Shown here: piece by piece, positions 1-64,000 of the stretch
Layout of the letters: each line of letters opens with the position of its first letter
Position numbering within the stretch: the stretch's first letter is position 1
Assembly: GCF_001552075.1 (NCBI RefSeq)
Contig: NZ_BCQM01000002.1
Span: 186,001-250,000 of the forward strand
DNA length: 64,000 nt
Reading direction: 5' to 3'
DNA from: Arthrobacter luteolus NBRC 107841
GTDB lineage: Bacteria > Actinomycetota > Actinomycetes > Actinomycetales > Micrococcaceae
Notes under the pieces: model-generated
Told to the model about the DNA's origin: nothing
The model's input: only the letters and a program-made list of their open reading frames with translations
Database searches by the model: none
Made by a program: the position numbers and the translations under genes

Positions 1-273
1 GATGTGTTCACCATCAACCTCACCGGCCCGGAGACTCTTAGCGTCGCTGCCGTCGCACGCCGGTTCGGCCAACTTTTTGTGCGCGACGTCGAGCTGATCG
101 ATGAGCCAATGCCAACGGCACTGCTGAGCGACTCCAGGCGCTGCATGGCACTGTTTGGCTACCCGCCGATCACGGCTGACGCCTTGATCGAGCTGCAGGC
201 GGCGTGGGTCGAGGCCGGGCATCCAATGTCGGCAAAGCCGACCAAGTGGGCCGTCCGGGATGGCAAGTTCTGA
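1..273 (+). CDS. NAD-dependent epimerase/dehydratase-like protein, C-terminal fragment
   Basis: Only the last 90 codons are in the window; the frame is open to base 1, so the gene starts upstream. The residues NLTGPETLSVAAVARRFG and the following ALFGYPP segment resemble the C-terminal substrate-binding part of extended SDR nucleotide-sugar epimerases, where a 'tGpe..s' stretch precedes the last helices. The NAD-binding Rossmann part is not visible, so the family call rests on the tail alone. Its TGA overlaps the ATG of the next gene (TGATG), indicating translational coupling with the aldolase-like gene, and the three-gene set looks like sugar or sugar-acid catabolism. Substrate unknown. Confidence 0.55.
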   Translation, partial: DVFTINLTGPETLSVAAVARRFGQLFVRDVELIDEPMPTALLSDSRRCMALFGYPPITADALIELQAAWVEAGHPMSAKPTKWAVRDGKF

Positions 274-1337
274 TGCCGTCTGTCCTTGGCCTGCGCCCTG
301 AGGCAGCACGCACGCTGGCGCGTGGCGCGGTTATCCCAGCGCATCCACTTGCTCTGACGGCTGAGCGCCGTCTCGACGAACGCCGTCAGCGTGCCTTGAC
401 CCGGTACTACCTCGAAGCCGGCGCCGGAGGCGTCGCAGTAGGTGTGCACACCACGCAGTTCGAGATCCGCGACGCCGAGCATGTCCTCTTCGAGCCTGTG
501 CTGGCTCTCGCCGCAGAAGAGCTCGACGCCCACGGTGAAGCAGGCGTTCTGCGCATCGCGGGTGTCGCGGGGGGAACGGCGCAGGCAGTGGCAGAGGCCG
601 AGGTCGCACGGTCGCTCGGATACGACGCCGTCTTGGTGAGCCCGCGCGTCGAAGGCGCGGATAACCGGTTGCTCCTGGACCGGGCGGCGGCCGTGGGAGA
701 AGTGCTCCCCGTAATTGGCTTCTACCTCCAGACGGCGATCGGCGGGCCGGTGCTGGGGCGGGACTTCTGGCGCGACTTCGCGTCGATCCCGTCGGTGGTG
801 GCGGTCAAGGCCGCGCCGTTCGACCGCTATCGTACGCTCGAGCTGGTGAGGGGCGTCGCGGCGTCCGGCCGCGCGGACGAGATCGCGCTCTATACCGGCA
901 ACGACGACGCGATCATTACCGATTTGCTGACGGAGTTTCACGTCGACGCGCCTGATGGGCCGTGCACGCTCCGTTTCGCCGGGGGCCTCCTCGGCCAATG
1001 GGCGGTGGGGACCAAAGCTGCAGTTGCTCTGCTTGAGAAGGCCCATCAAGCCGCGGCCGGAGACGCCGGCTCACGCCGCGAGATGCTTCGTCTCTCTGCC
1101 GACCTTGTCGACTTCAATCAGGCGGTATTTGATCCTGCGAACGATTTCCACGGCGTTATCGCCGGGGTGCATGAAGTGCTCCGCCAGCAGGGCCTCCTCC
1201 AGGGCATCTGGTGCCTGAACCCCGAGGAGGGACTGTCGCCGGGGCAAGCGAAGGAGATCGAGCGCGTGCGTCTGGCATACCCCGAACTCAACGATGACAG
1301 CTTCATCTCGGAGAACCGGGATCGGTGGCTGCGGTGA
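273..1337 (+). CDS. Dihydrodipicolinate synthase family protein (class I aldolase-like)
   Basis: A 354-residue protein of the DHDPS/N-acetylneuraminate lyase TIM-barrel superfamily, which makes or cleaves C-C bonds with pyruvate-type substrates through a lysine Schiff base. Visible support: RYYLEAGAGGVAVGVHTTQFE near the N terminus, the barrel-strand segments GYDAVLVSP and VLPVIGFYLQ, and SVVAVKAAPF, whose Lys at about residue 179 sits where the Schiff-base lysine is expected. It is longer than ordinary DapA (about 290-300), so lysine biosynthesis is unlikely; a catabolic aldolase or dehydratase is the better guess. The ATG at 273 overlaps the upstream stop and gives the conserved N terminus; a start further upstream would run into the epimerase gene. 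Confidence 0.75.
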   Translation: MPSVLGLRPEAARTLARGAVIPAHPLALTAERRLDERRQRALTRYYLEAGAGGVAVGVHTTQFEIRDAEHVLFEPVLALAAEELDAHGEAGVLRIAGVAGGTAQAVAEAEVARSLGYDAVLVSPRVEGADNRLLLDRAAAVGEVLPVIGFYLQTAIGGPVLGRDFWRDFASIPSVVAVKAAPFDRYRTLELVRGVAASGRADEIALYTGNDDAIITDLLTEFHVDAPDGPCTLRFAGGLLGQWAVGTKAAVALLEKAHQAAAGDAGSRREMLRLSADLVDFNQAVFDPANDFHGVIAGVHEVLRQQGLLQGIWCLNPEEGLSPGQAKEIERVRLAYPELNDDSFISENRDRWLR

Positions 1338-1376
1338 GGGCGCTCCGGATTGTGCCTACCAGGATCGGCTAAGCGG

Positions 1377-2312
1377 ATGCGCGTCGCCTTCGTGGGGCTG
1401 GCGCACTCGCACCCGTATGCCGATGCCGGCAACCTCCTGGCGCTTGGGGGTGAGGTTGCCGGCGTGCACGACGTAGATGCAGCCGCAGCTGCGGATTTCG
1501 CGGATCGCTTTGGCGGGAGACCAGCATCCTCGATCGCCGCGCTCCTGCGCGTGCGCCCCGACGTCGTCATCGCGACGCCGCATCCCCATCAGGTATTGAC
1601 CGTCGCGTCCGCGCTGCGCGACGCCGGGACGCTCGCTTTCTTCAACAAGACGGTCGCCGCCACAGACGCAGCGATCAAGGGCTGGGAACGCTCGATCGCC
1701 GGTGCGGAACACCGAATCGGCACCTGCTCGGTGCTACGCTTCGCCCCGGCGCTCGAGGAGTTCGCCGACACGCTCGCGGGATCCGAGGTGCTCGCCGTGC
1801 GGGTCACGGCGCAGCACGATGCCGCAGGCTTCCGAACGGTGGGGCGGCGGTGGCAGGACGACCCAGGCTCAGGTGGAGGTACCGCAGTGACAGTGGGCGT
1901 ACACGCCTGGGAGCTGATCGACAAGGTGCTGCCCGGTGCCTGGATCGTAGACGGCACGGGCTGGACGTCCACGAAGGAGGACCAGCGAACCCTCTCGGAA
2001 GATGTGGCGGGCGTGGGCGTAAAGATGCGGACGCTCCCGGGGCGCTCCGTGCCTGTGCACGCCCTGATCTCCGGACTTCCAGGCAGCGATGCCTACGCGC
2101 TCGAGGTGCTTACGGACCGCGGTTACCACAACCTGTCGTTGGACATCACTACCGCTAACACCGCGCTCGGATTCCGGGGGCTCATACAACGCCTTGAAAC
2201 AGAAGTGCCGCTCGGCCGCGTTCCCGCGCCCTGGACCGAGTCCCACTTTGGGGTGCGCAATACGGTTCGCGCCGCAGCTATCGCCCGCAGCGACCTGTCC
2301 TCGAAACGCTGA
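1377..2312 (+). CDS. Gfo/Idh/MocA family oxidoreductase
   Basis: A 311-residue NAD(P)-dependent oxidoreductase. The N terminus MRVAFVGLAHSHPYADAG forms the Rossmann beta-alpha-beta turn, and RPDVVIATPHPHQ matches the family's 'pD.V.i.tP...H' element. The usual EKP motif is replaced by NKT (about residues 90-92), keeping the lysine but not the flanking Glu/Pro. A DPGSGGG segment and a following His (TVGVHAWELID) agree with the active-site helix of the family, where a histidine takes part in hydride transfer. It follows the aldolase-like gene by 39 bp and is probably co-transcribed with it. Likely a sugar or inositol-type dehydrogenase; the exact substrate cannot be read. The ATG at 1377 is chosen because it opens the Rossmann motif directly. 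Confidence 0.8.
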   Translation: MRVAFVGLAHSHPYADAGNLLALGGEVAGVHDVDAAAAADFADRFGGRPASSIAALLRVRPDVVIATPHPHQVLTVASALRDAGTLAFFNKTVAATDAAIKGWERSIAGAEHRIGTCSVLRFAPALEEFADTLAGSEVLAVRVTAQHDAAGFRTVGRRWQDDPGSGGGTAVTVGVHAWELIDKVLPGAWIVDGTGWTSTKEDQRTLSEDVAGVGVKMRTLPGRSVPVHALISGLPGSDAYALEVLTDRGYHNLSLDITTANTALGFRGLIQRLETEVPLGRVPAPWTESHFGVRNTVRAAAIARSDLSSKR

Positions 2313-2360
2313 CGGGACCCGGCCCTCTGACCCCGTTGAGTCGAGACCGAACTCCCGGAG

Positions 2361-3263
2361 TTATGACTGGCAGAGGCGGGCAGCCCACACCGTGCGGCTC
2401 CCACGCATCGAAAGGTCCGTGCGCCGGGCCAGGGACTGCGGGCCGTGCGGGTCCAGCAGCTGATCCAGGGTGGCCAGGTCCTCCGCGGACAGGGCCTCCT
2501 CGAGTCCGGTGCGCATGCGGGACAGGAAGGCCTGGGCGTTTTGGGCGATCAGTTCCGGTTTGCGCTCCGTGGCGTAGGCAAAGGTGCGCTGTCCGGCGAT
2601 CGCCATACCGGCCTGCTGTATCGCCGGTGCCCAATCCGGATGTGAGTTCCAGCCGGCAGCCGCGACGGCCGCATGGCAGCGCTGCTCCAGTCCCGGTGTG
2701 CCGAATCCCAGATCATCGGGGAGATACCGCGGCAGGGTATCCATTTCCACAACCACCAGCAGGCCCTCCGGTGCCAGTGTCCGGGAGATCCGGTCAAATA
2801 CGTGCGCAGGGTCGCTCATATGGTGCATTGAGGAGGCTGCCCAGACCAGATCAATGCCGGACAGCTGGGGCCAGCCGGTATCGAGATCCGACTGGAGGGT
2901 GGAGACCCGGTCCGAGAGCCCCTGGTTTTCCATCATTGCGGCCACCCGCTGCAGCATAAATTCGGACTGGTCCACTGCTACCACCTGGGCAGCGGGAAAG
3001 GTCCGGGCCAGCCCAAGGGTGCCGGTCCCGGTTCCCGCACCCAGGTCCAGGATGGTCGCCGGGTTTGGCTGATGGGCAGCGGTCCACTCGAAGATCTCCT
3101 GCAGATGCTCCTTCAATAAGAGGGCATCGAGGTCCAGCACCTCGGCCAGGCCGGACTCGTCACCGTGCTGGTGGTTATGGTGTCCACTCTGCTGCTGGCT
3201 GTGCTGGCTGTGCTGGCTGTGCTGGTGGGTCTGCCGGGAACCGTGCTGATGCGGGGATGTCAT
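2361..3263 (-). CDS. Class I SAM-dependent methyltransferase with His-rich N terminus
   Basis: A 300-residue protein. Residues 5-33 hold ten histidines in a Gln/Ser/His-rich tract (HQHSQHSQHSQQQSGHHNHQH), followed by a standard Rossmann methyltransferase: motif I ILDLGAGTGTG at 71-81, acidic end of strand 2 in VVAVDQSEFML, LVWAASSMHHM as motif II, and LLVVVEMDT as motif III. This pattern is typical of small-molecule methyltransferases of the UbiE/Methyltransf_25 type. The His tract could bind Ni, Zn, Co or Cu, suggesting a metal or metalloid substrate or metal-dependent control; that is inference. It is divergent from an XRE-cupin regulator 47 bp away, and a -10 box six bases before the ATG suggests a leaderless message. 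Confidence 0.8.
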   Translation of the reverse strand: MTSPHQHGSRQTHQHSQHSQHSQQQSGHHNHQHGDESGLAEVLDLDALLLKEHLQEIFEWTAAHQPNPATILDLGAGTGTGTLGLARTFPAAQVVAVDQSEFMLQRVAAMMENQGLSDRVSTLQSDLDTGWPQLSGIDLVWAASSMHHMSDPAHVFDRISRTLAPEGLLVVVEMDTLPRYLPDDLGFGTPGLEQRCHAAVAAAGWNSHPDWAPAIQQAGMAIAGQRTFAYATERKPELIAQNAQAFLSRMRTGLEEALSAEDLATLDQLLDPHGPQSLARRTDLSMRGSRTVWAARLCQS

Positions 3264-3297
3264 GGGTTAAGCCTAAACAAGACTTGCCATAGTCGAA
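3264..3297 (-). promoter_or_regulatory. Candidate promoter of the His-rich methyltransferase (leaderless)
   Basis: On the minus strand TTCGAC (3292-3297) is followed after 16 bp by TAGGCT (3270-3275), a good actinobacterial -10. Six bases (TAACCC) separate the -10 from the ATG, so transcription should begin at or next to the A of the start codon. No Shine-Dalgarno sequence is present. It overlaps the divergent promoter of the XRE-cupin gene. Confidence 0.5.
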
Positions 3298-3309
3298 TAC
3301 ACTCTTGCC
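3283..3309 (+). promoter_or_regulatory. Candidate -10 and direct-repeat operator of the XRE-cupin gene
   Basis: TACACT (3298-3303) lies seven bases before the ATG at 3311, consistent with a leaderless transcript. CTTGCC occurs at 3283-3288 and again at 3304-3309, 21 bp apart (two helical turns), flanking the -10 and lying between the two divergent -10 boxes. This is where an autoregulating XRE protein would be expected to sit. No convincing -35 was found. Confidence 0.35.
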
Positions 3310-3310
3310 T

Positions 3311-3901
3311 ATGACGCAAGATCTTCAGGACCTTTCCTTGGATACGGTAATCCGGCAGCGCATCAAGGGCCTGCGTCTGGCGAAGGGCTGGTCGCTGGAT
3401 GCCCTGGCTGCCCGCTGCTTCCTCAGTCCGTCAACCCTCAGCCGCATCGAGACCGGACACCGCAGGATTGCCCTGGACCAGCTGGTGCCGCTGGCCAAGG
3501 CGCTGGGGACCACGCTGGATCAGCTGGTGGAATCAAATGCGGATGACGACGTCGTGATCCGTGCCGAGCCACAACACCAGCGCGGCGTCACGACGTGGCT
3601 CCTCTCGCGGGAGCATTCGGCCAGCGGCACCACCGTGGCGAAGATGCGGATCACCGCGGAACGCTCAGCAGACGACGGCGGCCTGAGTGTCCACCCGGGG
3701 AGGGAGTGGTTCACTGTCCTGTCCGGCACCGTCAGCCTGATGCTCGGGGAGCGGACCATCCTGGTCCATGAAGGGCAGGCCGCGGAGTTCTCCACGATGG
3801 TGCCGCACCATGTCGGCGCGCATGAAGGCCCGGTGGAAATCCTGACGATTTTCGACCATGGCGGGGAAAAAGCACACCTGCACGCGCCCGCACGGTCCTG
3901 A
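3311..3901 (+). CDS. XRE-family transcriptional regulator with C-terminal cupin domain
   Basis: A 196-residue two-domain regulator. Residues about 13-66 form an XRE helix-turn-helix (RIKGLRLAKGWSLDALAARC then SPSTLSRIETGHR), and the C-terminal half is a cupin-2 barrel (SVHPGREWFTVLSGTVSLMLGERTILVHEGQAAEFSTMVPHHVGAHEG). HTH-cupin proteins are typically small-ligand-responsive repressors or activators. The start is the ATG at 3311; an in-frame TTG six bases earlier is less likely because the -10 box fits the ATG. Divergent pairing with the His-rich methyltransferase suggests that it regulates that gene and itself. The conserved cupin histidines could bind a metal, but the ligand is unknown. Confidence 0.85.
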   Translation: MTQDLQDLSLDTVIRQRIKGLRLAKGWSLDALAARCFLSPSTLSRIETGHRRIALDQLVPLAKALGTTLDQLVESNADDDVVIRAEPQHQRGVTTWLLSREHSASGTTVAKMRITAERSADDGGLSVHPGREWFTVLSGTVSLMLGERTILVHEGQAAEFSTMVPHHVGAHEGPVEILTIFDHGGEKAHLHAPARS

Positions 3902-3912
3902 TGCCCTAGTAA

Positions 3913-3936
3913 AGCTCACTTTACGTAAAGGTAGCT
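3913..3936. promoter_or_regulatory. Palindromic operator candidate upstream of the membrane protein/XRE pair
   Basis: A perfect 12-bp palindrome CTTTACGTAAAG (3919-3930) is flanked by AGCT on both sides (3913-3916 and 3933-3936), making a 24-bp imperfect dyad. A second dyad CTGTACAG (3940-3947) and the -35-like TTGACT (3936-3941) and TTGACA (3953-3958) follow directly. It lies about 55 bp before the membrane-protein ATG and is AT-rich against its surroundings. The likely ligand is the small XRE protein encoded by the second gene of the pair. Confidence 0.5.
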
Positions 3937-3989
3937 TGACTGTACAGTTTCCTTGACAGGGCATTTCCGTCTTTTCGAAGGGCAGTCAG

Positions 3990-4454
3990 ATGAGCACCAA
4001 GGTTCAGCGGACCAAATGGGGCCGTGCACGTTTTGGGGGCGGTGCCGCGGCATTGCTGAGCGCTTCCCTGATGGCCGGAATCCTCACAGCCGCCGGTTGC
4101 GGCGCACTGTTTAGCTGGCTGCGGAACGGTGAGAATCCGCTGATCGAGTTCGCCGTGATGGGGGCTGCTGTCCTACCGGTTGCAGCCGCACTTGCCTGGG
4201 CGGTGCTCGTTGACCGCTCGACCCTCGCCGGAGCAGTCGACAAACCTGAGGATTCCGTGGAGTCCTCCTGGTATGACAAAGCAGCGAGTGGTGCCTTTAC
4301 GGACATTCTGCTGGTTGCCGGGATCAGCTGTGCAGCAGTCGCATTTCTGGGGATTGAAGGCCCCGCCAGTCTGGTCCTTGCAGTCGTGATTCTCTTTTCC
4401 ATGCTGGATTTCGGTGCACGATACCTCTGGCTGAAAAAACTGGCGGGCGCATGA
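3990..4454 (+). CDS. Four-helix membrane protein paired with a small XRE regulator
   Basis: A 154-residue hydrophobic protein with four probable membrane helices (about residues 15-40, 50-70, 97-117 and 122-145) and no recognised catalytic motif. The ATG at 3990 has a reasonable GAAGGGC ribosome-binding site. Its last four bases (ATGA) overlap the start of a 63-residue XRE protein. This is the common two-gene module of a small multi-helix membrane protein plus a YozG-like HTH regulator, in which the membrane partner is thought to modulate the regulator. Function is otherwise unknown; the architecture is seen, the relationship is inferred. Confidence 0.7.
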   Translation: MSTKVQRTKWGRARFGGGAAALLSASLMAGILTAAGCGALFSWLRNGENPLIEFAVMGAAVLPVAAALAWAVLVDRSTLAGAVDKPEDSVESSWYDKAASGAFTDILLVAGISCAAVAFLGIEGPASLVLAVVILFSMLDFGARYLWLKKLAGA

Positions 4455-4642
4455 ATAACACGCTGCCCCAGCGCCGCCAGGAAATCGGGTGGTCCCAGCA
4501 GCGCCTGGCCGATGAACTCGGAGTCTCGCGCCAGACCATCATCTCCATCGAAAAGGGACGCTACGACCCCTCGTTGCCGTTGGCGTTCCGGCTGGCGGGC
4601 GTCTTCCACTGCCGGATCGAAGAGCTGTTCCTGCCGGAGTAG
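4451..4642 (+). CDS. Small XRE-type helix-turn-helix regulator
   Basis: A 63-residue protein that is almost entirely one HTH domain: RRQEIGWSQQRLADELGVSR, then QTIISIEKGRYDPSLPLAF. It belongs to the short XRE group (YozG/PBSX-repressor-like) that binds palindromic operators as a dimer. Translation is coupled to the upstream membrane-protein gene through an ATGA overlap. The palindrome at 3913-3936 is the obvious candidate site, implying autoregulation of the two-gene operon. Confidence 0.85.
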   Translation: MNNTLPQRRQEIGWSQQRLADELGVSRQTIISIEKGRYDPSLPLAFRLAGVFHCRIEELFLPE

Positions 4643-4709
4643 AGCATCCGAGCAGATCCAGTGTTACGGGCGGAAGGACAACACGATCCTCAAGTGAGAG
4701 GGTTTTGAT

Positions 4710-5765
4710 ATGCAAGAACCGCTGCTGAAGTCCCGCCTGCCGATCGCCGCTGCTCCCATGGCCGGCGGCCCAACGACGACGGCGCTGGCCCTCGCGGTGG
4801 CGGAAGCCGGAGGTTTTCCGTTCCTGGCCGGAGGGTACAAAACCCCGGAAGCCCTCGGCATGGAGATCAAACAGCTCCAGGCCAGCGGGCATCCGTTTGG
4901 GGTGAACCTCTTCGTACCAACGGACCCCACCGTCGATGAAGGTGCTTTCCGGAGCTACGCACGTGAGCTGCAGCCCGACGCCGGCCGATACGGTTTGACG
5001 CTCGACCCGCGGCCCGTGCAGGACGAGGATTTCTGGGACCAGAAGGTGGCCCTGCTGCTCCAGGACCCGGTGCCGGTGATTTCGCTGACCTTCGCCCTGC
5101 CCGAGCCGGCTGTCATCGCAGCGCTGCAGCGGGCAGGAAGCCGGATCCTCGCCTCCGTGACCACTGCGGGCGAAGCACAGCAGGCGGAGGCAGCCGGCGT
5201 TGACGGGCTGGTGGTGCAGGGTCCGTCCGCGGGAGGGCACAGTGCCACGTTCGCCCCGGAGCGCAGGATCGATCCGATCAGCACCGAAGACCTGGTCCGG
5301 ACGGTCCGCGCCGGAACCAGGCTGCCGATCATCGCCTCCGGCGGCATCGACGGTCCGGAGGCTCTCCGCGGGCTCCTGGATGCCGGCGCCGAAGCGGCCG
5401 CGGTGGGCACCCTGCTGCTCCTCGCCGATGAGGCCGGCACCTCACCAACGCACCGGACCGCACTGGCTGATACCGCCTACACCGAGACCGTCCTGACCCG
5501 TGCCTTCACCGGCCGCCCGGCCCGGGCCCTGCGCAACGGCTTCATTGACCGGCACGAGCAGCACGCACTGAATGCCTACCCCGCCGTCCATCACCTCACC
5601 CGTGCCCTGCGCCAGGCCGCCGGCAAAGCGGGGGACAGCGGCACACTGCACCTCTGGGCCGGCACCGGGTGGCGCAGCGCTTCGGGCGGGCCGGCCGCCG
5701 GCATCCTCGGGTGGCTGGCGGACGAACAGCCGCGGCCACCCGCGGCGGGGCTGCCGGGCACGTGA
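4710..5765 (+). CDS. Nitronate monooxygenase family protein
   Basis: A 351-residue FMN-dependent TIM-barrel enzyme of the NPD family that oxidises alkyl nitronates such as propionate-3-nitronate. Visible features are the N-terminal PIAAAPMAGGPTTTALALA segment, GGFPFLAGGYKTPE, the FMN-phosphate segment VQGPSAGGHSATF, and PIIASGGIDGPEALRGLLDAGAEAAAVGT near the C-terminal side. The SAGGH motif carries the histidine typical of class I enzymes. Length is normal. The ATG at 4710 has an AGAGGG Shine-Dalgarno-like stretch. It appears monocistronic; a physiological role in detoxifying plant or fungal nitronates is an inference. Confidence 0.88.
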   Translation: MQEPLLKSRLPIAAAPMAGGPTTTALALAVAEAGGFPFLAGGYKTPEALGMEIKQLQASGHPFGVNLFVPTDPTVDEGAFRSYARELQPDAGRYGLTLDPRPVQDEDFWDQKVALLLQDPVPVISLTFALPEPAVIAALQRAGSRILASVTTAGEAQQAEAAGVDGLVVQGPSAGGHSATFAPERRIDPISTEDLVRTVRAGTRLPIIASGGIDGPEALRGLLDAGAEAAAVGTLLLLADEAGTSPTHRTALADTAYTETVLTRAFTGRPARALRNGFIDRHEQHALNAYPAVHHLTRALRQAAGKAGDSGTLHLWAGTGWRSASGGPAAGILGWLADEQPRPPAAGLPGT

Positions 5766-5782
5766 GGGTGCAGCTTTGCTGA

Positions 5783-5827
5783 CCCGGCCGTAAAACAGCC
5801 AGCCGGGCTCGGTCCCCTCAACAGGGG
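5783..5827. terminator. Weak convergent hairpins after the nitronate monooxygenase gene
   Basis: CCCGGC (5783-5788) can pair with GCCGGG (5802-5807), and CCCCT (5814-5818) with AGGGG (5823-5827) over a four-base loop. They lie between two convergent genes. Neither is followed by a T tract, so termination is uncertain. Confidence 0.3.
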
Positions 5828-5830
5828 CCC

Positions 5831-6082
5831 CTACGTGTCCTCAGCGTTGGCGGTTGCCTCGATCCAGTCGATGACTTCATCTGAGTAGTACAGGCCGGCC
5901 TGGCCGCCGCCTTCCTCAGCAGGCACCTCGGCGGGCAGGGCTGCCGGTCCTCCCGCACGCAGGACTTCAGCTGCCACGCCGCCGGGCACAGCATCGCCGT
6001 TGTTGTTCATCAACCACGCGCGGGTGCCGGGTTCCAACCGTGACCACCACCGTTTGTTCACTGCCTGCTGGCCGCTGCTCAT
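5831..6082 (-). CDS. Hypothetical protein, 83 residues
   Basis: A short soluble protein beginning MSSGQQAVNKRWWSRLEPGTRAWL and ending DEVIDWIEATANAEDT. The NKRWWSRLEPGTRAWLMNN core and the terminal YYSDEVIDWIE look conserved rather than random, and the product has a normal small-protein composition. An upstream in-frame ATG would add 39 Pro-rich residues; the ATG at 6082 is preferred because GGGGAA lies just ahead of it and CATACT, a possible -10, lies six bases upstream. No domain or function recognised. Confidence 0.55.
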   Translation of the reverse strand: MSSGQQAVNKRWWSRLEPGTRAWLMNNNGDAVPGGVAAEVLRAGGPAALPAEVPAEEGGGQAGLYYSDEVIDWIEATANAEDT

Positions 6083-6173
6083 TTCCCCAGTATGGCCTGG
6101 TGCTCCGGGCACGGCACAGTGCTTAGCCGAAGGAACCGCCAGCAGCTGGAATGGTCTCCGCGGCGCAGGCGTC

Positions 6174-6232
6174 TTAGGCTGAAAGGGACGCTGCGGCACG
6201 CCGCAGCCGCCGGATCATTTGAAAGGACTCCC
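6174..6232 (+). promoter_or_regulatory. Candidate promoter and 5' UTR hairpin of the adenine deaminase gene
   Basis: TAGGCT (6174-6179) is a plausible -10, giving a start near 6186 and an untranslated leader of about 47 nt. CTGCGG (6191-6196) and CCGCAG (6201-6206) form a perfect six-base stem with a CACG loop just after that start. GAAAGGAC at 6221-6228 is the ribosome-binding site. No convincing -35 was found and any control role of the hairpin is unknown. Confidence 0.3.
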
Positions 6233-7234
6233 TTGAGCAAGCTGCCCTGCGCTGAACTCCACCTCCACATCGAAGGAACCCTGGAGCCGGAGCTGATCTT
6301 TGAACTGGCTGCCCGCAACGGCATCGAACTGCCGTATGCGGACCTCGATGAGCTTCGTGCCCGCTACGAGTTCACCGATCTGCAGTCCTTCCTGGACCTG
6401 TACTACGCCAATATGGACGTCCTGCGCACCGAAGCAGACTTCGCGGATATGACCCGCGCGTACCTGGCCCGGGCAGCCGCTGCCGGCGTCCGGCACGTGG
6501 AAATGATGGTCGATCCGCAGGCGCACCTGATCCGCGGCGTCGCCCTGGAAACCTGCATCAACGGTGTTGCCTCCGTCCTGGCGGTGTCCCAGGAGGAGTT
6601 CGGCATCTCCTCGGCCCTGATCGCCGCGTTCCTGCGGGACCGTTCGCCGGAAGAGGCTGCCGGGGTCCTCACCGACCTGCTGGCCATGAACGCCCCGATC
6701 ATCGGCATCGGCCTGGATTCAGCGGAGCTGGGCAACCCGCCGGAGAACTTTGTGCCGCTGTACGCGCAGGCACGTGCCGCCGGCCTGAAGCTGGTGGCCC
6801 ACGCGGGCGAAGAAGGCCCGTCGCACTACATCGAGCAGGCGCTGGACCTGCTGCTCGTGGACCGGATTGACCACGGGATCCGCTGCATGGATGACCCGGC
6901 TCTGGTCGAACGCCTGGAACGGGACCAGGTTCCGCTGACCATCTGCCCGCTGTCCAACGTCCGCCTGCAGGCTGTGGATGCACTGGAAAGCCACCCGCTG
7001 CCGCTGCTGCTGGAACAGGGACTGAACGTCTCCGTCAATTCGGATGATCCTGCCTATTTTGGCGGCTACGTTGACGACAACTTCGCCGTGCTCCGCGAGA
7101 CCTTCGATCTGAACCCCGCCCAGCTGGCCCAGCTGGCCGGCAACTCGATCACGGGTTCCTTCGCTTCCGCTGAACGCAAGGATGAGCTGCTGGCTGAGCT
7201 TGAGGCCTGGCTGCTGGTGCAGGGGACCGCTTAG
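6233..7234 (+). CDS. Adenine deaminase (adenosine deaminase superfamily)
   Basis: A 333-residue metal-dependent amidohydrolase. ELHLHIEGTLEPELIFELA carries the first HxH metal pair; VAHAGEEGP and IDHGIRC supply further histidines, and NSDDPAYFGGY holds the Asp pair. These segments, especially 'EGTLEPEL', 'HAGEEGP' and 'SDDPAYFGGY', match type 2 bacterial adenine deaminases (Aah1-like, such as Pseudomonas PA0148) better than true adenosine deaminase, so adenine to hypoxanthine is the preferred reaction; adenosine remains possible. The start is TTG at 6233 after GAAAGGAC; longer in-frame starts would include a hairpin and no conserved residues. It converges head-on with the permease gene with no gap. 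Confidence 0.82.
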   Translation: MSKLPCAELHLHIEGTLEPELIFELAARNGIELPYADLDELRARYEFTDLQSFLDLYYANMDVLRTEADFADMTRAYLARAAAAGVRHVEMMVDPQAHLIRGVALETCINGVASVLAVSQEEFGISSALIAAFLRDRSPEEAAGVLTDLLAMNAPIIGIGLDSAELGNPPENFVPLYAQARAAGLKLVAHAGEEGPSHYIEQALDLLLVDRIDHGIRCMDDPALVERLERDQVPLTICPLSNVRLQAVDALESHPLPLLLEQGLNVSVNSDDPAYFGGYVDDNFAVLRETFDLNPAQLAQLAGNSITGSFASAERKDELLAELEAWLLVQGTA

Positions 7235-8506
7235 TCACCGTCCCCGCCGGAAGGTCAGGCGCACGACGGCGCCGGCCACAATGGCCATCAACCCCAGGGA
7301 GATGACCAGCAGCGGCAGGGACAGGGCCAGCAGCAGTGCACCGGCCAGCCCCAGCAGGTTCAGCACGCGCGGTGTATACCACCGCCGTGACCGCAGGCTG
7401 AAGGCGGTCACGGCGGTGGCGCCGGCGTAAAGCAGGCCAAAGAAGGCTGCCACCCCCAGCAGGGTGCCGGGCGGAAAAGCCGCCACCAGGACAACGACGA
7501 CGGCGGCTCCCGCGGTGACGCCGGCCCAGTGCGTCTCCGGGCGCCCCTTCAGCGCAGCCCGGGTCCGGCCGAACACCGAGGGCAGCTCGCCTTCTTCCGA
7601 CATGGCCGAGGCGACGCGGGCGCAGCCCGCATTGAGGGCAGAGAGCGCACCCAGCCCGGCGGCGGCCGCGGCGATCAGCACCGCACCGGTGCCAATGCTG
7701 CCGCTGACCTGCGACACCGGACCCAGGACCGGGGCGGCTTCCGCCGCCAGGGCCGGAGCGCCAAAATAGCTCAGCAGTGACTGCCCCACCAGCAGATACA
7801 GGCCCAGGACGACGGCGAGGGCGGCGGGCAGCGCCAGCGGAATGTTGCGTGCGGGGGAGCGGACATGCGGTCCCAGCGACGCGAGATAACCGTAGCCAAT
7901 GAACGCGAAGTAGAGCAGTGCGGCCGACTCCAGGATGCCGGCAAGCCCCGGCTCCGGCAGTGTTGCCAGTTTTACGCTCCCGGGAGGATGGCCGGAATTG
8001 AACGCGGCCACCGCCACGAAGGCCAGCACCGCAATCACGAACGCGACAATAAACCGGGACACCCAGTCGCTGCGGGTGATTCCAAAGATATTCAGCACAG
8101 CGGTCAAGACCACGGCGCCAACCGCCACCGGAACCGCGAAATCCGGCAGCAGATAGGTACCAAGCATCAGGGCGGCAACAGCGGAGGCCGCCAGCCGGGA
8201 ACAGAGGAACACCCAGCCGGTGACAAAGGCGGCCGTGGGACCGAGGAGCAGGCGCGCTGCGCGGGTGCCGCCGTCGTCGTAATTAGCTTGATCCGCATCC
8301 AGGGCGGCACTGACCTGGAAGATCGACACGCCGCACGCATAGGCGACGACGGCCGCGATGAGCAGCGGCACCGCCAGCCCGCCGCCGTCCGCAGCCACAG
8401 CAGCGGGAAAAACCACAAACACCCCGGCGCCAACGATGGATCCGATGCCGGCCATTGTCGCATCGAAGCCGCCAAGGGGCCGGTTCAGGGCAGCGTTGCC
8501 GGACAC
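7235..8506 (-). CDS. APC superfamily amino acid/polyamine permease
   Basis: A 423-residue integral membrane protein with about 12 hydrophobic segments. The N-terminal consensus [22 protein letters not shown] matches the discontinuous helix 1 of APC transporters (G-S-I-V-G-A-G), which binds the amino acid carboxylate. The start is GTG at 8506, preceded by GGAGG; an ATG two bases upstream is out of frame. It ends directly against adenine deaminase and starts about 125 bp from aspS on the other strand. Substrate cannot be deduced; the family exchanges or imports amino acids or amines by proton coupling. Confidence 0.85.
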
Positions 8507-8632
8507 TCATCCTCCGATCAGTCTGCCCTTGGCCGGGAACAGAATGGATCACCGGTAAACTCGAAGAAGATCTCTACTCACAATGGGCGGGAACAGGTGT
8601 TTCCGCAAGCAATCAAACTTGAAAGGACTGCT

Positions 8633-10429
8633 GTGCTGCGCACACACGCCCTTGGTTCCCTGAGGGCCGAGCATATTGGACAGACCGTTACCCTGGCCGG
8701 CTGGGTTGCCCGCCGCCGCGACCACGGAGGCGTCGCCTTCCTCGACCTGCGTGACGCCTCCGGCGTGGCCCAGGTGGTTGTCCGGGAAGAAGACGTTTTC
8801 CACGGCCTGCGCAACGAGTACGTCCTGCAGATCACCGGCAAGGTCGAGCGCCGTCCCGAAGGCAACGAGAACCCTGCGCTGGCCACCGGCGAGGTTGAGG
8901 TCATTGCCGACGAGGTTGTTATCCTCAACACCTCCGATCCGCTGCCCTTCCAGATCGACGAGCACGTGGAAGTTGGCGAGGAAGCCCGCCTGAAGCACCG
9001 CTACCTGGACCTGCGCCGCCCGGCTCCGTCCGCGGCACTGCGCCTGCGCTCCGAAGCCAACCGCATTGCCCGCGAGCTGCTGCACGGCGAAGGTTTCGTG
9101 GAGATCGAGACGCCGACCCTGACCCGTTCCACCCCCGAAGGTGCCCGCGACTTCGTGGTGCCGGCCCGCCTGGCGCCCGGTTCCTGGTATGCCCTCCCGC
9201 AGTCGCCGCAGCTCTTCAAGCAGCTGCTCCAGGTCGGCGGGTTCGAGAAGTACTACCAGATTGCCCGCTGCTACCGTGACGAGGACTTCCGCGCCGACCG
9301 GCAGCCGGAGTTCACCCAGCTGGACATCGAAGCCAGCTTCGTCGAGGAAAACGACATCATTGCCCTGGGCGAGGAAATCGTCAAGGCACTCTGGAAGCTG
9401 ATCGGCGTCGAAATCGAAACGCCGATCCGCCGCATGACCTACGCCGATGCCATGGCCCGCTACGGCTCGGACAAGCCGGACCTGCGCTTCGGCCTGGAAC
9501 TGACCGAACTGACGGAGTTCTTCAAGGACACCACTTTCCGCGTATTCCAGGCTCCGTACGTCGGTGCCGTGGTGATGCCCGGCGGTGCCTCGCAGGCCCG
9601 CCGCACGCTGGACGCCTGGCAGGAATGGGCCAAGCAGCGCGGCGCCAAGGGCCTGGCTTACGTGCTGGTCCAGGAGGACGGCACGCTGACCGGTCCGGTC
9701 GCCAAGAACCTGACCGACTTTGAGCGGGAGAACCTCGCTGCGAAGGTTGGCGCCAAGCCCGGCGACTGCATCTTCTTCGCCGCGGGCCAGACCTCCGAAG
9801 CACGTGCCCTGCTCGGCGCGGCCCGCGTCGAAATCGGCCACCGCACCGGCCTGATCGATCCCAAGGACTGGGCTTTCGTCTGGATCGTCGACGCCCCGAT
9901 GTTCGAGCCGGCCGCCGCAGCCGTCGCTGCCGGCGATGTTGCTGCCGGTGAAGGCGAATGGACCGCTGTGCACCACGCGTTCACCTCGCCGAAGCCTGAG
10001 TTCATGGACACCTTCGACAAGGATCCCGGCTCCGCCCTGGCCTACGCCTACGACATTGTCTGCAACGGCAACGAAATCGGTGGCGGCTCCATCCGTATCC
10101 ACCAGCGCGACGTCCAGGAGCGCGTCTTCAAGGTGATGGGCATCTCCGAGGAGACCGCGCAGGAGCAGTTCGGCTTCCTGCTCGAAGGCTTCAAGTACGG
10201 TGCTCCGCCCCACGGCGGAATCGCCTTCGGCTGGGACCGGGTGGTAGCCCTGCTGGCCGGTGCCGACTCCATCCGCGACGTCATTGCCTTCCCGAAGTCC
10301 GGCGGCGGCTACGATCCGCTGACCTCCGCTCCGGCGCCGATCAGCGCCCAGCAGCGCAAGGAAGCCGGCGTCGATTTCAAGCCGGAGAAGAAGCAGGACA
10401 AGCAGCAGGAGAAGCCCGCGGCTGAGTAG
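8633..10429 (+). CDS. aspS: Aspartyl-tRNA synthetase
   Basis: A 598-residue class II synthetase, normal for bacterial-type AspRS. N-terminal OB fold ([20 protein letters not shown], then [19 protein letters not shown]), motif 2 region [15 protein letters not shown], the bacterial insertion (GAD) domain about residues 290-420, and motif 3 [17 protein letters not shown]. The frame stays open far upstream, but conserved sequence begins at GTG 8633, five bases after GAAAGGAC. The C-terminal tail [14 protein letters not shown] is Lys/Gln-rich and probably disordered. Actinobacterial AspRS is often non-discriminating and also charges tRNA-Asn when GatCAB is present; that cannot be judged here. It ends at a strong terminator. 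Confidence 0.97.
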
Positions 10430-10444
10430 CAGCAGCAGCAGTTG

Positions 10445-10476
10445 AAAGCCCGGCCGTCAAAAAACGGCCGGGCTTT
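10445..10476. terminator. Bidirectional terminator between aspS and phzF-like gene 1
   Basis: A perfect 13-bp stem pairs AAAGCCCGGCCGT (10445-10457) with ACGGCCGGGCTTT (10464-10476) around a six-base A-rich loop. The T run on one side and A run on the other let it work for both convergent genes. Confidence 0.85.
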
Positions 10477-10499
10477 CTGCTGTCCGGATAGCCCCGGAA

Positions 10500-11363
10500 C
10501 TAGAGGGTGACGGTCCCGGAAATCCGGGTCCTGCAGTCGCCTCCGACCCAGACATCGGTTCCATCGGAGCGTACATGGACCCGGCCGGCCCGCCCCAGCA
10601 CGGTTCCCTGGGAAGCCACATAAGATTCCGGCGCCCGCCCGGAGGAGATCAGCCACTGCGCGGCTCCCGCATTGAAGCTCCCGGTGACCGGATCCTCAAC
10701 CGGAATGTCCCCGGGGATGAACGTGCGCACCTCGAAGTCCACGGATCCGCCTCCGGAATAAGGACCGAGGATTCCAATCTCGAGCCCCGCCATCGCCTGG
10801 TAGTTGGGGCGGACGGCAAGGACTTCCTCCGCGGATCCGAGCAGCACGCCGATCCATTCCGGGCCGTTCACCAGCCACGAGGCATCCACCAGCGCTGCAC
10901 GGGGAAGATCCAGGGCAGCCGCTATCTGCTGCATCTGCGTTTCCGCGACCGGCCCGTACCTCGTCAGCGGAGGCGCTGCGAAAGCGAGGCGTCCCCCGTG
11001 ATTCTGCAGCCGGACGAGTCCGGCAGCGCACTCCTGGACGATACCTCCCGCGCCGGCCGGGGTGCCGCCGGCTTCGAGCCAGGCATGTGCAGAGCCGAGC
11101 GTGGGATGACCGGCGAACGGCAGTTCCCCATCCGGGGTGTAGATCCGCACGCCGTAGTCAGCGGCGGGATCGGCCGGCGGGACAAGGAAGGTGGTTTCGG
11201 ACAGGTTGGTCCAGGTGGCGAACTGCTGCATCTGCTGATCGGTCAGCCCTCCGGCGTTGTGGACAACGGCCAGCGGGATGCCGCGGAAAGGCTGCGGGCT
11301 GAAGACATCGACTTGCCGGAATGGCCGGGGGACTGCTGCGGAGAGCGGTATTTCCTGTTTCAC
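10500..11363 (-). CDS. PhzF family isomerase-like protein (copy 1)
   Basis: A 287-residue protein of the PhzF/diaminopimelate-epimerase fold. The N-terminal pattern FRQVDVFSPQPFRGIPLAVVHNA and the catalytic segment TWTNLSETTFLVPP, with the conserved Glu of PhzF, are clear; ELPFAGHPTLGSAHAW, VRTFIPGDIPVEDPVTGSFNAGAAQWL and the C-terminal RAGRVHV complete the family signature. No other phenazine genes are present, so the substrate is unknown, as for most PhzF relatives. The start is GTG at 11363: a TAACCT -10 lies exactly six bases upstream, implying a leaderless message. A second PhzF gene starts about 4.4 kb away. Confidence 0.9.
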   Translation of the reverse strand: MKQEIPLSAAVPRPFRQVDVFSPQPFRGIPLAVVHNAGGLTDQQMQQFATWTNLSETTFLVPPADPAADYGVRIYTPDGELPFAGHPTLGSAHAWLEAGGTPAGAGGIVQECAAGLVRLQNHGGRLAFAAPPLTRYGPVAETQMQQIAAALDLPRAALVDASWLVNGPEWIGVLLGSAEEVLAVRPNYQAMAGLEIGILGPYSGGGSVDFEVRTFIPGDIPVEDPVTGSFNAGAAQWLISSGRAPESYVASQGTVLGRAGRVHVRSDGTDVWVGGDCRTRISGTVTL

Positions 11364-11369
11364 TGTGGC

Positions 11370-11375
11370 AGGTTA
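11370..11375 (-). promoter_or_regulatory. -10 box of phzF-like gene 1 (leaderless)
   Basis: TAACCT on the minus strand, six bases (GCCACA) before the GTG start at 11363. No Shine-Dalgarno sequence lies between. No clear -35. Confidence 0.45.
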
Positions 11376-11577
11376 TCAGCGGCTGGCGTTTCCGGTCCCA
11401 GGCGGGCTTTCCCGGTGTCAATGTTGGCCAGGTTCCATCACCGGATATAAGAAGCATGCTTGCGGTTTATCGGCTGAAGATTAGTTTGCGGAATCGCGTG
11501 CGGGTTTGGCCGTTCGCTATTCCAGCGGAGGAATGACGGCCATAGGGTTTTAAAGGCGATTATTTTCTGCCAGCACC

Positions 11578-11591
11578 TGACAAATATGTCA
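11578..11591. promoter_or_regulatory. Inverted repeat TGACA-N4-TGTCA upstream of the M66 protease
   Basis: A perfect 5-bp dyad with a four-base AATA spacer, 36 bp before the chosen start codon. The surrounding 11364-11627 interval holds no gene and is AT-richer than its neighbours (TTTTAAAG at 11549-11556). It could be an operator for a regulator encoded elsewhere. Confidence 0.35.
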
Positions 11592-11627
11592 CATCGCCGA
11601 TTCACCGCAGGCCGACGAGGAACACGA

Positions 11628-14600
11628 ATGCAGCGTCAAGATCCGCGCAACAAGAACCGCAACAAGAAGCGCTACAAGAAATCCGGCAAAAAATCCGGCA
11701 GCAGCCACAAACACCCGCTGGCGGCCCGGCTCACCACCGTATCGCTGGGGACGGCCCTGGTCCTGGGGCTCACGGGCTTTACGACGGAGGTACCCCGGAC
11801 CGGAGAAGGCGGTGCCGCGACATTGGCAGCGGAACCAGCGTCTTCCGTGCTTCCGCTGGACATCCCGGGATTCTACGACACCACGGCGTCGGGGGCGCAG
11901 CGGCAGCTCCGCAACGACCTCACCGGAAATCTCGAAGGCCAGGTGCAGTTTGCCCAGAGCCATACAATCAACGCAAAGGGAAACGCTGCGGCGAAAATGC
12001 CGTCCCTGGTCGCCGAAAGGGCTGCACTGGTTCTCTTCTCACCGCTTTCCGGAGCCACACGCGTAAGTGTCACGGCTACGGTCAACGGCACCGCGCAGGG
12101 GACACTGGAGCTGGCGGCGCCGGCGGATATTCCCCGCTCAGATATGAGCATTACCAATAACAGGCCGGACATCGCATATTCCTCGACGGCCTGGACAGCT
12201 GAGCTGCCGTGGAATTGGATGAAACCGGGCCTGGAACTGACGTTCACAACGGATACGGGCAGCGGCGTCCTCGCACGGAACGGGATTGAATTTGCGGCCC
12301 CGGCCGAAATGATCATCAGCTCCATCCAGCTCGGCATGCTTACCGACTATCCCAAGACCGACGGTCACTACATGTTCAACGAGCCGGAGAAATCGGGCGC
12401 CGACTATTTCCAGACCATTCCTGTCTCCAAACTGACGATGGCCATCTACGAGCCGGTGCGCCTGGACAAAGTGATTGTTGGCTCCGGGGTGATCTACGAC
12501 CAGAAGAGCGCCGTCAACGGCGACGTCTACTCGGGCGACATGCGCGAAAGCGTTGGCAAGGCGCAGGTGAGCACCGGCATCAACCTCGCGAACTTCGGCA
12601 CCACCAGCGGGCCGATGGACCAAAAGCAGCCGGGCACCTTCAACCAGCGGATCATCCATCACTCCGCCGGAAACTACGCCAACGGGGTGCAGTCCCACGG
12701 CCTCAGCGGCGGCAACGGCATGGCGACCCTGTATGACTCGGTGGGGAACGAACTCAGCCACGAACTCGGGCACTCCTACGGGCTGGGGCACTACCCCGGC
12801 ATCGACACCTCCAAGCAGGGCGACGAGCGGGTCATTAACGCCAGCCACCACAGCGAGAGCGGCTGGGGCTACATCGCCTACCGGGACCGGATGCGTTCCA
12901 ACCTCTCCGCAAACACGGCCTTTACCGCGGCCGGCTTCGATCTGAGCGCCGGAAACTTCACCCAGAACTATCAGGGCATCTACAACTACCACCGGGACAC
13001 CATGTCCGGAGGCAGCAATTCGAGCACCCTCTCCCGTTACACACACCTCACCGGCTACAGCGCCGAGATTGCCCAGCGTTCCTTCCGCACGGTGGTGCCG
13101 GATCTGGACTATCCGAGCGGCTACCGCGACTGGGATTCCGCAGCCGGCGGATACGTCGATGCAAAGGTGAAGACGCCTGCCTTCTCGGCCCCCCGGCCCT
13201 CCGAGGTCGGTGTGCCGGTGTACACCCTGCTTGGCGGGTACAACCCCGCAGTGCCAGAGCAGACAGTGCTCTACCCGGCCTTCCGCAGCAACTACGGAAA
13301 CGTCTTCGACCTCCCGCAGGCAGACACCACGGCCACGGACTCCACCCGCAGGTGCTGGATGGAAATCAGCTTCCAGGACGGACGGGTGGACAAAACCGCG
13401 CTGCTGGCCACCAACGGGGTGAAGCAGTTCAACATCAACCTGTCCCACGCGGACAAACCAACCGGTGCCTCCATCCACTGCCGGGTGAACGGCACAACCA
13501 CGAAGCTTGGCAACTCCATCACCATCGCCTCAGACCAGGAGCCGCTGCGGCCCGCCGTCGTCATTGGCCAGGACGCAGGCTACGAAGCCCTGCGCGCCGT
13601 CGAACTTCCGGAGCTTGAGGCGAAGCTCCAGGCCGCCGCCAACCAGGCGGTACCGCTGCTGGACACGGACGGCACGGTCCTGCTGGAGAGCTGGAAAGAC
13701 GATCTGAGCGGCCTCACGCCGGTAGCCCAGGGTGTGGCAGCAGCTGTCCAGAAGCAGTCGGCCGCAGCTGCCTCGGTCGATGCTTTCATCCAGCGCAATC
13801 AGGCAAAGCTCGACGCCCAGGACCCGGCCGCCACAGCGGAGCTGTTCACCCTGATGTCTTCCCTCGGACTGGTGGAGAGTCCCACGCAGGTGCTTCCTGC
13901 CGGTGGCCGGCTGCTGGTCGACGGCGGGCATTGCCTGGTGCTGGGTGCGGACCTCGGCGTCACAGTCCCGCAGGACAAAACCCTCTGTGCAGACACTGCC
14001 GCCCAGCGCTGGGTGATGGACGCACGCGGGGCGGTTCACAGCGAAGAGCGTCCGGACCTGTGCCTGATTCCCGGTACACCGGTGAAGACGGCGGCGTGCG
14101 CCACGACCGCAGCGTCCCAGGTGTGGATCGCCGAGGCCGACGGACACCTGAAGAGTGCGGTGTCCAACTACCTCGACTTCTACCGTCACCAGGGAATCGC
14201 CGGCATGTACGGCCGGACGTCCGGAGCCAATCAGATCTGGCAGGGACTGGCCGCCTCGCAGAACCCGGGAATGGCAACGCTGAAGGCCAGCAGCATTGCC
14301 ACCCTCTCCGGGCTGAATTTCGCCACTGCCGCGATCGACACGTTTATCCAGGACAATCAGGCAAAGCTCGATGCGAAGGACGCGGCAACCACGGCGGAAC
14401 TCGCCGCCCTGATGTCCTCAAACGGCTTCACGGAAAGTTCCACCCGGATACTGCCGGCTGGAAGCCGGCTGCTCGTCAACAACGGCCACTGCCTGGTGCT
14501 GGGCGGAAACCTCAGCGTTACTGTCCCGAAAAACAAGGCACTGTGCGCTGACACCGCGGCCCAGCGCTGGTTTATGGATACCCGCGGGGCGGTCCACAGC

Positions 14601-14888
14601 GAAGCACGGCCCGATATGTGCCTGGTGCCCGGCACCCCGGCCAAGGTCGCTGCCTGCTCTGCCGGCGAAGCAAACCAGGAGTGGCTCCCCGAAGCAGACG
14701 GACATCTCAAGAGCGCGGTTTCGAGTTACCTCGACTTCTACCGGGACGAGGGAATCGTGGGGATGTATTCGAAGAACGCCGGAGCGAACCAGATCTGGAC
14801 CGGACTCACAACATCCGCCAACCCGGGGATGGCCAGCCTGAAAGCCGGCAGCATCGCGACGCTGTTCAGCCTTGGACTGGACGCGTAG
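11628..14888 (+). CDS. Secreted M66 (StcE-like) zinc metalloprotease with duplicated C-terminal modules
   Basis: A 1086-residue exported protein. A long basic N region (KNRNKKRYKKSGKKSG) precedes a hydrophobic segment near residues 35-55, giving a signal peptide or anchor. The catalytic motif HELGHSYGLGH (about residues 378-388) is the HExxHxxGxxH zinc site of metzincins, and the surroundings (PVSKLTMAIYEP, GVQSHGLSGGNGMATLYDS) resemble peptidase family M66, whose member StcE cleaves mucin-type glycoproteins. After about residue 715 a 186-residue module occurs twice in tandem; each contains CLVLG, CADTAAQRW and lectin-like Cys pairs, so a binding role is likely. ATG 11628 has GAGGAA seven bases upstream; ATG 11586 has none. 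Host target unknown. Confidence 0.85.
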   Translation: MQRQDPRNKNRNKKRYKKSGKKSGSSHKHPLAARLTTVSLGTALVLGLTGFTTEVPRTGEGGAATLAAEPASSVLPLDIPGFYDTTASGAQRQLRNDLTGNLEGQVQFAQSHTINAKGNAAAKMPSLVAERAALVLFSPLSGATRVSVTATVNGTAQGTLELAAPADIPRSDMSITNNRPDIAYSSTAWTAELPWNWMKPGLELTFTTDTGSGVLARNGIEFAAPAEMIISSIQLGMLTDYPKTDGHYMFNEPEKSGADYFQTIPVSKLTMAIYEPVRLDKVIVGSGVIYDQKSAVNGDVYSGDMRESVGKAQVSTGINLANFGTTSGPMDQKQPGTFNQRIIHHSAGNYANGVQSHGLSGGNGMATLYDSVGNELSHELGHSYGLGHYPGIDTSKQGDERVINASHHSESGWGYIAYRDRMRSNLSANTAFTAAGFDLSAGNFTQNYQGIYNYHRDTMSGGSNSSTLSRYTHLTGYSAEIAQRSFRTVVPDLDYPSGYRDWDSAAGGYVDAKVKTPAFSAPRPSEVGVPVYTLLGGYNPAVPEQTVLYPAFRSNYGNVFDLPQADTTATDSTRRCWMEISFQDGRVDKTALLATNGVKQFNINLSHADKPTGASIHCRVNGTTTKLGNSITIASDQEPLRPAVVIGQDAGYEALRAVELPELEAKLQAAANQAVPLLDTDGTVLLESWKDDLSGLTPVAQGVAAAVQKQSAAAASVDAFIQRNQAKLDAQDPAATAELFTLMSSLGLVESPTQVLPAGGRLLVDGGHCLVLGADLGVTVPQDKTLCADTAAQRWVMDARGAVHSEERPDLCLIPGTPVKTAACATTAASQVWIAEADGHLKSAVSNYLDFYRHQGIAGMYGRTSGANQIWQGLAASQNPGMATLKASSIATLSGLNFATAAIDTFIQDNQAKLDAKDAATTAELAALMSSNGFTESSTRILPAGSRLLVNNGHCLVLGGNLSVTVPKNKALCADTAAQRWFMDTRGAVHSEARPDMCLVPGTPAKVAACSAGEANQEWLPEADGHLKSAVSSYLDFYRDEGIVGMYSKNAGANQIWTGLTTSANPGMASLKAGSIATLFSLGLDA
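13767..14873 (+). repeat. 558-bp intragenic tandem duplication in the M66 protease gene
   Basis: Two consecutive in-frame copies with a period of 558 bp (186 codons): copy 1 from about 13767, copy 2 from about 14325. The spacing was measured on the shared string CAATCAGGCAAAGCTCGA, at 13796 and 14354. Both copies encode the same order of elements: NQAKLDA, LPAG.RLLV, GHCLVLG, CADTAAQRW, GAVHSE.RPD.CL, DGHLKSAVS.YLDFYR and NPGMA.LKA.SIATL. The copies have diverged at many positions. Confidence 0.9.
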
Positions 14889-14927
14889 CTCGGCAGCAGG
14901 GATTTAGCAGCAGGGATCCAGCACCGG

Positions 14928-14974
14928 AAAGGGTGCACACCCCGGGCCATTTCAGCCCGGGGTGTGCACCCTTT
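14928..14974. terminator. Strong terminator after the M66 protease gene
   Basis: A perfect 20-bp stem (14928-14947 with 14955-14974) closes a CATTTCA loop and is followed by a short T run. AAAGGG and CCCTTT at its ends make it usable in both directions, serving the convergent flavin reductase gene. Confidence 0.9.
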
Positions 14975-15009
14975 TCCTTGGTACTGAGTCCGGCGGCTGC
15001 CTGTCCCGG

Positions 15010-15513
15010 TCAGGCGAACTCAGGAACCGCCAGATTACGGAACGCTGAACCGTGGAACACCAGCGGTTCATGGGCGTCCTCGTGGGTGGAATAGCCGTGG
15101 ACCCGCAGGAGCACCACGGCGTGGTCTCCGGCCGGCACCTCATTTTCGATCGAGCAGTCGAGCCACAGGGCGGCTTCGTCCAGGAACAGTGCGCCCTCAG
15201 CTTCGTGCAGTTCGAGGCCGGCGAACCGGTCGCCGTCGCGGGAGGCAATCTGGCGGCAGACGCCGTCGTGCCCTGTCCCGAGGACGGACACACCGATCCG
15301 CTGCGCGGCGCGCAGCACCGGCCAGGTCCGCGAGGTGTTCTGGACCGCGAACATCACCAGCGGCGGCTCCATGGAGACCCCCACGGTGAAGGACGACGCG
15401 ACGATGCCCTGCGGTGCGCCGTCAATATCGGCGCACAGGGCCGCGATTCCGGAAGGGAAACGGCCAAACGCGCGGCGGAGGGCAGTGGGCTGCAGATCGG
15501 TTTCAAGGGCCAT
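15010..15513 (-). CDS. Flavin reductase family protein (FMN-binding split barrel)
   Basis: A 167-residue protein of the HpaC/flavin reductase-like family, which supplies reduced flavin to monooxygenases. ALRRAFGRFPSGIAALCA, GIVASSFTVGVSMEPPLVMFAVQNTSRTWPVLR and GVSVLG are the standard conserved blocks; GDHAVVLLRVHGYS, then PLVFHGSAFRNL closes the barrel. ATG 15513 is chosen since it has AGAGGAAG upstream; the frame extends 26 codons further without conserved residues. No partner oxygenase is adjacent, so the physiological substrate is unknown. Confidence 0.88.
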   Translation of the reverse strand: MALETDLQPTALRRAFGRFPSGIAALCADIDGAPQGIVASSFTVGVSMEPPLVMFAVQNTSRTWPVLRAAQRIGVSVLGTGHDGVCRQIASRDGDRFAGLELHEAEGALFLDEAALWLDCSIENEVPAGDHAVVLLRVHGYSTHEDAHEPLVFHGSAFRNLAVPEFA

Positions 15514-15796
15514 GGGACTTCCTCTGCCTGATGCGCCCGCTGCCCGGAAGGCAGCACGGGGACGCTGTACTTGCCGCACCGGGAGATCCACCGGGACGGC
15601 CGAATCGTCACCTGGAGCACCCCGCTATGGCGAGAGGGTTGCCGTCCAACCGGCCAGGGCCTGTGGCTGGAACTCTTGATTCTGCCCATCAATCTAGGGG
15701 CGGGGCAGGGGCGGGCGCAAACCCGTGTCACACGCAGTGGCGGATCCGCAACACTTCGTAACCGCCGGGCTGCCAGCCTGCTGCCGGGGGAGCCAC
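15514..15796. other. Intergenic region between divergent flavin reductase and phzF-like gene 2
   Basis: About 280 bp without a supportable gene. The only clear signals are the ribosome-binding site of the flavin reductase gene at one edge and the -10 box of the phzF-like gene at the other. Confidence 0.5.
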
Positions 15797-15802
15797 TAAA
15801 GT
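15797..15802 (+). promoter_or_regulatory. -10 box of phzF-like gene 2 (leaderless)
   Basis: TAAAGT followed by six bases (GTCCGC) and the ATG at 15809. No Shine-Dalgarno sequence lies in the gap. Confidence 0.45.
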
Positions 15803-15808
15803 GTCCGC

Positions 15809-16645
15809 ATGAGACAACGCTGGTTCAAGCAGGTAGACGTCTTTGGCAGCCGCCCCTTTCAGGGCAATCCGCTGGCGGTGGTGCTGGACGGGGACGGCCT
15901 TGACGATGAAGCCATGCTCCAGTTCGCGCGCTGGACAAATCTCTCGGAGACGACGTTCGTGCTCCCGGCCACGCAGGAGGAAGCCGACTACCGGGTCCGG
16001 ATCTTCACGCCGGGGGGAGAGATTCCGTTCGCGGGCCATCCAACACTCGGCACCTGCCATGCGTGGACCGAGGCCGGGAATACCCCGGTACGGCCGGGGC
16101 TGGTGATCCAGGAGTGCGGAATCGGCCTGGTGCCGCTGCGGGTCAATGCCGGGCTGGCCGCGTTCGCTGCGCCGAGGCTCATCCGGACCGGGCCCGTGGA
16201 GGAGGACATCCTTGCCCGGGTCACCGCTGCACTGGGGCTCACCCCGAACCAGGTGGACGGCCACCAGTGGGTGGACAACGGCCCGGGGTGGCTGGGGCTG
16301 CTGCTGCCCGACGCGGAGACAGTGCTTTCGCTGCGCCCGGACCACGCCGCGCTCGGCAACCTGCGGGTCGGTGTGATCGGCCCGCAGCCCGAAACCGCTG
16401 AAACCGACTTCGAGGTGCGCGCCTTCGCCCCCGGCCTTGGCGTCTCCGAGGACCCGGTAACCGGCAGCCTGAACGCCGGCCTGGCCCAGTGGCTGATCGG
16501 TGAAGGCCTGGCCGGGGAACGCTACACGGTTACGCAGGGCACCGCAGTGCACCGTTCCGGCCTGGTCCGGGTCTTTATGCGGGAGGGCCGCATCTGGGTG
16601 GGTGGAGAGTCCGTAACCTGCATCGACGGTTCGGTTTCGCTCTAA
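15809..16645 (+). CDS. PhzF family isomerase-like protein (copy 2)
   Basis: A 278-residue paralogue of the gene at 10500-11363. It has the same landmarks in the same order: FKQVDVFGSRPFQGNPLAVV, the catalytic-Glu segment RWTNLSETTFVLPA, EIPFAGHPTLGTCHAW, VSEDPVTGSLNAGLAQWL and GLVRVFMREGRIWVGGESV. The NPLAVV motif is canonical here, whereas copy 1 has IPLAVV. The family catalyses proton-transfer isomerisations on varied small molecules; no pathway context narrows the substrate. The ATG at 15809 is supported by the -10 box six bases upstream. It is probably transcribed alone. Confidence 0.9.
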   Translation: MRQRWFKQVDVFGSRPFQGNPLAVVLDGDGLDDEAMLQFARWTNLSETTFVLPATQEEADYRVRIFTPGGEIPFAGHPTLGTCHAWTEAGNTPVRPGLVIQECGIGLVPLRVNAGLAAFAAPRLIRTGPVEEDILARVTAALGLTPNQVDGHQWVDNGPGWLGLLLPDAETVLSLRPDHAALGNLRVGVIGPQPETAETDFEVRAFAPGLGVSEDPVTGSLNAGLAQWLIGEGLAGERYTVTQGTAVHRSGLVRVFMREGRIWVGGESVTCIDGSVSL

Positions 16646-16739
16646 CCCGCGGGTTTCCTTCCAGTCCCTGAACTCCGCTGGCCGCCTGGGACTGCATCCG
16701 CCGGGGACCGCTGGTCCGCAGAGAGGGAGAGCGCGCGGG

Positions 16740-16745
16740 TAGCCT
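16740..16745 (+). promoter_or_regulatory. -10 box of rarA (leaderless)
   Basis: TAGCCT, then six bases (TGGGAT), then the GTG start at 16752. No Shine-Dalgarno sequence within the gap. Confidence 0.45.
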
Positions 16746-16751
16746 TGGGAT

Positions 16752-18155
16752 GTGAGTGACTTGTTCAGCAGCGATGAGGACCTGGACCCCGAAGACAGCG
16801 GCGGTTCGGGGGAGCCGGACGCCGACGGCGGTGCCCGCCAGCGCCCGCGCAGCCCCCTGGCGGTCCGCATGCGTCCGCGCAGCGTCGACGAGGTGGTGGG
16901 ACAGCAGCACCTGCTGGCACCGGGTTCCCCGCTGCGGACCCTCGCCGAAGCCCCCCAGGGCGGGCCTGCCGGCCCGTCCTCGGTGATGCTCTGGGGGCCT
17001 CCCGGCACCGGCAAAACCACCCTTGCCCACGTTGTCGCCCGTGGTCCGGGACGGAAGTTCGTTGAACTGTCCGCCATCACCTCCGGGGTAAAGGACGTCC
17101 GGCGCGTGATGGATGAAGCACTGACGGCCAGGGACCTGCACGGTGTCACCACGGTGCTTTTCCTGGACGAAATCCACCGGTTCAACAAGGCCCAGCAGGA
17201 CGCACTGCTTCCCGGGGTGGAGAACCGCTGGGTGGTGCTGATTGCGGCGACCACCGAAAATCCTTCCTTCTCCGTCGTCTCGCCCCTGCTTTCCCGGTCA
17301 CTGCTCCTGACACTGAAGCCGTTGACCGAGGCTGATATCTCCAGCCTCCTGCTCCGCGCCGTGGCCGATGAGCGTGGCCTCGCCGGGCGGATTCAGCTTC
17401 ATGATGAAGCACTCGAGCACCTGGTCCGCCTGGCCGCCGGTGACGCCCGCCGGGGGCTGACCGCGCTGGAAGCCGCTGCCGGTGTTGCCTATTCCGAACG
17501 TGATCCGGACGAAGAGGTGCCGACCGTCCTGCTCTCCCACGCCGAGCAGGCACTGGACGTGGCCGCCCTGCGCTATGACCGGGCGGGGGACCAGCACTAC
17601 GACGTCACCAGTGCGTTCATCAAGTCGCTGCGGGGATCCGACGTTGATGCCGCCCTGCATTACCTGGCCAAGATGCTCGAAGCGGGGGAGGACCCGCGCT
17701 TTATCTCCCGGCGCCTGATGATTTCCGCTGCCGAGGACGTGGGTATGGCAGACCCGACGGCGCTGCAGACCGCTGTTGCCGCGGCACAGGCGGTCCAGAT
17801 GATCGGTATGCCGGAGGGCCGGTTGATCCTGGCCGAGGCCGTTGTCCATATTGCGACAGCACCGAAATCCAATGCCGCGTACAAGGCGATCGGCGCTGCG
17901 ACAGCGGATGTGCGTGCCGGTTACGGCACCGGAGTGCCTTCCCACCTGCGGGACGCCCACTATCCCGGGGCGAAACAGCTGGGCCACGGCAAGGGCTACA
18001 TCTACTCCCACGACGAACCGCACGGGGTCGCCAAGCAGCAGTATGCCCCCGATGACCTGGTGGGCAAGGACTACTACAAGCCCACCGCCAACGGTGCGGA
18101 ACGGGATATTTCTGCGCGGCTGGAGCGCCTGCGGGGGATCATCCGGGGGCAGTGA
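16752..18155 (+). CDS. rarA: Replication-associated recombination protein A (AAA+ ATPase)
   Basis: A 467-residue MgsA/WRNIP1-type ATPase that acts at stalled replication forks. An acidic N-terminal extension (residues 1-30) is followed by [15 protein letters not shown], Walker [10 protein letters not shown], Walker [22 protein letters not shown] and sensor 1 [10 protein letters not shown]; the C-terminal part ([42 protein letters not shown]) is specific to RarA and separates it from clamp-loader subunits. GTG 16752 agrees with the -10 box six bases upstream. It precedes rpsD, but a separate promoter and a long leader suggest independent expression. Confidence 0.95.
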
Positions 18156-18207
18156 CGCCCGGCAGGCAGCCGGCATCCTGGCGCCGCGGCCTCGGGCCGG
18201 CCCATGC

Positions 18208-18213
18208 TAGGAT
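18208..18213 (+). promoter_or_regulatory. Candidate -10 box of rpsD
   Basis: TAGGAT places transcription start near 18220 and would give a leader of roughly 215 nt. A TTGACT at 18220-18225 has no good -10 behind it and would put the start inside the first leader hairpin, so it is less likely. Confidence 0.35.
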
Positions 18214-18231
18214 TGATGGTTGACTGGCAAG

Positions 18232-18407
18232 CGCTCTGCCGGACATTCCAATTCTGATTCAGCCGGGTTCACCCCGGCAGGGCAGAGGCGTGTCATGGCA
18301 GCAGCGTTGCAGCGGAAGGCAGCGGTTGGCCGGAGCTCTCCCTAATGGAGGCCAGTGACTACGTATTAGCTGCGGAAACGGTGGGCTTGTCCCGGCGCAG
18401 ACGCAGC
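18232..18407 (+). ncRNA. Structured 5' leader of rpsD, candidate ribosomal-protein autoregulatory RNA
   Basis: Three stem-loops can be drawn by eye. (1) CTCTGCC (18234-18240) pairs with GGCAGAG (18281-18287), enclosing GCCGGG/CCCGGC (18262-18267 with 18273-18278). (2) TGGC (18327-18330) pairs with GCCA (18351-18354), stacked through CTCC/GGAG (18338-18341 with 18347-18350) and a CTAAT loop. (3) GCTGCG (18369-18374) pairs with CGCAGC (18402-18407), enclosing GGG/CCC. The interval 18156-18435 has no gene. S4 is a known autogenous repressor in E. coli and Bacillus, so feedback control through this leader is a reasonable inference; I do not recognise it as a named RNA family. Confidence 0.45.
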
Positions 18408-18435
18408 GAAACCGCCAAAACAGTGAAAGGTGAAC

Positions 18436-19062
18436 GTGGCTAATTCAACACGTGCACGCCGTCAGGCCCGCGCTTCGCGCGCCCTCGGCATTGCTTTGAC
18501 CCCCAAGGCAGCAAAGTACTTCGAGCGTCGGCCTTACCCCCCGGGTGAGCACGGCCGCGCCCGCCGCAAGCAGGACAGCGACTACGCAGTACGTCTGCGT
18601 GAAAAGCAGCGCCTGCGTGCACAGTACGGCATCCGCGAAGCACAGATGACCCGTGTCTTCGAAGAAGCCCGCCGCACCGCCGGCCTGACCGGTGAAAACC
18701 TGATCGAGCTTCTCGAGATGCGTCTTGACGCCCTCGTGCTGCGTGCCGGCTTCGCCCGGACGATCGCCCAGGCCCGCCAGCTTGTTGTGCACCGCCACAT
18801 CATGGTTGACGGCGCCCGCGTGGACCGCCCGTCGTTCCGCGTGTCCGAAGGCCAGCTCATCCATGTGCACCAGCGCAGCGAGACCATGACGCCGTTCCAG
18901 GTTGCCGCTGCCGGCGCCCACCGCGACGTCCTGCCCGCTGTTCCGGGTTACCTGGATGTCTCCCTGGACAAGCTGCAGGCCCGCCTGGTTCGCCGCCCGA
19001 AGCGCTCGGAAGTCCCCGTGACCTGCGAAGAGCAGCTCGTGGTGGAATACTACGCACGCTAA
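18436..19062 (+). CDS. rpsD: 30S ribosomal protein S4
   Basis: A 208-residue primary 16S rRNA-binding protein. N-terminal ALGIALTPKAAKYFERRPYPPGEHG and RRKQDSDYAVRLREKQRLRAQYGI, then the S4 RNA-binding domain MRLDALVLRAGFARTIAQARQLVVHRHIMVDG. The N-terminal zinc-binding cysteines of the C+ form are absent, so this is a C- S4. GTG 18436 is preferred because it gives the usual MAN-type N terminus and lies five bases after GAAAGG; the GTG at 18430 overlaps that site. It stands alone between rarA and a small DUF948 gene, outside the alpha operon, as usual in this bacterial group. Confidence 0.97.
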   Translation: MANSTRARRQARASRALGIALTPKAAKYFERRPYPPGEHGRARRKQDSDYAVRLREKQRLRAQYGIREAQMTRVFEEARRTAGLTGENLIELLEMRLDALVLRAGFARTIAQARQLVVHRHIMVDGARVDRPSFRVSEGQLIHVHQRSETMTPFQVAAAGAHRDVLPAVPGYLDVSLDKLQARLVRRPKRSEVPVTCEEQLVVEYYAR

Positions 19063-19105
19063 TTCGACTGTCTTCCCGGTTCCCGGGAACACAAGGCGAA
19101 ACCGG

Positions 19106-19137
19106 AACAGCCCGTGGCCCCGTGCCGCGGGCTGTTT
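19106..19137 (+). terminator. Terminator after rpsD
   Basis: AACAGCCCG (19106-19114) pairs perfectly with CGGGCTGTT (19128-19136), with an inner GGC/GCC pairing, followed by TTCGTTTGG. Confidence 0.75.
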
Positions 19138-19261
19138 CGTTTGGTACAGCCACACCGGGCTGGATGCAACCGCAGTCCCGCAGTGTTCAAGTGAGTGTCC
19201 CGGCCCGCGAATGGGTAAGGTACATAGCGGAAATGTCTTCGAACCGATCCCAAGGAGAACC

Positions 19262-19636
19262 ATGTCAGGTGGAGATATCGCCGGTCTGATCGCAGCCGGT
19301 GTGTTTGCCGTGCTGGTTGCGCTGCTGGCCGTACCCATCATCAAACTGGGAAAGGTCTTCGATGAACTTCGCGGATCCATTAAGACCCTCAGCGACGAAA
19401 CCACTCCGTTGATTGACGAAGTGACCACCACTGTTTCCACCACCAACCTGCAGCTGCAGAAGGTGGACGGCATTTCCTCGAATGTCTCCGACGCGTCCGC
19501 GAACGTCTCGGCCCTGACGTCGCTGATCGCGGCTACCGTCGGCTCCCCGCTGATCAAGGTCTCCGCTTTCACCTACGGTGTACGTACCGCACTGGCTGCC
19601 CGCCGGCCCGCCGGCCGCGGACGACGCAGCCGCTAG
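19262..19636 (+). CDS. DUF948 domain-containing membrane protein
   Basis: A 124-residue protein. One N-terminal membrane helix (DIAGLIAAGVFAVLVALLAVPII) is followed by an amphipathic, coiled-coil-prone segment (GKVFDELRGSIKTLSDETTPLIDEV) and a basic C terminus (RRPAGRGRRSR). This is the DUF948 layout, common next to alaS in Actinobacteria; function unknown. AAGGAGAA lies four bases before ATG 19262. It is followed after 31 bp by a second small alaS-linked protein, and the three genes probably form one transcript. Confidence 0.85.
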   Translation: MSGGDIAGLIAAGVFAVLVALLAVPIIKLGKVFDELRGSIKTLSDETTPLIDEVTTTVSTTNLQLQKVDGISSNVSDASANVSALTSLIAATVGSPLIKVSAFTYGVRTALAARRPAGRGRRSR

Positions 19637-19667
19637 GCCCGACCGCCACACCACCACAGGAGCAGCC

Positions 19668-19922
19668 ATGATTAAGCGTGTGTTTTGGATGTCGATCGGC
19701 ATCACGATCGGCGTCATCGCCGTCCGCCGTCTTTCAGACGCCAGGGAAACGCTCGGTCCCGCCGGGCTTAACCGGGCCGTCGGCAGCGCCACCGACGCCG
19801 TGCACCACTTCACCGACGCGTTCCGCGACGCCATGAACCAGCGGGAGGGCGAGCTCCGCTCAGCCCTGGGGCTGGAAACCACTGACACCGTCGCCGACAC
19901 CATGTCAGCTGCGCGCCGCTGA
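19668..19922 (+). CDS. Small alaS-linked protein (DUF6167-like)
   Basis: An 84-residue protein beginning MIKRVFWMSIGITIGVIAVRR, a single short membrane-spanning or membrane-associated segment, followed by an amphipathic helix (VGSATDAVHHFTDAFRDAMNQREGELRSALG). ATG 19668 has ACAGGAGCA upstream. Its position between a DUF948 gene and alaS is conserved in Actinobacteria, which supports a real gene despite the short length. Function is unknown; the DUF assignment is from recall of context, not from a search. Confidence 0.75.
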   Translation: MIKRVFWMSIGITIGVIAVRRLSDARETLGPAGLNRAVGSATDAVHHFTDAFRDAMNQREGELRSALGLETTDTVADTMSAARR

Positions 19923-19983
19923 TTTTCCTCCCGCGTGCAGCTGCCCTGCGCGTGCCTGATTTACCAGAAGGGTAAGAAACACC

Positions 19984-22677
19984 ATGAAGTCCCACGAGAT
20001 TGCACGCCGCTGGCTGGATTTCTTCAGCCGGAAGGGCCACACGGTCGTTCCCTCCGCGTCGCTCGTTTCCAATGACCCGTCGCTGCTTTTCACGGTCGCC
20101 GGCATGGTGCCCTTCATCCCGTACCTGACCGCACGGGAGACGCCGCCGTACAACCGGGCGACCAGCGTCCAGAAGTGCATCCGCACCGCCGATATCGAAG
20201 AGGTCGGCAAGACTGCCCGCCACGGCACCTTCTTCCAGATGGCCGGAAACTTCTCCTTCGGTGATTACTTCAAGGAAGAGGCCATCACCTTCGCCTGGGA
20301 GCTGCTCACCAGCCCGGTGGAAGACGGCGGTTACGGGCTGGATCCCGAACGTCTCTGGGTCACCGTCTACCAGGACGGCGACGAGCGCGACGACGAGGCC
20401 CGCGCCATCTGGCGGGACAAGATTGGTGTGCCGAACGAGCGGATCATCGGCACCGGCAAGGAAGACAACTACTGGACCACCGGCCAGGCCGGTCCGGGCG
20501 GGCCCTGCTCCGAGATCTACTATGACCGCGGTCCGGCCTACGGCCAGGAAGGCGGCCCGGCCGTCGACGAGACCCGGTACATCGAAATCTGGAACCTCGT
20601 CTTTATGCAGTACCAGCTCTCCGCCGTCCGCTCCAAGACCGACTTCGATGTTGCCGGCGAACTGCCGCAGAAGAACATAGACACCGGCCTCGGCCTGGAA
20701 CGCCTTGCGATGATCCTGCAGGGCGTGGAAAACATGTACGAGACCGATCAGGTCCGTCCGGTGCTGGACAAGGCCGCAGAGCTCGCCGGCAAGGAGTACA
20801 CCTCCGCCGAAGACCCGTCGGACCCGCACCACACTGACGACGTCCGGATGCGTGTTGTCGGCGACCACATCCGCTCCGCCCTGATGCTGATTTCCGACGG
20901 CGTGACCCCCTCCAACGAAGGCCGCGGCTACGTGCTGCGCCGCCTGATCCGCCGTGCCGTGCGGGCCATGCGCCTGCTCGGCGTCGAAACCGCTGTGCTG
21001 CCGGAGCTGCTGCCGGTATCCCGGGACGCGATGAAGGGAACCTACCCCGAGGTTGAAACCGACTTCGCCCGGATCTCCCGCATCGCCTACGCCGAGGAAA
21101 AGGCGTTCCTGCGCACCATCGCCTCCGGCACCGAGCGGCTCGACGCCGCTGTGCAGGAGTCCAAGGCAGCCGGCCGTCCGCTCTCCGGCGAGGATGCCTT
21201 CGCGCTCCACGACACCTACGGCTTCCCGATCGACCTGACCCTGGAAATGGCAGAAGAGGCCGGGCTCAAGGTGGATGAGGCCGGGTTCCGCTCCCTGATG
21301 CAGGAACAGCGCCAGCGCGCCCAGGCCGACGCCCGGGGCAAGAAGCACGGCCACTCCGATGTTTCGGTCTTCAACGAACTCCTCCGTGCCGGACAGACCG
21401 TCTTCACCGGCTACGACGAGCTGACCACCGAATCCGCCGTCCGCGGCATCATCGCCAACGGGGAATCCGTCTCCCACGCCGGCCCGGGCTCCGAAATCCA
21501 GCTGGTGCTGAACGAAACACCGTTCTACGCCGAGGCTGGCGGCCAGGCAGCCGACGTCGGGCTCATCACCGGTGACGGCTTTGTGCTTGAGGTCTCCGAC
21601 GTCCAGCGCCCCGTCAAGGGCCTGACCGTGCACAAGGCGATCGTGCGGGAAGGCGAAATCTCTGCCGGCGCCCTGGCCCTGGCCGCAGTCGACGCCGAGC
21701 AGCGGCACGCCGCTGAGCAGGCGCACTCCGGCACGCACATCGTGCATGCCGCCCTGCACCAGATCCTCGGCCCGGAGGCCCTGCAGCGCGGCTCCTTCAA
21801 CAAGGCCGGCTACCTGCGCTTCGACTTCTCCTGGGGCGAAGGCCTGTCCGATGCCGCGAAGTCGGAAATCGAAGAGGTCTCCAACCTGGCGATCCGCAAC
21901 AACCACAAGGTCGAAACCAAGGTCATGCCGCTGGCAGAAGCCAAGGCCCTCGGTGCCATGGCGCTGTTCGGTGAAGCCTATGGGGACAACGTCCGCGTGG
22001 TGGAGATCGACGGCGACTGGTCCCGTGAACTCTGCGGCGGTACGCATGTGGAGTCGACTTCCCGGATCGGCAGCCTGACCCTGCTCGGCGAACAGTCGGT
22101 CGGGTCCGGAAACCGCCGGGTGGAAGCCTTCGTTGGTATGGACGCCTTCCGGCACCTCGCCGCTGAGCGCGCCCTCGTGAACGAGCTCTCCGATCTGCTG
22201 AAGGTTCCCTCGGTGCAGCTGCCGGAGCGGGTGGCCGCGACCCTGGCCAAGCTCAAGCAGGTGGAGAAGGAGCTGGAGCGCCTGCGCCGCGAGCAGCTGG
22301 CTGCCTCGGCCGCAGCCCTGGTGGGCACCGCCGTCGACATTGACGGCGTCCGTCTCCTGGCGCACGACGCCGGCACCGTCTCCGGTGCCGACGACCTGCG
22401 GACGCTGGCGCTGGACCTGCGGTCCCGGCTCGGCAGCGAAGCCGCTGTGGTTGCCGCCGCCGGTGCTGCCAACGGCCGGCCCGTGGTCATCGTGGCCACC
22501 AACGAAGCCGCGCGTGCCGCGGGTGTGAAGGCCGGTGCGCTGGTGAAGACCGCTGCCGGTGTCCTCGGCGGCGGCGGCGGAGGCAAGGACGACGTCGCCC
22601 AGGGCGGCGGAACCGACGCCTCAAAGGTGTCCGAAGCCCTGACTGCCATCCGCGCCGCGGTGGCGAACCGGGGCTAG
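19984..22677 (+). CDS. alaS: Alanyl-tRNA synthetase
   Basis: An 897-residue class II synthetase of normal length. Aminoacylation core MKSHEIARRWLDFFSRKGHTVVPSASLVSNDPSLLFTVAGM and RATSVQKCIRTADIEEVG; editing domain zinc motifs HSGTHIVHAAL (HxxxH) and CGGTHVES (CxxxH); C-terminal DHHA1 domain with GGGGGGKDDVAQGGG. The editing domain clears Ser- and Gly-tRNA-Ala. ATG 19984 follows AGAAGGGTAAGAAACACC. It heads a run of closely spaced genes: ruvX starts eight bases after its stop. No T-box or leader peptide was seen upstream, in contrast to leuS. Confidence 0.97.
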   Translation: MKSHEIARRWLDFFSRKGHTVVPSASLVSNDPSLLFTVAGMVPFIPYLTARETPPYNRATSVQKCIRTADIEEVGKTARHGTFFQMAGNFSFGDYFKEEAITFAWELLTSPVEDGGYGLDPERLWVTVYQDGDERDDEARAIWRDKIGVPNERIIGTGKEDNYWTTGQAGPGGPCSEIYYDRGPAYGQEGGPAVDETRYIEIWNLVFMQYQLSAVRSKTDFDVAGELPQKNIDTGLGLERLAMILQGVENMYETDQVRPVLDKAAELAGKEYTSAEDPSDPHHTDDVRMRVVGDHIRSALMLISDGVTPSNEGRGYVLRRLIRRAVRAMRLLGVETAVLPELLPVSRDAMKGTYPEVETDFARISRIAYAEEKAFLRTIASGTERLDAAVQESKAAGRPLSGEDAFALHDTYGFPIDLTLEMAEEAGLKVDEAGFRSLMQEQRQRAQADARGKKHGHSDVSVFNELLRAGQTVFTGYDELTTESAVRGIIANGESVSHAGPGSEIQLVLNETPFYAEAGGQAADVGLITGDGFVLEVSDVQRPVKGLTVHKAIVREGEISAGALALAAVDAEQRHAAEQAHSGTHIVHAALHQILGPEALQRGSFNKAGYLRFDFSWGEGLSDAAKSEIEEVSNLAIRNNHKVETKVMPLAEAKALGAMALFGEAYGDNVRVVEIDGDWSRELCGGTHVESTSRIGSLTLLGEQSVGSGNRRVEAFVGMDAFRHLAAERALVNELSDLLKVPSVQLPERVAATLAKLKQVEKELERLRREQLAASAAALVGTAVDIDGVRLLAHDAGTVSGADDLRTLALDLRSRLGSEAAVVAAAGAANGRPVVIVATNEAARAAGVKAGALVKTAAGVLGGGGGGKDDVAQGGGTDASKVSEALTAIRAAVANRG

Positions 22678-22685
22678 CACCGGCG

Positions 22686-23255
22686 ATGGCCGAGTATCCA
22701 CGCGGACCAAAGCTCGGCGTAGACGTTGGACTGGCGCGCGTCGGGGTCGCTTCCTGCGACCCCGACGGTGTCCTGGCAACCCCAGTCCGGACGCTGAAGC
22801 GTGACGCGAAGAAGAACAGCGACATCGCCGTGCTGGTCCGGGAGGCCGCCGAACGGAGTGCAGTAGAGGTTTTTGTGGGCCTGCCGCAGAGCATGCGCGG
22901 CACGGAAACCGCTTCAACGGAGATGGCCCGCGGCTACGCGCAGGCCCTTGCCGAAGCACTCGACCGGGCCGGCCTGGACGTCCCGGTGCGCCTGATTGAC
23001 GAGCGTCTGAGCACGGTCAGTGCCCACCGCTCGCTAAGAGAAGCTGGCTTGGACACCAGAAATCACCGTAGAGTGGTAGACCAAGTGGCCGCTGTGGGTA
23101 TATTGCAGCAGGCCATTGACATGCAGCGTTCCCTTGGACGCGATGTGGGGGCATCGGTCACATTTCGCCGGAGCACGCGATCCGCGGCTCCGGCCCCAAA
23201 CGAGGAGCTAACTATTTCCGAGGACAGCCGCCCCGAAAGCGATTCCGCGCCGTGA
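22686..23255 (+). CDS. ruvX: Putative Holliday junction resolvase / 16S rRNA processing factor
   Basis: A 189-residue YqgF-family RNase H-like protein. LGVDVGLARVGVASCDPDG holds the first catalytic Asp, VEVFVGLPQSMRGTE the second strand, and VRLIDERLSTVSAHRSLREAGLDTRNHRRVVDQVAAVGILQQAID the last acidic residues. In E. coli the family member processes the 5' end of 16S rRNA precursors. The C terminus beyond about residue 155 is a disordered Ser/Glu/Pro tail. Its stop overlaps the GTG of mltG by four bases. Confidence 0.92.
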   Translation: MAEYPRGPKLGVDVGLARVGVASCDPDGVLATPVRTLKRDAKKNSDIAVLVREAAERSAVEVFVGLPQSMRGTETASTEMARGYAQALAEALDRAGLDVPVRLIDERLSTVSAHRSLREAGLDTRNHRRVVDQVAAVGILQQAIDMQRSLGRDVGASVTFRRSTRSAAPAPNEELTISEDSRPESDSAP

Positions 23256-24580
23256 GCCACAGGTATCCCGAGCATCGTCCGCCGGGGCAGGAACCGGAAT
23301 CCAGTCCAAGCGCCGGCGGCTACGCCGGCGAAGATGTTCCTGCGCACGAATTTGATCCAGTCCATGGCCACCAGGACGTCTACGCAGACGCCGGTGTCTA
23401 CGAAGGCGGCCAGCACCGCGGTGCCGACCACGGCTACGAGCCCGCCCCCGTCGTCCAGACCTTCTTCGCCGAGGAACCACCCAGCCGGCGCAGCCGCCGG
23501 CCGTCCCGGGACAAGCAGCGCAGGCGCCGCCGCCGCACCCTGGTGATGGTCGTTGTCCTGGCCGTTTTTGCCGGCGTCGTCTTCGGCCTCACGCTCTTCC
23601 TGCGGGACCTGCTCGGGATGAACGAGACCAAGGACTACCCGGGACCGGGTGAGGGATCGGTTTCCTTTGTGGTCCATCCGGGTGAAGGGCCGCTGCTGAT
23701 CGGGGACAACCTTGTTGCCCAGGACATCGTGGCCACCAGCAAAAAGTTCGTTGAAGTCTTCCAGCAGGAAGCCGGCGGGCGCGAAATCCAGCCTGGCACC
23801 TATGAGATGCGCCAGCAGATGTCCGCCTCCGGCGCCGTTTCCGCGCTGCTTGGCGACGGCGGATCCGCGGTTCATTATGCAGCGGTCGCCCGGGACCTGC
23901 GCCAAAGCGAAACCTTCGACATCCTGGTTTCCTCCACGGGAATCCCGCTGGCGGAGTTTGAGGCCCTCGCCGCCAAACCGCAGGACTTCGGCCTGCCGGA
24001 AAAGGCCGTGAGCCTGGAAGGGTACCTGTTCCCGGGCGAATACCGTTTCCCGGTTGATATCACCGCCACGGAAATCGTCACCGAGATGGTGGATAACGCA
24101 TTCGCCGCCCTCGAAGAAACCGGGGTAAGTGATCCCGCTGCACAGTACGACGTCCTGACCAAGGCCAGCATCATCCAGGCCGAAGCAGGCGAAGCGGATT
24201 ACGACAAGGTTGCCGGAGCGATCGAAAACCGGCTCCGCGCCGACAACACGGAAACCAACGGGCTGATCCAGTCCGATGCGACCGTGACCTACGGACTGGG
24301 CCGCAAGAGCTACAACCTCACGCCGGAAGAGAAGGCAGATACCGCCAACCGGTACAACACGTACGCGAACCGCGGACTGCCCGTGGGGCCGATCGGTTCG
24401 CCGAGCGTGGAGGCGATCGACGCGGCTGCCCATCCTGCCGATGTCCCGTTCTTCTACTGGGTCACCGTCAACCTGGACACCGGTGAGACCAAGTTCTCCT
24501 CGACCCTGGCCGAACATGCCCGCTATGTCGGCGAGTACCAGGAGTGGTGCGGCACCCAGGAAGCCGGAAGGTGCGAGTAG
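23252..24580 (+). CDS. mltG: Endolytic murein transglycosylase
   Basis: A 442-residue YceG/MltG-family protein that cuts nascent glycan strands. A cytoplasmic Pro/Glu-rich region of about 85 residues precedes a basic stretch (RRSRRPSRDKQRRRRRR) and one membrane helix (TLVMVVVLAVFAGVVFGLTLFL). The periplasmic catalytic domain includes VSLEGYLFPGEYRFPVD, the glutamate region LTKASIIQAEAGEADYDKVAGAIENRL, and the terminal PIGSPSVEAIDAAAHPADVPFFYWVTV. GTG 23252 overlaps the ruvX stop. It probably sets glycan chain length with the cell-wall synthases. Confidence 0.94.
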   Translation: MSHRYPEHRPPGQEPESSPSAGGYAGEDVPAHEFDPVHGHQDVYADAGVYEGGQHRGADHGYEPAPVVQTFFAEEPPSRRSRRPSRDKQRRRRRRTLVMVVVLAVFAGVVFGLTLFLRDLLGMNETKDYPGPGEGSVSFVVHPGEGPLLIGDNLVAQDIVATSKKFVEVFQQEAGGREIQPGTYEMRQQMSASGAVSALLGDGGSAVHYAAVARDLRQSETFDILVSSTGIPLAEFEALAAKPQDFGLPEKAVSLEGYLFPGEYRFPVDITATEIVTEMVDNAFAALEETGVSDPAAQYDVLTKASIIQAEAGEADYDKVAGAIENRLRADNTETNGLIQSDATVTYGLGRKSYNLTPEEKADTANRYNTYANRGLPVGPIGSPSVEAIDAAAHPADVPFFYWVTVNLDTGETKFSSTLAEHARYVGEYQEWCGTQEAGRCE

Positions 24581-25459
24581 TTGCCTGCGAACACCCGCCG
24601 TGCGGCGGTCCTGGGGCATCCCATCGGACACTCCCGCTCGCCTGAGCTTCACCGGGCTGCCTACCGGTACCTGAAATTCGACTGCGCCTACGATGCAATC
24701 GATGTTGAAGAGGGAGCCGCCGCGGACTTCGCGGCGGCGGTCCGGCAGGAGCCGGGATGGAACGGCCTGTCCGTCACCATGCCGCTCAAGAGCGCCATGG
24801 CCGCGGCCGTGGACAAACTGGATCCGCTGGCCCAGGCGCTGGGAGTGATCAATACGGTCACGTTTGAACCAGGCCCCGGGGGCCCGGTCCTGACCGGGTG
24901 GAACACGGATGTCGCAGGGCTGGTCAACGCCCTGCGGCATGCGGGTGCCGCTCACGCACCCCGGGCGGCTGTTCTCGGTGCCGGCGGCACCGCAACAGCT
25001 GCCGTAGCGGCCCTGACGGAATTAGGCTGCAGCAGCGTGGACATTTACGCCCGCAGTTTCCGGGGCGAGGCCGGCGGCCAGCCGGCAGTCCGGGAAGTGG
25101 GCGGCCGGCTGGGCACTGAGGTGGTGCTGCACGGCTGGGACGCTGCCGCCGCGGCCTGTGCGGAAGCCGACGTCGTGATCTGCACCCTCCCGCCGCACGG
25201 CGCGGACGGGATTGCCGGCGAGTTCGCGGCCCTGGACTGCCGCCGCGGGGGCGCGGTATTGCTGGACGCTGCCTACGATCCCTGGCCCAGTGCCATTGCC
25301 GGCGCCTGGCAGGCAGCCGGCGGAACGATCGTGCCCGGGCTGGAAATGCTCCTCTACCAGGCGGTGGAACAGGTGCGCCTTTTCACGGGGGATGCCTTCC
25401 GCGACGAAGATGCCGTCATAAACGTGATGTGTGACGCAGTGGGGCTGCCTCCGCGCTGA
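24581..25459 (+). CDS. aroE: Shikimate dehydrogenase
   Basis: A 292-residue NADPH-dependent enzyme reducing 3-dehydroshikimate to shikimate. [21 protein letters not shown] is the substrate-binding segment, VTMPLKSAM has the catalytic Lys, VINTVTF and GWNTDVAG have the Asn and Asp, and [15 protein letters not shown] is the nucleotide-binding turn. The start is TTG at 24581, directly after the mltG stop; the next in-frame Met would remove the substrate loop. No clear Shine-Dalgarno precedes it, so translation probably depends on coupling to mltG. Confidence 0.92.
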
Positions 25460-25491
25460 AGCCCCCTGCCGGACATGGCAGTATTGAAGCC

Positions 25492-26703
25492 ATGTTGCGT
25501 TGGTTGACCGCCGGTGAGTCCCATGGGCCTGCACTGGTTGGAATTGTAGAGGGCGTCCCCGCCGGCGTCGAAGTGAGCACGCCGTCCATCCAGGAAGCCC
25601 TGGCCCGCCGGCGGCTTGGCTACGGCCGCGGTGCCAGGATGAAGTTCGAACAGGACGAGGTCCGGATCCTCGGTGGTGTGCGCCACGGCCTGACCCAGGG
25701 CGGTCCCATTGCCATTGAGATCGCCAACACCGAGTGGCCCAAATGGGAACAGATCATGGCATCTGACCCGGTGGACCCGGAGATCCTGGCCGACCAGGCC
25801 CGTAACGCCCCCCTCACGCGTCCCCGCCCCGGCCACGCCGACTTCACCGGTATGCAGAAGTACGGCTTCGATGAGGCACGGCCCGTCCTGGAGCGGGCCA
25901 GTGCGCGGGAAACGGCAGCCCGGGTTGCCCTTGGCGCCGTCGCCGCCGCGTTCCTGAAGGAACTCGGCATTGAACTCGTCAGCCACACCGTGGGCATCGC
26001 CGCAGTGGCTTCGCCGGAAGGGGCGGCCCTGCCCGTGCCCGCCGACGTCGCTGCCCTGGACGCAAATCCCATGCGCTGCTTCGACCCCGCCGTCACCGAA
26101 GCGATGGTTGCCGAGGTGGACGCCGCCCACAAGGAGGGCGAGACCCTCGGCGGCGTGGTGGAGGTCCTTGCCTATGGACTGCCGCCGGGACTTGGCAGCT
26201 ACGTGCACTGGGACCGCCGCCTGGACGCCAGGATCGCCGGGGCCCTGATGGGCATCCAGGCGATCAAGGGCGTCGAGGTAGGAGACGGTTTCCTGACTGC
26301 CACGCGCCGCGGATCGGCCGCCCACGACGAAATCCTGCAGGACGAAAACGGCCAGGTGATCCGCTCCGGCAACCGGGCCGGCGGCATCGAGGGCGGGATG
26401 AGCATCGGTGAAGTCCTGCGGGTCCGCGCAGCGATGAAGCCCATCGCCACTGTGCCCCGGGCACTCAAGACCATCGATGTCAGCACCGGTGCACCCGCAC
26501 GGGCACACCACCAGCGCTCCGATGTCTGCGCCGTGCCGGCAGCCGGCGTCGTCGCCGAGGCGATGGTCGCCCTGGTCCTGGCCGAAGCTGTCACCGAGAA
26601 GTTCGGCGGCGATTCCGTGGCCGAAACTGCCCGGAACCTGCGCACGTACCTCGAGAACATTCCGGCATCCCTCGGATCAACCGGCACCGGCACCGGTGCC
26701 TGA
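25492..26703 (+). CDS. aroC: Chorismate synthase
   Basis: A 403-residue FMN-dependent enzyme converting EPSP to chorismate. The signature [19 protein letters not shown] opens the protein; [40 protein letters not shown] and [11 protein letters not shown] are further family blocks, and [16 protein letters not shown] is near the C terminus. Length is typical for Actinobacteria. It follows aroE by 32 bp and overlaps aroK by eight bases, so it belongs to the same operon. Confidence 0.97.
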
Positions 26704-27211
26704 GAAGCATCTGGTCCTGATCGGGCTGATGGCCGCCGGCAAATCAGTTGTCGGCCGGTCCCTCGCTTCCCGGCATGGACTGCCCTATGTGGACACCGAT
26801 CAGGTGGTGGTGGAGGAACACGGACCCATCCCGGAGATTTTCGCCAGCCACAGCGAAGCGTACTTCCGTGAGGTGGAGGCCCGCGCCGTCGCCGGCGCGC
26901 TGGATTCACCGGTCCGGTCCGTGGTCTCGCTGGGGGGCGGTGCGGTGCTGGACGCCGGAACGCAGCAGCTCCTGCAGCGCGCTACCGTGGTGTTCCTGGA
27001 CACCGACCTGGATACCGTCCTGCCGCGGATTTCGCGTTCCGGCCACCGGCCGCTCCTGGCCGGAGACCCGGTAGCCCGCTGGTCCGCGCTGGACGAGGCT
27101 CGCCGCCCGCTTTATGAAACGCTGGCAGACATTGTTATAGACACCAGGGGACTGGCCGTTCCGGAAGTCGTGGAACGTATCACCGCCGCCCTGGACGAAG
27201 GAGAACGCTAA
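26696..27211 (+). CDS. aroK: Shikimate kinase
   Basis: A 171-residue P-loop kinase phosphorylating shikimate. Walker A is [11 protein letters not shown], followed by [14 protein letters not shown] with the shikimate-binding Asp and [11 protein letters not shown], plus the lid segment [13 protein letters not shown]. The GTG at 26696 gives [17 protein letters not shown] and overlaps the end of aroC by eight bases; the frame is open far upstream but only as out-of-frame aroC sequence. Its TAA overlaps the ATG of aroB by one base. Confidence 0.93.
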
Positions 27212-28332
27212 TGCCCGCTGAACCCACCATCATCAAGGTCACGGGCGACAAGCCCGCCGAAAACTACGACGTCGTCATCGGCAACGGCCTGCTCGGCCGC
27301 CTGCCCGGCATGCTGGGGGAGCGGGTCCGCCGCGTCCTGGTGATCCACCCGCGTGCCCTGCGCACCACGGGTGACACGGTCCGGGACGAACTGGCAGCGG
27401 CCGGCCTGACCGCGCTTACTGCGGAAATCCCCGACGCCGAAGAGGGCAAGCACATCCAGGTCGCGTCCTTCTGCTGGCAGGTCCTGGGCCAGAACGACTT
27501 CACCCGCTCCGACGCGGTCGTCGCCGTGGGCGGCGGCGCGGTCACCGACGTCGCCGGTTTCGTCGCCGCCACCTGGCTGCGCGGCATCAAGGTAGTGCAC
27601 GTCCCCACCAGCCTGCTCGGCATGGTGGACGCCTCCGTCGGCGGGAAGACCGGGATCAACACGGCCGAGGGCAAAAACCTGGTCGGCGCGTTCCATCCGC
27701 CCGCCGGAGTCCTCGCGGACCTCGATGCCCTGGGTTCCCTGCCGAAGAATGAACTGCTCAGCGGGATGGCTGAAGTCGTCAAGTGCGGCTTCATTGCCGA
27801 CCCGGAAATCCTGGACCTGATCGAAGCCAACCCCGAAGCAGTTGCCGATGGAAGCTCGGACGTTGTCCGCGAGCTGGTCGAACGCGCTGTCCGGGTCAAG
27901 GCCGAGATTGTTTCCGGTGACCTGCGCGAGGCCGGACGGCGGGAATTCCTGAACTACGGCCACACCCTGGGCCATTCGATCGAACTGGCCGAACGCTATC
28001 AGTGGCGGCACGGCGCGGCGGTGTCCGTGGGCCTGGTCTTTGCGGCCGAGCTCGGCCGGATGGTCGGCCGGCTGGACGATGCCACGGCGGACCGGCACAA
28101 GGCCGTCCTCACCTCCCTCGGCCTGCCGGTCACCTACCGGAAGGACCGCTGGAGCGCCCTGCTGGACGGCATGCGCCGGGACAAGAAATCCCGCGGTGAC
28201 CTGCTCCGCTTTGTTGTCCTGGACGGACTGGCCAAACCCTCCATCCTGGAAGTGCCGGACACCTCGCTGCTGTTCGCCGCTTACCAGGAGATCGCATCCG
28301 AGCCCGACGGCGGGATCCGGCTCAGCCTGTAG
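27211..28332 (+). CDS. aroB: 3-Dehydroquinate synthase
   Basis: A 373-residue NAD- and metal-dependent enzyme converting DAHP to 3-dehydroquinate. [20 protein letters not shown] is the nucleotide-binding block, [21 protein letters not shown] is the signature, and [11 protein letters not shown] supplies metal-binding His. It is the last aro gene here; the dehydroquinase gene often found between aroB and efp in relatives is missing, and EPSP synthase is also not in the window. Confidence 0.96.
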
Positions 28333-28391
28333 CGCTGAGCGTTCCGTCTCCGGCCGCGCCCTGCGGAGCGTGTATGGATTCGCCGAACAGG

Positions 28392-28397
28392 TAGAAT
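28392..28397 (+). promoter_or_regulatory. Candidate -10 box of efp
   Basis: TAGAAT, giving a start near 28404 and an untranslated leader of about 42 nt ending in AAAGAGAAACT before the GTG. No clear -35 was found. Confidence 0.4.
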
Positions 28398-28445
28398 GGT
28401 CGACGGACAAGACACGTAGTTACGCGAAACGACGAAAGAGAAACT

Positions 28446-29009
28446 GTGGCAACGACCAACGACATCAAGAACGGCACGGTGCTGAAGCTTGAAGGCAACC
28501 TCTGGAGCATCATTGAGTTCCAGCACGTAAAGCCGGGCAAGGGTGGTGCGTTCGTCCGTACCAAAATGCGCAACGTCCGTTCAGGCAAGGTCGTCGACAA
28601 GACGTTCAACGCCGGCATCAAGATCGAGACTGCCACCGTTGACCGCCGCGATTACCAGTATCTGTACAAGGACGGCGACGACTACGTGTTCATGGACACA
28701 TCGGACTTTGATCAGCTCACCGTACCGGGCGCAATCGTCGGCGACTACGCCAACTTCATGCTCGAGTCCATGATGGTCACCATCGCCATCCACGAGGGTT
28801 CCCCCCTCTACATCGAACTGCCGGCTTCGGTGGTCCTGGAAATCACCTACACCGAGCCGGGCCTGCAGGGCGACCGCTCCACCGGCGGCACCAAGCCCGC
28901 CACCGTGGAAACCGGCTACGAAATCCAGGTTCCGCTGTTCCTGGAACAGGGCACCAAGGTCAAAGTTGATACCCGCACCGGCGACTACCTGGGACGCGTT
29001 AACGAGTGA
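28446..29009 (+). CDS. efp: Elongation factor P
   Basis: A 187-residue tRNA-shaped factor that relieves stalling at polyproline. The KOW-like N domain contains the tip loop [16 protein letters not shown] (lysine at the usual modification position), followed by the two OB domains; [22 protein letters not shown] is the C-terminal signature. No modification enzyme (EpmA, deoxyhypusine-like, or EarP) is in the window, so whether the tip Lys is modified cannot be told. GTG 28446. It overlaps nusB by four bases. Confidence 0.97.
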
Positions 29010-29416
29010 GTGCACGCAGTAAAGCCCGGACCAGGGCACTCGAAGTGCTCTTCGAAGCGGAACAGCGATCCATGTCTCCGCTTGAGTCCCTCCGCTCCCG
29101 CCGGGAGCAGACGGACCAGGTCATTAACCCGTACACCATGGACCTGGTGGAAGGGGTTATTGCCAAGCAGGCTCAGATTGACGAGTTCCTGAGCACCTAC
29201 TCGCAGGGCTGGGCGCTGGACCGGATGCCGGCCGTTGACCGCATCATCCTGCGGATCGGCAGCTGGGAACTGCTCTACAACGATGACGTTCCGGACAAGG
29301 TCGCCATCAGCGAAGCCGTCGAACTGGCCAAGACCCTCTCCACCGATGAATCACCCGCATTCATCAACGGGCTGCTTGGCCGGCTGCACCAGCTCAAGGA
29401 CTCACTGCTGGCCTAA
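29006..29416 (+). CDS. nusB: Transcription antitermination factor NusB
   Basis: A 136-residue all-helical protein that, with S10, binds boxA RNA in rRNA operons. [20 protein letters not shown] is the N-terminal motif, [18 protein letters not shown] the central one, and [29 protein letters not shown] the C-terminal signature. The GTG at 29006 overlaps the efp stop. A terminator follows 36 bases after the stop. Confidence 0.96.
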
Positions 29417-29451
29417 GCTCCGTTCAGTTAGACCCCAGCATCCTGACTTCC

Positions 29452-29481
29452 AATGCCCGGCAGGTTCTCCTGCCGGGCATT
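29452..29481. terminator. Terminator after nusB, shared with prsW
   Basis: AATGCCCGGCAGG (29452-29464) pairs perfectly with CCTGCCGGGCATT (29469-29481) around a TTCT loop. Convergent genes lie on both sides. Confidence 0.8.
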
Positions 29482-29528
29482 GTGCTGCCCGGCGGGAGGA
29501 CGGCCGCACAGCGCATGCCGGGGGACGG

Positions 29529-30725
29529 TCAGGACGGCCGGGCGGTGCCCGCCGTCTGCAGGAGAACGGCGCGGGTCCGGATCAGCCCCGCCAGGATCCG
29601 CTCTTCACGGGCTGCGTTCATGCGGGGGTCGCGCCCGTTGACCAGCTGCTGCCGGGTCAGCGCCAGGTGGGTCGCGTCGCGGATGAAAGTCCGCATGGCA
29701 GGCTTGGCCCCGAAGCCACCGGCCCAGCGCAGGGCCTGCCGCCGGCCGGACCGGGTGGCGAGCATCTCCACCTCGGCAGGGGTGAACCAGCCGGCCGCCG
29801 CGTATTCGCCCAGCCGTGCCCGCGTCAGCCGCTGCTCCGCACGGCGCAGATAGGCCACGCCGGCCAGGGCCAGGACGAACAGCGGCACCTGGAGCAGGAA
29901 GTAGAACAGGAAGAAATCGTCATAAACCAGCGCCATACCGCCGTTCCAGAACATGTGTCCCAGAACCGCTGCGGCCAGGCCGGCGGTGAAGCCCACCACA
30001 ATCCGCGCTCCGCCCGGCTTCCGGACGGCGAGGCCCAGGGCCAGTCCCACCGCCGCGGTGAAGAGCACATGGGCGAAGGGGGAGAACAGTCCGCGGAGCA
30101 CGAACACGAAGCCCAGCTGCAGGCTGACACCGCCGGTTTCGAAGAGCGCGGCACTGAAGTAGAGAATGTTCTCCGTGAAGGCGAAACCGGCGCCGATGGT
30201 GCCCGCATAAACGATTCCGTCGAGCGGGCCGTCGAAATGGCTGCGCCGCGCAAAAACCAGGATCAGGACCCCCAGGCCTTTGGCAGCCTCTTCGACCAGC
30301 GGGGCCTGCACCACTGTGGCAATGACATCCGCCGGGGTCAGCGGCAGCAGCGTCATCAGGACCTCATTCACCATGCTCCCCAGCAGCACGGTGATGGCCA
30401 CGGAGACCCCTGCGCCCCAAAGGAAAGCGAACAGCAGGGCGGCCCGCGGTTCCGGCTCCCACCGGTCAATCCAATGCAGTCCCAGCAGGCAGATACCCAG
30501 CGGAATTAGTGCCAGGAAGCCGCACAGGATGAACGCTTCGCTGCCCAGCGCGGCGAACAGGAAGAACCCGACCAGTACCACCACCACCGCGGCGGCAGTG
30601 ATGAGCAGCACATTTAGAACAGTGCCGTTCCCGGCCCGGGATCCGGAGGGCACCTGAAGGGGTGCGATGCTGTCAGCAGGCTCCCCGGGCAGGCCCGAGA
30701 GCCCCGGTCCGGGCTGGGAAATCAT
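29529..30725 (-). CDS. PrsW-family intramembrane metalloprotease
   Basis: A 398-residue membrane protein with about nine hydrophobic segments. The family hallmark VQAPLVEEAAKGLGVLIL holds the EExxK motif; DGPLDGIVYAGTIGAGFAFTENILYF (which contains ExxxN/H-type residues) and the later H-containing FSPFAHVLFTAAVG and VLGHMFWNGG agree with the metal-binding elements. In Bacillus subtilis PrsW cleaves an anti-sigma factor, but no sigma/anti-sigma pair is next to it here. The cytoplasmic C terminus of about 90 residues is Arg-rich. ATG 30725 is chosen; an upstream in-frame ATG at 30791 adds 22 residues without hydrophobic character. Confidence 0.88.
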   Translation of the reverse strand: MISQPGPGLSGLPGEPADSIAPLQVPSGSRAGNGTVLNVLLITAAAVVVVLVGFFLFAALGSEAFILCGFLALIPLGICLLGLHWIDRWEPEPRAALLFAFLWGAGVSVAITVLLGSMVNEVLMTLLPLTPADVIATVVQAPLVEEAAKGLGVLILVFARRSHFDGPLDGIVYAGTIGAGFAFTENILYFSAALFETGGVSLQLGFVFVLRGLFSPFAHVLFTAAVGLALGLAVRKPGGARIVVGFTAGLAAAVLGHMFWNGGMALVYDDFFLFYFLLQVPLFVLALAGVAYLRRAEQRLTRARLGEYAAAGWFTPAEVEMLATRSGRRQALRWAGGFGAKPAMRTFIRDATHLALTRQQLVNGRDPRMNAAREERILAGLIRTRAVLLQTAGTARPS

Positions 30726-30795
30726 GAACGTTTGCCTGTCATGGACCCAACAATATCCGGGCCCGCCCGCTGTGATAGCTTTGAAGGGCATTCAA

Positions 30796-30826
30796 CCTTT
30801 AAGTCCGTCCTGTGAGGCGGGGAAGG
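30796..30826 (+). promoter_or_regulatory. PyrR-binding RNA hairpin in the pyr leader
   Basis: TCCTGTGAGGC (30808-30818) matches the conserved core UCCNGNGAGGY of PyrR-binding loops. CCTT (30796-30799) and AAGG (30823-30826) form the lower stem, and the 3' side runs into the pyrR Shine-Dalgarno GGAAGGAGG. No terminator hairpin follows, so repression should act on translation initiation, as described for Mycobacterium smegmatis pyrR, rather than by the Bacillus attenuation mechanism. UMP/UTP-bound PyrR would be the ligand. Confidence 0.8.
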
Positions 30827-30838
30827 AGGAAGCAGAAT

Positions 30839-31420
30839 ATGGATCTTAGTGATCCCACGCAGGCCCCCGCGCCTGCCCGCACCGTTCTGGCTTCAGCTGA
30901 TATTGACCGCGCCCTGACGCGGATCGCCCACGAAATCCTCGAGGCGAACAAGGGCGGCACCGACCTTGTCCTGATGGGTATTCCGCGCCGCGGATATCCA
31001 CTGGCCCGTCGCCTGGCCGCCAAGATAGCCGCCGCCGATCCGTCCGTGGACGCCGCCGCAATCACCGGGCAGCTCGACGTCACGATGTTCCGTGACGACC
31101 TCGCCCACCAGCCCACCCGGCCCCCGTATCCCACCGAGCTGCCGCCCAGCGGCATTGACGGCAAAGTCGTTGTCCTGGTGGACGACGTGCTTTACTCCGG
31201 GCGCACCATCCGGGCCGCCCTCGACGCCCTGGTCGACCTGGGACGTCCCCGCGCCGTGCGCCTTGCCGTCCTCGTTGACCGCGGGCACCGGGAACTGCCC
31301 ATCCGCGCCGACCATGTGGGCAAGAACCTGCCCACCGCCGCCGTGGAAAAGGTCCGGGTCCGGCTGGTCGAAACCGACCTGCCCGCCGCAGACGAAGTCG
31401 TGATCGAAGGCACTGTATGA
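30839..31420 (+). CDS. pyrR: Bifunctional pyr regulator / uracil phosphoribosyltransferase
   Basis: A 193-residue type I PRTase-fold protein. The PRPP loop [21 protein letters not shown] and the early [19 protein letters not shown] are clear. It binds pyr mRNA when charged with uridine nucleotides and has weak UPRTase activity. ATG 30839 is preferred: it follows GGAAGGAGG by eight bases, whereas the longer frame starts inside the RNA hairpin. First gene of the six-enzyme operon; its stop overlaps pyrB. Confidence 0.95.
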
Positions 31421-32415
31421 AGCACCTGCTCTCCACCCTGGACCTCTCACACCAGGATGCGATTTCCATCCTGGACACCGCGGAGGCCATGGCCGCAGTA
31501 GGGGAGCGGGAAGTGAAGAAGCTCCCCGCACTGCGCGGCCGGACAGTCGTCAACCTGTTCTTCGAAGACTCCACCCGCACCAGGATTTCCTTCGAGGCTG
31601 CTGCCAAGCGCCTCTCCGCAGACGTCATCAACTTCTCGGCGAAGGGGTCCTCGGTCTCCAAGGGCGAATCGCTCAAAGACACCGCCCAGACCCTTGCCGC
31701 CATCGGTGCGGACGCCGTCGTCATCCGCCACGGCGCGTCCGGTGCTCCGGCACGGCTCGCCAACTCCGGCTGGATCGACGCCGCAGTCCTGAACGCCGGC
31801 GACGGGACGCATGAGCATCCCACCCAGGCACTGCTGGACGCCTTCACCATGCGCCGGCACTGGGCCCGGCTGCACGGTACACCGTCCCAGGGCACCGACC
31901 TGTCCGGGATGCGCGTGGCGATCGTCGGGGACATCCTGCATTCGCGGGTGGCGCGCTCCGACCTCTGGCTGCTCAAGACCCTCGGTGCCGACGTAACGCT
32001 CGTGGCCCCGCCCACCCTGCTGCCCTTCGGCGTGGAATCCTGGCCCTGCAAGGTCAGCTACTCACTCGATGAGACCCTGGAAACCCGACCCGACGCCGTG
32101 ATGATGCTCCGGGTCCAGGCAGAACGCATGCACTCGGCGTTCTTCCCGACCGTCCGGGAATACTCGCGCCGCTGGGGATTTGACGACGTCCGGCTGGACC
32201 GGCTCGATTCCTTTGGCCTGGACGACACGATCCTGCTGCACCCCGGCCCCATGAACCGCGGGCTGGAGATTTCCTCCCGCGCCGCCGATTCACCGCGTTC
32301 GACCGTCCTGGCCCAGGTCAGCAACGGCGTTTCCGTCCGGATGGCGGCCCTCTATCTCCTGCTCTCCGGCGAGGGCAGCTCCCAGCGAACACCACAGGAA
32401 GTTTCCGCACAGTGA
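31417..32415 (+). CDS. pyrB: Aspartate carbamoyltransferase catalytic subunit
   Basis: A 332-residue enzyme joining carbamoyl phosphate and aspartate. [19 protein letters not shown] is the carbamoyl-phosphate signature (STRTR), SFSAKGSS-type 80s-loop sequence is present ([19 protein letters not shown]), and [14 protein letters not shown] and [12 protein letters not shown] complete the active site. No pyrI regulatory subunit is present, as is usual in Actinobacteria. Overlaps pyrR and pyrC by four bases each. Confidence 0.97.
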
Positions 32416-33812
32416 ACACCGCAACACACACTGCAACTGCAGCAGCGCCCGCACCGGCCGCACAGCCGACCCTGTCCCCGAACGGCGCCTACCTGATCCG
32501 CGGCGCCTCACTGCTGGGGATTGAACGCGCCGACCTCCTGATCCAGGACGGCCTGATCTCCGCCGTCGGCCAGGAGCTCGCTGCCCCCGAGGGCACCCTG
32601 GTCATCGACGCCGAGGGCCTCATCGCGCTCCCCGGCATGGTGGACCTGCACACCCACCTGCGCGAACCGGGCCGCGAAGACGCCGAAACGGTGGAGACGG
32701 GTACCCGTGCCGCCGCGCTGGGCGGCTTCACCTCCGTGCACGCCATGGCCAACTCCAACCCCGTCGCAGACACTGCCGGCGTCGTGGAACAGGTCTACAG
32801 CCTGGGCCTGAAGTCCGGCTGGGTGGACGTCCGCCCGGTCGGAGCCGTCACCGTCGGGCTCAAGGGCGAACGGATGGCCGAACTCGGTGCCATGGCCGAC
32901 TCCCGGGCCCGGGTCCGGGTCTTCTCCGACGACGGCATGTGCGTCCACGACCCCATCCTGATGCGCCGTGCCCTGGAATACGTCAAGGCGTTCGACGGCG
33001 TGATCGCGCAGCACGCCCAGGAACCGCGGATGACCGAGGGCGCCCAGATGCACGAAGGCGACGTCAGCGCGGTGCTGGGCCTGCCCGGCTGGCCCGCCGT
33101 GGCCGAGGAATCCATCATTGCCCGCGACGTCCTGCTGGCCCAGCACACCGGGTCCCGCCTGCACGTGTGCCACGTCTCCACCGCCGGTTCCGTGGAAATC
33201 ATCCGCTGGGCCAAGGAACGCGGCATCAACGTCACGGCTGAGGTCACCCCGCACCACCTGCTCCTGACCGACGAATCCGTGCGAAGCTACGACCCGGTGT
33301 ACAAGGTCAACCCGCCTCTGCGGACCGAATCCGACGTTGAAGCCCTGCGCCGCGGCCTGGCCGACGGCACCATCGACATCGTCGGCACCGACCACGCTCC
33401 GCACCCCAGCGAGCACAAGGAATGCGAGTGGGCGCAGGCCGCCATGGGCATGACCGGGCTGGAAACGGCCCTCTCCGTGGTCCAGGCAACCATGATCGAC
33501 ACCGGCCTGATGACCTGGGCGGACTTCGCCCGGGTCACGTCCGCGGCCCCCGCCGCCATCGGCCGCGTCACGAGCCAGGGCAGGCCGCTGGAAGCGGGCG
33601 AACCGGCCAACGTCATATTGGTTGACCCGGCTGCACGCCGGACGGTCGACCCCCATAAGATGGCAACCATGGGCAGGAACAGTCCGTACGCCGGGCTGGA
33701 GCTGCCCGGAGTGGTGCGGACCACCTTCTTTGCCGGCCACCCCACCGTCCTTGACGGAGCACTGAACACGCCGCGGGCCGCGGCTGCGGAGGAGACACCA
33801 TGGATTGGCTGA
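32412..33812 (+). CDS. pyrC: Dihydroorotase
   Basis: A 466-residue class I zinc amidohydrolase closing N-carbamoylaspartate to dihydroorotate. [31 protein letters not shown] holds the HxH metal pair, [11 protein letters not shown] another His, and [15 protein letters not shown] the catalytic Asp and neighbours. The first about 25 residues are an Ala/Pro-rich extension ([18 protein letters not shown]). GTG 32412 overlaps pyrB. It shares 13 bases with the following PH-like gene. Confidence 0.95.
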
Positions 33813-34318
33813 TCTTCCTTCTCTGCGCCCTGGCTGGCGCAGCACTTCTGCTCGGACTGTTTGCCCTCGGCTGGCGGGGACGCCGCCGCCGGCAATCAGA
33901 TATTCCCCGGCCCCGCCCCCTCCCGGACGACCTGGAAATGCCCCGTTTCCAGGCTGACGGGCAGTACGTCGCCACCACCACGGCAGGCGACTGGCTGGAC
34001 CGGGTTGCCGTCTACGGCCTGGGGGTGAAGTCAACTGCAACCGTAGCCGTCTTCCCGGAAGGCCTCTTTTTCGCCCGCAGCGGCGCCCCTGACGTCTGGA
34101 TTGACCGCACTGACCTGCGCGGCGTCCGCCTGGAGCGCGGCATGGCCGGCAAATTCGTTGAAAAGGACGGGCTGGTCATGGTGACCTGGCAGCTCGGCCC
34201 CAAAACCGTCGACACCGGGTTCCGCACCCGGTCAGCCGACTCAAAAACCCCCCTGGTTTCGGCCATCAAGGCGCTGCTGCCGGAATCATCTGCAACATCT
34301 AGCGAGGAACAACTGTGA
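33800..34318 (+). CDS. PH-like domain membrane protein inside the pyr operon
   Basis: A 172-residue protein: N-terminal membrane helix [23 protein letters not shown], a basic stop-transfer stretch (RGRRRR), then a soluble domain of about 110 residues with alternating hydrophobic strands ([42 protein letters not shown]). Position between pyrC and carA, with a 13-base overlap on pyrC and a four-base overlap on carA, is conserved in Actinobacteria, which shows it is a real gene. A PH-like fold has been proposed for such proteins; no link to pyrimidine synthesis is known to me. Confidence 0.75.
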
Positions 34319-35493
34319 CAGTGAACCAAACTCCCGCCCCGACCACAGCTGTCCTTATGCTCGAGGACGGCCGCAGCTTCCGCGGCCGCAGCTACGGAGC
34401 AACCGGAACGGCCCTGGGCGAGGCCGTCTTCGCCACCGGCATGACCGGGTACCAGGAGACCATCACCGATCCCTCCTACGCCCGCCAGCTGGTCGTCCAG
34501 ACCGCCCCGCATATCGGCAACACCGGTGTGAACAGTGACGACGCCGAGTCCCGCCGCATCTGGGTCGCCGGCTACATCGTCCGCGACGCCGCCCGGCGGC
34601 CCTCCAACTGGCGCTCGGAACGGACGCTGGACGAAGAGCTCGAGGCGCAGGGCGTCGTTGGCATCTCCGGCGTCGATACCCGTGCCATCACCCGGCATCT
34701 GCGCGAACGCGGTGCCATGAAGGCCGGCATCTTCTCCGGAGCCACCGCGGCCCGCACCGACGCCGAGCTGCTCGCCGACGTTCGTGCGCAGGAATCCATG
34801 GCCGGCGCCCGCCTGGCCGAGGAAGTCAGCATCGATGCCGCCTACACGGTGGAACCGGCTGCGCACGGCTGGGACAAGGAACCGCTGTTCACCGTCGCTG
34901 CCCTGGACCTCGGCATCAAGTCGATGACCCCGGTGCGCTTCGCGGAACGCGGCGTGCGCGTCCAGGTCCTGCCCGCCTCCGCCACCCTGGCGGACGTCCA
35001 GGCAGTCAACCCGGACGGGGTGTTTATGTCCAACGGACCCGGCGACCCCGCCACCGCGGATGACCAGGTCAAGCTCCTGCGCGATGTCCTGGACACCGGC
35101 GTGCCGTTCTTCGGCATCTGCTTCGGCAACCAGATCCTCGGCCGCGCGCTGGGCTTCGGCACCTACAAGCTGCCCTACGGCCACCGCGGCATCAACCAGC
35201 CCGTCCTGGACCGCCGCACCGGCAAGGTGGAAATCACCAGCCAGAACCACGGCTTCGCCGTCGACGCCCCGCTCGACGGCCCGGTCACGGCCCCTGAAGC
35301 GCGCTTCGGGCAGGTCGAAGTCAGCCACATCAGCCTCAACGACAACGTGGTGGAGGGCCTGGCGTGCCTGGACATCCCCGCGTTCTCCGTCCAGTACCAC
35401 CCCGAGGCTGCCGCCGGCCCGCACGACTCCGCGTACCTCTTCGACCGCTTCGTCGACCTGATGGCCGCCAGCAAGAACAAGGAATCCAACTAA
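34315..35493 (+). CDS. carA: Carbamoyl-phosphate synthase small subunit
   Basis: A 392-residue glutamine amidotransferase subunit delivering ammonia to Car[19 protein letters not shown] is the N-terminal signature; the class I GATase domain has [18 protein letters not shown] with the nucleophilic Cys, [10 protein letters not shown] and [13 protein letters not shown] with the catalytic His and Glu. GTG 34315 overlaps the PH-like gene; its TAA shares one base with the ATG of carB. Confidence 0.97.
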
Positions 35494-38400
35494 TGCCCCG
35501 CAGAACCGACCTCAAGTCCGTCCTGGTGATCGGCTCCGGCCCGATCGTTATTGGCCAGGCAGCCGAATTCGACTACTCAGGCACGCAGGCCCTGCGCGTC
35601 CTGAAGGAAGAAGGCCTGCGGGTCATCCTGGTCAACTCCAACCCGGCCACCATCATGACCGACCCGGAGTTCGCCGACGCCACCTACGTTGAGCCGATCA
35701 CCCCCGAGGTGGTCGAGAAGATCATCGCCAAGGAACGTCCCGACGCCGTCCTGCCGACCCTGGGCGGCCAGACCGCGCTGAACACGGCAATTGCCCTGGA
35801 TAAAAACGGTGTGCTGGAGAAGTACAACGTGGAACTCATCGGCGCGAACATCGAAGCCATTGAGCTTGGTGAGGACCGGGAGAAGTTCAAGGGTGTCGTC
35901 GAGCGCTGCGGTGCCGAATCCGCCGAGTCCATCATTGTGCACAGCATGGATGAGGCCTTCGCAGCCGCCGAGAAGCTCGGCTACCCGATGGTCGTCCGTC
36001 CGTCCTTCACCATGGGCGGGCTCGGCTCCGGTCTTGCCTACAACGCGGAAGACCTGCGCCGCATCGCCGGCGCCGGTATCCAGTACAGCCCGACCTCCGA
36101 GGTGCTGCTCGAAGAGAGCATCCTCGGCTGGAAGGAATACGAACTGGAGATGATGCGGGACAAGAACGACAACGTGGTTGTCGTCTGCTCCATCGAGAAC
36201 TTCGACCCGGTGGGCGTGCACACCGGCGACTCCATCACCGTCGCCCCGGCCATGACGCTGACCGACCGCGAATACCAGAAGCTGCGTGACATCGCGATCG
36301 CCGTGATCCGTGAAGTCGGCGTCGACACCGGCGGCTGCAACATCCAGTTCGCCATCGAGCCGGACACCGGCCGCGTCGTCGTGATTGAAATGAACCCCCG
36401 GGTTTCGCGTTCTTCGGCGCTGGCCTCGAAGGCCACCGGTTTCGCGATCGCCAAGATCGCCACCAAGCTCTCGCTGGGCTACACGCTGGATGAAATCCCC
36501 AACGACATCACCAAGAAGACGCCGGCGTCCTTCGAACCGACCCTGGACTACGTCGTCGTGAAGGTGCCGCGGTTCGCGTTCGAGAAGTTCCCGGCAGCGG
36601 ATCCCACGCTGACCACCACCATGAAGTCGGTCGGCGAAGCCATGGCGATCGGCCGCAACTTCACCGAAGCCCTGCAGAAGGCGCTGCGGTCCCTGGAGCA
36701 GAAGGGCGCGCAGCTCACCTTCGACCCGGTGGACCCGGCCGATGTTCCCGGCCTGATCGAGGCGGCCAAGCGGCCCACCACAGACCGCCTGGCCCAGGTC
36801 CAGCAGGCACTGCTGGGCGGCGCCACCAACGAACAGCTTTACGCGGCCACCGGCATTGACCCGTGGTACCTGGACCAGCTTGAACTGATCAATGAGGTCG
36901 CCGAGGAGATCCGCAGCGCGCCCCAGGTCACCGAGGACGTCCTGCGGCTCGCCAAGCGGCACGGCTTCTCCGACGAACAGATCGGGAAGCTGACCAACCA
37001 GTCCGAGTCCGTGATCCGCGGCGTCCGCCATGTGCTGGGCATCCGCCCGGTCTACAAGACCGTGGACACCTGCGCCGCTGAATTCGCTGCCTACACCCCG
37101 TACCACTACTCCTCCTACGACGAAGAGGACGAGGTCGCGGAGCACGCCAAGCCGTCGGTGATCATCCTCGGCTCCGGTCCGAACCGGATTGGGCAGGGCA
37201 TCGAGTTCGACTACTCCTGCGTCCACGCGACCATGGCCCTGCGCGAAGCCGGCCACGAGACCGTGATGATCAACTGCAACCCGGAGACCGTGTCCACGGA
37301 CTATGACATCTCCGACCGGCTCTACTTCGAGCCGCTCACGCTCGAAGATGTGCTGGAAGTCATCTACGCGGAGCAGCGCACCGGCGGTGTGCTGGGCGTC
37401 TTCGTGCAGCTCGGCGGCCAGACCCCGCTGAAGCTGGCACAGGCCCTGGCCGACGCCGGCATCCCGATCCTGGGCACGTCCCCGGAAGCGATCGACCTGG
37501 CTGAACACCGCGGCGCCTTCCAGCGCGTGCTCGATGAGGGCGGCCTCATCGCCCCGAAGAACGGCACCGCCGTATCCTTCGACGACGCGAAGAAGATCGC
37601 CGACGAGATCGGTTACCCCGTCCTGGTCCGCCCGTCCTACGTGCTTGGCGGCCGCGGCATGGAAATCGTCTATGACGAAGCCAACCTCTCCCGCTACATC
37701 ATGAACGCCACGGAAATCACCCCGGACCACCCGGTCCTGGTGGACCGTTTCCTGGAAGACGCAATCGAGATCGACGTTGATGCTCTCTTCGACGGCACCG
37801 ACCTCTACGTCGGCGGCATCATGGAGCACATCGAGGAAGCCGGCATCCACTCCGGCGACTCATCCTGTGTGCTGCCTCCGATCACCTTGGGCACCGATGT
37901 CATCGACCGGGTGGTTGACGCAACCCGTGCGATCGCCTCCGGCGTGGGTGTGCGCGGCCTGATCAACATCCAGTTCGCGCTGGCCTCGGACGTGCTCTAC
38001 GTGATCGAAGCGAACCCGCGTGCCTCCCGCACCGTCCCGTTCGTCTCCAAGGCGACGGGCGTGCAGCTGGCCAAGGCCGCCGCCCTGATCGGCACGGGAA
38101 CCACCATCGCGGAGCTGCGTGCCGCCGGGAAGCTGAAGGCCACCGGCGACGGTTCGGTCCTGCCGCTGGACGCCCCCGTGGCGGTCAAGGAAGCCGTGCT
38201 GCCCTTCAGCCGGTTCCGCACCCCCGAAGGCACTGTCGTCGACTCCCTGCTCGGCCCGGAAATGCGTTCCACCGGTGAAGTCATGGGCATCGACAAGTAC
38301 TTCGACACCGCGTTCGCGAAGTCCCAGGCCGCAGCCAACTCGGCGCTGCCCACGTCCGGTAAGGTCTTCGTCTCGGTCGCCAACCGGGACAAGCGCTCCA

Positions 38401-38789
38401 TCATCATGCCGGTGAAGCTCATGGTGGACCTCGGCTTCGAGATCCTCTCCACGGGCGGCACCGCTGAGGTGCTGCGCCGCAACGGCATCCAGGCGACCAC
38501 CGTCCGCAAGGTCGGCGAAGGCAGCGGACCGGACGGCGAGGGCACCGTGGTGGACCTGATCACCGCGGGCGACATCAACATGGTGATCAACACCCCGTCC
38601 GGCGGCCAGGCCCGCGGCGACGGCTACGAAATCCGGGCCGCCGCCACCTCGATCGGCTGCCCGGTCATGACTACGGTCTCCGAGTTCGGTGCCGCCGTCC
38701 AGGCCATCGAAGCCATGCGTTCCTACGAGTGGGATGTCTGCTCGCTGCAGGAATACGCTGCCAAGCTGCAGGCTTCGGCCGGTGCCTGA
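35493..38789 (+). CDS. carB: Carbamoyl-phosphate synthase large subunit
   Basis: A 1098-residue synthase with two ATP-grasp halves. [21 protein letters not shown] and [20 protein letters not shown] open the two halves; [20 protein letters not shown] and [21 protein letters not shown] are paired pre-ATP-grasp segments; the C-terminal MGS-like allosteric domain includes [19 protein letters not shown] and [20 protein letters not shown]. Conserved sequence begins at ATG 35493; the longer frame overlaps carA. Codon use is ordinary for the window. Confidence 0.98.
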
Positions 38790-39657
38790 ACAGCAGGCTG
38801 GCGGCAAGGATATCGCCGTCCCCGGGCGCGCACCCTTCGGTGCGCGCCTGCGGGCGGCCATGGACACCCGCGGCCCGCTGTGCGTCGGAATCGATCCGCA
38901 TCCGGCCCTGCTGGCTGCCTGGGGACTGAACGACGACGCCGCGGGCCTGGAGCGCTTCTCCCTCACGGTGCTGGACGCCGTGGGGGAGCAGGCCGCCGCC
39001 CTGAAACCTCAGGTCGCGCTCTTTGAACGGCATGGCTCGTCCGGCATGGCCGTGCTGGAGAAGCTGCTGGCTGCCTGCACGGACGCCGGCGTGCTGTCCA
39101 TCGCCGACGCCAAGCGCGGGGACATTGGTTCCACCATGGCGGCTTATGCCGATGCATGGCTCCGGGACGGATCCCCGCTGGCGGCCGACTCTGTGACGCT
39201 CAGCCCGTACCTGGGATTCGAGTCATTGCGCCCGGCCCTGGACCTGGCGGCCGGAACCGGCCGCGGAGTCTTCGTCCTGGGACTGACCTCCAACCCGGAG
39301 GGCGCCTCCGTGCAGCACGTTGGTGCTGACCGTTCGGTGGCAGCCCGCATTGTCGACGCAGCTGCCGTGGAAAACTCCGGCTCGGGAACGCTGGGTTCCA
39401 CCGGTCTGGTGATCGGCGCAACCGTTGGCTCCGCGCTGGGCGACCTGGGGATTGACCTGGCCGCCGCCAACGCACCGATTCTGGCGCCCGGGCTCGGTGC
39501 CCAGGGAGCCACCGGCGCGGATTTGCGGAGCACCTTTGGTGCCGCCTACGCCAACGTGCTGGCGACGTCGAGCCGGGACATCCTCAAAGCCGGCCCGGAC
39601 CGGGTGTCGCTGCAGGCCGCGGCGGCACGGACGCTGGAAGGACTGCCGCGCGCATAG
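38782..39657 (+). CDS. pyrF: Orotidine 5'-phosphate decarboxylase
   Basis: A 291-residue type 2 (actinobacterial) OMP decarboxylase. [17 protein letters not shown] opens the barrel and [23 protein letters not shown] carries the catalytic DxKxxD set; [13 protein letters not shown] and [10 protein letters not shown] follow. GTG 38782 overlaps the carB stop by eight bases; an ATG at 38860 would cut the conserved N terminus. Orotate phosphoribosyltransferase (pyrE) and dihydroorotate dehydrogenase (pyrD) are not in the operon, so two steps are encoded elsewhere. Confidence 0.93.
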
Positions 39658-39662
39658 CGGTG

Positions 39663-39684
39663 CCGGCGGGGGTTTCCCCGCCGG
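39663..39684 (+). terminator. Hairpin after pyrF
   Basis: CCGGCGGGG (39663-39671) pairs with CCCCGCCGG (39676-39684) around a four-base loop. No T tract follows, so it may be a weak terminator between the pyr operon and the mihF promoter. Confidence 0.45.
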
Positions 39685-39690
39685 TATCCG

Positions 39691-39719
39691 TTGCAAAGCG
39701 GGACCCTTGCGGATAGGTT
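39691..39719 (+). promoter_or_regulatory. Promoter of mihF
   Basis: TTGCAA (39691-39696), 17-bp spacer, TAGGTT (39714-39719): the best-spaced vegetative promoter seen in the window. Predicted start near 39726, leaving an untranslated leader of about 73 nt before the TTG. Confidence 0.6.
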
Positions 39720-39798
39720 CGGACACTAGCTCAAGTAACCGAAAGACCGCTGGCGGCACCCCGTGCCTAAGCGGTTCGTCTTCGCCCGGGAGAGTCAA

Positions 39799-40116
39799 TT
39801 GAACCTCAAACCACTGACTGAAGAAGAGCGCACCAGGGCGCGGGAGAAAGCCACAGCCGCGCGCACCGTGCGGGCCGACATCAAGTCCAAAATCAAGTCG
39901 GGCGAACTCTCCGTCGAAGAGGTCATCGTTTCGCGTTCCGGCGAGGAAGCGGTGGGCCGGCTGAAGGTGGTTGATCTGCTGCGCGCGCTGCCTGGTGTGG
40001 GGGAGCGCCGCGCAGCTGGAATAATGGCTACCGTGGGTATCGCCCCAACCCGCCGCGTGCGGGGGCTCGGTGTCCACCAGCGCAAGGCGCTGATCGAATT
40101 ATTGGAGTCCGACTAA
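39799..40116 (+). CDS. mihF: Actinobacterial integration host factor (mIHF)
   Basis: A 105-residue basic nucleoid-associated protein. LTEEERTRAREKATAARTVRADIKSKIKSGELS is the N-terminal helix region and VVDLLRALPGVGERRAAGIMATVGIAPTRRVRGLGVHQRKAL contains the helix-two-turn-helix and H2TH-like DNA-binding motif of mIHF/sIHF. TTG 39799 gives the usual NLKPLT start and has GGGAGAG just upstream; a GTG at 39763 would add 12 residues not typical of the family. It lies before gmk and rpoZ, the conserved arrangement. Confidence 0.92.
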   Translation: MNLKPLTEEERTRAREKATAARTVRADIKSKIKSGELSVEEVIVSRSGEEAVGRLKVVDLLRALPGVGERRAAGIMATVGIAPTRRVRGLGVHQRKALIELLESD

Positions 40117-40175
40117 AGCTGTTCCGCTTACCGCGGGCGGCGGCGTCGGACCAACCCTAAACAAGTGAGGTCTAC

Positions 40176-40745
40176 GTGTCGCAACCGCGGCTGACAGTTC
40201 TGGCAGGTCCCACCGCCGTTGGCAAAGGCACTGTGTCCACCTATATCCGGGACAACTATCCCGAGGTCTGGCTTTCCGTTTCCGCTACCACCCGCGCTCC
40301 GCGCCCGGGTGAGGAAAACGGCGTGCACTACTTCTTCGTCACCGCCGAGGAATTTGACGAGCTGGTTGCCGAGGGGCAGATGCTCGAATGGGCCGTGGTC
40401 CACGGGCGCAACCGCTACGGTACGCTGCGGCGCACGGTGGAAGCTGCCATGGCAGACGGACGATCGGTGCTGCTGGAAATCGACCTGCAGGGTGCGCGCC
40501 AGGTCAAGGAGTCCATGCCGGAGGCGAATTTCGTGTTCCTGGCCCCGCCGTCGTGGGATGAAATGGTCCGCCGTCTGGTCGGCCGCGGCACCGAAACACC
40601 CGAAGAGCAGCAGCAACGGCTGGAAACCGCTAAACTGGAACTTGCTGCCGAGTCCGAGTTCAATCACACTGTCATCAACGATGACGTCCAGCGGGCCGCA
40701 GCAGAGCTCGTATCACTCATGGGGATCAGTCCCCGCCCACGCTGA
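40176..40745 (+). CDS. gmk: Guanylate kinase
   Basis: A 189-residue kinase converting GMP to GDP. P-loop [18 protein letters not shown], then [23 protein letters not shown] for GMP binding, [16 protein letters not shown] and [14 protein letters not shown]. The 'AVGKGT' P-loop is the usual actinobacterial variant. GTG 40176. Co-oriented with mihF (59 bp gap) and rpoZ (54 bp gap). Confidence 0.95.
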
Positions 40746-40799
40746 TCTGCTCTGGCGCAGGCGCAACCTACTGACCCGCACGAATACTTTGGAGATCTT

Positions 40800-41060
40800 T
40801 TGTCTACCCAGCCTGAAGGCATTATCAACCCGCCGATCGACGACCTGCTGACGGCCGCCGACTCGAAGTACGCCCTGGTCATCTACGGTGCCAAGCGTGC
40901 CCGCCAGATCAACGCGTACTACTCCCAGCTGCACGAAGGCCTCTTCGAGTACGTTGGCCCGCTGGTGGAAACCAAGCTCAACGAAAAGCCGCTGTCCATC
41001 GCCCTGCGCGAGATCAACGACGGCATGCTGGTCTGCCGCGCCAACGAAACCGCCGAGTAA
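40800..41060 (+). CDS. rpoZ: RNA polymerase omega subunit
   Basis: An 86-residue subunit that helps assemble beta-prime. [38 protein letters not shown] is the conserved core, and [16 protein letters not shown] the C-terminal part. The start is TTG at 40800 after GGAG with a five-base gap. Position between gmk and coaBC is standard. Confidence 0.94.
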
Positions 41061-41097
41061 CTAACGGCAGAACCGCTGCAGGGGAGGTAGGGCAGGC

Positions 41098-42417
41098 GTG
41101 CGCATTGTCCTGGGGGTAGGCGGCGGCATCGCCGCCTACAAGTCGGCATCGCTGCTGCGCCTGTTCACGGAGGCCGGACACAGCGTCCAGGTCATTCCCA
41201 CGGAAGCCTCCACCAGGTTCGTTGGCATAGCCACCTGGGAAGCGCTTTCCGGCCACCCGGTCAGCACCTCGGTGTTTGACGCTGTTGACACGGTCAACCA
41301 CGTCCGGCTGGGGCATGAAGCAGACCTGATCGTGGTGGCCCCGGCCACCGCGGACCTCCTCGCGAAGGCGGCCGCCGGCCTGGCCTCCGATCTGCTGACG
41401 AACACGCTGCTGATGGCGCGGGGACCTGTCTTCTTCGCCCCTGCCATGCACACGGAAATGTGGAACCACCCGGCAACCCGGGCCAACGTGGCAACACTGC
41501 GTTCACGCGGCGCCATTGTGATGGAGCCGGCCTCGGGGCGGCTCACCGGCAAGGACTCCGGTCCGGGCCGCCTGCCTGACCCTGAGGACATCTTCGCTGC
41601 AGCCCTCGCCGCCGCCGGAGCAACTGACGGTGAAGCAACTGACGCCGAAAAGTCCGCCGCTGAAATCATGGACCGGGACACTTCGCTGAACAGCGGCCGG
41701 CTCGCCGGCAGGACCGTGACGGTCACAGCCGGCGGCACCCGCGAACCGCTGGACCCGGTGCGTTTCCTGGGCAACCGCTCGTCAGGCAAACAGGGCGCCG
41801 CGATCGCCGAAGCCGCCCTCGCTGCCGGCGCCCGGGTGCGCTTCATCGCCGCCCACATGGAGGTTCCGGTACCCGCTGGCGTCGAACTGGTCCAGGTGGA
41901 AACCGCCCTGGAACTGCGCGATGCCGTCCACCAGGCCGCCGCCGGGACGGACGTCCTGGTGATGTCCGCCGCGGTGGCCGATTTCCGGCCGGGCGAGAAC
42001 GCCGATACCAAAATCAAGAAGCGCGACGACGGCACGGACCCCGTGATCACCCTGGTCCGCAACCCGGATATCCTGCGCGAGGCCGTGCTGCACCGGGCCG
42101 AAGCGGGCACCGGAGCTTCCGCGCGTCCTTTCGTTATTGTCGGGTTTGCCGCCGAAACCGGAGACGGATCCGCCTCCGTCCTGGAATACGGCCGCCGCAA
42201 GCTGGAACGGAAGGGCTGCGACCTGCTGGTGCTGAACCAGGTGGGCCGCTCCCTGGTGTTTGGCCAGGACAACACCGAAGTCCGCATCCTCTCGCCGCAG
42301 GATGGTCCCGGCTTTGAGCCGGAGGCAATTTCCGGCAGTAAAGCCGACGTCGCCCGCCGCCTCATGGAGCGGATAGCCGACCACCTCGACGCGGCAGTGC
42401 CCTCCATTAAGCAATAA
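41098..42417 (+). CDS. coaBC: Bifunctional phosphopantothenoylcysteine decarboxylase/synthetase
   Basis: A 439-residue fusion making 4'-phosphopantetheine for coenzyme A. CoaC part: RIVLGVGGGIAAYKSASLLRLF, catalytic-His region VNHVRLGHEADLIVVAPATADLLAK, and the flap with MHTEMWNHPAT. CoaB part: RTVTVTAGGTREPLDPVRFLGNRSSGKQGAAIAEAALAAGA, then AAVADFRP and a nucleotide site. A 35-residue linker rich in Ala/Glu joins them. GTG 41098 with GGGGAGG upstream. Confidence 0.95.
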   Translation: MRIVLGVGGGIAAYKSASLLRLFTEAGHSVQVIPTEASTRFVGIATWEALSGHPVSTSVFDAVDTVNHVRLGHEADLIVVAPATADLLAKAAAGLASDLLTNTLLMARGPVFFAPAMHTEMWNHPATRANVATLRSRGAIVMEPASGRLTGKDSGPGRLPDPEDIFAAALAAAGATDGEATDAEKSAAEIMDRDTSLNSGRLAGRTVTVTAGGTREPLDPVRFLGNRSSGKQGAAIAEAALAAGARVRFIAAHMEVPVPAGVELVQVETALELRDAVHQAAAGTDVLVMSAAVADFRPGENADTKIKKRDDGTDPVITLVRNPDILREAVLHRAEAGTGASARPFVIVGFAAETGDGSASVLEYGRRKLERKGCDLLVLNQVGRSLVFGQDNTEVRILSPQDGPGFEPEAISGSKADVARRLMERIADHLDAAVPSIKQ

Positions 42418-42479
42418 GAAGCCAAATGACGCTGCTGTGTCCTTGTGTTGCCCAGCTCAGCTGGCGCGCGGCACGGCAG

Positions 42480-42505
42480 GTCCCCGGACAGGGACTGTCC
42501 CCGGA
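42480..42505. promoter_or_regulatory. Repeat cluster over the metK promoter
   Basis: GTCCCCGGA occurs at 42480-42488 and 42497-42505 (17 bp apart), and GGACAG-GGA-CTGTCC (42486-42500) is a perfect inverted repeat between them. The cluster covers the position where a -35 would lie for the metK -10 at 42512. Operator or RNA hairpin; unresolved. Confidence 0.4.
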
Positions 42506-42511
42506 ACGAAG

Positions 42512-42517
42512 TAGAGT
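42512..42517 (+). promoter_or_regulatory. -10 box of metK (leaderless)
   Basis: TAGAGT, six bases (AAACCC), then the GTG at 42524. No Shine-Dalgarno sequence lies in the gap. No consensus -35; the repeat cluster occupies that position. Confidence 0.45.
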
Positions 42518-42523
42518 AAACCC

Positions 42524-43750
42524 GTGACTTCCAGCAATACGCCTGCCCCCGCCGATCCGCGCTCCCTGCGGCTGTTCACCTCCGAGTCCGTGACCGAAGG
42601 CCATCCGGACAAAATCTGTGATCAGATCAGTGACGCCATCCTCGACGGCCTGCTCAAGGCCGATCCCGAGTCCCGCGTCGCCGTGGAAACCCTGGTGACC
42701 ACCGGGCTGGTCCACGTCGCCGGCGAGGTTACCACCGAGGGCTACGTGGAGATCCCTCAGCTGGTCCGCGACACCATCCTTGAGATCGGCTACGACTCCT
42801 CCGCCAACGGCTTCGACGGCGCCCGCTGCGGTGTCTCCGTCTCGATTGGGCAGCAGTCCCCGGAAATCGCGTCACGGGTCTTCAACTCAGTCGAGAACCG
42901 CGCCGGCAGCGCCGTTGATCCCCTCGATGCACAGGGCGCCGGTGACCAGGGCATTATGTTCGGATTCGCCAGCGACGAGACCAGCGTGCTGATGCCCACC
43001 CCGATCTGGTTGGCGCACCGGCTCTCCGAACGGCTGACGCAGGTCCGCAAGGACGGGACGCTGGACTACCTGCGCCCGGACGGCAAGACCCAGGTCACCA
43101 TCGGCTACGACGGGGACAGGCCGGTCTCCGTGGACTCCGTGGTGGTTTCCACCCAGCACGCAGCGGACCTCGATCAGGAACAGCTGCACCAGGACATGAT
43201 CTCCCTGGTTGTTAACCCCGTCCTCGCGGGCACTGAGCTGGACACCTCCAATGTCCGGCACATCATCAACCCGGGCGGCCCGTTCGTGATCGGCGGTCCC
43301 GTGGGGGATGCAGGCCTCACCGGACGCAAGATCATCGTCGACACCTACGGCGGCTTCTCCCGGCACGGCGGAGGCGCGTTCAGCGGCAAGGATCCTAGCA
43401 AGGTGGACCGGTCCGCTGCCTACGCCATGCGCTGGGTTGCCAAGAACGTGGTTGCAGCCGGCCTGGCGCGCCGCGCGGAAATCCAGATCGCCTACGCCAT
43501 CGGCATGGCCCGCCCGGTTGGCATCTACGTGGAGACCTTCGGGACCGAAACCGTCGATCCGATGCGGATCGCGGCGGCCATCAACGAGGTCTTCGACCTG
43601 CGTCCGCTGGGCATCATCAATGCCCTGGACCTGAAGCGCCCCATCTACCAGAAGACCGCAGCCCACGGCCACTTTGGCCGTGAAGAGGAAGGCTTCACCT
43701 GGGAGCGCCTCGATAAGGTCGAGGACCTGCGCAGCTACTTCAGCGCCTGA
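42524..43750 (+). CDS. metK: S-adenosylmethionine synthetase
   Basis: A 408-residue enzyme forming SAM from ATP and methionine. [26 protein letters not shown] is the ATP/methionine site, [15 protein letters not shown] the second signature and [22 protein letters not shown] the phosphate-binding loop. Length is typical. GTG 42524 has no ribosome-binding site but a -10 box exactly six bases upstream. priA follows six bases after the stop codon. Confidence 0.97.
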
Positions 43751-43755
43751 CTCCC

Positions 43756-46014
43756 ATGGGACAGCGGCCGGAAGGAAACGCCCGGGACGGCGAGGCCGTG
43801 CAGCTTTCGCTGCTCCACGGCTTCACGCCGCCGGCGGCTCCGGTCGGCAAGACACAGCCGGCCCCTCACCTGCCCATTGGGCGGGTCCTGCTGGACTCGC
43901 CGCTGCCGCACCTGGACCGGCCCTTCGACTACCTGGTTCCGGCGGAGTACGACGCCGCTGCCCGCCCCGGCGTCCGGGTCAAGGTACGGTTCGGCGGCCA
44001 GGAGCTGGCGGGATATCTCACCGGCCGGCTGGAATCCACAGATACCACCGCACGGCTGATCGCCCTCGGGAAGATTGTGTCGCCGGTTCCGGTCCTGAGC
44101 CCGGAGGTCCTGCTGCTGGCCGAGGCAGTCGCTGCCCGGTATGCCGGTTCCGTGCACGACGTGCTCCGCGTCGCCGTCCCGCCGCGGGTGGCGCGGGTGG
44201 AAAAGGAGTTCGCCGGACGGGTTACACCGGAATCAGTGGAGGTGCCGGATGCTCCGGGCACACCGGACGCTCCGGGCGCACCGGAAACAGTCGAAACACA
44301 GGACGCTCCGGAAACAGCCGAAATACCGGACGTACCGGACGTACCGGCGGCAGCGGACTCTACGCCGGCGGACTCCGGCGAACCCGGCAAGCCCGGCAAG
44401 CCCAGCGAAGCCGAAGAACCCACACCCTTCCGGCGTTACCCGCACGGCCCCCGGTTCCTGGGCCATCTGGCTGCCGGGCACAGTCCCCGTGCCGTCCTGT
44501 CCTCCCTCCGCGGCTACGGACCCGATGCCTGGCCGGCAGAAATTGCCGCCGCCGTCGAAGCGGCCGTGCGCTCAGGCCGCGGCGCCGTCGTGGTGGTTCC
44601 GGACCAGAAGGACCTGGCCCGGGTAATGGCCGCGCTGGAGGACCGCCTGCCGGAGGGCACGGCCGTGCGCCTGACTGCGGAAGACGGTCCAACCCCGCGC
44701 TACCGCAGCTTCCTGCAGCTGCTTCACGGTGATGCCACCGTGGCCGTGGGAACGCGTTCCGCAGCCTACGCGCCGGTGGCGAATCTTGGCCTGGTCTGCA
44801 TCTGGGATGACGGTGATGACCTGCATGCCGAGCAGCGGGCACCGTATCAGCATGCCCGCGACGTCCTGCTGCTGCGGGCAGAAATGGCCGGCGCAGGGAT
44901 GCTCGTGGCATCCCACACCCGCAGCACCGAGGCACAGCGTCTGGTGGAATCCGGCTGGGCCGCGCCCCTCAACGCCGAACGAACGCTGGTCCGCGAATCG
45001 ACGCCGCGCGTTATGAGCACCGCCGACACCTTCAATATGGAGCGTGACCCGCTGGCAGCCCGCGCCCGGATTCCGCATGCAGCGTGGAAGGCTGCCCAGG
45101 ATGGGCTGAAGCGGGGGCCGGTGCTGGTGCAGGTAGCGCGGACCGGTTTTTCACCCGCGCTGTCCTGCCAGGACTGCCGCGAGCCGACCAGGTGCCGCCA
45201 ATGCCGGGGCCCGATGGCCCAGGCAGGCCGCAACGCCCTGCCTTCCTGCCGCTGGTGCGCCCGGCCCGAACCGCGCTGGCACTGCCCGTCCTGCGGCAGT
45301 TTCCGGCTGCGTGCCTCCACCGCCGGGGCTGGACGGACAGCGGAGGAGCTGGGCCGCGCCTTCCCATCAGTGACAGTGGTTTCCTCGGCCGGGGATCACA
45401 TCCGGCCCGAGGTTCCGGACACCCCGGCATTGGTGGTGGCGACGCCCGGAGCCGAACCGGTCGCGCCATCGGGCTACGCTGCCGCGCTGCTGCTGGACGG
45501 TACCGCGATGCTTTCGCGGCAGTCCCTGCACGCGCAGGAAGAAACCCTGCGCCGCTGGTTGACCGCAGCGGCCCTGGTGCGCCCTGCAAGGGACGGGGGA
45601 GTGGTGGTGGTGACAGCTGATGATACGGCCACGGTGGGCCACCTGCTGCGCTGGGACCCGGCGGGCGCCGCAGAACGTGAACTTGCCCTGCGCCGCGAGC
45701 TCGGACTTCCGCCCGCCGTCCGGTATGCCGAGCTGACCGGTTCACGGGAGGGCCTGGAGGGATTTGTGTCCCGGCTTGGCCTGCCGGAACGCGTCCGGAT
45801 CGTGGGCCCCGCGCCGGTGGAGGAACCGCCGTCGTCCCGCGGGGATGATCCCGGCACCCTGAACGGCACCGGCCGCTGGCGGACCCTGTGCTTTTTCCCG
45901 TACGGTGACGCGCCTGCGGTCACTGCGGCCATGCGGGCCGCGAAGGCCGCGCTTTCAGCCCGCCGCACCGGGGATCCCGTGTATGTCCGGGTGGACGGAA
46001 CCGGCGTCCTGTAA
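43756..46014 (+). CDS. priA: Primosomal protein N' (PriA), helicase motifs degenerate
   Basis: A 752-residue replication-restart protein. The N-terminal 3'-DNA-binding domain (LDSPLPHLDRPFDYLVPAEYDAAARPGVRVKVRFGGQELAGYL) and a zinc module with paired CxxC motifs (CQDCREPTRCRQCRGP, then CRWCARPEPRWHCPSCG) are intact. The ATPase motifs are not: no GxTGSGKT is seen, and WDDGDD replaces the DEEH box. This loss is known for actinobacterial PriA, which may act as a scaffold. Residues about 155-225 form a Pro/Glu/Ala-rich insertion. The ATG at 43756 follows metK by six bases. Confidence 0.9.
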   Translation: MGQRPEGNARDGEAVQLSLLHGFTPPAAPVGKTQPAPHLPIGRVLLDSPLPHLDRPFDYLVPAEYDAAARPGVRVKVRFGGQELAGYLTGRLESTDTTARLIALGKIVSPVPVLSPEVLLLAEAVAARYAGSVHDVLRVAVPPRVARVEKEFAGRVTPESVEVPDAPGTPDAPGAPETVETQDAPETAEIPDVPDVPAAADSTPADSGEPGKPGKPSEAEEPTPFRRYPHGPRFLGHLAAGHSPRAVLSSLRGYGPDAWPAEIAAAVEAAVRSGRGAVVVVPDQKDLARVMAALEDRLPEGTAVRLTAEDGPTPRYRSFLQLLHGDATVAVGTRSAAYAPVANLGLVCIWDDGDDLHAEQRAPYQHARDVLLLRAEMAGAGMLVASHTRSTEAQRLVESGWAAPLNAERTLVRESTPRVMSTADTFNMERDPLAARARIPHAAWKAAQDGLKRGPVLVQVARTGFSPALSCQDCREPTRCRQCRGPMAQAGRNALPSCRWCARPEPRWHCPSCGSFRLRASTAGAGRTAEELGRAFPSVTVVSSAGDHIRPEVPDTPALVVATPGAEPVAPSGYAAALLLDGTAMLSRQSLHAQEETLRRWLTAAALVRPARDGGVVVVTADDTATVGHLLRWDPAGAAERELALRRELGLPPAVRYAELTGSREGLEGFVSRLGLPERVRIVGPAPVEEPPSSRGDDPGTLNGTGRWRTLCFFPYGDAPAVTAAMRAAKAALSARRTGDPVYVRVDGTGVL
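44237..44420 (+). repeat. Degenerate short repeats encoding a Pro/Glu-rich insertion in priA
   Basis: Imperfect repeats such as GACGCTCCGG, CCGGACGTA and GGCAAGCCC recur through this interval and encode PDAPG, PETVE, PDVPDVP and GKPGKP units. The encoded segment has no conserved fold and probably is a flexible linker between the DNA-binding and helicase-like domains. Confidence 0.6.
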
Positions 46015-46025
46015 CGGTTTTCCAT

Positions 46026-46031
46026 TACAGT
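46026..46031 (+). promoter_or_regulatory. -10 box of the DinB-family gene (leaderless)
   Basis: TACAGT, six bases (GTGCAG), then ATG at 46038. The fit supports ATG over the in-frame GTG at 46032. Confidence 0.45.
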
Positions 46032-46037
46032 GTGCAG

Positions 46038-46559
46038 ATGGTCATAACCCCTGATACCAAAAACTGGACCTGGGTCCTGGACAAGCCGTGCCCCGAATGC
46101 GGGTTCGACGCCGCTGCCACCGCTTTCGATGACGTTCCGGGCCTGCTCCGGGACAGTGCGGACGCGTGGCAGGAAGTCCTCGCCGGCGCGGACGCCGTGC
46201 AGCGTCCCGATGACGCGACCTGGTCGCCGCTGGAATACGCGGCCCATGTCCGCGACCTGTGCCGTGTCTACCGGATGCGGCTGAACCTGATGCTGGAGAC
46301 CGACGGCGCCGGCTTTGCTGACTGGGACCAGGATGCCACCGCGGTGGCCGAACGGTACGGAGAACAGGATCCGGCGGTGGTCGCGGCCGAACTCGCTACC
46401 GAAGCTGAGGCGACGGCGGCAGCCTTCGCCGCCGTCGCACCCGGCCAGCTGGCCCGGCGCGGTCTGCGTTCGGACGGCAGCGCCTTCACCGTGGATTCAC
46501 TGGCCCGCTACTTCCTTCACGACGCGCTCCACCACCTCTGGGACGTCCGTCCCCGGTAA
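46038..46559 (+). CDS. DinB family protein (copy 1)
   Basis: A 173-residue four-helix-bundle protein of the DinB/YfiT type. TPDTKNWTWVLDKPCPECGFDA at the N terminus has a CxxC pair typical of this subgroup; WSPLEYAAHVRDLCRVYRMRL and ARYFLHDALHHLWDV contribute the His residues that usually bind a metal, and the C-terminal half shows the helical pattern. Family members include thiol transferases (mycothiol- or bacillithiol-dependent), so a mycothiol role is possible in an actinobacterium, but not shown. ATG 46038 is chosen from the -10 spacing. Confidence 0.8.
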   Translation: MVITPDTKNWTWVLDKPCPECGFDAAATAFDDVPGLLRDSADAWQEVLAGADAVQRPDDATWSPLEYAAHVRDLCRVYRMRLNLMLETDGAGFADWDQDATAVAERYGEQDPAVVAAELATEAEATAAAFAAVAPGQLARRGLRSDGSAFTVDSLARYFLHDALHHLWDVRPR

Positions 46560-46588
46560 GGATGCGGGCTGAGGGCTCCGGCCGCAGG

Positions 46589-47323
46589 CTAGGGGGTCCG
46601 GCGGCGCAGGGTCACCGAACCCAGCACCAGGAACGCCACGGTGAATGCCGCCAGGATCCCGACTTCCCGCAGGACATCGGGCGCAGCATCCGTTTCGGTG
46701 GAGACGTCCTGGAGCGCTGATATTGTGTGCGAGAGCGGAAGCCAGTCGGAGATTGCCGCCAGCACGTCGGGCATCTGGTCGCGGGGAATGAAAATCCCGC
46801 CGAGCAGGATCTGCGGAAACACAATGGCCGGCATGAATTGGATGACCTGGAACTCGGTGGCGGCAAAAGCGCTGGCGAACAGGCCCAGGGTGGTCCCCAG
46901 GAGGGCATTCATGACCGCTACCAGGACGAGCAGCCACGGTGAGGAACTGACTTCCAGGCCGCAGACCCAGACGGAGAAGCCGGCGGCGATCAGCGACTGG
47001 ACCGTGCCCAGCAGCCCGAACGCGATGGCATAACCGGCGATCAGGTCGAACTTGCCCACCGGGAGCGTCATCAGCCGCTCCAGCGTGCCCGAACGCCGCT
47101 CGCGCAGGGTGGTGATGCTGGTGACGAGGAACATCACCACAAACGGGAAGAGACCCAGCAGCGCCGGCCCCACTTGGCCAAATACCGGAGTGTCCACGAA
47201 GATCCAGGACATCAGGCCGATCAGCAGGCTGGGCATGACCAGGAGCAGCACAATGGTGCGGGGATCGTGCCGGACCTGCCGGAGGACCCGGACGGCGGTG
47301 GCGAGGGCCAGGCGCGGCTTCAC
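46589..47323 (-). CDS. ABC-2 type transporter permease
   Basis: A 244-residue membrane subunit with six predicted helices. QVRHDPRTIVLLLVMPSLLIGLMSWIF, then the cytoplasmic loop SITTLRERRSGTLERLMTLPVGKFDLIAGY and the late LLGGIFIPRDQMPDVLAAISDWLPLSHTISAL are typical of ABC-2 exporters of the DrrB/YhhJ type. GTG 47323 overlaps the ATPase gene by four bases, so both are co-translated. Drug or lipid efflux is usual for the family; substrate unknown. Confidence 0.88.
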   Translation of the reverse strand: MKPRLALATAVRVLRQVRHDPRTIVLLLVMPSLLIGLMSWIFVDTPVFGQVGPALLGLFPFVVMFLVTSITTLRERRSGTLERLMTLPVGKFDLIAGYAIAFGLLGTVQSLIAAGFSVWVCGLEVSSSPWLLVLVAVMNALLGTTLGLFASAFAATEFQVIQFMPAIVFPQILLGGIFIPRDQMPDVLAAISDWLPLSHTISALQDVSTETDAAPDVLREVGILAAFTVAFLVLGSVTLRRRTP

Positions 47324-48036
47324 GGGGCACCACCCAGGAGGACCAGGAACGCCCGGTCAGCGTCATGTGCACCGGTTTGTTCCAGCAGCTCAGCGGGCGT
47401 GAGATCAGCCAGCAGCTGCCCGTTGTGCAGCAGCAGCAGGCGCCCGCAGCGGCTGGCCTCATCCATCACGTGGCTGCTGACCAGCACGCTGGTGCCGCGC
47501 TCGGCGAGCTGCGCGAATAACCGCCACAGCTCCTGGCGCAGCAGCGGATCGAGCCCGACCGTCGGCTCATCCAGGACCAGCAGGTCCGGCGCGCCAACCA
47601 GCGCTGCAGCCAGGGACACCCGGCTGCGCTGGCCCCCGCTGAGCCCGGATACCAGCCGATGAGCCTCGGGGCCGAGATTTACCTCACGGACCGCCTGCTC
47701 CGCCGCGTCCCGCCCGCGTCCCAGCAGCCGGGCGAAGTACATCAGATTCTCCGTTACCGTGAGGTCCTCGTACACGCTGGGGGACTGGGTCATATAGCCG
47801 ATCCTGCCCCGCAGCTGGACCGAGCCGGCGGGCTGGCCCAGCACGGTAACCGCTCCGCCGCCGGTCTTCTGGGTGCCCGCCACGGAGCGCAGGAGCGTTG
47901 TTTTGCCGCTGCCGCTCGGCCCCATCAGGCCAACCACCTGGCCGCGGGGAACCTCCAGCGACAATCCGCTGAATACCTCCCGCCCGCCGCGGCGCACCGC
48001 CAGGTCCTGCACGGAAACCGCTGGTAGTCTTTCCAT
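47320..48036 (-). CDS. ABC transporter ATP-binding protein
   Basis: A 238-residue ATPase subunit. Walker A LMGPSGSGKTTLLR, Q-loop IGYMTQSPSVYEDLTVTENL, signature LSGGQRSRVSLAAAL, Walker B LLVLDEPTVGLDP, and H-loop VSSHVMDEA are complete. It energises the ABC-2 permease encoded next to it. ATG 48036 is preferred over a 36-residue longer frame because a TATCCT -10 lies seven bases upstream and the first conserved residues follow at once. Confidence 0.92.
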   Translation of the reverse strand: MERLPAVSVQDLAVRRGGREVFSGLSLEVPRGQVVGLMGPSGSGKTTLLRSVAGTQKTGGGAVTVLGQPAGSVQLRGRIGYMTQSPSVYEDLTVTENLMYFARLLGRGRDAAEQAVREVNLGPEAHRLVSGLSGGQRSRVSLAAALVGAPDLLVLDEPTVGLDPLLRQELWRLFAQLAERGTSVLVSSHVMDEASRCGRLLLLHNGQLLADLTPAELLEQTGAHDADRAFLVLLGGAP

Positions 48037-48043
48037 GGCACTC

Positions 48044-48049
48044 AGGATA
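48044..48049 (-). promoter_or_regulatory. -10 box of the ABC transporter operon (near-leaderless)
   Basis: TATCCT on the minus strand, seven bases before the ATG at 48036. No Shine-Dalgarno sequence lies between. Confidence 0.4.
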
Positions 48050-48111
48050 GACAGGGTGCTTATGAAATACCCGGGCGCCCGTCGATAGAAGGCGCCCCAC
48101 GAAGGAGATCG

Positions 48112-49125
48112 ATGTCCTACCCCCAGACAAGCCGCGAAATCCACCTGGCCTCCCGTCCCGACGGATGGCCCGTTGACGGGAACTTCCGGCTGACCGAGGT
48201 CCCCGTTCCAGCACTGCAGGACGGCCAGGTCCTGGTCCAGAACACGGCCATGTCCGTTGACCCCTACATGCGGGGCCGGATGAACGACGTCAAGTCCTAT
48301 GTGCCGCCCTTCCAGCTCGATCAGCCGCTCGACGGCGGTGCGGTGGGCGAAGTCGTGGAGTCCCGCTCAGCGGACCACAAACCCGGAGATACCGTGCTGC
48401 ACGGCCTCGGCTGGCGGGACTATGCCGTCCTGGACGGTGCCCGGGCCCGCAGGATCGACACCAGCCTCGCACCGGCCAGCGCCTACCTGGGCGCCCTCGG
48501 ACTGACCGGGCTGACCGCCTACGCCGGCCTGACCAAGGTGGCCGAATTCAAGGAAGGCGACGCCGTCTTCGTCTCCGGCGCTGCCGGAGCCGTCGGATCC
48601 CTGGTGGGCCAGATCGCCAAGGCCCTGGGCGCCAGCCGCGTCATCGGCAGCGCCGGCTCCGCGGACAAGGTGGCGAGGCTGCGTGAACTGGGCTTTGACG
48701 CCGCGTTCAACTACCACGATGCCCCGGTCAAGGATCAGCTTCAGGCGGCCGCCGGCGAACAGGGCATCGACGTCTATTTTGACAACGTGGGCGGAGACCA
48801 TCTCGAAGCCGCGATTTCGGTCCTGAACAAGTACGGACGGATCGCCATGTGCGGCGCGATTTCGCAGTACAACACCACCGCAAAGCCCACCGGACCGCGC
48901 AACCTCGCACTTGCCATCGGCAAGGAGCTCACACTTCGCGGGTTCATCGCCAGCAGCTACAACCAGTATGCGGACGAGTTCGCCGGGCTCATGGCCGGCT
49001 GGCTGCGTGAGGGCAGCGTCAGCTACGACGAGACCTTCGTGGACGGGCTGGAAAACGCACCCCAGGCCTTCATCGACCTGATGAAGGGTGCCAACAAGGG
49101 CAAAATGGTGGTGCGGCTGGACTAG
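48112..49125 (+). CDS. NADP-dependent oxidoreductase, MDR/CurA type
   Basis: A 337-residue zinc-free medium-chain reductase. AMSVDPYMRGRMNDVKSYVPPFQ is typical of leukotriene B4 dehydrogenase/curcumin reductase relatives, and VFVSGAAGAVGSLVGQIAKALGASRVIGSAGS is the nucleotide-binding turn (AxxGxxG). These enzymes reduce the double bond of alpha,beta-unsaturated ketones and aldehydes. AAGGAG five bases upstream supports ATG 48112. Expressed alone; physiological substrate unknown. Confidence 0.9.
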   Translation: MSYPQTSREIHLASRPDGWPVDGNFRLTEVPVPALQDGQVLVQNTAMSVDPYMRGRMNDVKSYVPPFQLDQPLDGGAVGEVVESRSADHKPGDTVLHGLGWRDYAVLDGARARRIDTSLAPASAYLGALGLTGLTAYAGLTKVAEFKEGDAVFVSGAAGAVGSLVGQIAKALGASRVIGSAGSADKVARLRELGFDAAFNYHDAPVKDQLQAAAGEQGIDVYFDNVGGDHLEAAISVLNKYGRIAMCGAISQYNTTAKPTGPRNLALAIGKELTLRGFIASSYNQYADEFAGLMAGWLREGSVSYDETFVDGLENAPQAFIDLMKGANKGKMVVRLD

Positions 49126-49144
49126 CCCGCACCACCCGGTTCAG

Positions 49145-49172
49145 CGAACGGCCCGCCTCAGCGGGCCGTTCG
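49145..49172. terminator. Bidirectional hairpin between the oxidoreductase and glycosyltransferase genes
   Basis: CGAACGGCCCGC (49145-49156) pairs with GCGGGCCGTTCG (49161-49172) around a CTCA loop. It overlaps the last codons of the minus-strand glycosyltransferase gene. Confidence 0.65.
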
Positions 49173-50255
49173 GCGTTTCTTCGCCGCGAACAGGCGGGAG
49201 GCCTCCGCCGCCGCGTCTACCAGCTGCTTGGCTGACGCATCCCAGTCGTAGTCGCCGGCCCGGCGCAGCCCGGCAGCGGCGGCCTCCTGCCAGCAGCCGG
49301 CGTCAGAGAGGGTTTCCACAGCCGCGGCGAACGCTTCCGGGCGGTCCGGATCCACGAGCATCGCCGCGCCGCCGGAAACCTCCCGGAAAATCGGGATGTC
49401 ACTGGCGATCACGGGGGTGCCCGCAGCCATGGACTCAATCACGGGCAGCCCGTAGCCCTCCGCCTTGGACAGCGTGACCAGCGCGGTGGCGCGGCGCAGC
49501 AGGGCGTCGTACTCCGCATCGGTTACTCCGTTGTGGAAGACCAGCCGCGACGGATCCGCGGTGAGTGCCTCCAGCTCCGCCCGCCGGTCCGGGCTGATCC
49601 TGCTGAGCAGGTGCAGGGTGTACCCCGGCAGATGCGACATCCCCCGCACGATCGTCTCGACGTTCTTGTACGGCATAAAGGAACCCATGTAGAGCAGGGT
49701 CCGGTCGGGTGCGGAACCGGCCTCACGCGGCACGGTTCCGGGCTGGGGTGCGTTGGACACCAGCCGCACCGGGCGGCGGGTCAGGCGGTGCCATTTGATC
49801 AGGTCCGCTGTGGTGTGGCTGATGGTGGCGACGGCGTCGGCCCGGTTCAGGAGCACCCGCTGCGGCCAGTAGGCCAGGTGGTAGAGCCGCCACAGCAGGC
49901 GCACCGGCAGCGGAAGGAAACCCGGCGGCGTCGGGTTCTGGTAGTAGATCAGGTCATGCAGGGTGAGGATCAGCGGATAGTTCCGCCCCCAGCTGCCCAT
50001 GGTCTGCATGGGACAGACCACCGCGTCTGCGTCGAGCCGGTTGAGTCTGCGGGCGACGAAAAGCTCCGCGGGGGAGAGCGGGGAGTTGACCTTGACCCAG
50101 GGCACGTCCGGAAGCAGGGCCAGCTGCCTCTCATCACTGATCAGTATCTGCACCTGCGCGTGCCGGGACACGGCCTCGATCAGGCTGGCACCGTACCGGC
50201 TGATCCCGTCGTGCTGGTCGGTGCGCGTGAACCGGGCATCAAACAGAATCTTCAT
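49158..50255 (-). CDS. Glycosyltransferase family 4 protein
   Basis: A 365-residue GT-B enzyme. N-terminal ILFDARFTRTDQHDGISRYGASLIEA, TLHDLIYYQNPTPPGF and ATISHTTADLIKWH define the acceptor half; LLYMGSFMPYKNVETIVRGM and SKAEGYGLPVIESMAAGTPVIASDIPIFREV (EX7E motif) the donor half. No signal peptide; probably cytoplasmic, acting on a lipid or polysaccharide precursor. ATG 50255 overlaps the hydrolase gene by four bases, third in an aldo/keto reductase-hydrolase-GT operon. Acceptor unknown. Confidence 0.9.
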   Translation of the reverse strand: MKILFDARFTRTDQHDGISRYGASLIEAVSRHAQVQILISDERQLALLPDVPWVKVNSPLSPAELFVARRLNRLDADAVVCPMQTMGSWGRNYPLILTLHDLIYYQNPTPPGFLPLPVRLLWRLYHLAYWPQRVLLNRADAVATISHTTADLIKWHRLTRRPVRLVSNAPQPGTVPREAGSAPDRTLLYMGSFMPYKNVETIVRGMSHLPGYTLHLLSRISPDRRAELEALTADPSRLVFHNGVTDAEYDALLRRATALVTLSKAEGYGLPVIESMAAGTPVIASDIPIFREVSGGAAMLVDPDRPEAFAAAVETLSDAGCWQEAAAAGLRRAGDYDWDASAKQLVDAAAEASRLFAAKKRRTAR

Positions 50256-51178
50256 GCCCGGTGCCTCCGGTCCAGGAAATCGGCGATCAGGGCGGCCGCC
50301 ACATCCGGGGCTTCATAGTGCACCAGATGCCCGCAGCCCTCGATAATTTCCAGCTCAGCGTCCGGGATCATTCCGGCGAGCCGGCGCTGCGCGGGAACCG
50401 ACCCCAGATCATCCCGGTCCGCGGCGATCAGCAGGACCGGCATCCGAAGATCGGCGGCGGAATCCCGCACGGTCTCGGAAATCGAGGAGCGGAAGGCTTC
50501 CAGTACGACGGCGCGGGAGGCGAAGGCGCTGAAGTAGGCATCGTGCTGGGCATGGATCCAGCGGCGCAGCCCCGGATCGGAGGTCTTCGCCATCATGATG
50601 CTCATACCCCGGACGATCAGGGGATTAGCCAGCAGGGCGTGCCCGGCAGCCTCCGGCAGCTTCGCCGCGGCCCGGTAGTACAGTTCGGCTGCTTTGCTGG
50701 TGATGCCCTTCGGCCCCTCCAGCGCCGGTTCGCAGATGGGGTTGACGAGGACGAGCTCGCTGATCAGTTCCGGGGACTGCGCTGCAGTGCGTGCCGCGAT
50801 GATCGAGCCGAAGGAATGGCCCAGGAGGACAGTTTCGGAACCGAGTCCGAGTGCGCGGAAACCGGCATGGACAAAATCCGCGTAGGCGGCGGCGTTGTGG
50901 CTGCCCGGCAGGACGGAACCCTGGCCGAAGCCGGGCAGGTCCGGGACGATGACGCGGTGGTTCGGCAGGGCTTCCACAATGCGAAGCAGCCCGTGGTGGT
51001 CGCCGCGGAAACCGTGGACCATAAAAACCGGCGGTGCGTCCGGAGCCGCACCGGAAGCCGGGAAGTCCCAGCACCGCTGCGAAGTTCCCTGGACCCGGTA
51101 GGTGCGGACATCAGCTTCTCGGGTGAACGGTCCGGGAGCTCCCGTTCCGGCTGTCCCGGGCCGGCGCAGCAGCCGCAT
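50252..51178 (-). CDS. Alpha/beta hydrolase
   Basis: A 308-residue alpha/beta hydrolase. Oxyanion segment VFMVHGFRGDHHG, nucleophile elbow LLGHSFGSIIAA, acid in LLIAADRDDLGSVPA, and catalytic His in IIEGCGHLVHYEAP form a full triad. It begins right after the aldo/keto reductase gene (stop and start are adjacent) and overlaps the glycosyltransferase gene by four bases. Substrate unknown; ester hydrolysis is the most general prediction. Confidence 0.9.
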   Translation of the reverse strand: MRLLRRPGTAGTGAPGPFTREADVRTYRVQGTSQRCWDFPASGAAPDAPPVFMVHGFRGDHHGLLRIVEALPNHRVIVPDLPGFGQGSVLPGSHNAAAYADFVHAGFRALGLGSETVLLGHSFGSIIAARTAAQSPELISELVLVNPICEPALEGPKGITSKAAELYYRAAAKLPEAAGHALLANPLIVRGMSIMMAKTSDPGLRRWIHAQHDAYFSAFASRAVVLEAFRSSISETVRDSAADLRMPVLLIAADRDDLGSVPAQRRLAGMIPDAELEIIEGCGHLVHYEAPDVAAALIADFLDRRHRA

Positions 51179-52015
51179 TTAGTTCACCTCGCGGGGGTCG
51201 GAGCCGGTGCGCTGGCCACGGTCCAGTGCGTCGAGGGCGGCCATCTGGGCGTCGTCGAGCTCGAAGGAGAACACATCGAGGTTCCCGGTGATCCGGTCCT
51301 CGCTGCTGGCTTTCGGGATCACGGTGTTCCCGGCCTGGACATGCCAGCGCAGGACCACCTGGGCCGGAGTCCGGCCCAGCTCGGCGGACATCTCCTTGAT
51401 GACCGGGTCGGCCAGGACAGCGCCCCGGCCCAGCGGGCTCCAGGCAACAGTGCGGATGCCGTGGGCCTCATGGAAGCCGCGCAGTCCGCGCTGCGCCAGC
51501 CACGGGTGAAGCTCCACCTGGTTCACCGCGGGCACAATCCCGGTGGCCGCGGCCAGTTCTTCCAGGTGCTCCTGGGTGAAGTTGGAGACGCCAATGGCGC
51601 GGACCCGGCCGGAGGCATAAATTTCTTCCAGCGCTCGGTACGTTTCCACGAAGAGCCCACGTCCGGGGCAGGGCCAGTGGATCAGGTACAGGTCCAGATA
51701 ATCGAATCCCAGCCGGTCCAGCGAGGCATCAAAAGCCCGGAAGGCGGCGTCGTAACCCTGGTCCGCGTTCCACAGCTTGGAGGTGACGAACAGGTCTTCC
51801 CGGACCACATGCCCGGCGTCGGTGAAGTTCCGGACCGCCGCGCCGACGCCTTCCTCATTGCCGTACAGGGCAGCAGTGTCGATGTGCCGGTAACCGGCGT
51901 CCAGGGCGGACGTAACCAGCGCCGCGGTTTCCTCCGGCGGGACCTTGTACGTGCCGAATCCGGCCTGGTCCATCTCCACGCCGTTGTTCAAGGTCAGTTT
52001 CGGTGCCCGTTGCAT
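51179..52015 (-). CDS. Aldo/keto reductase
   Basis: A 278-residue TIM-barrel NADPH reductase of the AKR5/DkgA-like group. The tetrad is visible: Asp in GYRHIDTAALYGNE with Tyr, Lys in LFVTSKLW, His in LYLIHWPCP. GVSNFTQEHLEEL and VELHPWL follow. ATG 52015 is preferred over TTG 52021 because a TAGAGT -10 lies exactly six bases before the ATG. First gene of the hydrolase-glycosyltransferase operon. Confidence 0.93.
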   Translation of the reverse strand: MQRAPKLTLNNGVEMDQAGFGTYKVPPEETAALVTSALDAGYRHIDTAALYGNEEGVGAAVRNFTDAGHVVREDLFVTSKLWNADQGYDAAFRAFDASLDRLGFDYLDLYLIHWPCPGRGLFVETYRALEEIYASGRVRAIGVSNFTQEHLEELAAATGIVPAVNQVELHPWLAQRGLRGFHEAHGIRTVAWSPLGRGAVLADPVIKEMSAELGRTPAQVVLRWHVQAGNTVIPKASSEDRITGNLDVFSFELDDAQMAALDALDRGQRTGSDPREVN

Positions 52016-52021
52016 GCTCAA

Positions 52022-52027
52022 ACTCTA
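52022..52027 (-). promoter_or_regulatory. -10 box of the aldo/keto reductase operon (leaderless)
   Basis: TAGAGT on the minus strand, six bases before the ATG at 52015. No Shine-Dalgarno of consensus form in the gap. Confidence 0.45.
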
Positions 52028-52276
52028 CCGAGATCGGGCGCGGGGGTTGTATCGGGGGTCGAGGAGCTCCCCGGACGCAGCTATTGTGGGCTGCTGACCT
52101 GCACTTTTAAAGTTTTCATGGCGCTGGAGGTAAAAGCTTGATTGCATAGGGCCTACAGTGCGCCGAGCTGGAAGGCCCCCGACTGCGCTTCACCCAGGTC
52201 TATCCCGCTCTCAGAACACGATCAATCCATGAGAACCGCTCAATAAAAACATCAAACTATGGATCGGAGGGAGTCG
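52028..52276. promoter_or_regulatory. Regulatory interval upstream of glpF
   Basis: About 250 bp without a gene between divergent transcription units. It contains ACTTTTAAAGT (52103-52113, a near-perfect dyad), a possible -10 TACAGT (52154-52159) and the AT-rich stretch CAATAAAAACATCAAAC just before the glpF ribosome-binding site GGAGGGAG. Which elements form the glp promoter or operator is unclear. Confidence 0.3.
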
Positions 52277-53023
52277 ATGGTGACTCTAGGACAGGTATTC
52301 GTCAGCGAAATGCTGGGTACCGCAGCGCTGATCGTCCTGGGCTGCGGCGTCGTCGCAAACGTGGCTCTGGCGAAAACCAAGGGCAACGGCGGCGGCTTCC
52401 TGATGGTGAACTGGGGGTGGGGCCTCGGTGTTTTCGCCGGCGTCTACCTGGCAGCCATTTCGGGCGCCCACATTAATCCCGCCGTGACGGTGGGCATCAT
52501 CACCAGCGGCGCCGAGGAGTTCGTCCCGGGAATCCCCGTGGACATCGGCTCCACGCTGACCTACTTCGCGGGGCAGCTGCTCGGTGCCATGATCGGAGCC
52601 TTCGTGGCCTGGCTGGCCTACAAGAAACAGTTCGATGATGAGCCGGACCCGGCCAACATCCTTGGCGTGTTCTCCACCGGGCCTGCCATCCGGTCCTACG
52701 GCTGGAACCTCGTCACCGAGATCATCGGTACGTTCATGCTGATGTTCGTGATCGTGGCGTTCGCCGGTTCGGTCACCGGGCTGGGCCCCCTGGCCGTGGC
52801 GCTGCTGGTTGTCGGCATCGGTGCGTCGCTCGGCGGTCCGACCGGGTACGCCATCAACCCGGCGCGTGACCTCGGCCCCCGGATCGTTCACGCCCTGCTG
52901 CCCATCCGCAACAAGGGAAACAGCGACTGGTCCTACGCCTGGGTGCCCGTCCTCGGGCCCCTGATCGGCGGAGCACTTGGCGGCTGGGTCGGCTCGTTCA
53001 TCCCGCTGCCGGATATCCTCTAA
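52277..53023 (+). CDS. glpF: Glycerol uptake facilitator (MIP family)
   Basis: A 248-residue six-helix channel. The first pore motif is [12 protein letters not shown] and the second [13 protein letters not shown]; the Asp after the second NPA marks a glycerol facilitator, as in GlpF, rather than a water-only aquaporin. ATG 52277 follows GGAGGGAG with a normal gap; an ATG at 52259 lies upstream of that site. It precedes glpK by 46 bp and both are probably one transcript: uptake, then trapping by phosphorylation. Confidence 0.93.
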
Positions 53024-53069
53024 CCGATCCCCGGGCCGCACGATCTACTCACCTCGAAGGAGAGACCAA

Positions 53070-54596
53070 GTGTCAGACAGCAAGCAGCAGTACGTCATTG
53101 CGATCGATCAGGGAACCACGAGCAGCCGGGCGATTGTCTTCGACCACGCCGGCAGCATCGTGTCCTCCGGACAAAAAGAACATGAGCAGATCTTTCCCCG
53201 CGCCGGCTGGGTGGAGCACAACCCCGAAGAAATCTGGACCAACGTCCGCGAAGTCGTCGGAACCGCGCTCTCCAAGGCCAACCTCACCCGGCACGACATC
53301 GCCGCCGTCGGCATCACCAACCAGCGCGAAACCGCGGTGGTCTGGGACCGCTACACCGGCAAACCCGTCTACAACGCCATCGTCTGGCAGGACACCCGGA
53401 CCCAGCCGATCGTGGACGCACTGGCCAAGGACGGGGGGATGGACCGGTTCAAGGCCAAGGTGGGCCTGCCGCTGGCAACCTACTTCTCCGGCACCAAGAT
53501 CAAGTGGATCCTCGACAATGTCGACGGTGCCAGGGAAAAGGCCGAAAAAGGCGAACTGATGTTCGGGAACACGGACTCCTGGGTGGTCTGGAACCTCACC
53601 GGCGGGGTGGAAGGCGGGGTCCACATCACCGACGTCAGCAACGCCTCACGGACCATGTTTATGGACCTGGACACGCTGCAGTGGGACGACTCGATCCTTG
53701 AGACCTTCACCGTTCCGAAGTCGATGCTCCCCGAGATCCGTTCCTCATCCGAGGTGTATGGAACGGTGCACGGCTCCCAGCTGCTGCGGGAGGTCCCGGT
53801 GTCCGGGATCCTCGGCGACCAGCAGGCCGCCACCTTCGGGCAGGCAGCCTTCGGAATCGGGGATGCAAAGAACACCTACGGGACCGGTAACTTCCTGATC
53901 TTCAACACCGGCGAAGAGAAGGTGATGTCCCAGAACGGCCTGCTCACCACGGTGGCCTACAAAATCGGGGACAGGCCCCAGGTCTATGCCCTCGAAGGTT
54001 CCATCGCCGTCACCGGCTCACTGGTCCAGTGGCTGCGGGACAACCTCGGCATCATCAAGAGCGCCCCGGAAATCGAGAAGCTGGCCCAGTCGGTGGAGGA
54101 CAACGGCGGCGTGTACATCGTTCCGGCGTTCTCCGGCCTCTTCGCGCCGCACTGGCGCGCGGATGCCCGCGGTGTGATCGTTGGCCTCACCCGGTTCGTG
54201 AACAAGAACCACATTGCCCGGGCCGCGCTGGAAGCCACGGCCTTCCAGACCCGGGAGGTGCTCGACGCCGTCAACGCCGACTCCGGTGTTCCGCTCACCG
54301 AACTGCGGGTCGACGGCGGTATGGTCGCCAACGATGCGCTGATGCAGTTCCAGGCGGACATCCTGGGTGTGGACGTTGTCCGCCCCGAGGTCGTGGAAAC
54401 CACGGCCCTCGGAGCCGCGTACGCCGCGGGCCTCGCCGTCGGCTTCTGGAATGACACCGCGGAACTCGCCTCGAACTGGAAGGAAGACAAGCGCTGGACT
54501 CCGCAGATGGACCCGGCGGAGCGCGACCGCCAGATGCGGCTGTGGAACAAGGCCGTCACCCGCACCTTCGACTGGGTGGACGAAGACGTAAAGTAG
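53070..54596 (+). CDS. glpK: Glycerol kinase
   Basis: A 508-residue FGGY-family kinase. [18 protein letters not shown] is the phosphate-binding start, [31 protein letters not shown] holds the glycerol-contacting Arg-Glu and Trp/Asp, and [10 protein letters not shown], then [19 protein letters not shown] follow. GTG 53070 lies after AAGGAGAG. A glycerol-3-phosphate dehydrogenase gene (glpD) is not in the window. A strong hairpin ends the unit. Confidence 0.97.
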
Positions 54597-54621
54597 CCCG
54601 GCCGGAGTCCTCCTGTGCCGG

Positions 54622-54663
54622 CACAGGTAATGCCGTTTCCTCCGGGAAACGGCATTACCTGTG
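54622..54663 (+). terminator. Terminator hairpin after glpK
   Basis: A perfect 19-bp stem (54622-54640 with 54645-54663) with a TCCG loop. Only two Ts follow, so release may depend on stem strength or Rho. Confidence 0.75.
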
Positions 54664-54733
54664 TTCCGGGAAGCCCGGGTGGCGGGTCCGCGGCACACCC
54701 CGGTCCGCTGCCGCCGTCGGGCCTTCCCTGTTG

Positions 54734-54739
54734 TAAAGT
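54734..54739 (+). promoter_or_regulatory. -10 box of the leuS leader transcript
   Basis: TAAAGT followed by six bases (GGATAA) and the ATG of the leader peptide at 54746, so the leader ORF itself would be translated from a leaderless transcript. No clear -35. Confidence 0.45.
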
Positions 54740-54745
54740 GGATAA

Positions 54746-54772
54746 ATGACCGCTTTGCTCCTCCTTACATAG
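54746..54772 (+). CDS. Leucine-rich leader peptide of the leuS attenuator (MTALLLLT)
   Basis: An eight-codon ORF: ATG ACC GCT TTG CTC CTC CTT ACA TAG. Codons 4-7 are four consecutive leucines using three different codons. It starts at the predicted transcription start and ends where the first leader hairpin begins, 145 bp before leuS. When leucyl-tRNA is short, a ribosome should stall on the Leu run, the logic of leader-peptide attenuators for leu, ilv and trp genes. Too short for gene finders; the call rests on codon content, position and the downstream terminator. Confidence 0.75.
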   Translation: MTALLLLT

Positions 54773-54794
54773 CCGCGTTTGTGTAGAACGCGGC
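54772..54794 (+). promoter_or_regulatory. First leader hairpin of the leuS attenuator
   Basis: GCCGCGTT (54772-54779) pairs with AACGCGGC (54787-54794) around a seven-base loop. Its 5' arm begins at the leader-peptide stop codon, so a ribosome stalled on the Leu codons would be expected to cover it. Pause or anti-antiterminator hairpin. Confidence 0.6.
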
Positions 54795-54822
54795 AGCCCC
54801 TTGCATTTGACGAGGGGCTTTT
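54795..54822 (+). terminator. Attenuator terminator upstream of leuS
   Basis: AGCCCCTTG (54795-54803) pairs with CGAGGGGCT (54811-54819) with one G-U pair and a CATTTGA loop, followed by TTTTGTGTGT. It is an intrinsic terminator within a leader, abutting the first hairpin, 95 bp before the leuS start. No alternative antiterminator pairing was convincing by eye. Confidence 0.75.
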
Positions 54823-54916
54823 GTGTGTCTGGGAAGAGTCAACAGCGCAGGCGGAGACGGCGGCACGCCGGAAACCGCGGATCACCAGGATTCATTGAGG
54901 ACAGAGGCGAAGCATA

Positions 54917-57415
54917 GTGAGCACGCAGTCACAGACTGACCAGTCGGAAGAGGCCGTATACAGTTTCGCGGCCATGGAGCAGAAGTGGCCGGCTGTCTGG
55001 GACGACCTAGGCGTTTTCACCCCGGCCGACGACGGAACGCGTGAACGCCGCTACGTCCTGGACATGTTCCCCTACCCCTCCGGCGACCTGCACATGGGCC
55101 ACGCTGAAGCATTTGCCATGGGCGATGTTGTGGCCCGCTACTGGCGCCAGCTCGGCTACGACGTGCTGCACCCGATCGGCTGGGACTCCTTCGGCCTGCC
55201 CGCTGAAAACGCGGCCATCAAGCACAACGCCCACCCCAGCGAGTGGACCTACCGCAACATTGACACCCAGGCGGAGTCCTTCAAGCGTTATGCGATCAGC
55301 GTGGACTGGTCCCGGCGCCTGCACACCTCCGATCCCGGCTACTACCGGTGGACGCAGTGGCTGTTCACCCGCTTCTACGAGCGTGGACTGGCCTACCGGA
55401 AAAACTCCCCGGTCAACTGGTGCCCCAAGGACCAGACCGTGCTGGCCAATGAGCAGGTTGTCAACGGGGCCTGTGAACGCTGCGGCACCCAGGTCACCAA
55501 GAAGTCCCTGAACCAGTGGTACTTCAAGATCACCGACTACGCCGACCGGCTCCTGGACGACATGGAACAGCTCAAGGGCCACTGGCCGGAGCGCGTCCTG
55601 GCCATGCAGAAGAACTGGATCGGCCGCTCCGAAGGCGCCCACGTCCGCTTCAATATCGAAGCCGCCGACGGCAAGCCCGAAGAGCAGGTCACCGTCTTCA
55701 CCACCCGTCCGGACACCCTCTTCGGAGCAACCTTCTTCGTTGTCGCGGCCGACGCCCCGCTGGCACTGGACCTGGTGACAGAAGACCACCGTGCGTCCCT
55801 GCTGGAGTACCGCGAGCAGGTCAAGGCACTCTCCGACATCGAACGCCAGGCCACCGACCGCACCAAGACCGGTGTCTTTACCGGCCGTTACGCGGTCAAC
55901 CCGCTCAACGGTGAAAAGCTGCCGGTCTGGGCTGCCGACTATGTGCTGGCCGACTACGGCACCGGCGCCATCATGGCCGTGCCGGCCCACGACCAGCGCG
56001 ACCTGGACTTCGCGAAGGCCTTCAACCTGCCCGTGCGCGCCGTGCTCGACACCGGTGAAGAGGATCCCGCCGTCTCCGGCACCGCCACCACCGGCGAGGG
56101 AACGCTGGTGAACTCCGGCAGCCTGAACGGCTTGCCGAAGGCCGAAGCCATCCCGGCGGCCATCAGCGTCCTCGAGGAGAAGGGCACCGGCGAGAAGTTC
56201 GTGAACTTCCGGCTGCGTGACTGGCTGCTCTCCCGGCAGCGCTTCTGGGGAACCCCTATCCCGATCATCCACTGCGAAAAGTGCGGCGAGGTTCCGGTCC
56301 CGGATGACCAGCTGCCGGTGACCCTGCCGGACAACCTGAAGGGTGAGGCGCTGGCGCCCAAGGGCACCTCGCCGCTGGCATCGGTCGAGGAATGGGTCAA
56401 TGTGGACTGCCCGTCCTGCAGCGGTCCGGCCAAGCGGGACACGGACACCATGGATACGTTCGTGGACTCCTCCTGGTACTTCATGCGCTTCGTTTCCCCG
56501 CACTTCACCGAGGGTCCTTTCGATCCCGAAGCCGTGCGCAACTGGATGCCGGTGGGGCAGTACGTGGGCGGCGTGGAGCACGCCATCCTGCACCTGCTCT
56601 ACTCCCGCTTCTTCACCAAGGTCGTCAAGGACATGGGCCTGATCGAAGCCGACGAGCCGTTCTCCGCCCTGCTGAACCAGGGCCAGGTACTCAACGGCGG
56701 CAAGGCCATGTCCAAGTCGCTGGGCAACGGTGTGGACCTGGGCCAGCAGCTGGACAAATACGGTGTCGACGCCGTCCGCCTCACCATGATCTTCGCCTCC
56801 CCGCCCGAGGACGACGTCGACTGGGCGGATGTCTCGCCGTCGGGCTCCGCCAAGTTCCTGGCCCGCGCCTGGCGCCTGGGCCAGGACATCACCAGCGAAC
56901 CCGGCGCGGACGTCTCCACCGGCGACAAAAAGCTCCGCGCGGTAACCCACCGCACGGTCGCCGACGCCGCCGATCTGCTGGATGCCGGCAAGTTCAACGT
57001 GGTCATCGCCAAGTTGATGGAACTGGTCAATGCCACCCGTAAGACCATCGATTCCGGTGCCGGCGCAGCCGACCCCGCCGTCCGCGAAGCCGCCGAAGCC
57101 GTAGCCGTGATCCTGAGCCTCTTCGCGCCGTACACGGCTGAAGACCTCTGGAACGCGCTGGGCCACCCCGCTTCCGTGGCGAACGCCGGCTGGCCGGCAG
57201 TAGACCCGGCCCTGCTGGTCCAGGACACGGTGACTGCCATCGTCCAGGTCAAGGGCAAGGTCCGCGACCGGCTCGAGGTGCCGGCAGACATCACCGAGGA
57301 TGCGCTGCGCGAGCTGGCGCTCTCCTCGGAGCAGATCATCAAGGTCCTCGACGGCGCCGGGATCCGCACGGTGATCGTCAAGGCCCCCAAGCTCGTGAAC
57401 ATCGTGCCGGCCTAG
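54917..57415 (+). CDS. leuS: Leucyl-tRNA synthetase
   Basis: An 832-residue class I synthetase. HIGH-type motif [23 protein letters not shown]1 editing domain with [22 protein letters not shown], zinc-like Cys pairs [24 protein letters not shown] and HCEKCGEVP, and KMSKS-type [18 protein letters not shown] 54917. It is the only synthetase of the three in this window with a leader-peptide attenuator, so expression should respond to leucyl-tRNA charging. degV follows 11 bases after the stop. Confidence 0.97.
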
Positions 57416-57426
57416 GACTGGGCTTC

Positions 57427-58551
57427 ATGGACTGGACGGCGCTGCGCGGACGGTGGTTCAAGCCCCGGGCAACCGGGCCTGGCCCTGTGCCGCCGCCGCG
57501 CGTCGCCGTCGTTACCGATTCATCCTGCTCCCTGCCCAGCGGCTGGGCAGGGTCGGACCGTGCTGCGGACCTGGTCCGGGTCGTTTCGATGCCGGTGATG
57601 ATCGGCGACCAGATCTACGGTGAGGGCACCGACAAAATGATCGGTGCCCTGGCCCTGGCCCTTGCCCAGGGACAGGACGTCCGCACGTCCCGGCCGGCGC
57701 CGGGCCAGTTCGAGGCGGTGTACGCCGAACTCGCTGCAGCCGGTTATGCCGCCGTGGTTTCTGTCCACCTGTCCGGGAAACTGTCCGGCACCGTGGACTC
57801 TGCCAGGCTGGCGGCGCGGACCGCAGAAATTCCGGTCCGAGTGGTCGACACCGCGTCCGTGGCCATGGGACTGGGATTTGCGGTTGAGGCAGCTGCGGAA
57901 GCCGCTGCGGAAGGTGCGGACGCTGAGACCGTGGCGGCAGCAGCCGCGTCCTGTGCCGCAGCAGCGGACATCCTGTTTTACGTCCCCAGCCTCGAGCAGC
58001 TCCGCCGCGGCGGCCGGATCGGCGCGGCGGCCGGATGGTTCGGAACGCTGCTTGCGGTCAAACCGATCCTGGCTATCCGCGACGGCCTCGTGGTTCCGAT
58101 CGAACGCGTCCGCACCGCGCCCAAAGCCCTGGCCCGGCTGGAGGAGCTCTGCCGTGCGGAGCTCGCCGCCCGCACCGGACCGGTGCGCGTGGCTGTCCAC
58201 CATTTCGGCAACGAAGCGGAGGCCGAGCGTCTGGCGTCTGCGGTGATCCGCGAACGCCCCGGGGCGAAGGTCCTGCTGTGTCCACTGCCGGCGGTGCTGG
58301 CGGCGCACGCGGGTCTCGGTGTGTTGGCTGTGGCTATTTCGACGGCGGTGGTCCCCGGCGAGGCTGAGGCTGGCACGAAGGCCAGCGTTTCTGCCGGCCC
58401 CGGACCGGCAGAAACCAAGGATGCGGGCCAGCGGCATCCGGCACCGTCCCGCAGCCAGCGGCCGGTTACCGCCGGGCAGGCAGAGGCCCCCGCTCCGGCC
58501 AGCGGCCCAATCCCGGTGCAGGACCCGCACGGGGATACGGACATCGACTGA
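57427..58551 (+). CDS. DegV family fatty acid-binding protein with C-terminal extension
   Basis: A 374-residue protein whose first about 290 residues are a DegV fold: VAVVTDSSCSLPSGW at the start, VRTSRPAPGQFEAVYAELAAAGYAAVVSVHLSGKLSGTVDSARLAA, then FYVPSLEQLRRGGRIGAAAGWFGTLLAVKPIL. DegV (FakB-like) proteins bind a fatty acid and present it to the FakA kinase; no fakA is adjacent. Residues about 305-374 are a Pro/Ala/Glu-rich tail absent from typical DegV proteins and probably disordered. ATG 57427. Confidence 0.88.
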   Translation: MDWTALRGRWFKPRATGPGPVPPPRVAVVTDSSCSLPSGWAGSDRAADLVRVVSMPVMIGDQIYGEGTDKMIGALALALAQGQDVRTSRPAPGQFEAVYAELAAAGYAAVVSVHLSGKLSGTVDSARLAARTAEIPVRVVDTASVAMGLGFAVEAAAEAAAEGADAETVAAAAASCAAAADILFYVPSLEQLRRGGRIGAAAGWFGTLLAVKPILAIRDGLVVPIERVRTAPKALARLEELCRAELAARTGPVRVAVHHFGNEAEAERLASAVIRERPGAKVLLCPLPAVLAAHAGLGVLAVAISTAVVPGEAEAGTKASVSAGPGPAETKDAGQRHPAPSRSQRPVTAGQAEAPAPASGPIPVQDPHGDTDID

Positions 58552-58616
58552 CCCTCCACAACTTCCGGCAATCACTGGAAAAGCCCGAAGGCGTCCACAA
58601 CTGCAGGTGGTGACCC

Positions 58617-58637
58617 GCCTGGACAGGGAGTCCAGGC
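58617..58637. promoter_or_regulatory. Inverted repeat at the comEA promoter
   Basis: GCCTGGAC (58617-58624) and GTCCAGGC (58630-58637) form a perfect 8-bp dyad with a five-base spacer, ending one base before the -10 TAGGTT. A repressor bound here would block polymerase, so it is an operator candidate for the competence genes. Confidence 0.45.
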
Positions 58638-58638
58638 C

Positions 58639-58644
58639 TAGGTT
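58639..58644 (+). promoter_or_regulatory. -10 box of comEA (leaderless)
   Basis: TAGGTT, six bases (GCAGTG), then ATG 58651. No Shine-Dalgarno sequence in the gap. Confidence 0.45.
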
Positions 58645-58650
58645 GCAGTG

Positions 58651-59748
58651 ATGGCCGCACACCGCTGGGACACCGAACCTGCACAGATCCTGCCCTCACG
58701 CCTGGCGGTCCGCCGCCGCAGGGAACGGCAGGCGACTGGCCTGCCGGAAGCAGCGTCCGGCGGATTGGACGGTCCGCACCCGCGCAGTCCCAAGCCGCTG
58801 GGGACCCGTCTGGGCGGGACCGCTTCGGACCAGGTTCCCCCGTGCAGCAGCACTGAGGGCGCCGCAGAACACCTACAGGACGAGCCCGCTGAGCGGCGGG
58901 CCGTCCCTCCGCGGCGGTGGCGGTTTCCGCTGCGTGCGGCCGCCCTGTTCGCGTGCCTGCTGCTGGCGGCCGCGGTTGCCATACCCCTGCTCCGGATCCG
59001 CGCGCCACATGAGTCCATTGCCGTAGATCTCGGTGCCGATGTGAATACCGCAGTGGGCAGCACGGCAGGCGATGCCGAGCTGTCACGGTCCTCAGCAGGG
59101 AAGCCCGGGCCGGACCAGACCGGGCCCAATCTTGCACCGGACCAAGGATCGAATCCGGGAGCTGCCTCCCCGGATTCGATGCCCGGCAGCTCCCGGCAGG
59201 GACCGGAACACGGAACCGCCACCGGCCCGGAACTGGTGGTCCATGTGGCAGGTGCGGTGGCAGCTCCGGGCATCGTGCGCATCAAGACCGGTGGAAGGGT
59301 GGCCGACGCTGTTGGCGCAGCCGGCGGGGCTCTGCCGGAAGCTGACCTCACGCTGGTGAACCTCGCCGCGCCCATGGAGGACGGAAGTATGGTGGTGGTC
59401 CCCGTGGTGGGTGCAGCGGTTCCGGGGCCATCTGGAGTGTCCGGAGCCGTCGTTCCTGCCGGGCCTGCTGGACAGGGGAGCCTCAGCGGTCTGGGCAGCA
59501 CCGGGGGACATCCGCCCGGGTCGGGGGCCGGGTCAGGTGCCGGAAAAGCAGCCGCGGGACCGGTCAACCTCAACACCGCCACTGACGCTGAACTTCAGAC
59601 CCTGCCCCGTGTAGGGCCGGTCCTGGCGGCACGTATCGTGGCCTGGCGGACGGAGCACGGATGGTTTACCCGGCCGGAGGATCTGGACGCTGTTCCAGGA
59701 ATCGGGGAGGCGATGCTCGCAGCGCTCGTGCCGCTGGTCACGGTCTGA
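58651..59748 (+). CDS. comEA: ComEA family DNA-binding competence protein
   Basis: A 365-residue membrane-anchored DNA receptor. A cytoplasmic Arg/Pro-rich N terminus precedes one membrane helix (LRAAALFACLLLAAAVAIPLL), an extracellular Pro/Gly linker, an SLBB domain (ELVVHVAGAVAAPGIVRIKTGGRVADAVGAAGG) and a C-terminal helix-hairpin-helix pair (VNLNTATDAELQTLPRVGPVLAARIVAWR, then DAVPGIGEAMLAALVPL). It is longer than Bacillus ComEA through its linkers. ATG 58651 fits the -10 box. comEC follows 29 bp after its stop codon. Confidence 0.93.
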   Translation: MAAHRWDTEPAQILPSRLAVRRRRERQATGLPEAASGGLDGPHPRSPKPLGTRLGGTASDQVPPCSSTEGAAEHLQDEPAERRAVPPRRWRFPLRAAALFACLLLAAAVAIPLLRIRAPHESIAVDLGADVNTAVGSTAGDAELSRSSAGKPGPDQTGPNLAPDQGSNPGAASPDSMPGSSRQGPEHGTATGPELVVHVAGAVAAPGIVRIKTGGRVADAVGAAGGALPEADLTLVNLAAPMEDGSMVVVPVVGAAVPGPSGVSGAVVPAGPAGQGSLSGLGSTGGHPPGSGAGSGAGKAAAGPVNLNTATDAELQTLPRVGPVLAARIVAWRTEHGWFTRPEDLDAVPGIGEAMLAALVPLVTV

Positions 59749-59777
59749 CCCGTGGAAATGTTAGCTGGGAAAACCGG

Positions 59778-62516
59778 GTGAAACGGCAGACCCGCTGGGC
59801 CCGCTACACGGCGGCTGCTGTGTCACCTCTGCCGGATGCGCCGCCTCCACTCACGGAGGCGTCCTTCGGGCCCGGCAGGTTGCGCTCCGACAATGCTGGA
59901 AGCGGACACCCACGCATGCCGCCGTCCGGCGCGCATCGAGCCGCCGAAGCAGCCGCAAGGCTCTTCGGGACATCAGGCACACCTTTGCCCCTGACGGAGC
60001 TTCGGCTGGTTCCCGCAGCGGCTGCGGCCTGGTTCGCCGCCGCTGCCACGATCCGGATGCCGGCAGCGGCCGCTTTCCTCACGGCAGGTGCGGGGACAAT
60101 CCTGCTGCTCGTTCTTGGCGCGGTGGTCCTGCTCCGGCACAGCGGCGCGGAGCGGCGGGCGGCAGCAGCGTGCGTTGCTCCGCTTGCCGTCGTCGTCTTG
60201 GTTGCTGCCGCGGCTGGAACCTCCCTGCTGCACCGCACCAGCGGTCCGGTCCACGATGCGATTGCTGGACAGAGGGTTATCTCGGGGGAGTTCCGCGCCG
60301 CAGGGGATGCCCGGCCCGGGGCTCCGGACCGTTTTAGCGGAGAGATCCGTTATCTGGTGTCGGCACGGCTGGAGAATTTCACACTGGGTGGGAAACGCTC
60401 GACCGCCGAGGCGCCGGTGCTGGTCATCGGCGGTAACGCTTATGCGGACATCCGGCTGGGAGACAGGTTCTCCACCTCCGGTACCCTTACGGCAACCCAA
60501 GCGGGGGACCCGGCCGCAGCGGTGCTCCGGGCCGGCCAGTCTCCGGCGGTCATCCCGGCGGAAGGACTCTACGGCACGGCATCGGACCTGCGGGAGAACT
60601 TCACGGAACTCTCGAAGGAGCTGGGACCTTCCGATGCCTCCGGCCTGCTGCCCGGCATGGTGCTGGGAGACCGGGCAGCACTTGCAGACGACCTTGCGGC
60701 AGCCATGAAGGACACCGGGCTGACCCACCTCACGGCGGTCTCCGGCGCCAACTGCAGCTACCTGCTGGCTTTCGTATTCCTGGCAGCGCGGCTGCTGCGG
60801 CTGCCGAGGTTCTGGGCAGCGGCCGCAGGGCTCACGGTCCTGGCCGCGTTTGTGCTGGTGGTGCGTCCGGACCCCAGCGTCCTGCGTGCCGCGGTGATGG
60901 GATCCATTGGAACGGCTGCGGTGCTGACCGGGCGGGGCAAGGTCCCAGCCGCACTCCTCTGCCTGTGCACAACGGTTCTTCTGGCCATCGATCCGTGGCT
61001 CAGCGGGAGCTACGCCTTTATTCTCTCGGTGTGCGCCACCGCCGGGCTTATTGTCCTGGGACCCAGGTTCGCAGCATCGCTGGAACGGGTTCTGCCCCAG
61101 CCGCTGGCAGTGCTCACGGCCGTGCCGCTGGCAGCGCAGGTTGCCTGCGCACCGGTTCTCATCCTGCTGCAGCCCAATGTGCCGCTCTATTCGGTGCCTG
61201 CCAATATCGCAGCTGCGCCGGTGGTCCCCATGGTCACCATCGTAGGCATGGCCGCTGTCATCCTGGCGTCCGTCCTCCCGGCCCTGGCCTTCCTGCCGCT
61301 GTGGACAGCCGGCGCGGGCGCAGGTTGGGTGGCAGCGGCAGCGCGCTTCTTTGCCGACGCCCCTGGTGCCCTGCTGCCGTGGCTGCCCGGCGCCGCGGGT
61401 GCTGTCCTGATGACGGCTGCCAGCGCGGCCCTGGCCGGCGGCATCCTGTTGCTCGGCAGGAGCCGGCCGGCGGCTGTATCCGGTGAGGGGGAAAGCCGTA
61501 GGGTCCGGATAGTCCGGAGAAACGGCGACGGGAGCCCATCTTGGAGCAACTGGCGCTGGCTGGCGGTGGGCGCAGTTCTGCTGCTGGCCGTGACAGTGTT
61601 CCTGTGGTGGCGGCCGGGTCAGGGCACTCCCGCGGCCGGAGACTGGGCTGCTGCTGCCTGCGACGTGGGTCAAGGCGACGCGATGGTGATCCGCACCGGT
61701 CCCGCAGCGGCGGTCGTTATCGACGCCGGGCCCGAACCACGGGCCCTGGACCGCTGCCTTGATGACCTGGGGATAGACACCGTTGACCTCCTTGTTATCA
61801 GCCACGTCCACGCCGACCACTACGCAGGCGCTGAGGCAACAGTTGATGGACGGACGGTGCACGGCCTGGCCTTTTCCTCGGCAGAAACGGAACTGCCCCG
61901 GGAGATCGCAGGCCTGGCGGCGGGGCTGGACGTGGAGCCGCAGCGGCTCACCCGCGGGATGCACGGCGAAAGCGGAGACGTGCAGTGGCAGGTCCTCTGG
62001 CCGCCTGCCGGTGCGCCGGCTGGACCAGGAACATCGCCTGGTGCTGGTGCTGGTGCTGGTGCTGGTGCTGGTGCTGGTGCTGGTTCACGTACCGGTGCCG
62101 GCGCTGAGGCCGGCACCGGAAGGGCCCCGGGAATGATCACGAATGAGAACGATGCCAGCGCTGTCCTGCTGCTCCAGGCCGCCGGCCTCACGTTTCTCTT
62201 TACCGGGGACATCGAAGCGGAGGCCGCGGTCCGCCTGCTTCAGTCCACCCCGGCCCTGCGGGATACACGGATCGATGTCCTGAAAGTGGCACACCACGGC
62301 GCCCGCAACGGTGGTGCAGCTCTGCCGGCTGCCCTTCAGCCGAGGCTGGCAGTCATTTCAGTGGGCGCGGACAACACCTACGGCCATCCGTCCCCCGACA
62401 CACTGGACGCCCTGGAGGCGGCAGGGGCGCAGGTTGCCCGTACCGATCTGCTGGGGACGTTCACCCTGCGGACTGACGGACACCGCCTGACCGTGGAACG
62501 GCTTCGAGGCGGCTAG
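59778..62516 (+). CDS. comEC: ComEC/Rec2 DNA-uptake channel
   Basis: A 912-residue polytopic protein. An OB-like extracellular region (residues about 170-270) is followed by the Competence membrane domain (GMVLGDRAALADDLAAAMKDTGLTHLTAVSGANCSYLLAF) with many helices, and a C-terminal metallo-beta-lactamase-like domain (VGQGDAMVIRTG, LLVISHVHADHYAGAE, VLKVAHHGARNG). A Gly-Ala repeat of variable type interrupts the latter. GTG 59778 is a tentative start: no strong ribosome-binding site, but the longer frame overlaps comEA. holA, often next in Actinobacteria, does not follow. Confidence 0.92.
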   Translation: MKRQTRWARYTAAAVSPLPDAPPPLTEASFGPGRLRSDNAGSGHPRMPPSGAHRAAEAAARLFGTSGTPLPLTELRLVPAAAAAWFAAAATIRMPAAAAFLTAGAGTILLLVLGAVVLLRHSGAERRAAAACVAPLAVVVLVAAAAGTSLLHRTSGPVHDAIAGQRVISGEFRAAGDARPGAPDRFSGEIRYLVSARLENFTLGGKRSTAEAPVLVIGGNAYADIRLGDRFSTSGTLTATQAGDPAAAVLRAGQSPAVIPAEGLYGTASDLRENFTELSKELGPSDASGLLPGMVLGDRAALADDLAAAMKDTGLTHLTAVSGANCSYLLAFVFLAARLLRLPRFWAAAAGLTVLAAFVLVVRPDPSVLRAAVMGSIGTAAVLTGRGKVPAALLCLCTTVLLAIDPWLSGSYAFILSVCATAGLIVLGPRFAASLERVLPQPLAVLTAVPLAAQVACAPVLILLQPNVPLYSVPANIAAAPVVPMVTIVGMAAVILASVLPALAFLPLWTAGAGAGWVAAAARFFADAPGALLPWLPGAAGAVLMTAASAALAGGILLLGRSRPAAVSGEGESRRVRIVRRNGDGSPSWSNWRWLAVGAVLLLAVTVFLWWRPGQGTPAAGDWAAAACDVGQGDAMVIRTGPAAAVVIDAGPEPRALDRCLDDLGIDTVDLLVISHVHADHYAGAEATVDGRTVHGLAFSSAETELPREIAGLAAGLDVEPQRLTRGMHGESGDVQWQVLWPPAGAPAGPGTSPGAGAGAGAGAGAGAGSRTGAGAEAGTGRAPGMITNENDASAVLLLQAAGLTFLFTGDIEAEAAVRLLQSTPALRDTRIDVLKVAHHGARNGGAALPAALQPRLAVISVGADNTYGHPSPDTLDALEAAGAQVARTDLLGTFTLRTDGHRLTVERLRGG
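62037..62091 (+). repeat. Hexanucleotide microsatellite in comEC
   Basis: GTGCTG repeats eight full times (62041-62088) with partial units on both sides, encoding a (Gly-Ala)n run in the metallo-beta-lactamase-like domain. The unit is six bases, so slippage would change length in frame by Gly-Ala dipeptides without causing a frameshift. Confidence 0.9.
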
Positions 62517-62651
62517 GCGGAAGGTGAGCTGGCAGCAGCCAGGCTCCGCCATGCCGCTCCGCCATACCGCCCCGTCTGCGGGCCAAACACGCGCGGGCCG
62601 GCGACCAGCGGGGAACTGGCAGTCAGAGGGGGGGTGGGGCGGGGACCTAAG

Positions 62652-63158
62652 TCAGGGCAGGGGGACCGGGCGTGTGGCCAGGATCTGTTCGCGCAGAATA
62701 TCCGCGTGACCGCAGTGCTGGGCGAGTTCCCGCAGAACGTGAAGCTGCACCCACCGCAGCGGCAGTGGCCCCCGCCGATTTCCGCGGAGCAGGTCATCCC
62801 CGCTCATTCCGGCAACGGCCGCCCGGGAGGCGGAAACCGCTTCGGTGTAGGCCGCCAGGACCGAACTGATGCTGTCCGTTTCCGCCAGGTCAAAGGACTC
62901 GCCGGGCGTTTCCGGCAGGCCGAGTTCAGCCCGGGACCGGCCCGTGACCGCTTCACTGAACCAGACCTTTTCGACGAACGTGGCGTGTTTGACCAGTCCA
63001 AGCAATGTGGTCTTGGAAGGGACGAGGCGTCTTCGAGCCTCTTCGTCCGTCAGTCCGCGCAGAGACTCAGCCAGCATGCTGCGATGCTGCTCAATGAAGA
63101 GGGTGGATTGGATGTCGGCAGGTGCCTGGTAAACCGAGGCATCATCAGGGTTCGTCAT
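62652..63158 (-). CDS. DinB family protein (copy 2)
   Basis: A 168-residue DinB/DUF664-type four-helix bundle. DIQSTLFIEQHRSMLAESLRGLTDEEARRRLVPSKTTLLGLVKHATFVEKVWFSE and LRWVQLHVLRELAQHCGHADILREQI hold the expected metal-binding histidines (KHATF, HCGHADI). ATG 63158 follows GGAAGGAACACC; 13 more upstream codons are possible but lack conserved sequence. It is unlike copy 1 at 46038 in length and N terminus. Mycothiol-dependent transferase activity is possible, not shown. Confidence 0.82.
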   Translation of the reverse strand: MTNPDDASVYQAPADIQSTLFIEQHRSMLAESLRGLTDEEARRRLVPSKTTLLGLVKHATFVEKVWFSEAVTGRSRAELGLPETPGESFDLAETDSISSVLAAYTEAVSASRAAVAGMSGDDLLRGNRRGPLPLRWVQLHVLRELAQHCGHADILREQILATRPVPLP

Positions 63159-63216
63159 GGTGTTCCTTCCCTCCGGGGCTTTTTCATTCAGGTTCACTCA
63201 AGGCAGCAGATTCAGC

Positions 63217-64000
63217 TCAGGAAACCCGCCGCCGCCGGAGCGTAGCGACAGCCACGCCGGCCAGGGCCAGGGCACCGCCGAACAGTGCCGCGGCCGGCGG
63301 CACCTCGCCCAGCAGCAGCCAGGATAGGAGCACAACAACCGCGGGTACAGCATAGGTCGAGGCGGCCGTCCGCCCGGCGCTCGACCGGGACAGGACGTAG
63401 CCCCACGTGGTGAAGGCGATGGCGGTGGGGAACACCCCGAGGTAAACAACGGCGAGGGTAGAGGAGAGCGGTGCCGTGCTGACGGCCTCCACAAGCTGCG
63501 GGGTGAAGGGCAGGCAGACAATAGTCCCGGCGAGACAGCCTATCCAGGTCATGGTGGGAGCATCCACATGCCGCAGCAGGCTTTTCTGCAGCGTCGCTGC
63601 GCTGCCGTAAAGAACAGCTGCCAGCAGGCCAAGGCCCACACCAAGGGCGTCGAACTTTCCGGTGGAGGTCGACACAGCGATGAACACAACGCCGATGAGT
63701 GCGATGAACATGCCGGTGATCAGCCGCCGTGGAAACCCTTCCCCCAAAAACAGGCCGGCCAGGACAGCCACAATCATCGGCGCCAGATTGACCAGCAGTG
63801 CGGCGGTCCCGGCGTCAATATGCTGCTCGGCAGCATTCAGGGCCACATTGTAGGCAGCGAACCAGGCCACGCCCCACACAATAATGAGGGCGAGGACCCG
63901 GCCCCGTGGCAGGCGTATCGTGGCAGCCGGTGCCTGCGGGGTGAAGCGTCTGCGGCCCAGCGCCCGGGTTAGGGGAAGCATCAGCGCCAAAGTCAGGGTG
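63217..64000 (-). CDS. EamA family (DMT) transporter, N terminus beyond the window
   Basis: At least 261 residues, the frame open past 64000, so the start and first helix or helices are missing. The visible part has about nine hydrophobic segments in two EamA repeats: AAEQHIDAGTAALLVNLAPMIVAVLAGLFLGEGFPRRLITGMFIALIGVVFI, and STYAVPAVVVLLSWLLLGEVPPAAALFGGALALAGVAVA, both with the family's E near the helix end. Members export metabolites such as amino acids. Stop codon at 63217, 58 bp from the DinB gene on the same strand. Confidence 0.9.
   Translation of the reverse strand, partial: TLTLALMLPLTRALGRRRFTPQAPAATIRLPRGRVLALIIVWGVAWFAAYNVALNAAEQHIDAGTAALLVNLAPMIVAVLAGLFLGEGFPRRLITGMFIALIGVVFIAVSTSTGKFDALGVGLGLLAAVLYGSAATLQKSLLRHVDAPTMTWIGCLAGTIVCLPFTPQLVEAVSTAPLSSTLAVVYLGVFPTAIAFTTWGYVLSRSSAGRTAASTYAVPAVVVLLSWLLLGEVPPAAALFGGALALAGVAVATLRRRRVS

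Follow-up and report, generated by a model that had tools for sequence, protein, structure and literature searches.

A predicted leucine leader-peptide attenuator of leuS in Actinomycetes, with fixed codon and hairpin spacings and a proposed ribosome-gated hairpin

How might an open reading frame (ORF) of only eight codons, half of them leucine codons, govern the leucyl-tRNA synthetase gene that lies behind it? The question arises on the forward strand of the analyzed stretch of DNA (64,000 nucleotides; here called the window), where leuS (54917..57415, start GTG at 54917) gave a full-length LeuS match. The ten best-ranked named LeuS relatives (L008 to L017) belong to Arthrobacter, Pseudarthrobacter, and Paenarthrobacter, with identities of 83 to 86%. 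Judging from their translations, the genes 5′ of leuS are glpF-like and glpK-like, and the leader sits between glpK and leuS. After glpK, a long near-perfect inverted repeat at 54625-54662 (AGGTAATGCCGTTTCC / GGGAAACGGCATTACCT) is followed by GTGTTCCGGG, a tail that resembles the one 3′ of the leuS terminator.

The leader opens with a −10 promoter element of the TANNNT type (TAAAGT, 54734..54739), 6 nt 5′ of the ATG of the leader ORF MTALLLLT (54746..54772). After the ATG at 54746, the codons read ACC GCT TTG CTC CTC CTT ACA TAG and thus include four adjacent Leu control codons (TTG CTC CTC CTT, 54755..54766). The last of these, CTT (54764-54766), lies 5 nt ahead of hairpin P1 (54772..54794; GCCGCGTTT / GAACGCGGC), whose first base is shared with the stop codon (TAG, 54770-54772). 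Folded by itself as a 34-nt piece, P1 forms nine pairs at −16 kcal/mol. After a spacer of 0 to 1 nt comes an intrinsic-terminator-like hairpin, T (54795..54819; AGCCCCTTG / CGAGGGGCT), which runs into a U-tract and a conserved tail (54819..54832; TTTTGTGTGTCTGG). A terminator scan of 54550-54960 returned a single terminator-like site, 54795-54819 followed by TTTGTGTGTC, with 0.5 expected from shuffles, and 97 bases separate the end of T from the leuS GTG at 54917. The leader as a whole (54734-54835) folds at −46.6 kcal/mol, compared with −27.5 (standard deviation [SD], 3.6) for shuffled sequences (z = −5.3; 0 of 200 as good). Two of the features by which attenuators are recognized are found here, namely, an ORF with a run of the relevant codons and a predicted intrinsic terminator between this ORF and the gene. 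The coordinates and anatomy given in the preliminary description proved correct on reading, folding, and terminator scanning.

To follow the leader into other genomes, we used a covariance model (R1) built from an alignment (A1) of the window leader and 22 others chosen by eye; the 22 were taken from 29 named loci with a strong R1 match, and they and the window leader match R1 by construction. Among 80 named LeuS loci, the upstream R1 match was strong (E < 1e-10) in 29 and weak in 2. In two Yaniella loci (L025 and L031), a glpK-like frame ends shortly 5′ of leuS and there is no leader matching R1. All 29 genomes of the genus contained a match, as did 77 of 149 family genomes at an E value of 1e-4 (72 had none at that threshold) and 238 of 393 class genomes at an E value of 0.01, the class and family searches being run with Infernal's stricter filters. 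These genome counts cover any R1 match, of which the weaker ones may be leaders of other genes; the downstream gene was checked for part of the class and family matches.

Where the downstream gene of collected leaders was checked, it was LeuS in 126 of 127; the exception, L186, has no LeuS downstream and resembles an ilvB-type leader. Twenty of the 28 other leaders of the genus were fetched, and all 20 had LeuS downstream and an in-frame start followed by CTT, 5 nt, and GCCG. The peptides of congeners include MTALLLLR, MIAVLLLS, and MNAFLLLR, and those of related leaders farther afield include MRAILLLS, MRRTLLLT, and MRAVRLLLSEPR. One congener (L230) encodes MTALLNLR, in which the penultimate control position holds Asn in place of Leu and the CTT is kept, a natural case useful for telling which codon matters. 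LeuS was downstream in 30 of the 31 loci read first, and over the best segment these 30 proteins were 54 to 100% (20 loci) or 37 to 49% (10 loci) identical to the window protein, meaning that the leader is common to rather different LeuS proteins. At L112, L115, L117, and L118, it precedes a LeuS only about 40% identical to that of the window. The leader may predate the split of these divergent LeuS proteins, or it may have been transferred.

The leaders also indicate where transcription may begin. A script placed the start codon in 125 of the 127 leaders (L186 was among those missed), and a TANNNT box was present 5′ of the start in all 125, at 6 nt in 97 and at 7 nt in 28. Among control start codons, such a box at 4 to 8 nt was found in 5 of 2258. 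The start was defined as the in-frame ATG or GTG with the best-placed box, which favors the TANNNT count, though not to the observed extent. The leader mRNA is therefore probably leaderless, as had been suggested for the window from its TAAAGT alone.

For quantitative analysis, we aligned 100 of the 127 collected leuS leaders (A2); the 27 left out were mostly close relatives of those kept, along with some divergent ones (L168, L169, L172, L173, and L186), and L131 (at a contig end) and L188 to L198 lay outside the analyzed leaders. In A2, which was fitted to the model structure and is thus biased in favor of it, pairing is seen in 97.6% of 1398 cells, both partners vary in 11 of 14 pairs, and 135 cells are double changed. 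None of 500 shuffles reached these pairing and covariation values, and with the partner column offset by 1 to 3 positions, 15 or fewer double-changed cells remained. Both stems contribute, with double changes in six of the eight modelled P1 pairs and five of the six modelled T pairs. The preliminary description had made conservation in relatives one test of its reading: the ORF, P1, and T are all kept, and both stems covary. Its identification of a leucine leader-peptide attenuator of leuS is supported by this conserved ORF and by the covarying hairpins, and, judged from sequence, the leader is almost certainly a transcription attenuator of this kind.

The conserved leaders follow strict codon and spacing rules. 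The last control codon encodes Leu in 100 of 100 leaders, CUU being used in 94 and CUC in the other 6. CUU accounts for 2.1% of 1347 Leu codons in a background of 20 leuS genes. Going back from this codon, Leu is present in 100, then 98, 84, and 7 of the 100 leaders, a drop away from P1 which indicates that the codon nearest P1 is the most constrained one, and it is a rare one. The distance from the last control codon to P1 is exactly 5 nt in every one of the 100 leaders and in the 20 congeners. The spacer between P1 and T is also nearly fixed (1 nt in 84 leaders, 2 in 13, 0 in 2, and 3 in 1), despite a P1 loop that ranges from 4 to 52 nt. In 90 of the 100 leaders, the stop codon takes one of two positions, counted from the first base of P1: TAG at −2 (33 leaders) or TGA at +7 (57 leaders).

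These spacings acquire meaning when set against the dimensions of the ribosome. According to the available text of a study of Escherichia coli ribosomes, the mRNA channel accommodates 11 nt counted downstream from the first P-site base, and A-site tRNA binding is inhibited by stem-loops 11 to 12 nt downstream (PMC7282821). With this E. coli value, P1 starts at +12 when the last control codon is in the A site, and none of the eight bases of its 5′ arm are inside the channel, while a ribosome at the stop codon takes in six (33 leaders) or eight (67 leaders) of them. By geometry, then, P1 depends on ribosome position and can stand only before the last Leu codon is decoded or when no ribosome is present. 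If the footprint is instead 26 nt centered on the codon, as is assumed in the part of PMC13236596 available to us, a ribosome at the last control codon already covers the foot of P1, and the gate would blur. A P1 stem at this position might also slow the decoding of CUU and so act as a possible latch.

The leader very probably switches leuS on when leucine is short. Since leuS should rise when leucyl-tRNA is scarce and the geometry leaves P1 intact in that state, P1 should be the ON structure; since P1 takes none of the bases of T, it would have to act by sitting at the foot of T. We thus infer both that starvation leads to read-through and that P1 acts on T by adjacency. The resulting proposal, which we hold to be somewhat more probable than its negation, is that P1 serves as a ribosome-gated antiterminator: it would persist only as long as the last Leu codon awaits decoding and would block T through its adjacent position. 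RNA polymerase would start at or beside the leader ATG, and a 70S ribosome would translate the leaderless eight-codon ORF. With leucyl-tRNA scarce, the ribosome would wait at the Leu codons, the last of which is CTT, rare in these genomes; with CTT in the A site, P1 would begin just outside the mRNA entry channel and be free to fold. The base of the short T stem must presumably close inside the exit channel of the polymerase, where a rigid helix could stop closure, and P1, if folded next to the base of T, would in this way keep T from closing fully and allow read-through into leuS. With leucine plentiful, the ribosome would reach the stop codon, the channel would take up six to eight bases of the P1 5′ arm, and P1 would be prevented; the short T stem would then close and transcription would terminate. 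It counts against the blocking of T by P1 that the two are compatible in secondary structure.

In an attenuator of the classical type, one arm of T would instead be sequestered by pairing with an antiterminator, which we would have missed, for example, because it varies between clades. We consider this quite unlikely, even though it is the textbook mechanism, the available text of PMC1262725 describes the leuS leaders of Streptomyces as classical ones containing both an antiterminator and a terminator, and the ilvBNC hairpins of Corynebacterium glutamicum share a GCC trinucleotide according to the part of PMC11857589 at hand. A covariation scan of the 100 leaders, ranked by APC-corrected mutual information among pairs with pairing gain, found no sequestering antiterminator: nine of the ten best-scoring pairs fall in P1, its loop, or T, and columns 38 and 47, which make up the remaining one, can pair in only 58% of leaders. 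In the stalled state, while the 3′ arm of T has yet to emerge, the mean probability that its 5′ arm is paired with upstream RNA is 0.28, compared with 0.42 when the upstream sequence is shuffled, and the value exceeds 0.7 in 3 of 100 leaders. Extension of P1 into T was not above chance (13, against 15.1 expected); the mutually exclusive pairing of classical attenuators was likewise not found. In equilibrium folding, T had a probability greater than 0.8 in 91 of 99 leaders when P1 could form and in 92 of 99 when a stalled ribosome masked it (to 12 nt beyond the codon), and no block of T by P1 was seen. The preliminary remark that no antiterminator pairing was obvious thus holds across 100 leaders by covariation, folding, and overlap.

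Two particular pairings were considered and rejected as antiterminators. Over the 100 leaders, pairing between the freed 3′ arm of P1 and the U-tract averaged 3.0 expected pairs in the stalled state, against 0.56; as a general antiterminator, it came to −17.5 with the real arms and −17.5 with shuffled arms, being better in 29 and worse in 48 of the 100. The window leader is among the better cases: for its freed arm, pairing with the U-tract comes to 6.8 expected pairs, at −22.4 kcal/mol versus −19.2 kcal/mol with shuffled arms, and such pairing would be another antitermination route, of the opposite sense. The LEU element of leuA is characterized by a pseudoknot in which Leu codons pair with the Shine-Dalgarno box of the gene. 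Pairing of the Leu codons (CUCCUU) with GAGGGG is possible by inspection in the leuS leader, but it lacks covariation and runs in the wrong direction for induction by starvation.

The same geometry could be read the other way, with P1 aiding termination as a pause hairpin or stabilizing hairpin for T: a ribosome on the leader would mask P1 and permit read-through, and after its departure P1 and T would terminate together. The two hairpins do fold together, and their 1-nt spacer would permit coaxial stacking; the conservation of codons is highest at the one nearest P1, and under the centered 26-nt footprint (PMC13236596, available part) the 5′ core of P1 is already beneath the ribosome at the last Leu codon. 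In the window, the freed P1 3′ arm can pair with the U-tract, which would suit a helper role; over the 100 leaders, such arms do so no better than shuffled ones. With the 11-nt channel, however, masking of P1 begins only after the ribosome has moved past the last control codon. T with its tail has no apparent need for help, reaching a mean of −13.8 kcal/mol alone. A hairpin beside a terminator is, moreover, an antiterminator in C. glutamicum ilvBNC, going by the accessible text of PMC11857589. On balance, we regard a helper role for P1 as unlikely, though deserving of attention, and prefer the reading in which P1 is the ribosome-gated antiterminator.

That the short ORF is a chance neighbor of an ordinary terminator, with no leucine control of leuS, is scarcely credible given that the leader is kept in 29 of 29 congeners, that the last codon shows a bias of 94% versus 2.1%, that the spacings are fixed, and that the leaderless promoter layout is class-wide. 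Translational control is very improbable as well. On that account, the GAGGGG in the T 3′ arm would be the ribosome-binding site of a second small ORF, with RTG 7 bases on, that is coupled to leuS. Among 124 of the 127 collected leaders (L186 included), the triplet located exactly 7 nt 3′ of the final G of the stem is ATG, GTG, or TTG in 89 and CTG in 4 more; in the window, the GTG at 54825-54827 opens a 30-codon frame whose TAG overlaps the leuS GTG. The 23 leaders of A1 had seemed to favor this GAGGGG-N7-RTG arrangement strongly, and it fell because neither frame nor stop is conserved (across species the frame is in frame, is out of frame, or ends early) and because Streptomyces-type leaders have RTT, not a start codon, at that spot. 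The U-tract between the two elements also suits a terminator better. In the same 124 leaders, UG occupies positions +9/+10 after the last stem G in 93 (T54826-G54827 in the window). The elemental-pause consensus, G(−10) Y(−1) G(+1), would put the RNA 3′ end at +9/+10, i.e., at T54826-G54827 of the window; with only six control terminators, the pause motif in the tail is a lead as an attenuator feature.

Leaders of the same plan occur before other genes. We read 21 weaker R1 matches (20 second or third matches and one in the window's own genome), and by their downstream translation motifs, 13 precede ilvB-type genes, 7 precede citramalate-synthase-like genes, and 1 precedes a dehydratase-like gene. 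These leaders use Ile or Leu/Val codons, and in 16 of the 21, counted by eye, P1 begins 5 nt after a branched-chain codon; L208 is visible only in part, the distance in L214, L216, and L217 is 5 or 6 nt depending on one outer G, and folding delimits P1 cleanly in only some of the 21. In the window's own genome (G000), the match L089 (contig C1:19169-19293, minus strand; 26 bits) stands before an ilvB-type gene, and in its leader ORF exactly 5 nt separate CTT from a GCGCGTG stem, with a terminator-like hairpin next. Before the citramalate-synthase-like genes (L200, L201, L202, L204, L208, L214, and L217), P1 and T follow mostly Ile codons, as in MHRTTIIIS; three N-terminal fragments of this gene type match the citramalate synthase family TIGR00977 best, at scores below its whole-protein cutoff. 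In L216, a single Ile codon (ATT) precedes P1 by 5 to 6 nt, and the threonine/serine-dehydratase-like fragment downstream matches several such families, EutB first; that this gene is ilvA is a guess.

Taken together, these leaders may belong to a class-wide actinobacterial attenuator family before leuS, ilvB, citramalate-synthase-like genes, and perhaps threonine-dehydratase-like genes. Its members would have no base-paired antiterminator; a hairpin one entry channel (5 nt) past a single rare switch codon would read decoding, perhaps hold the ribosome, and block the adjacent terminator sterically, through contact with the terminator or the polymerase. We offer this wider proposal tentatively, as somewhat less than an even bet. 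If P1 does act without sequestering the terminator, attenuation would need nothing beyond adjacency and the position of the ribosome, a mode absent from the textbook scheme. With these leaders, a predicted RNA control of an essential gene that was reported in a few Streptomyces reaches much of the class Actinomycetes, and the leaders at ilvB and citramalate-synthase-like genes are relevant to amino acid production strains. The proposal also yields sharp, testable numbers: the switch codon CUU 5 nt from the hairpin and the hairpin one nucleotide from the terminator.

The enterobacterial trp, his, and leu attenuators likewise combine leader-peptide control codons with a terminator, but there a 2:3 antiterminator sequesters an arm of the terminator, and no such structure was found here. 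The leuS genes of Firmicutes carry T-box leaders, in which control is exerted by the charging of leucyl-tRNA; the controlled gene is of the same kind, whereas the sensor here is a translated ORF. Searched against Rfam, positions 50000-62000 of the window contained no family that reached its gathering score and no T-box up to an E value of 5, in agreement with the first impression that leuS lacks one.

Nearer relatives are found in the ilv attenuators of Actinobacteria, here compared through the accessible parts of the reports. In Mycobacterium tuberculosis ilvB1, changing LVVI to AAAA abolishes induction, and the proposed model has the antiterminator covered by a ribosome that has reached the stop codon (PMC13236596). 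That system resembles the leuS leader in the control codons of its upstream ORF, its intrinsic terminator, and the masking by a stop-codon ribosome, and it differs in its gene and amino acid set and in being described as two mutually exclusive structures. In Corynebacterium ilvBNC, too, an upstream ORF with branched-chain codons precedes an intrinsic terminator, and in C. glutamicum the antiterminator lies directly beside it; unlike in the leuS leaders, where overlap does not go beyond chance, that antiterminator competes by pairing, through the shared GCC (PMC11857589). In the Corynebacterium ilvB-II motif, pairing of the P1 loop with the right shoulder of the terminator (P2a) forms the antiterminator (PMC10272879). 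We regard M. tuberculosis ilvB1 and C. glutamicum ilvBNC as precedents, by analogy, that agree in part with the direction of control proposed for leuS. The available text of PMC11109978 lists an ilvB motif in Corynebacterium and does not mention leuS, nor do the available parts of PMC10272879 and PMC8914203. Among the open-licence papers listed, no title or abstract opening described a class-wide leuS leader, the 5-nt rule, or a citramalate-synthase attenuator.

The closest counterparts are the leuS leaders of Streptomyces, and with them the earlier impression that an actinobacterial leuS attenuator had not been described is not supported. Classical attenuators were predicted before leuS of Streptomyces avermitilis and Streptomyces coelicolor in 2005 (Seliverstov et al., PMC1262725), and in 2021 a leaderless leader peptide, LeuL2 (MRAVRLLLSEPR), was reported before leuS of Streptomyces lividans together with a hairpin and a run of U residues (PMC8079986), both according to the text available to us. 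These share with the window leader the gene, a peptide with a Leu run, the hairpin(s), and the U stretch, and LeuL2 is leaderless, as the window leader probably is. The LeuL2 peptide occurs in 3 of our 100 leaders, and these three match R1 and align with the window leader; a single covariance model thus finds and aligns the window and Streptomyces-type leuS leaders over the Leu run, P1, T, and the U-tract. The window leader has the short form (MTALLLLT, with TAG at the foot of P1), not the longer LLLSEPR form. The Streptomyces leaders of 2005 were given a classical antiterminator, as far as the available text goes, whereas no sequestering one was found in the 100 leaders compared here. An attenuator of leuS is therefore not new as a kind; what is new is its class-wide design, with its codon and spacing rules and a gate geometry that involves no sequestering antiterminator.
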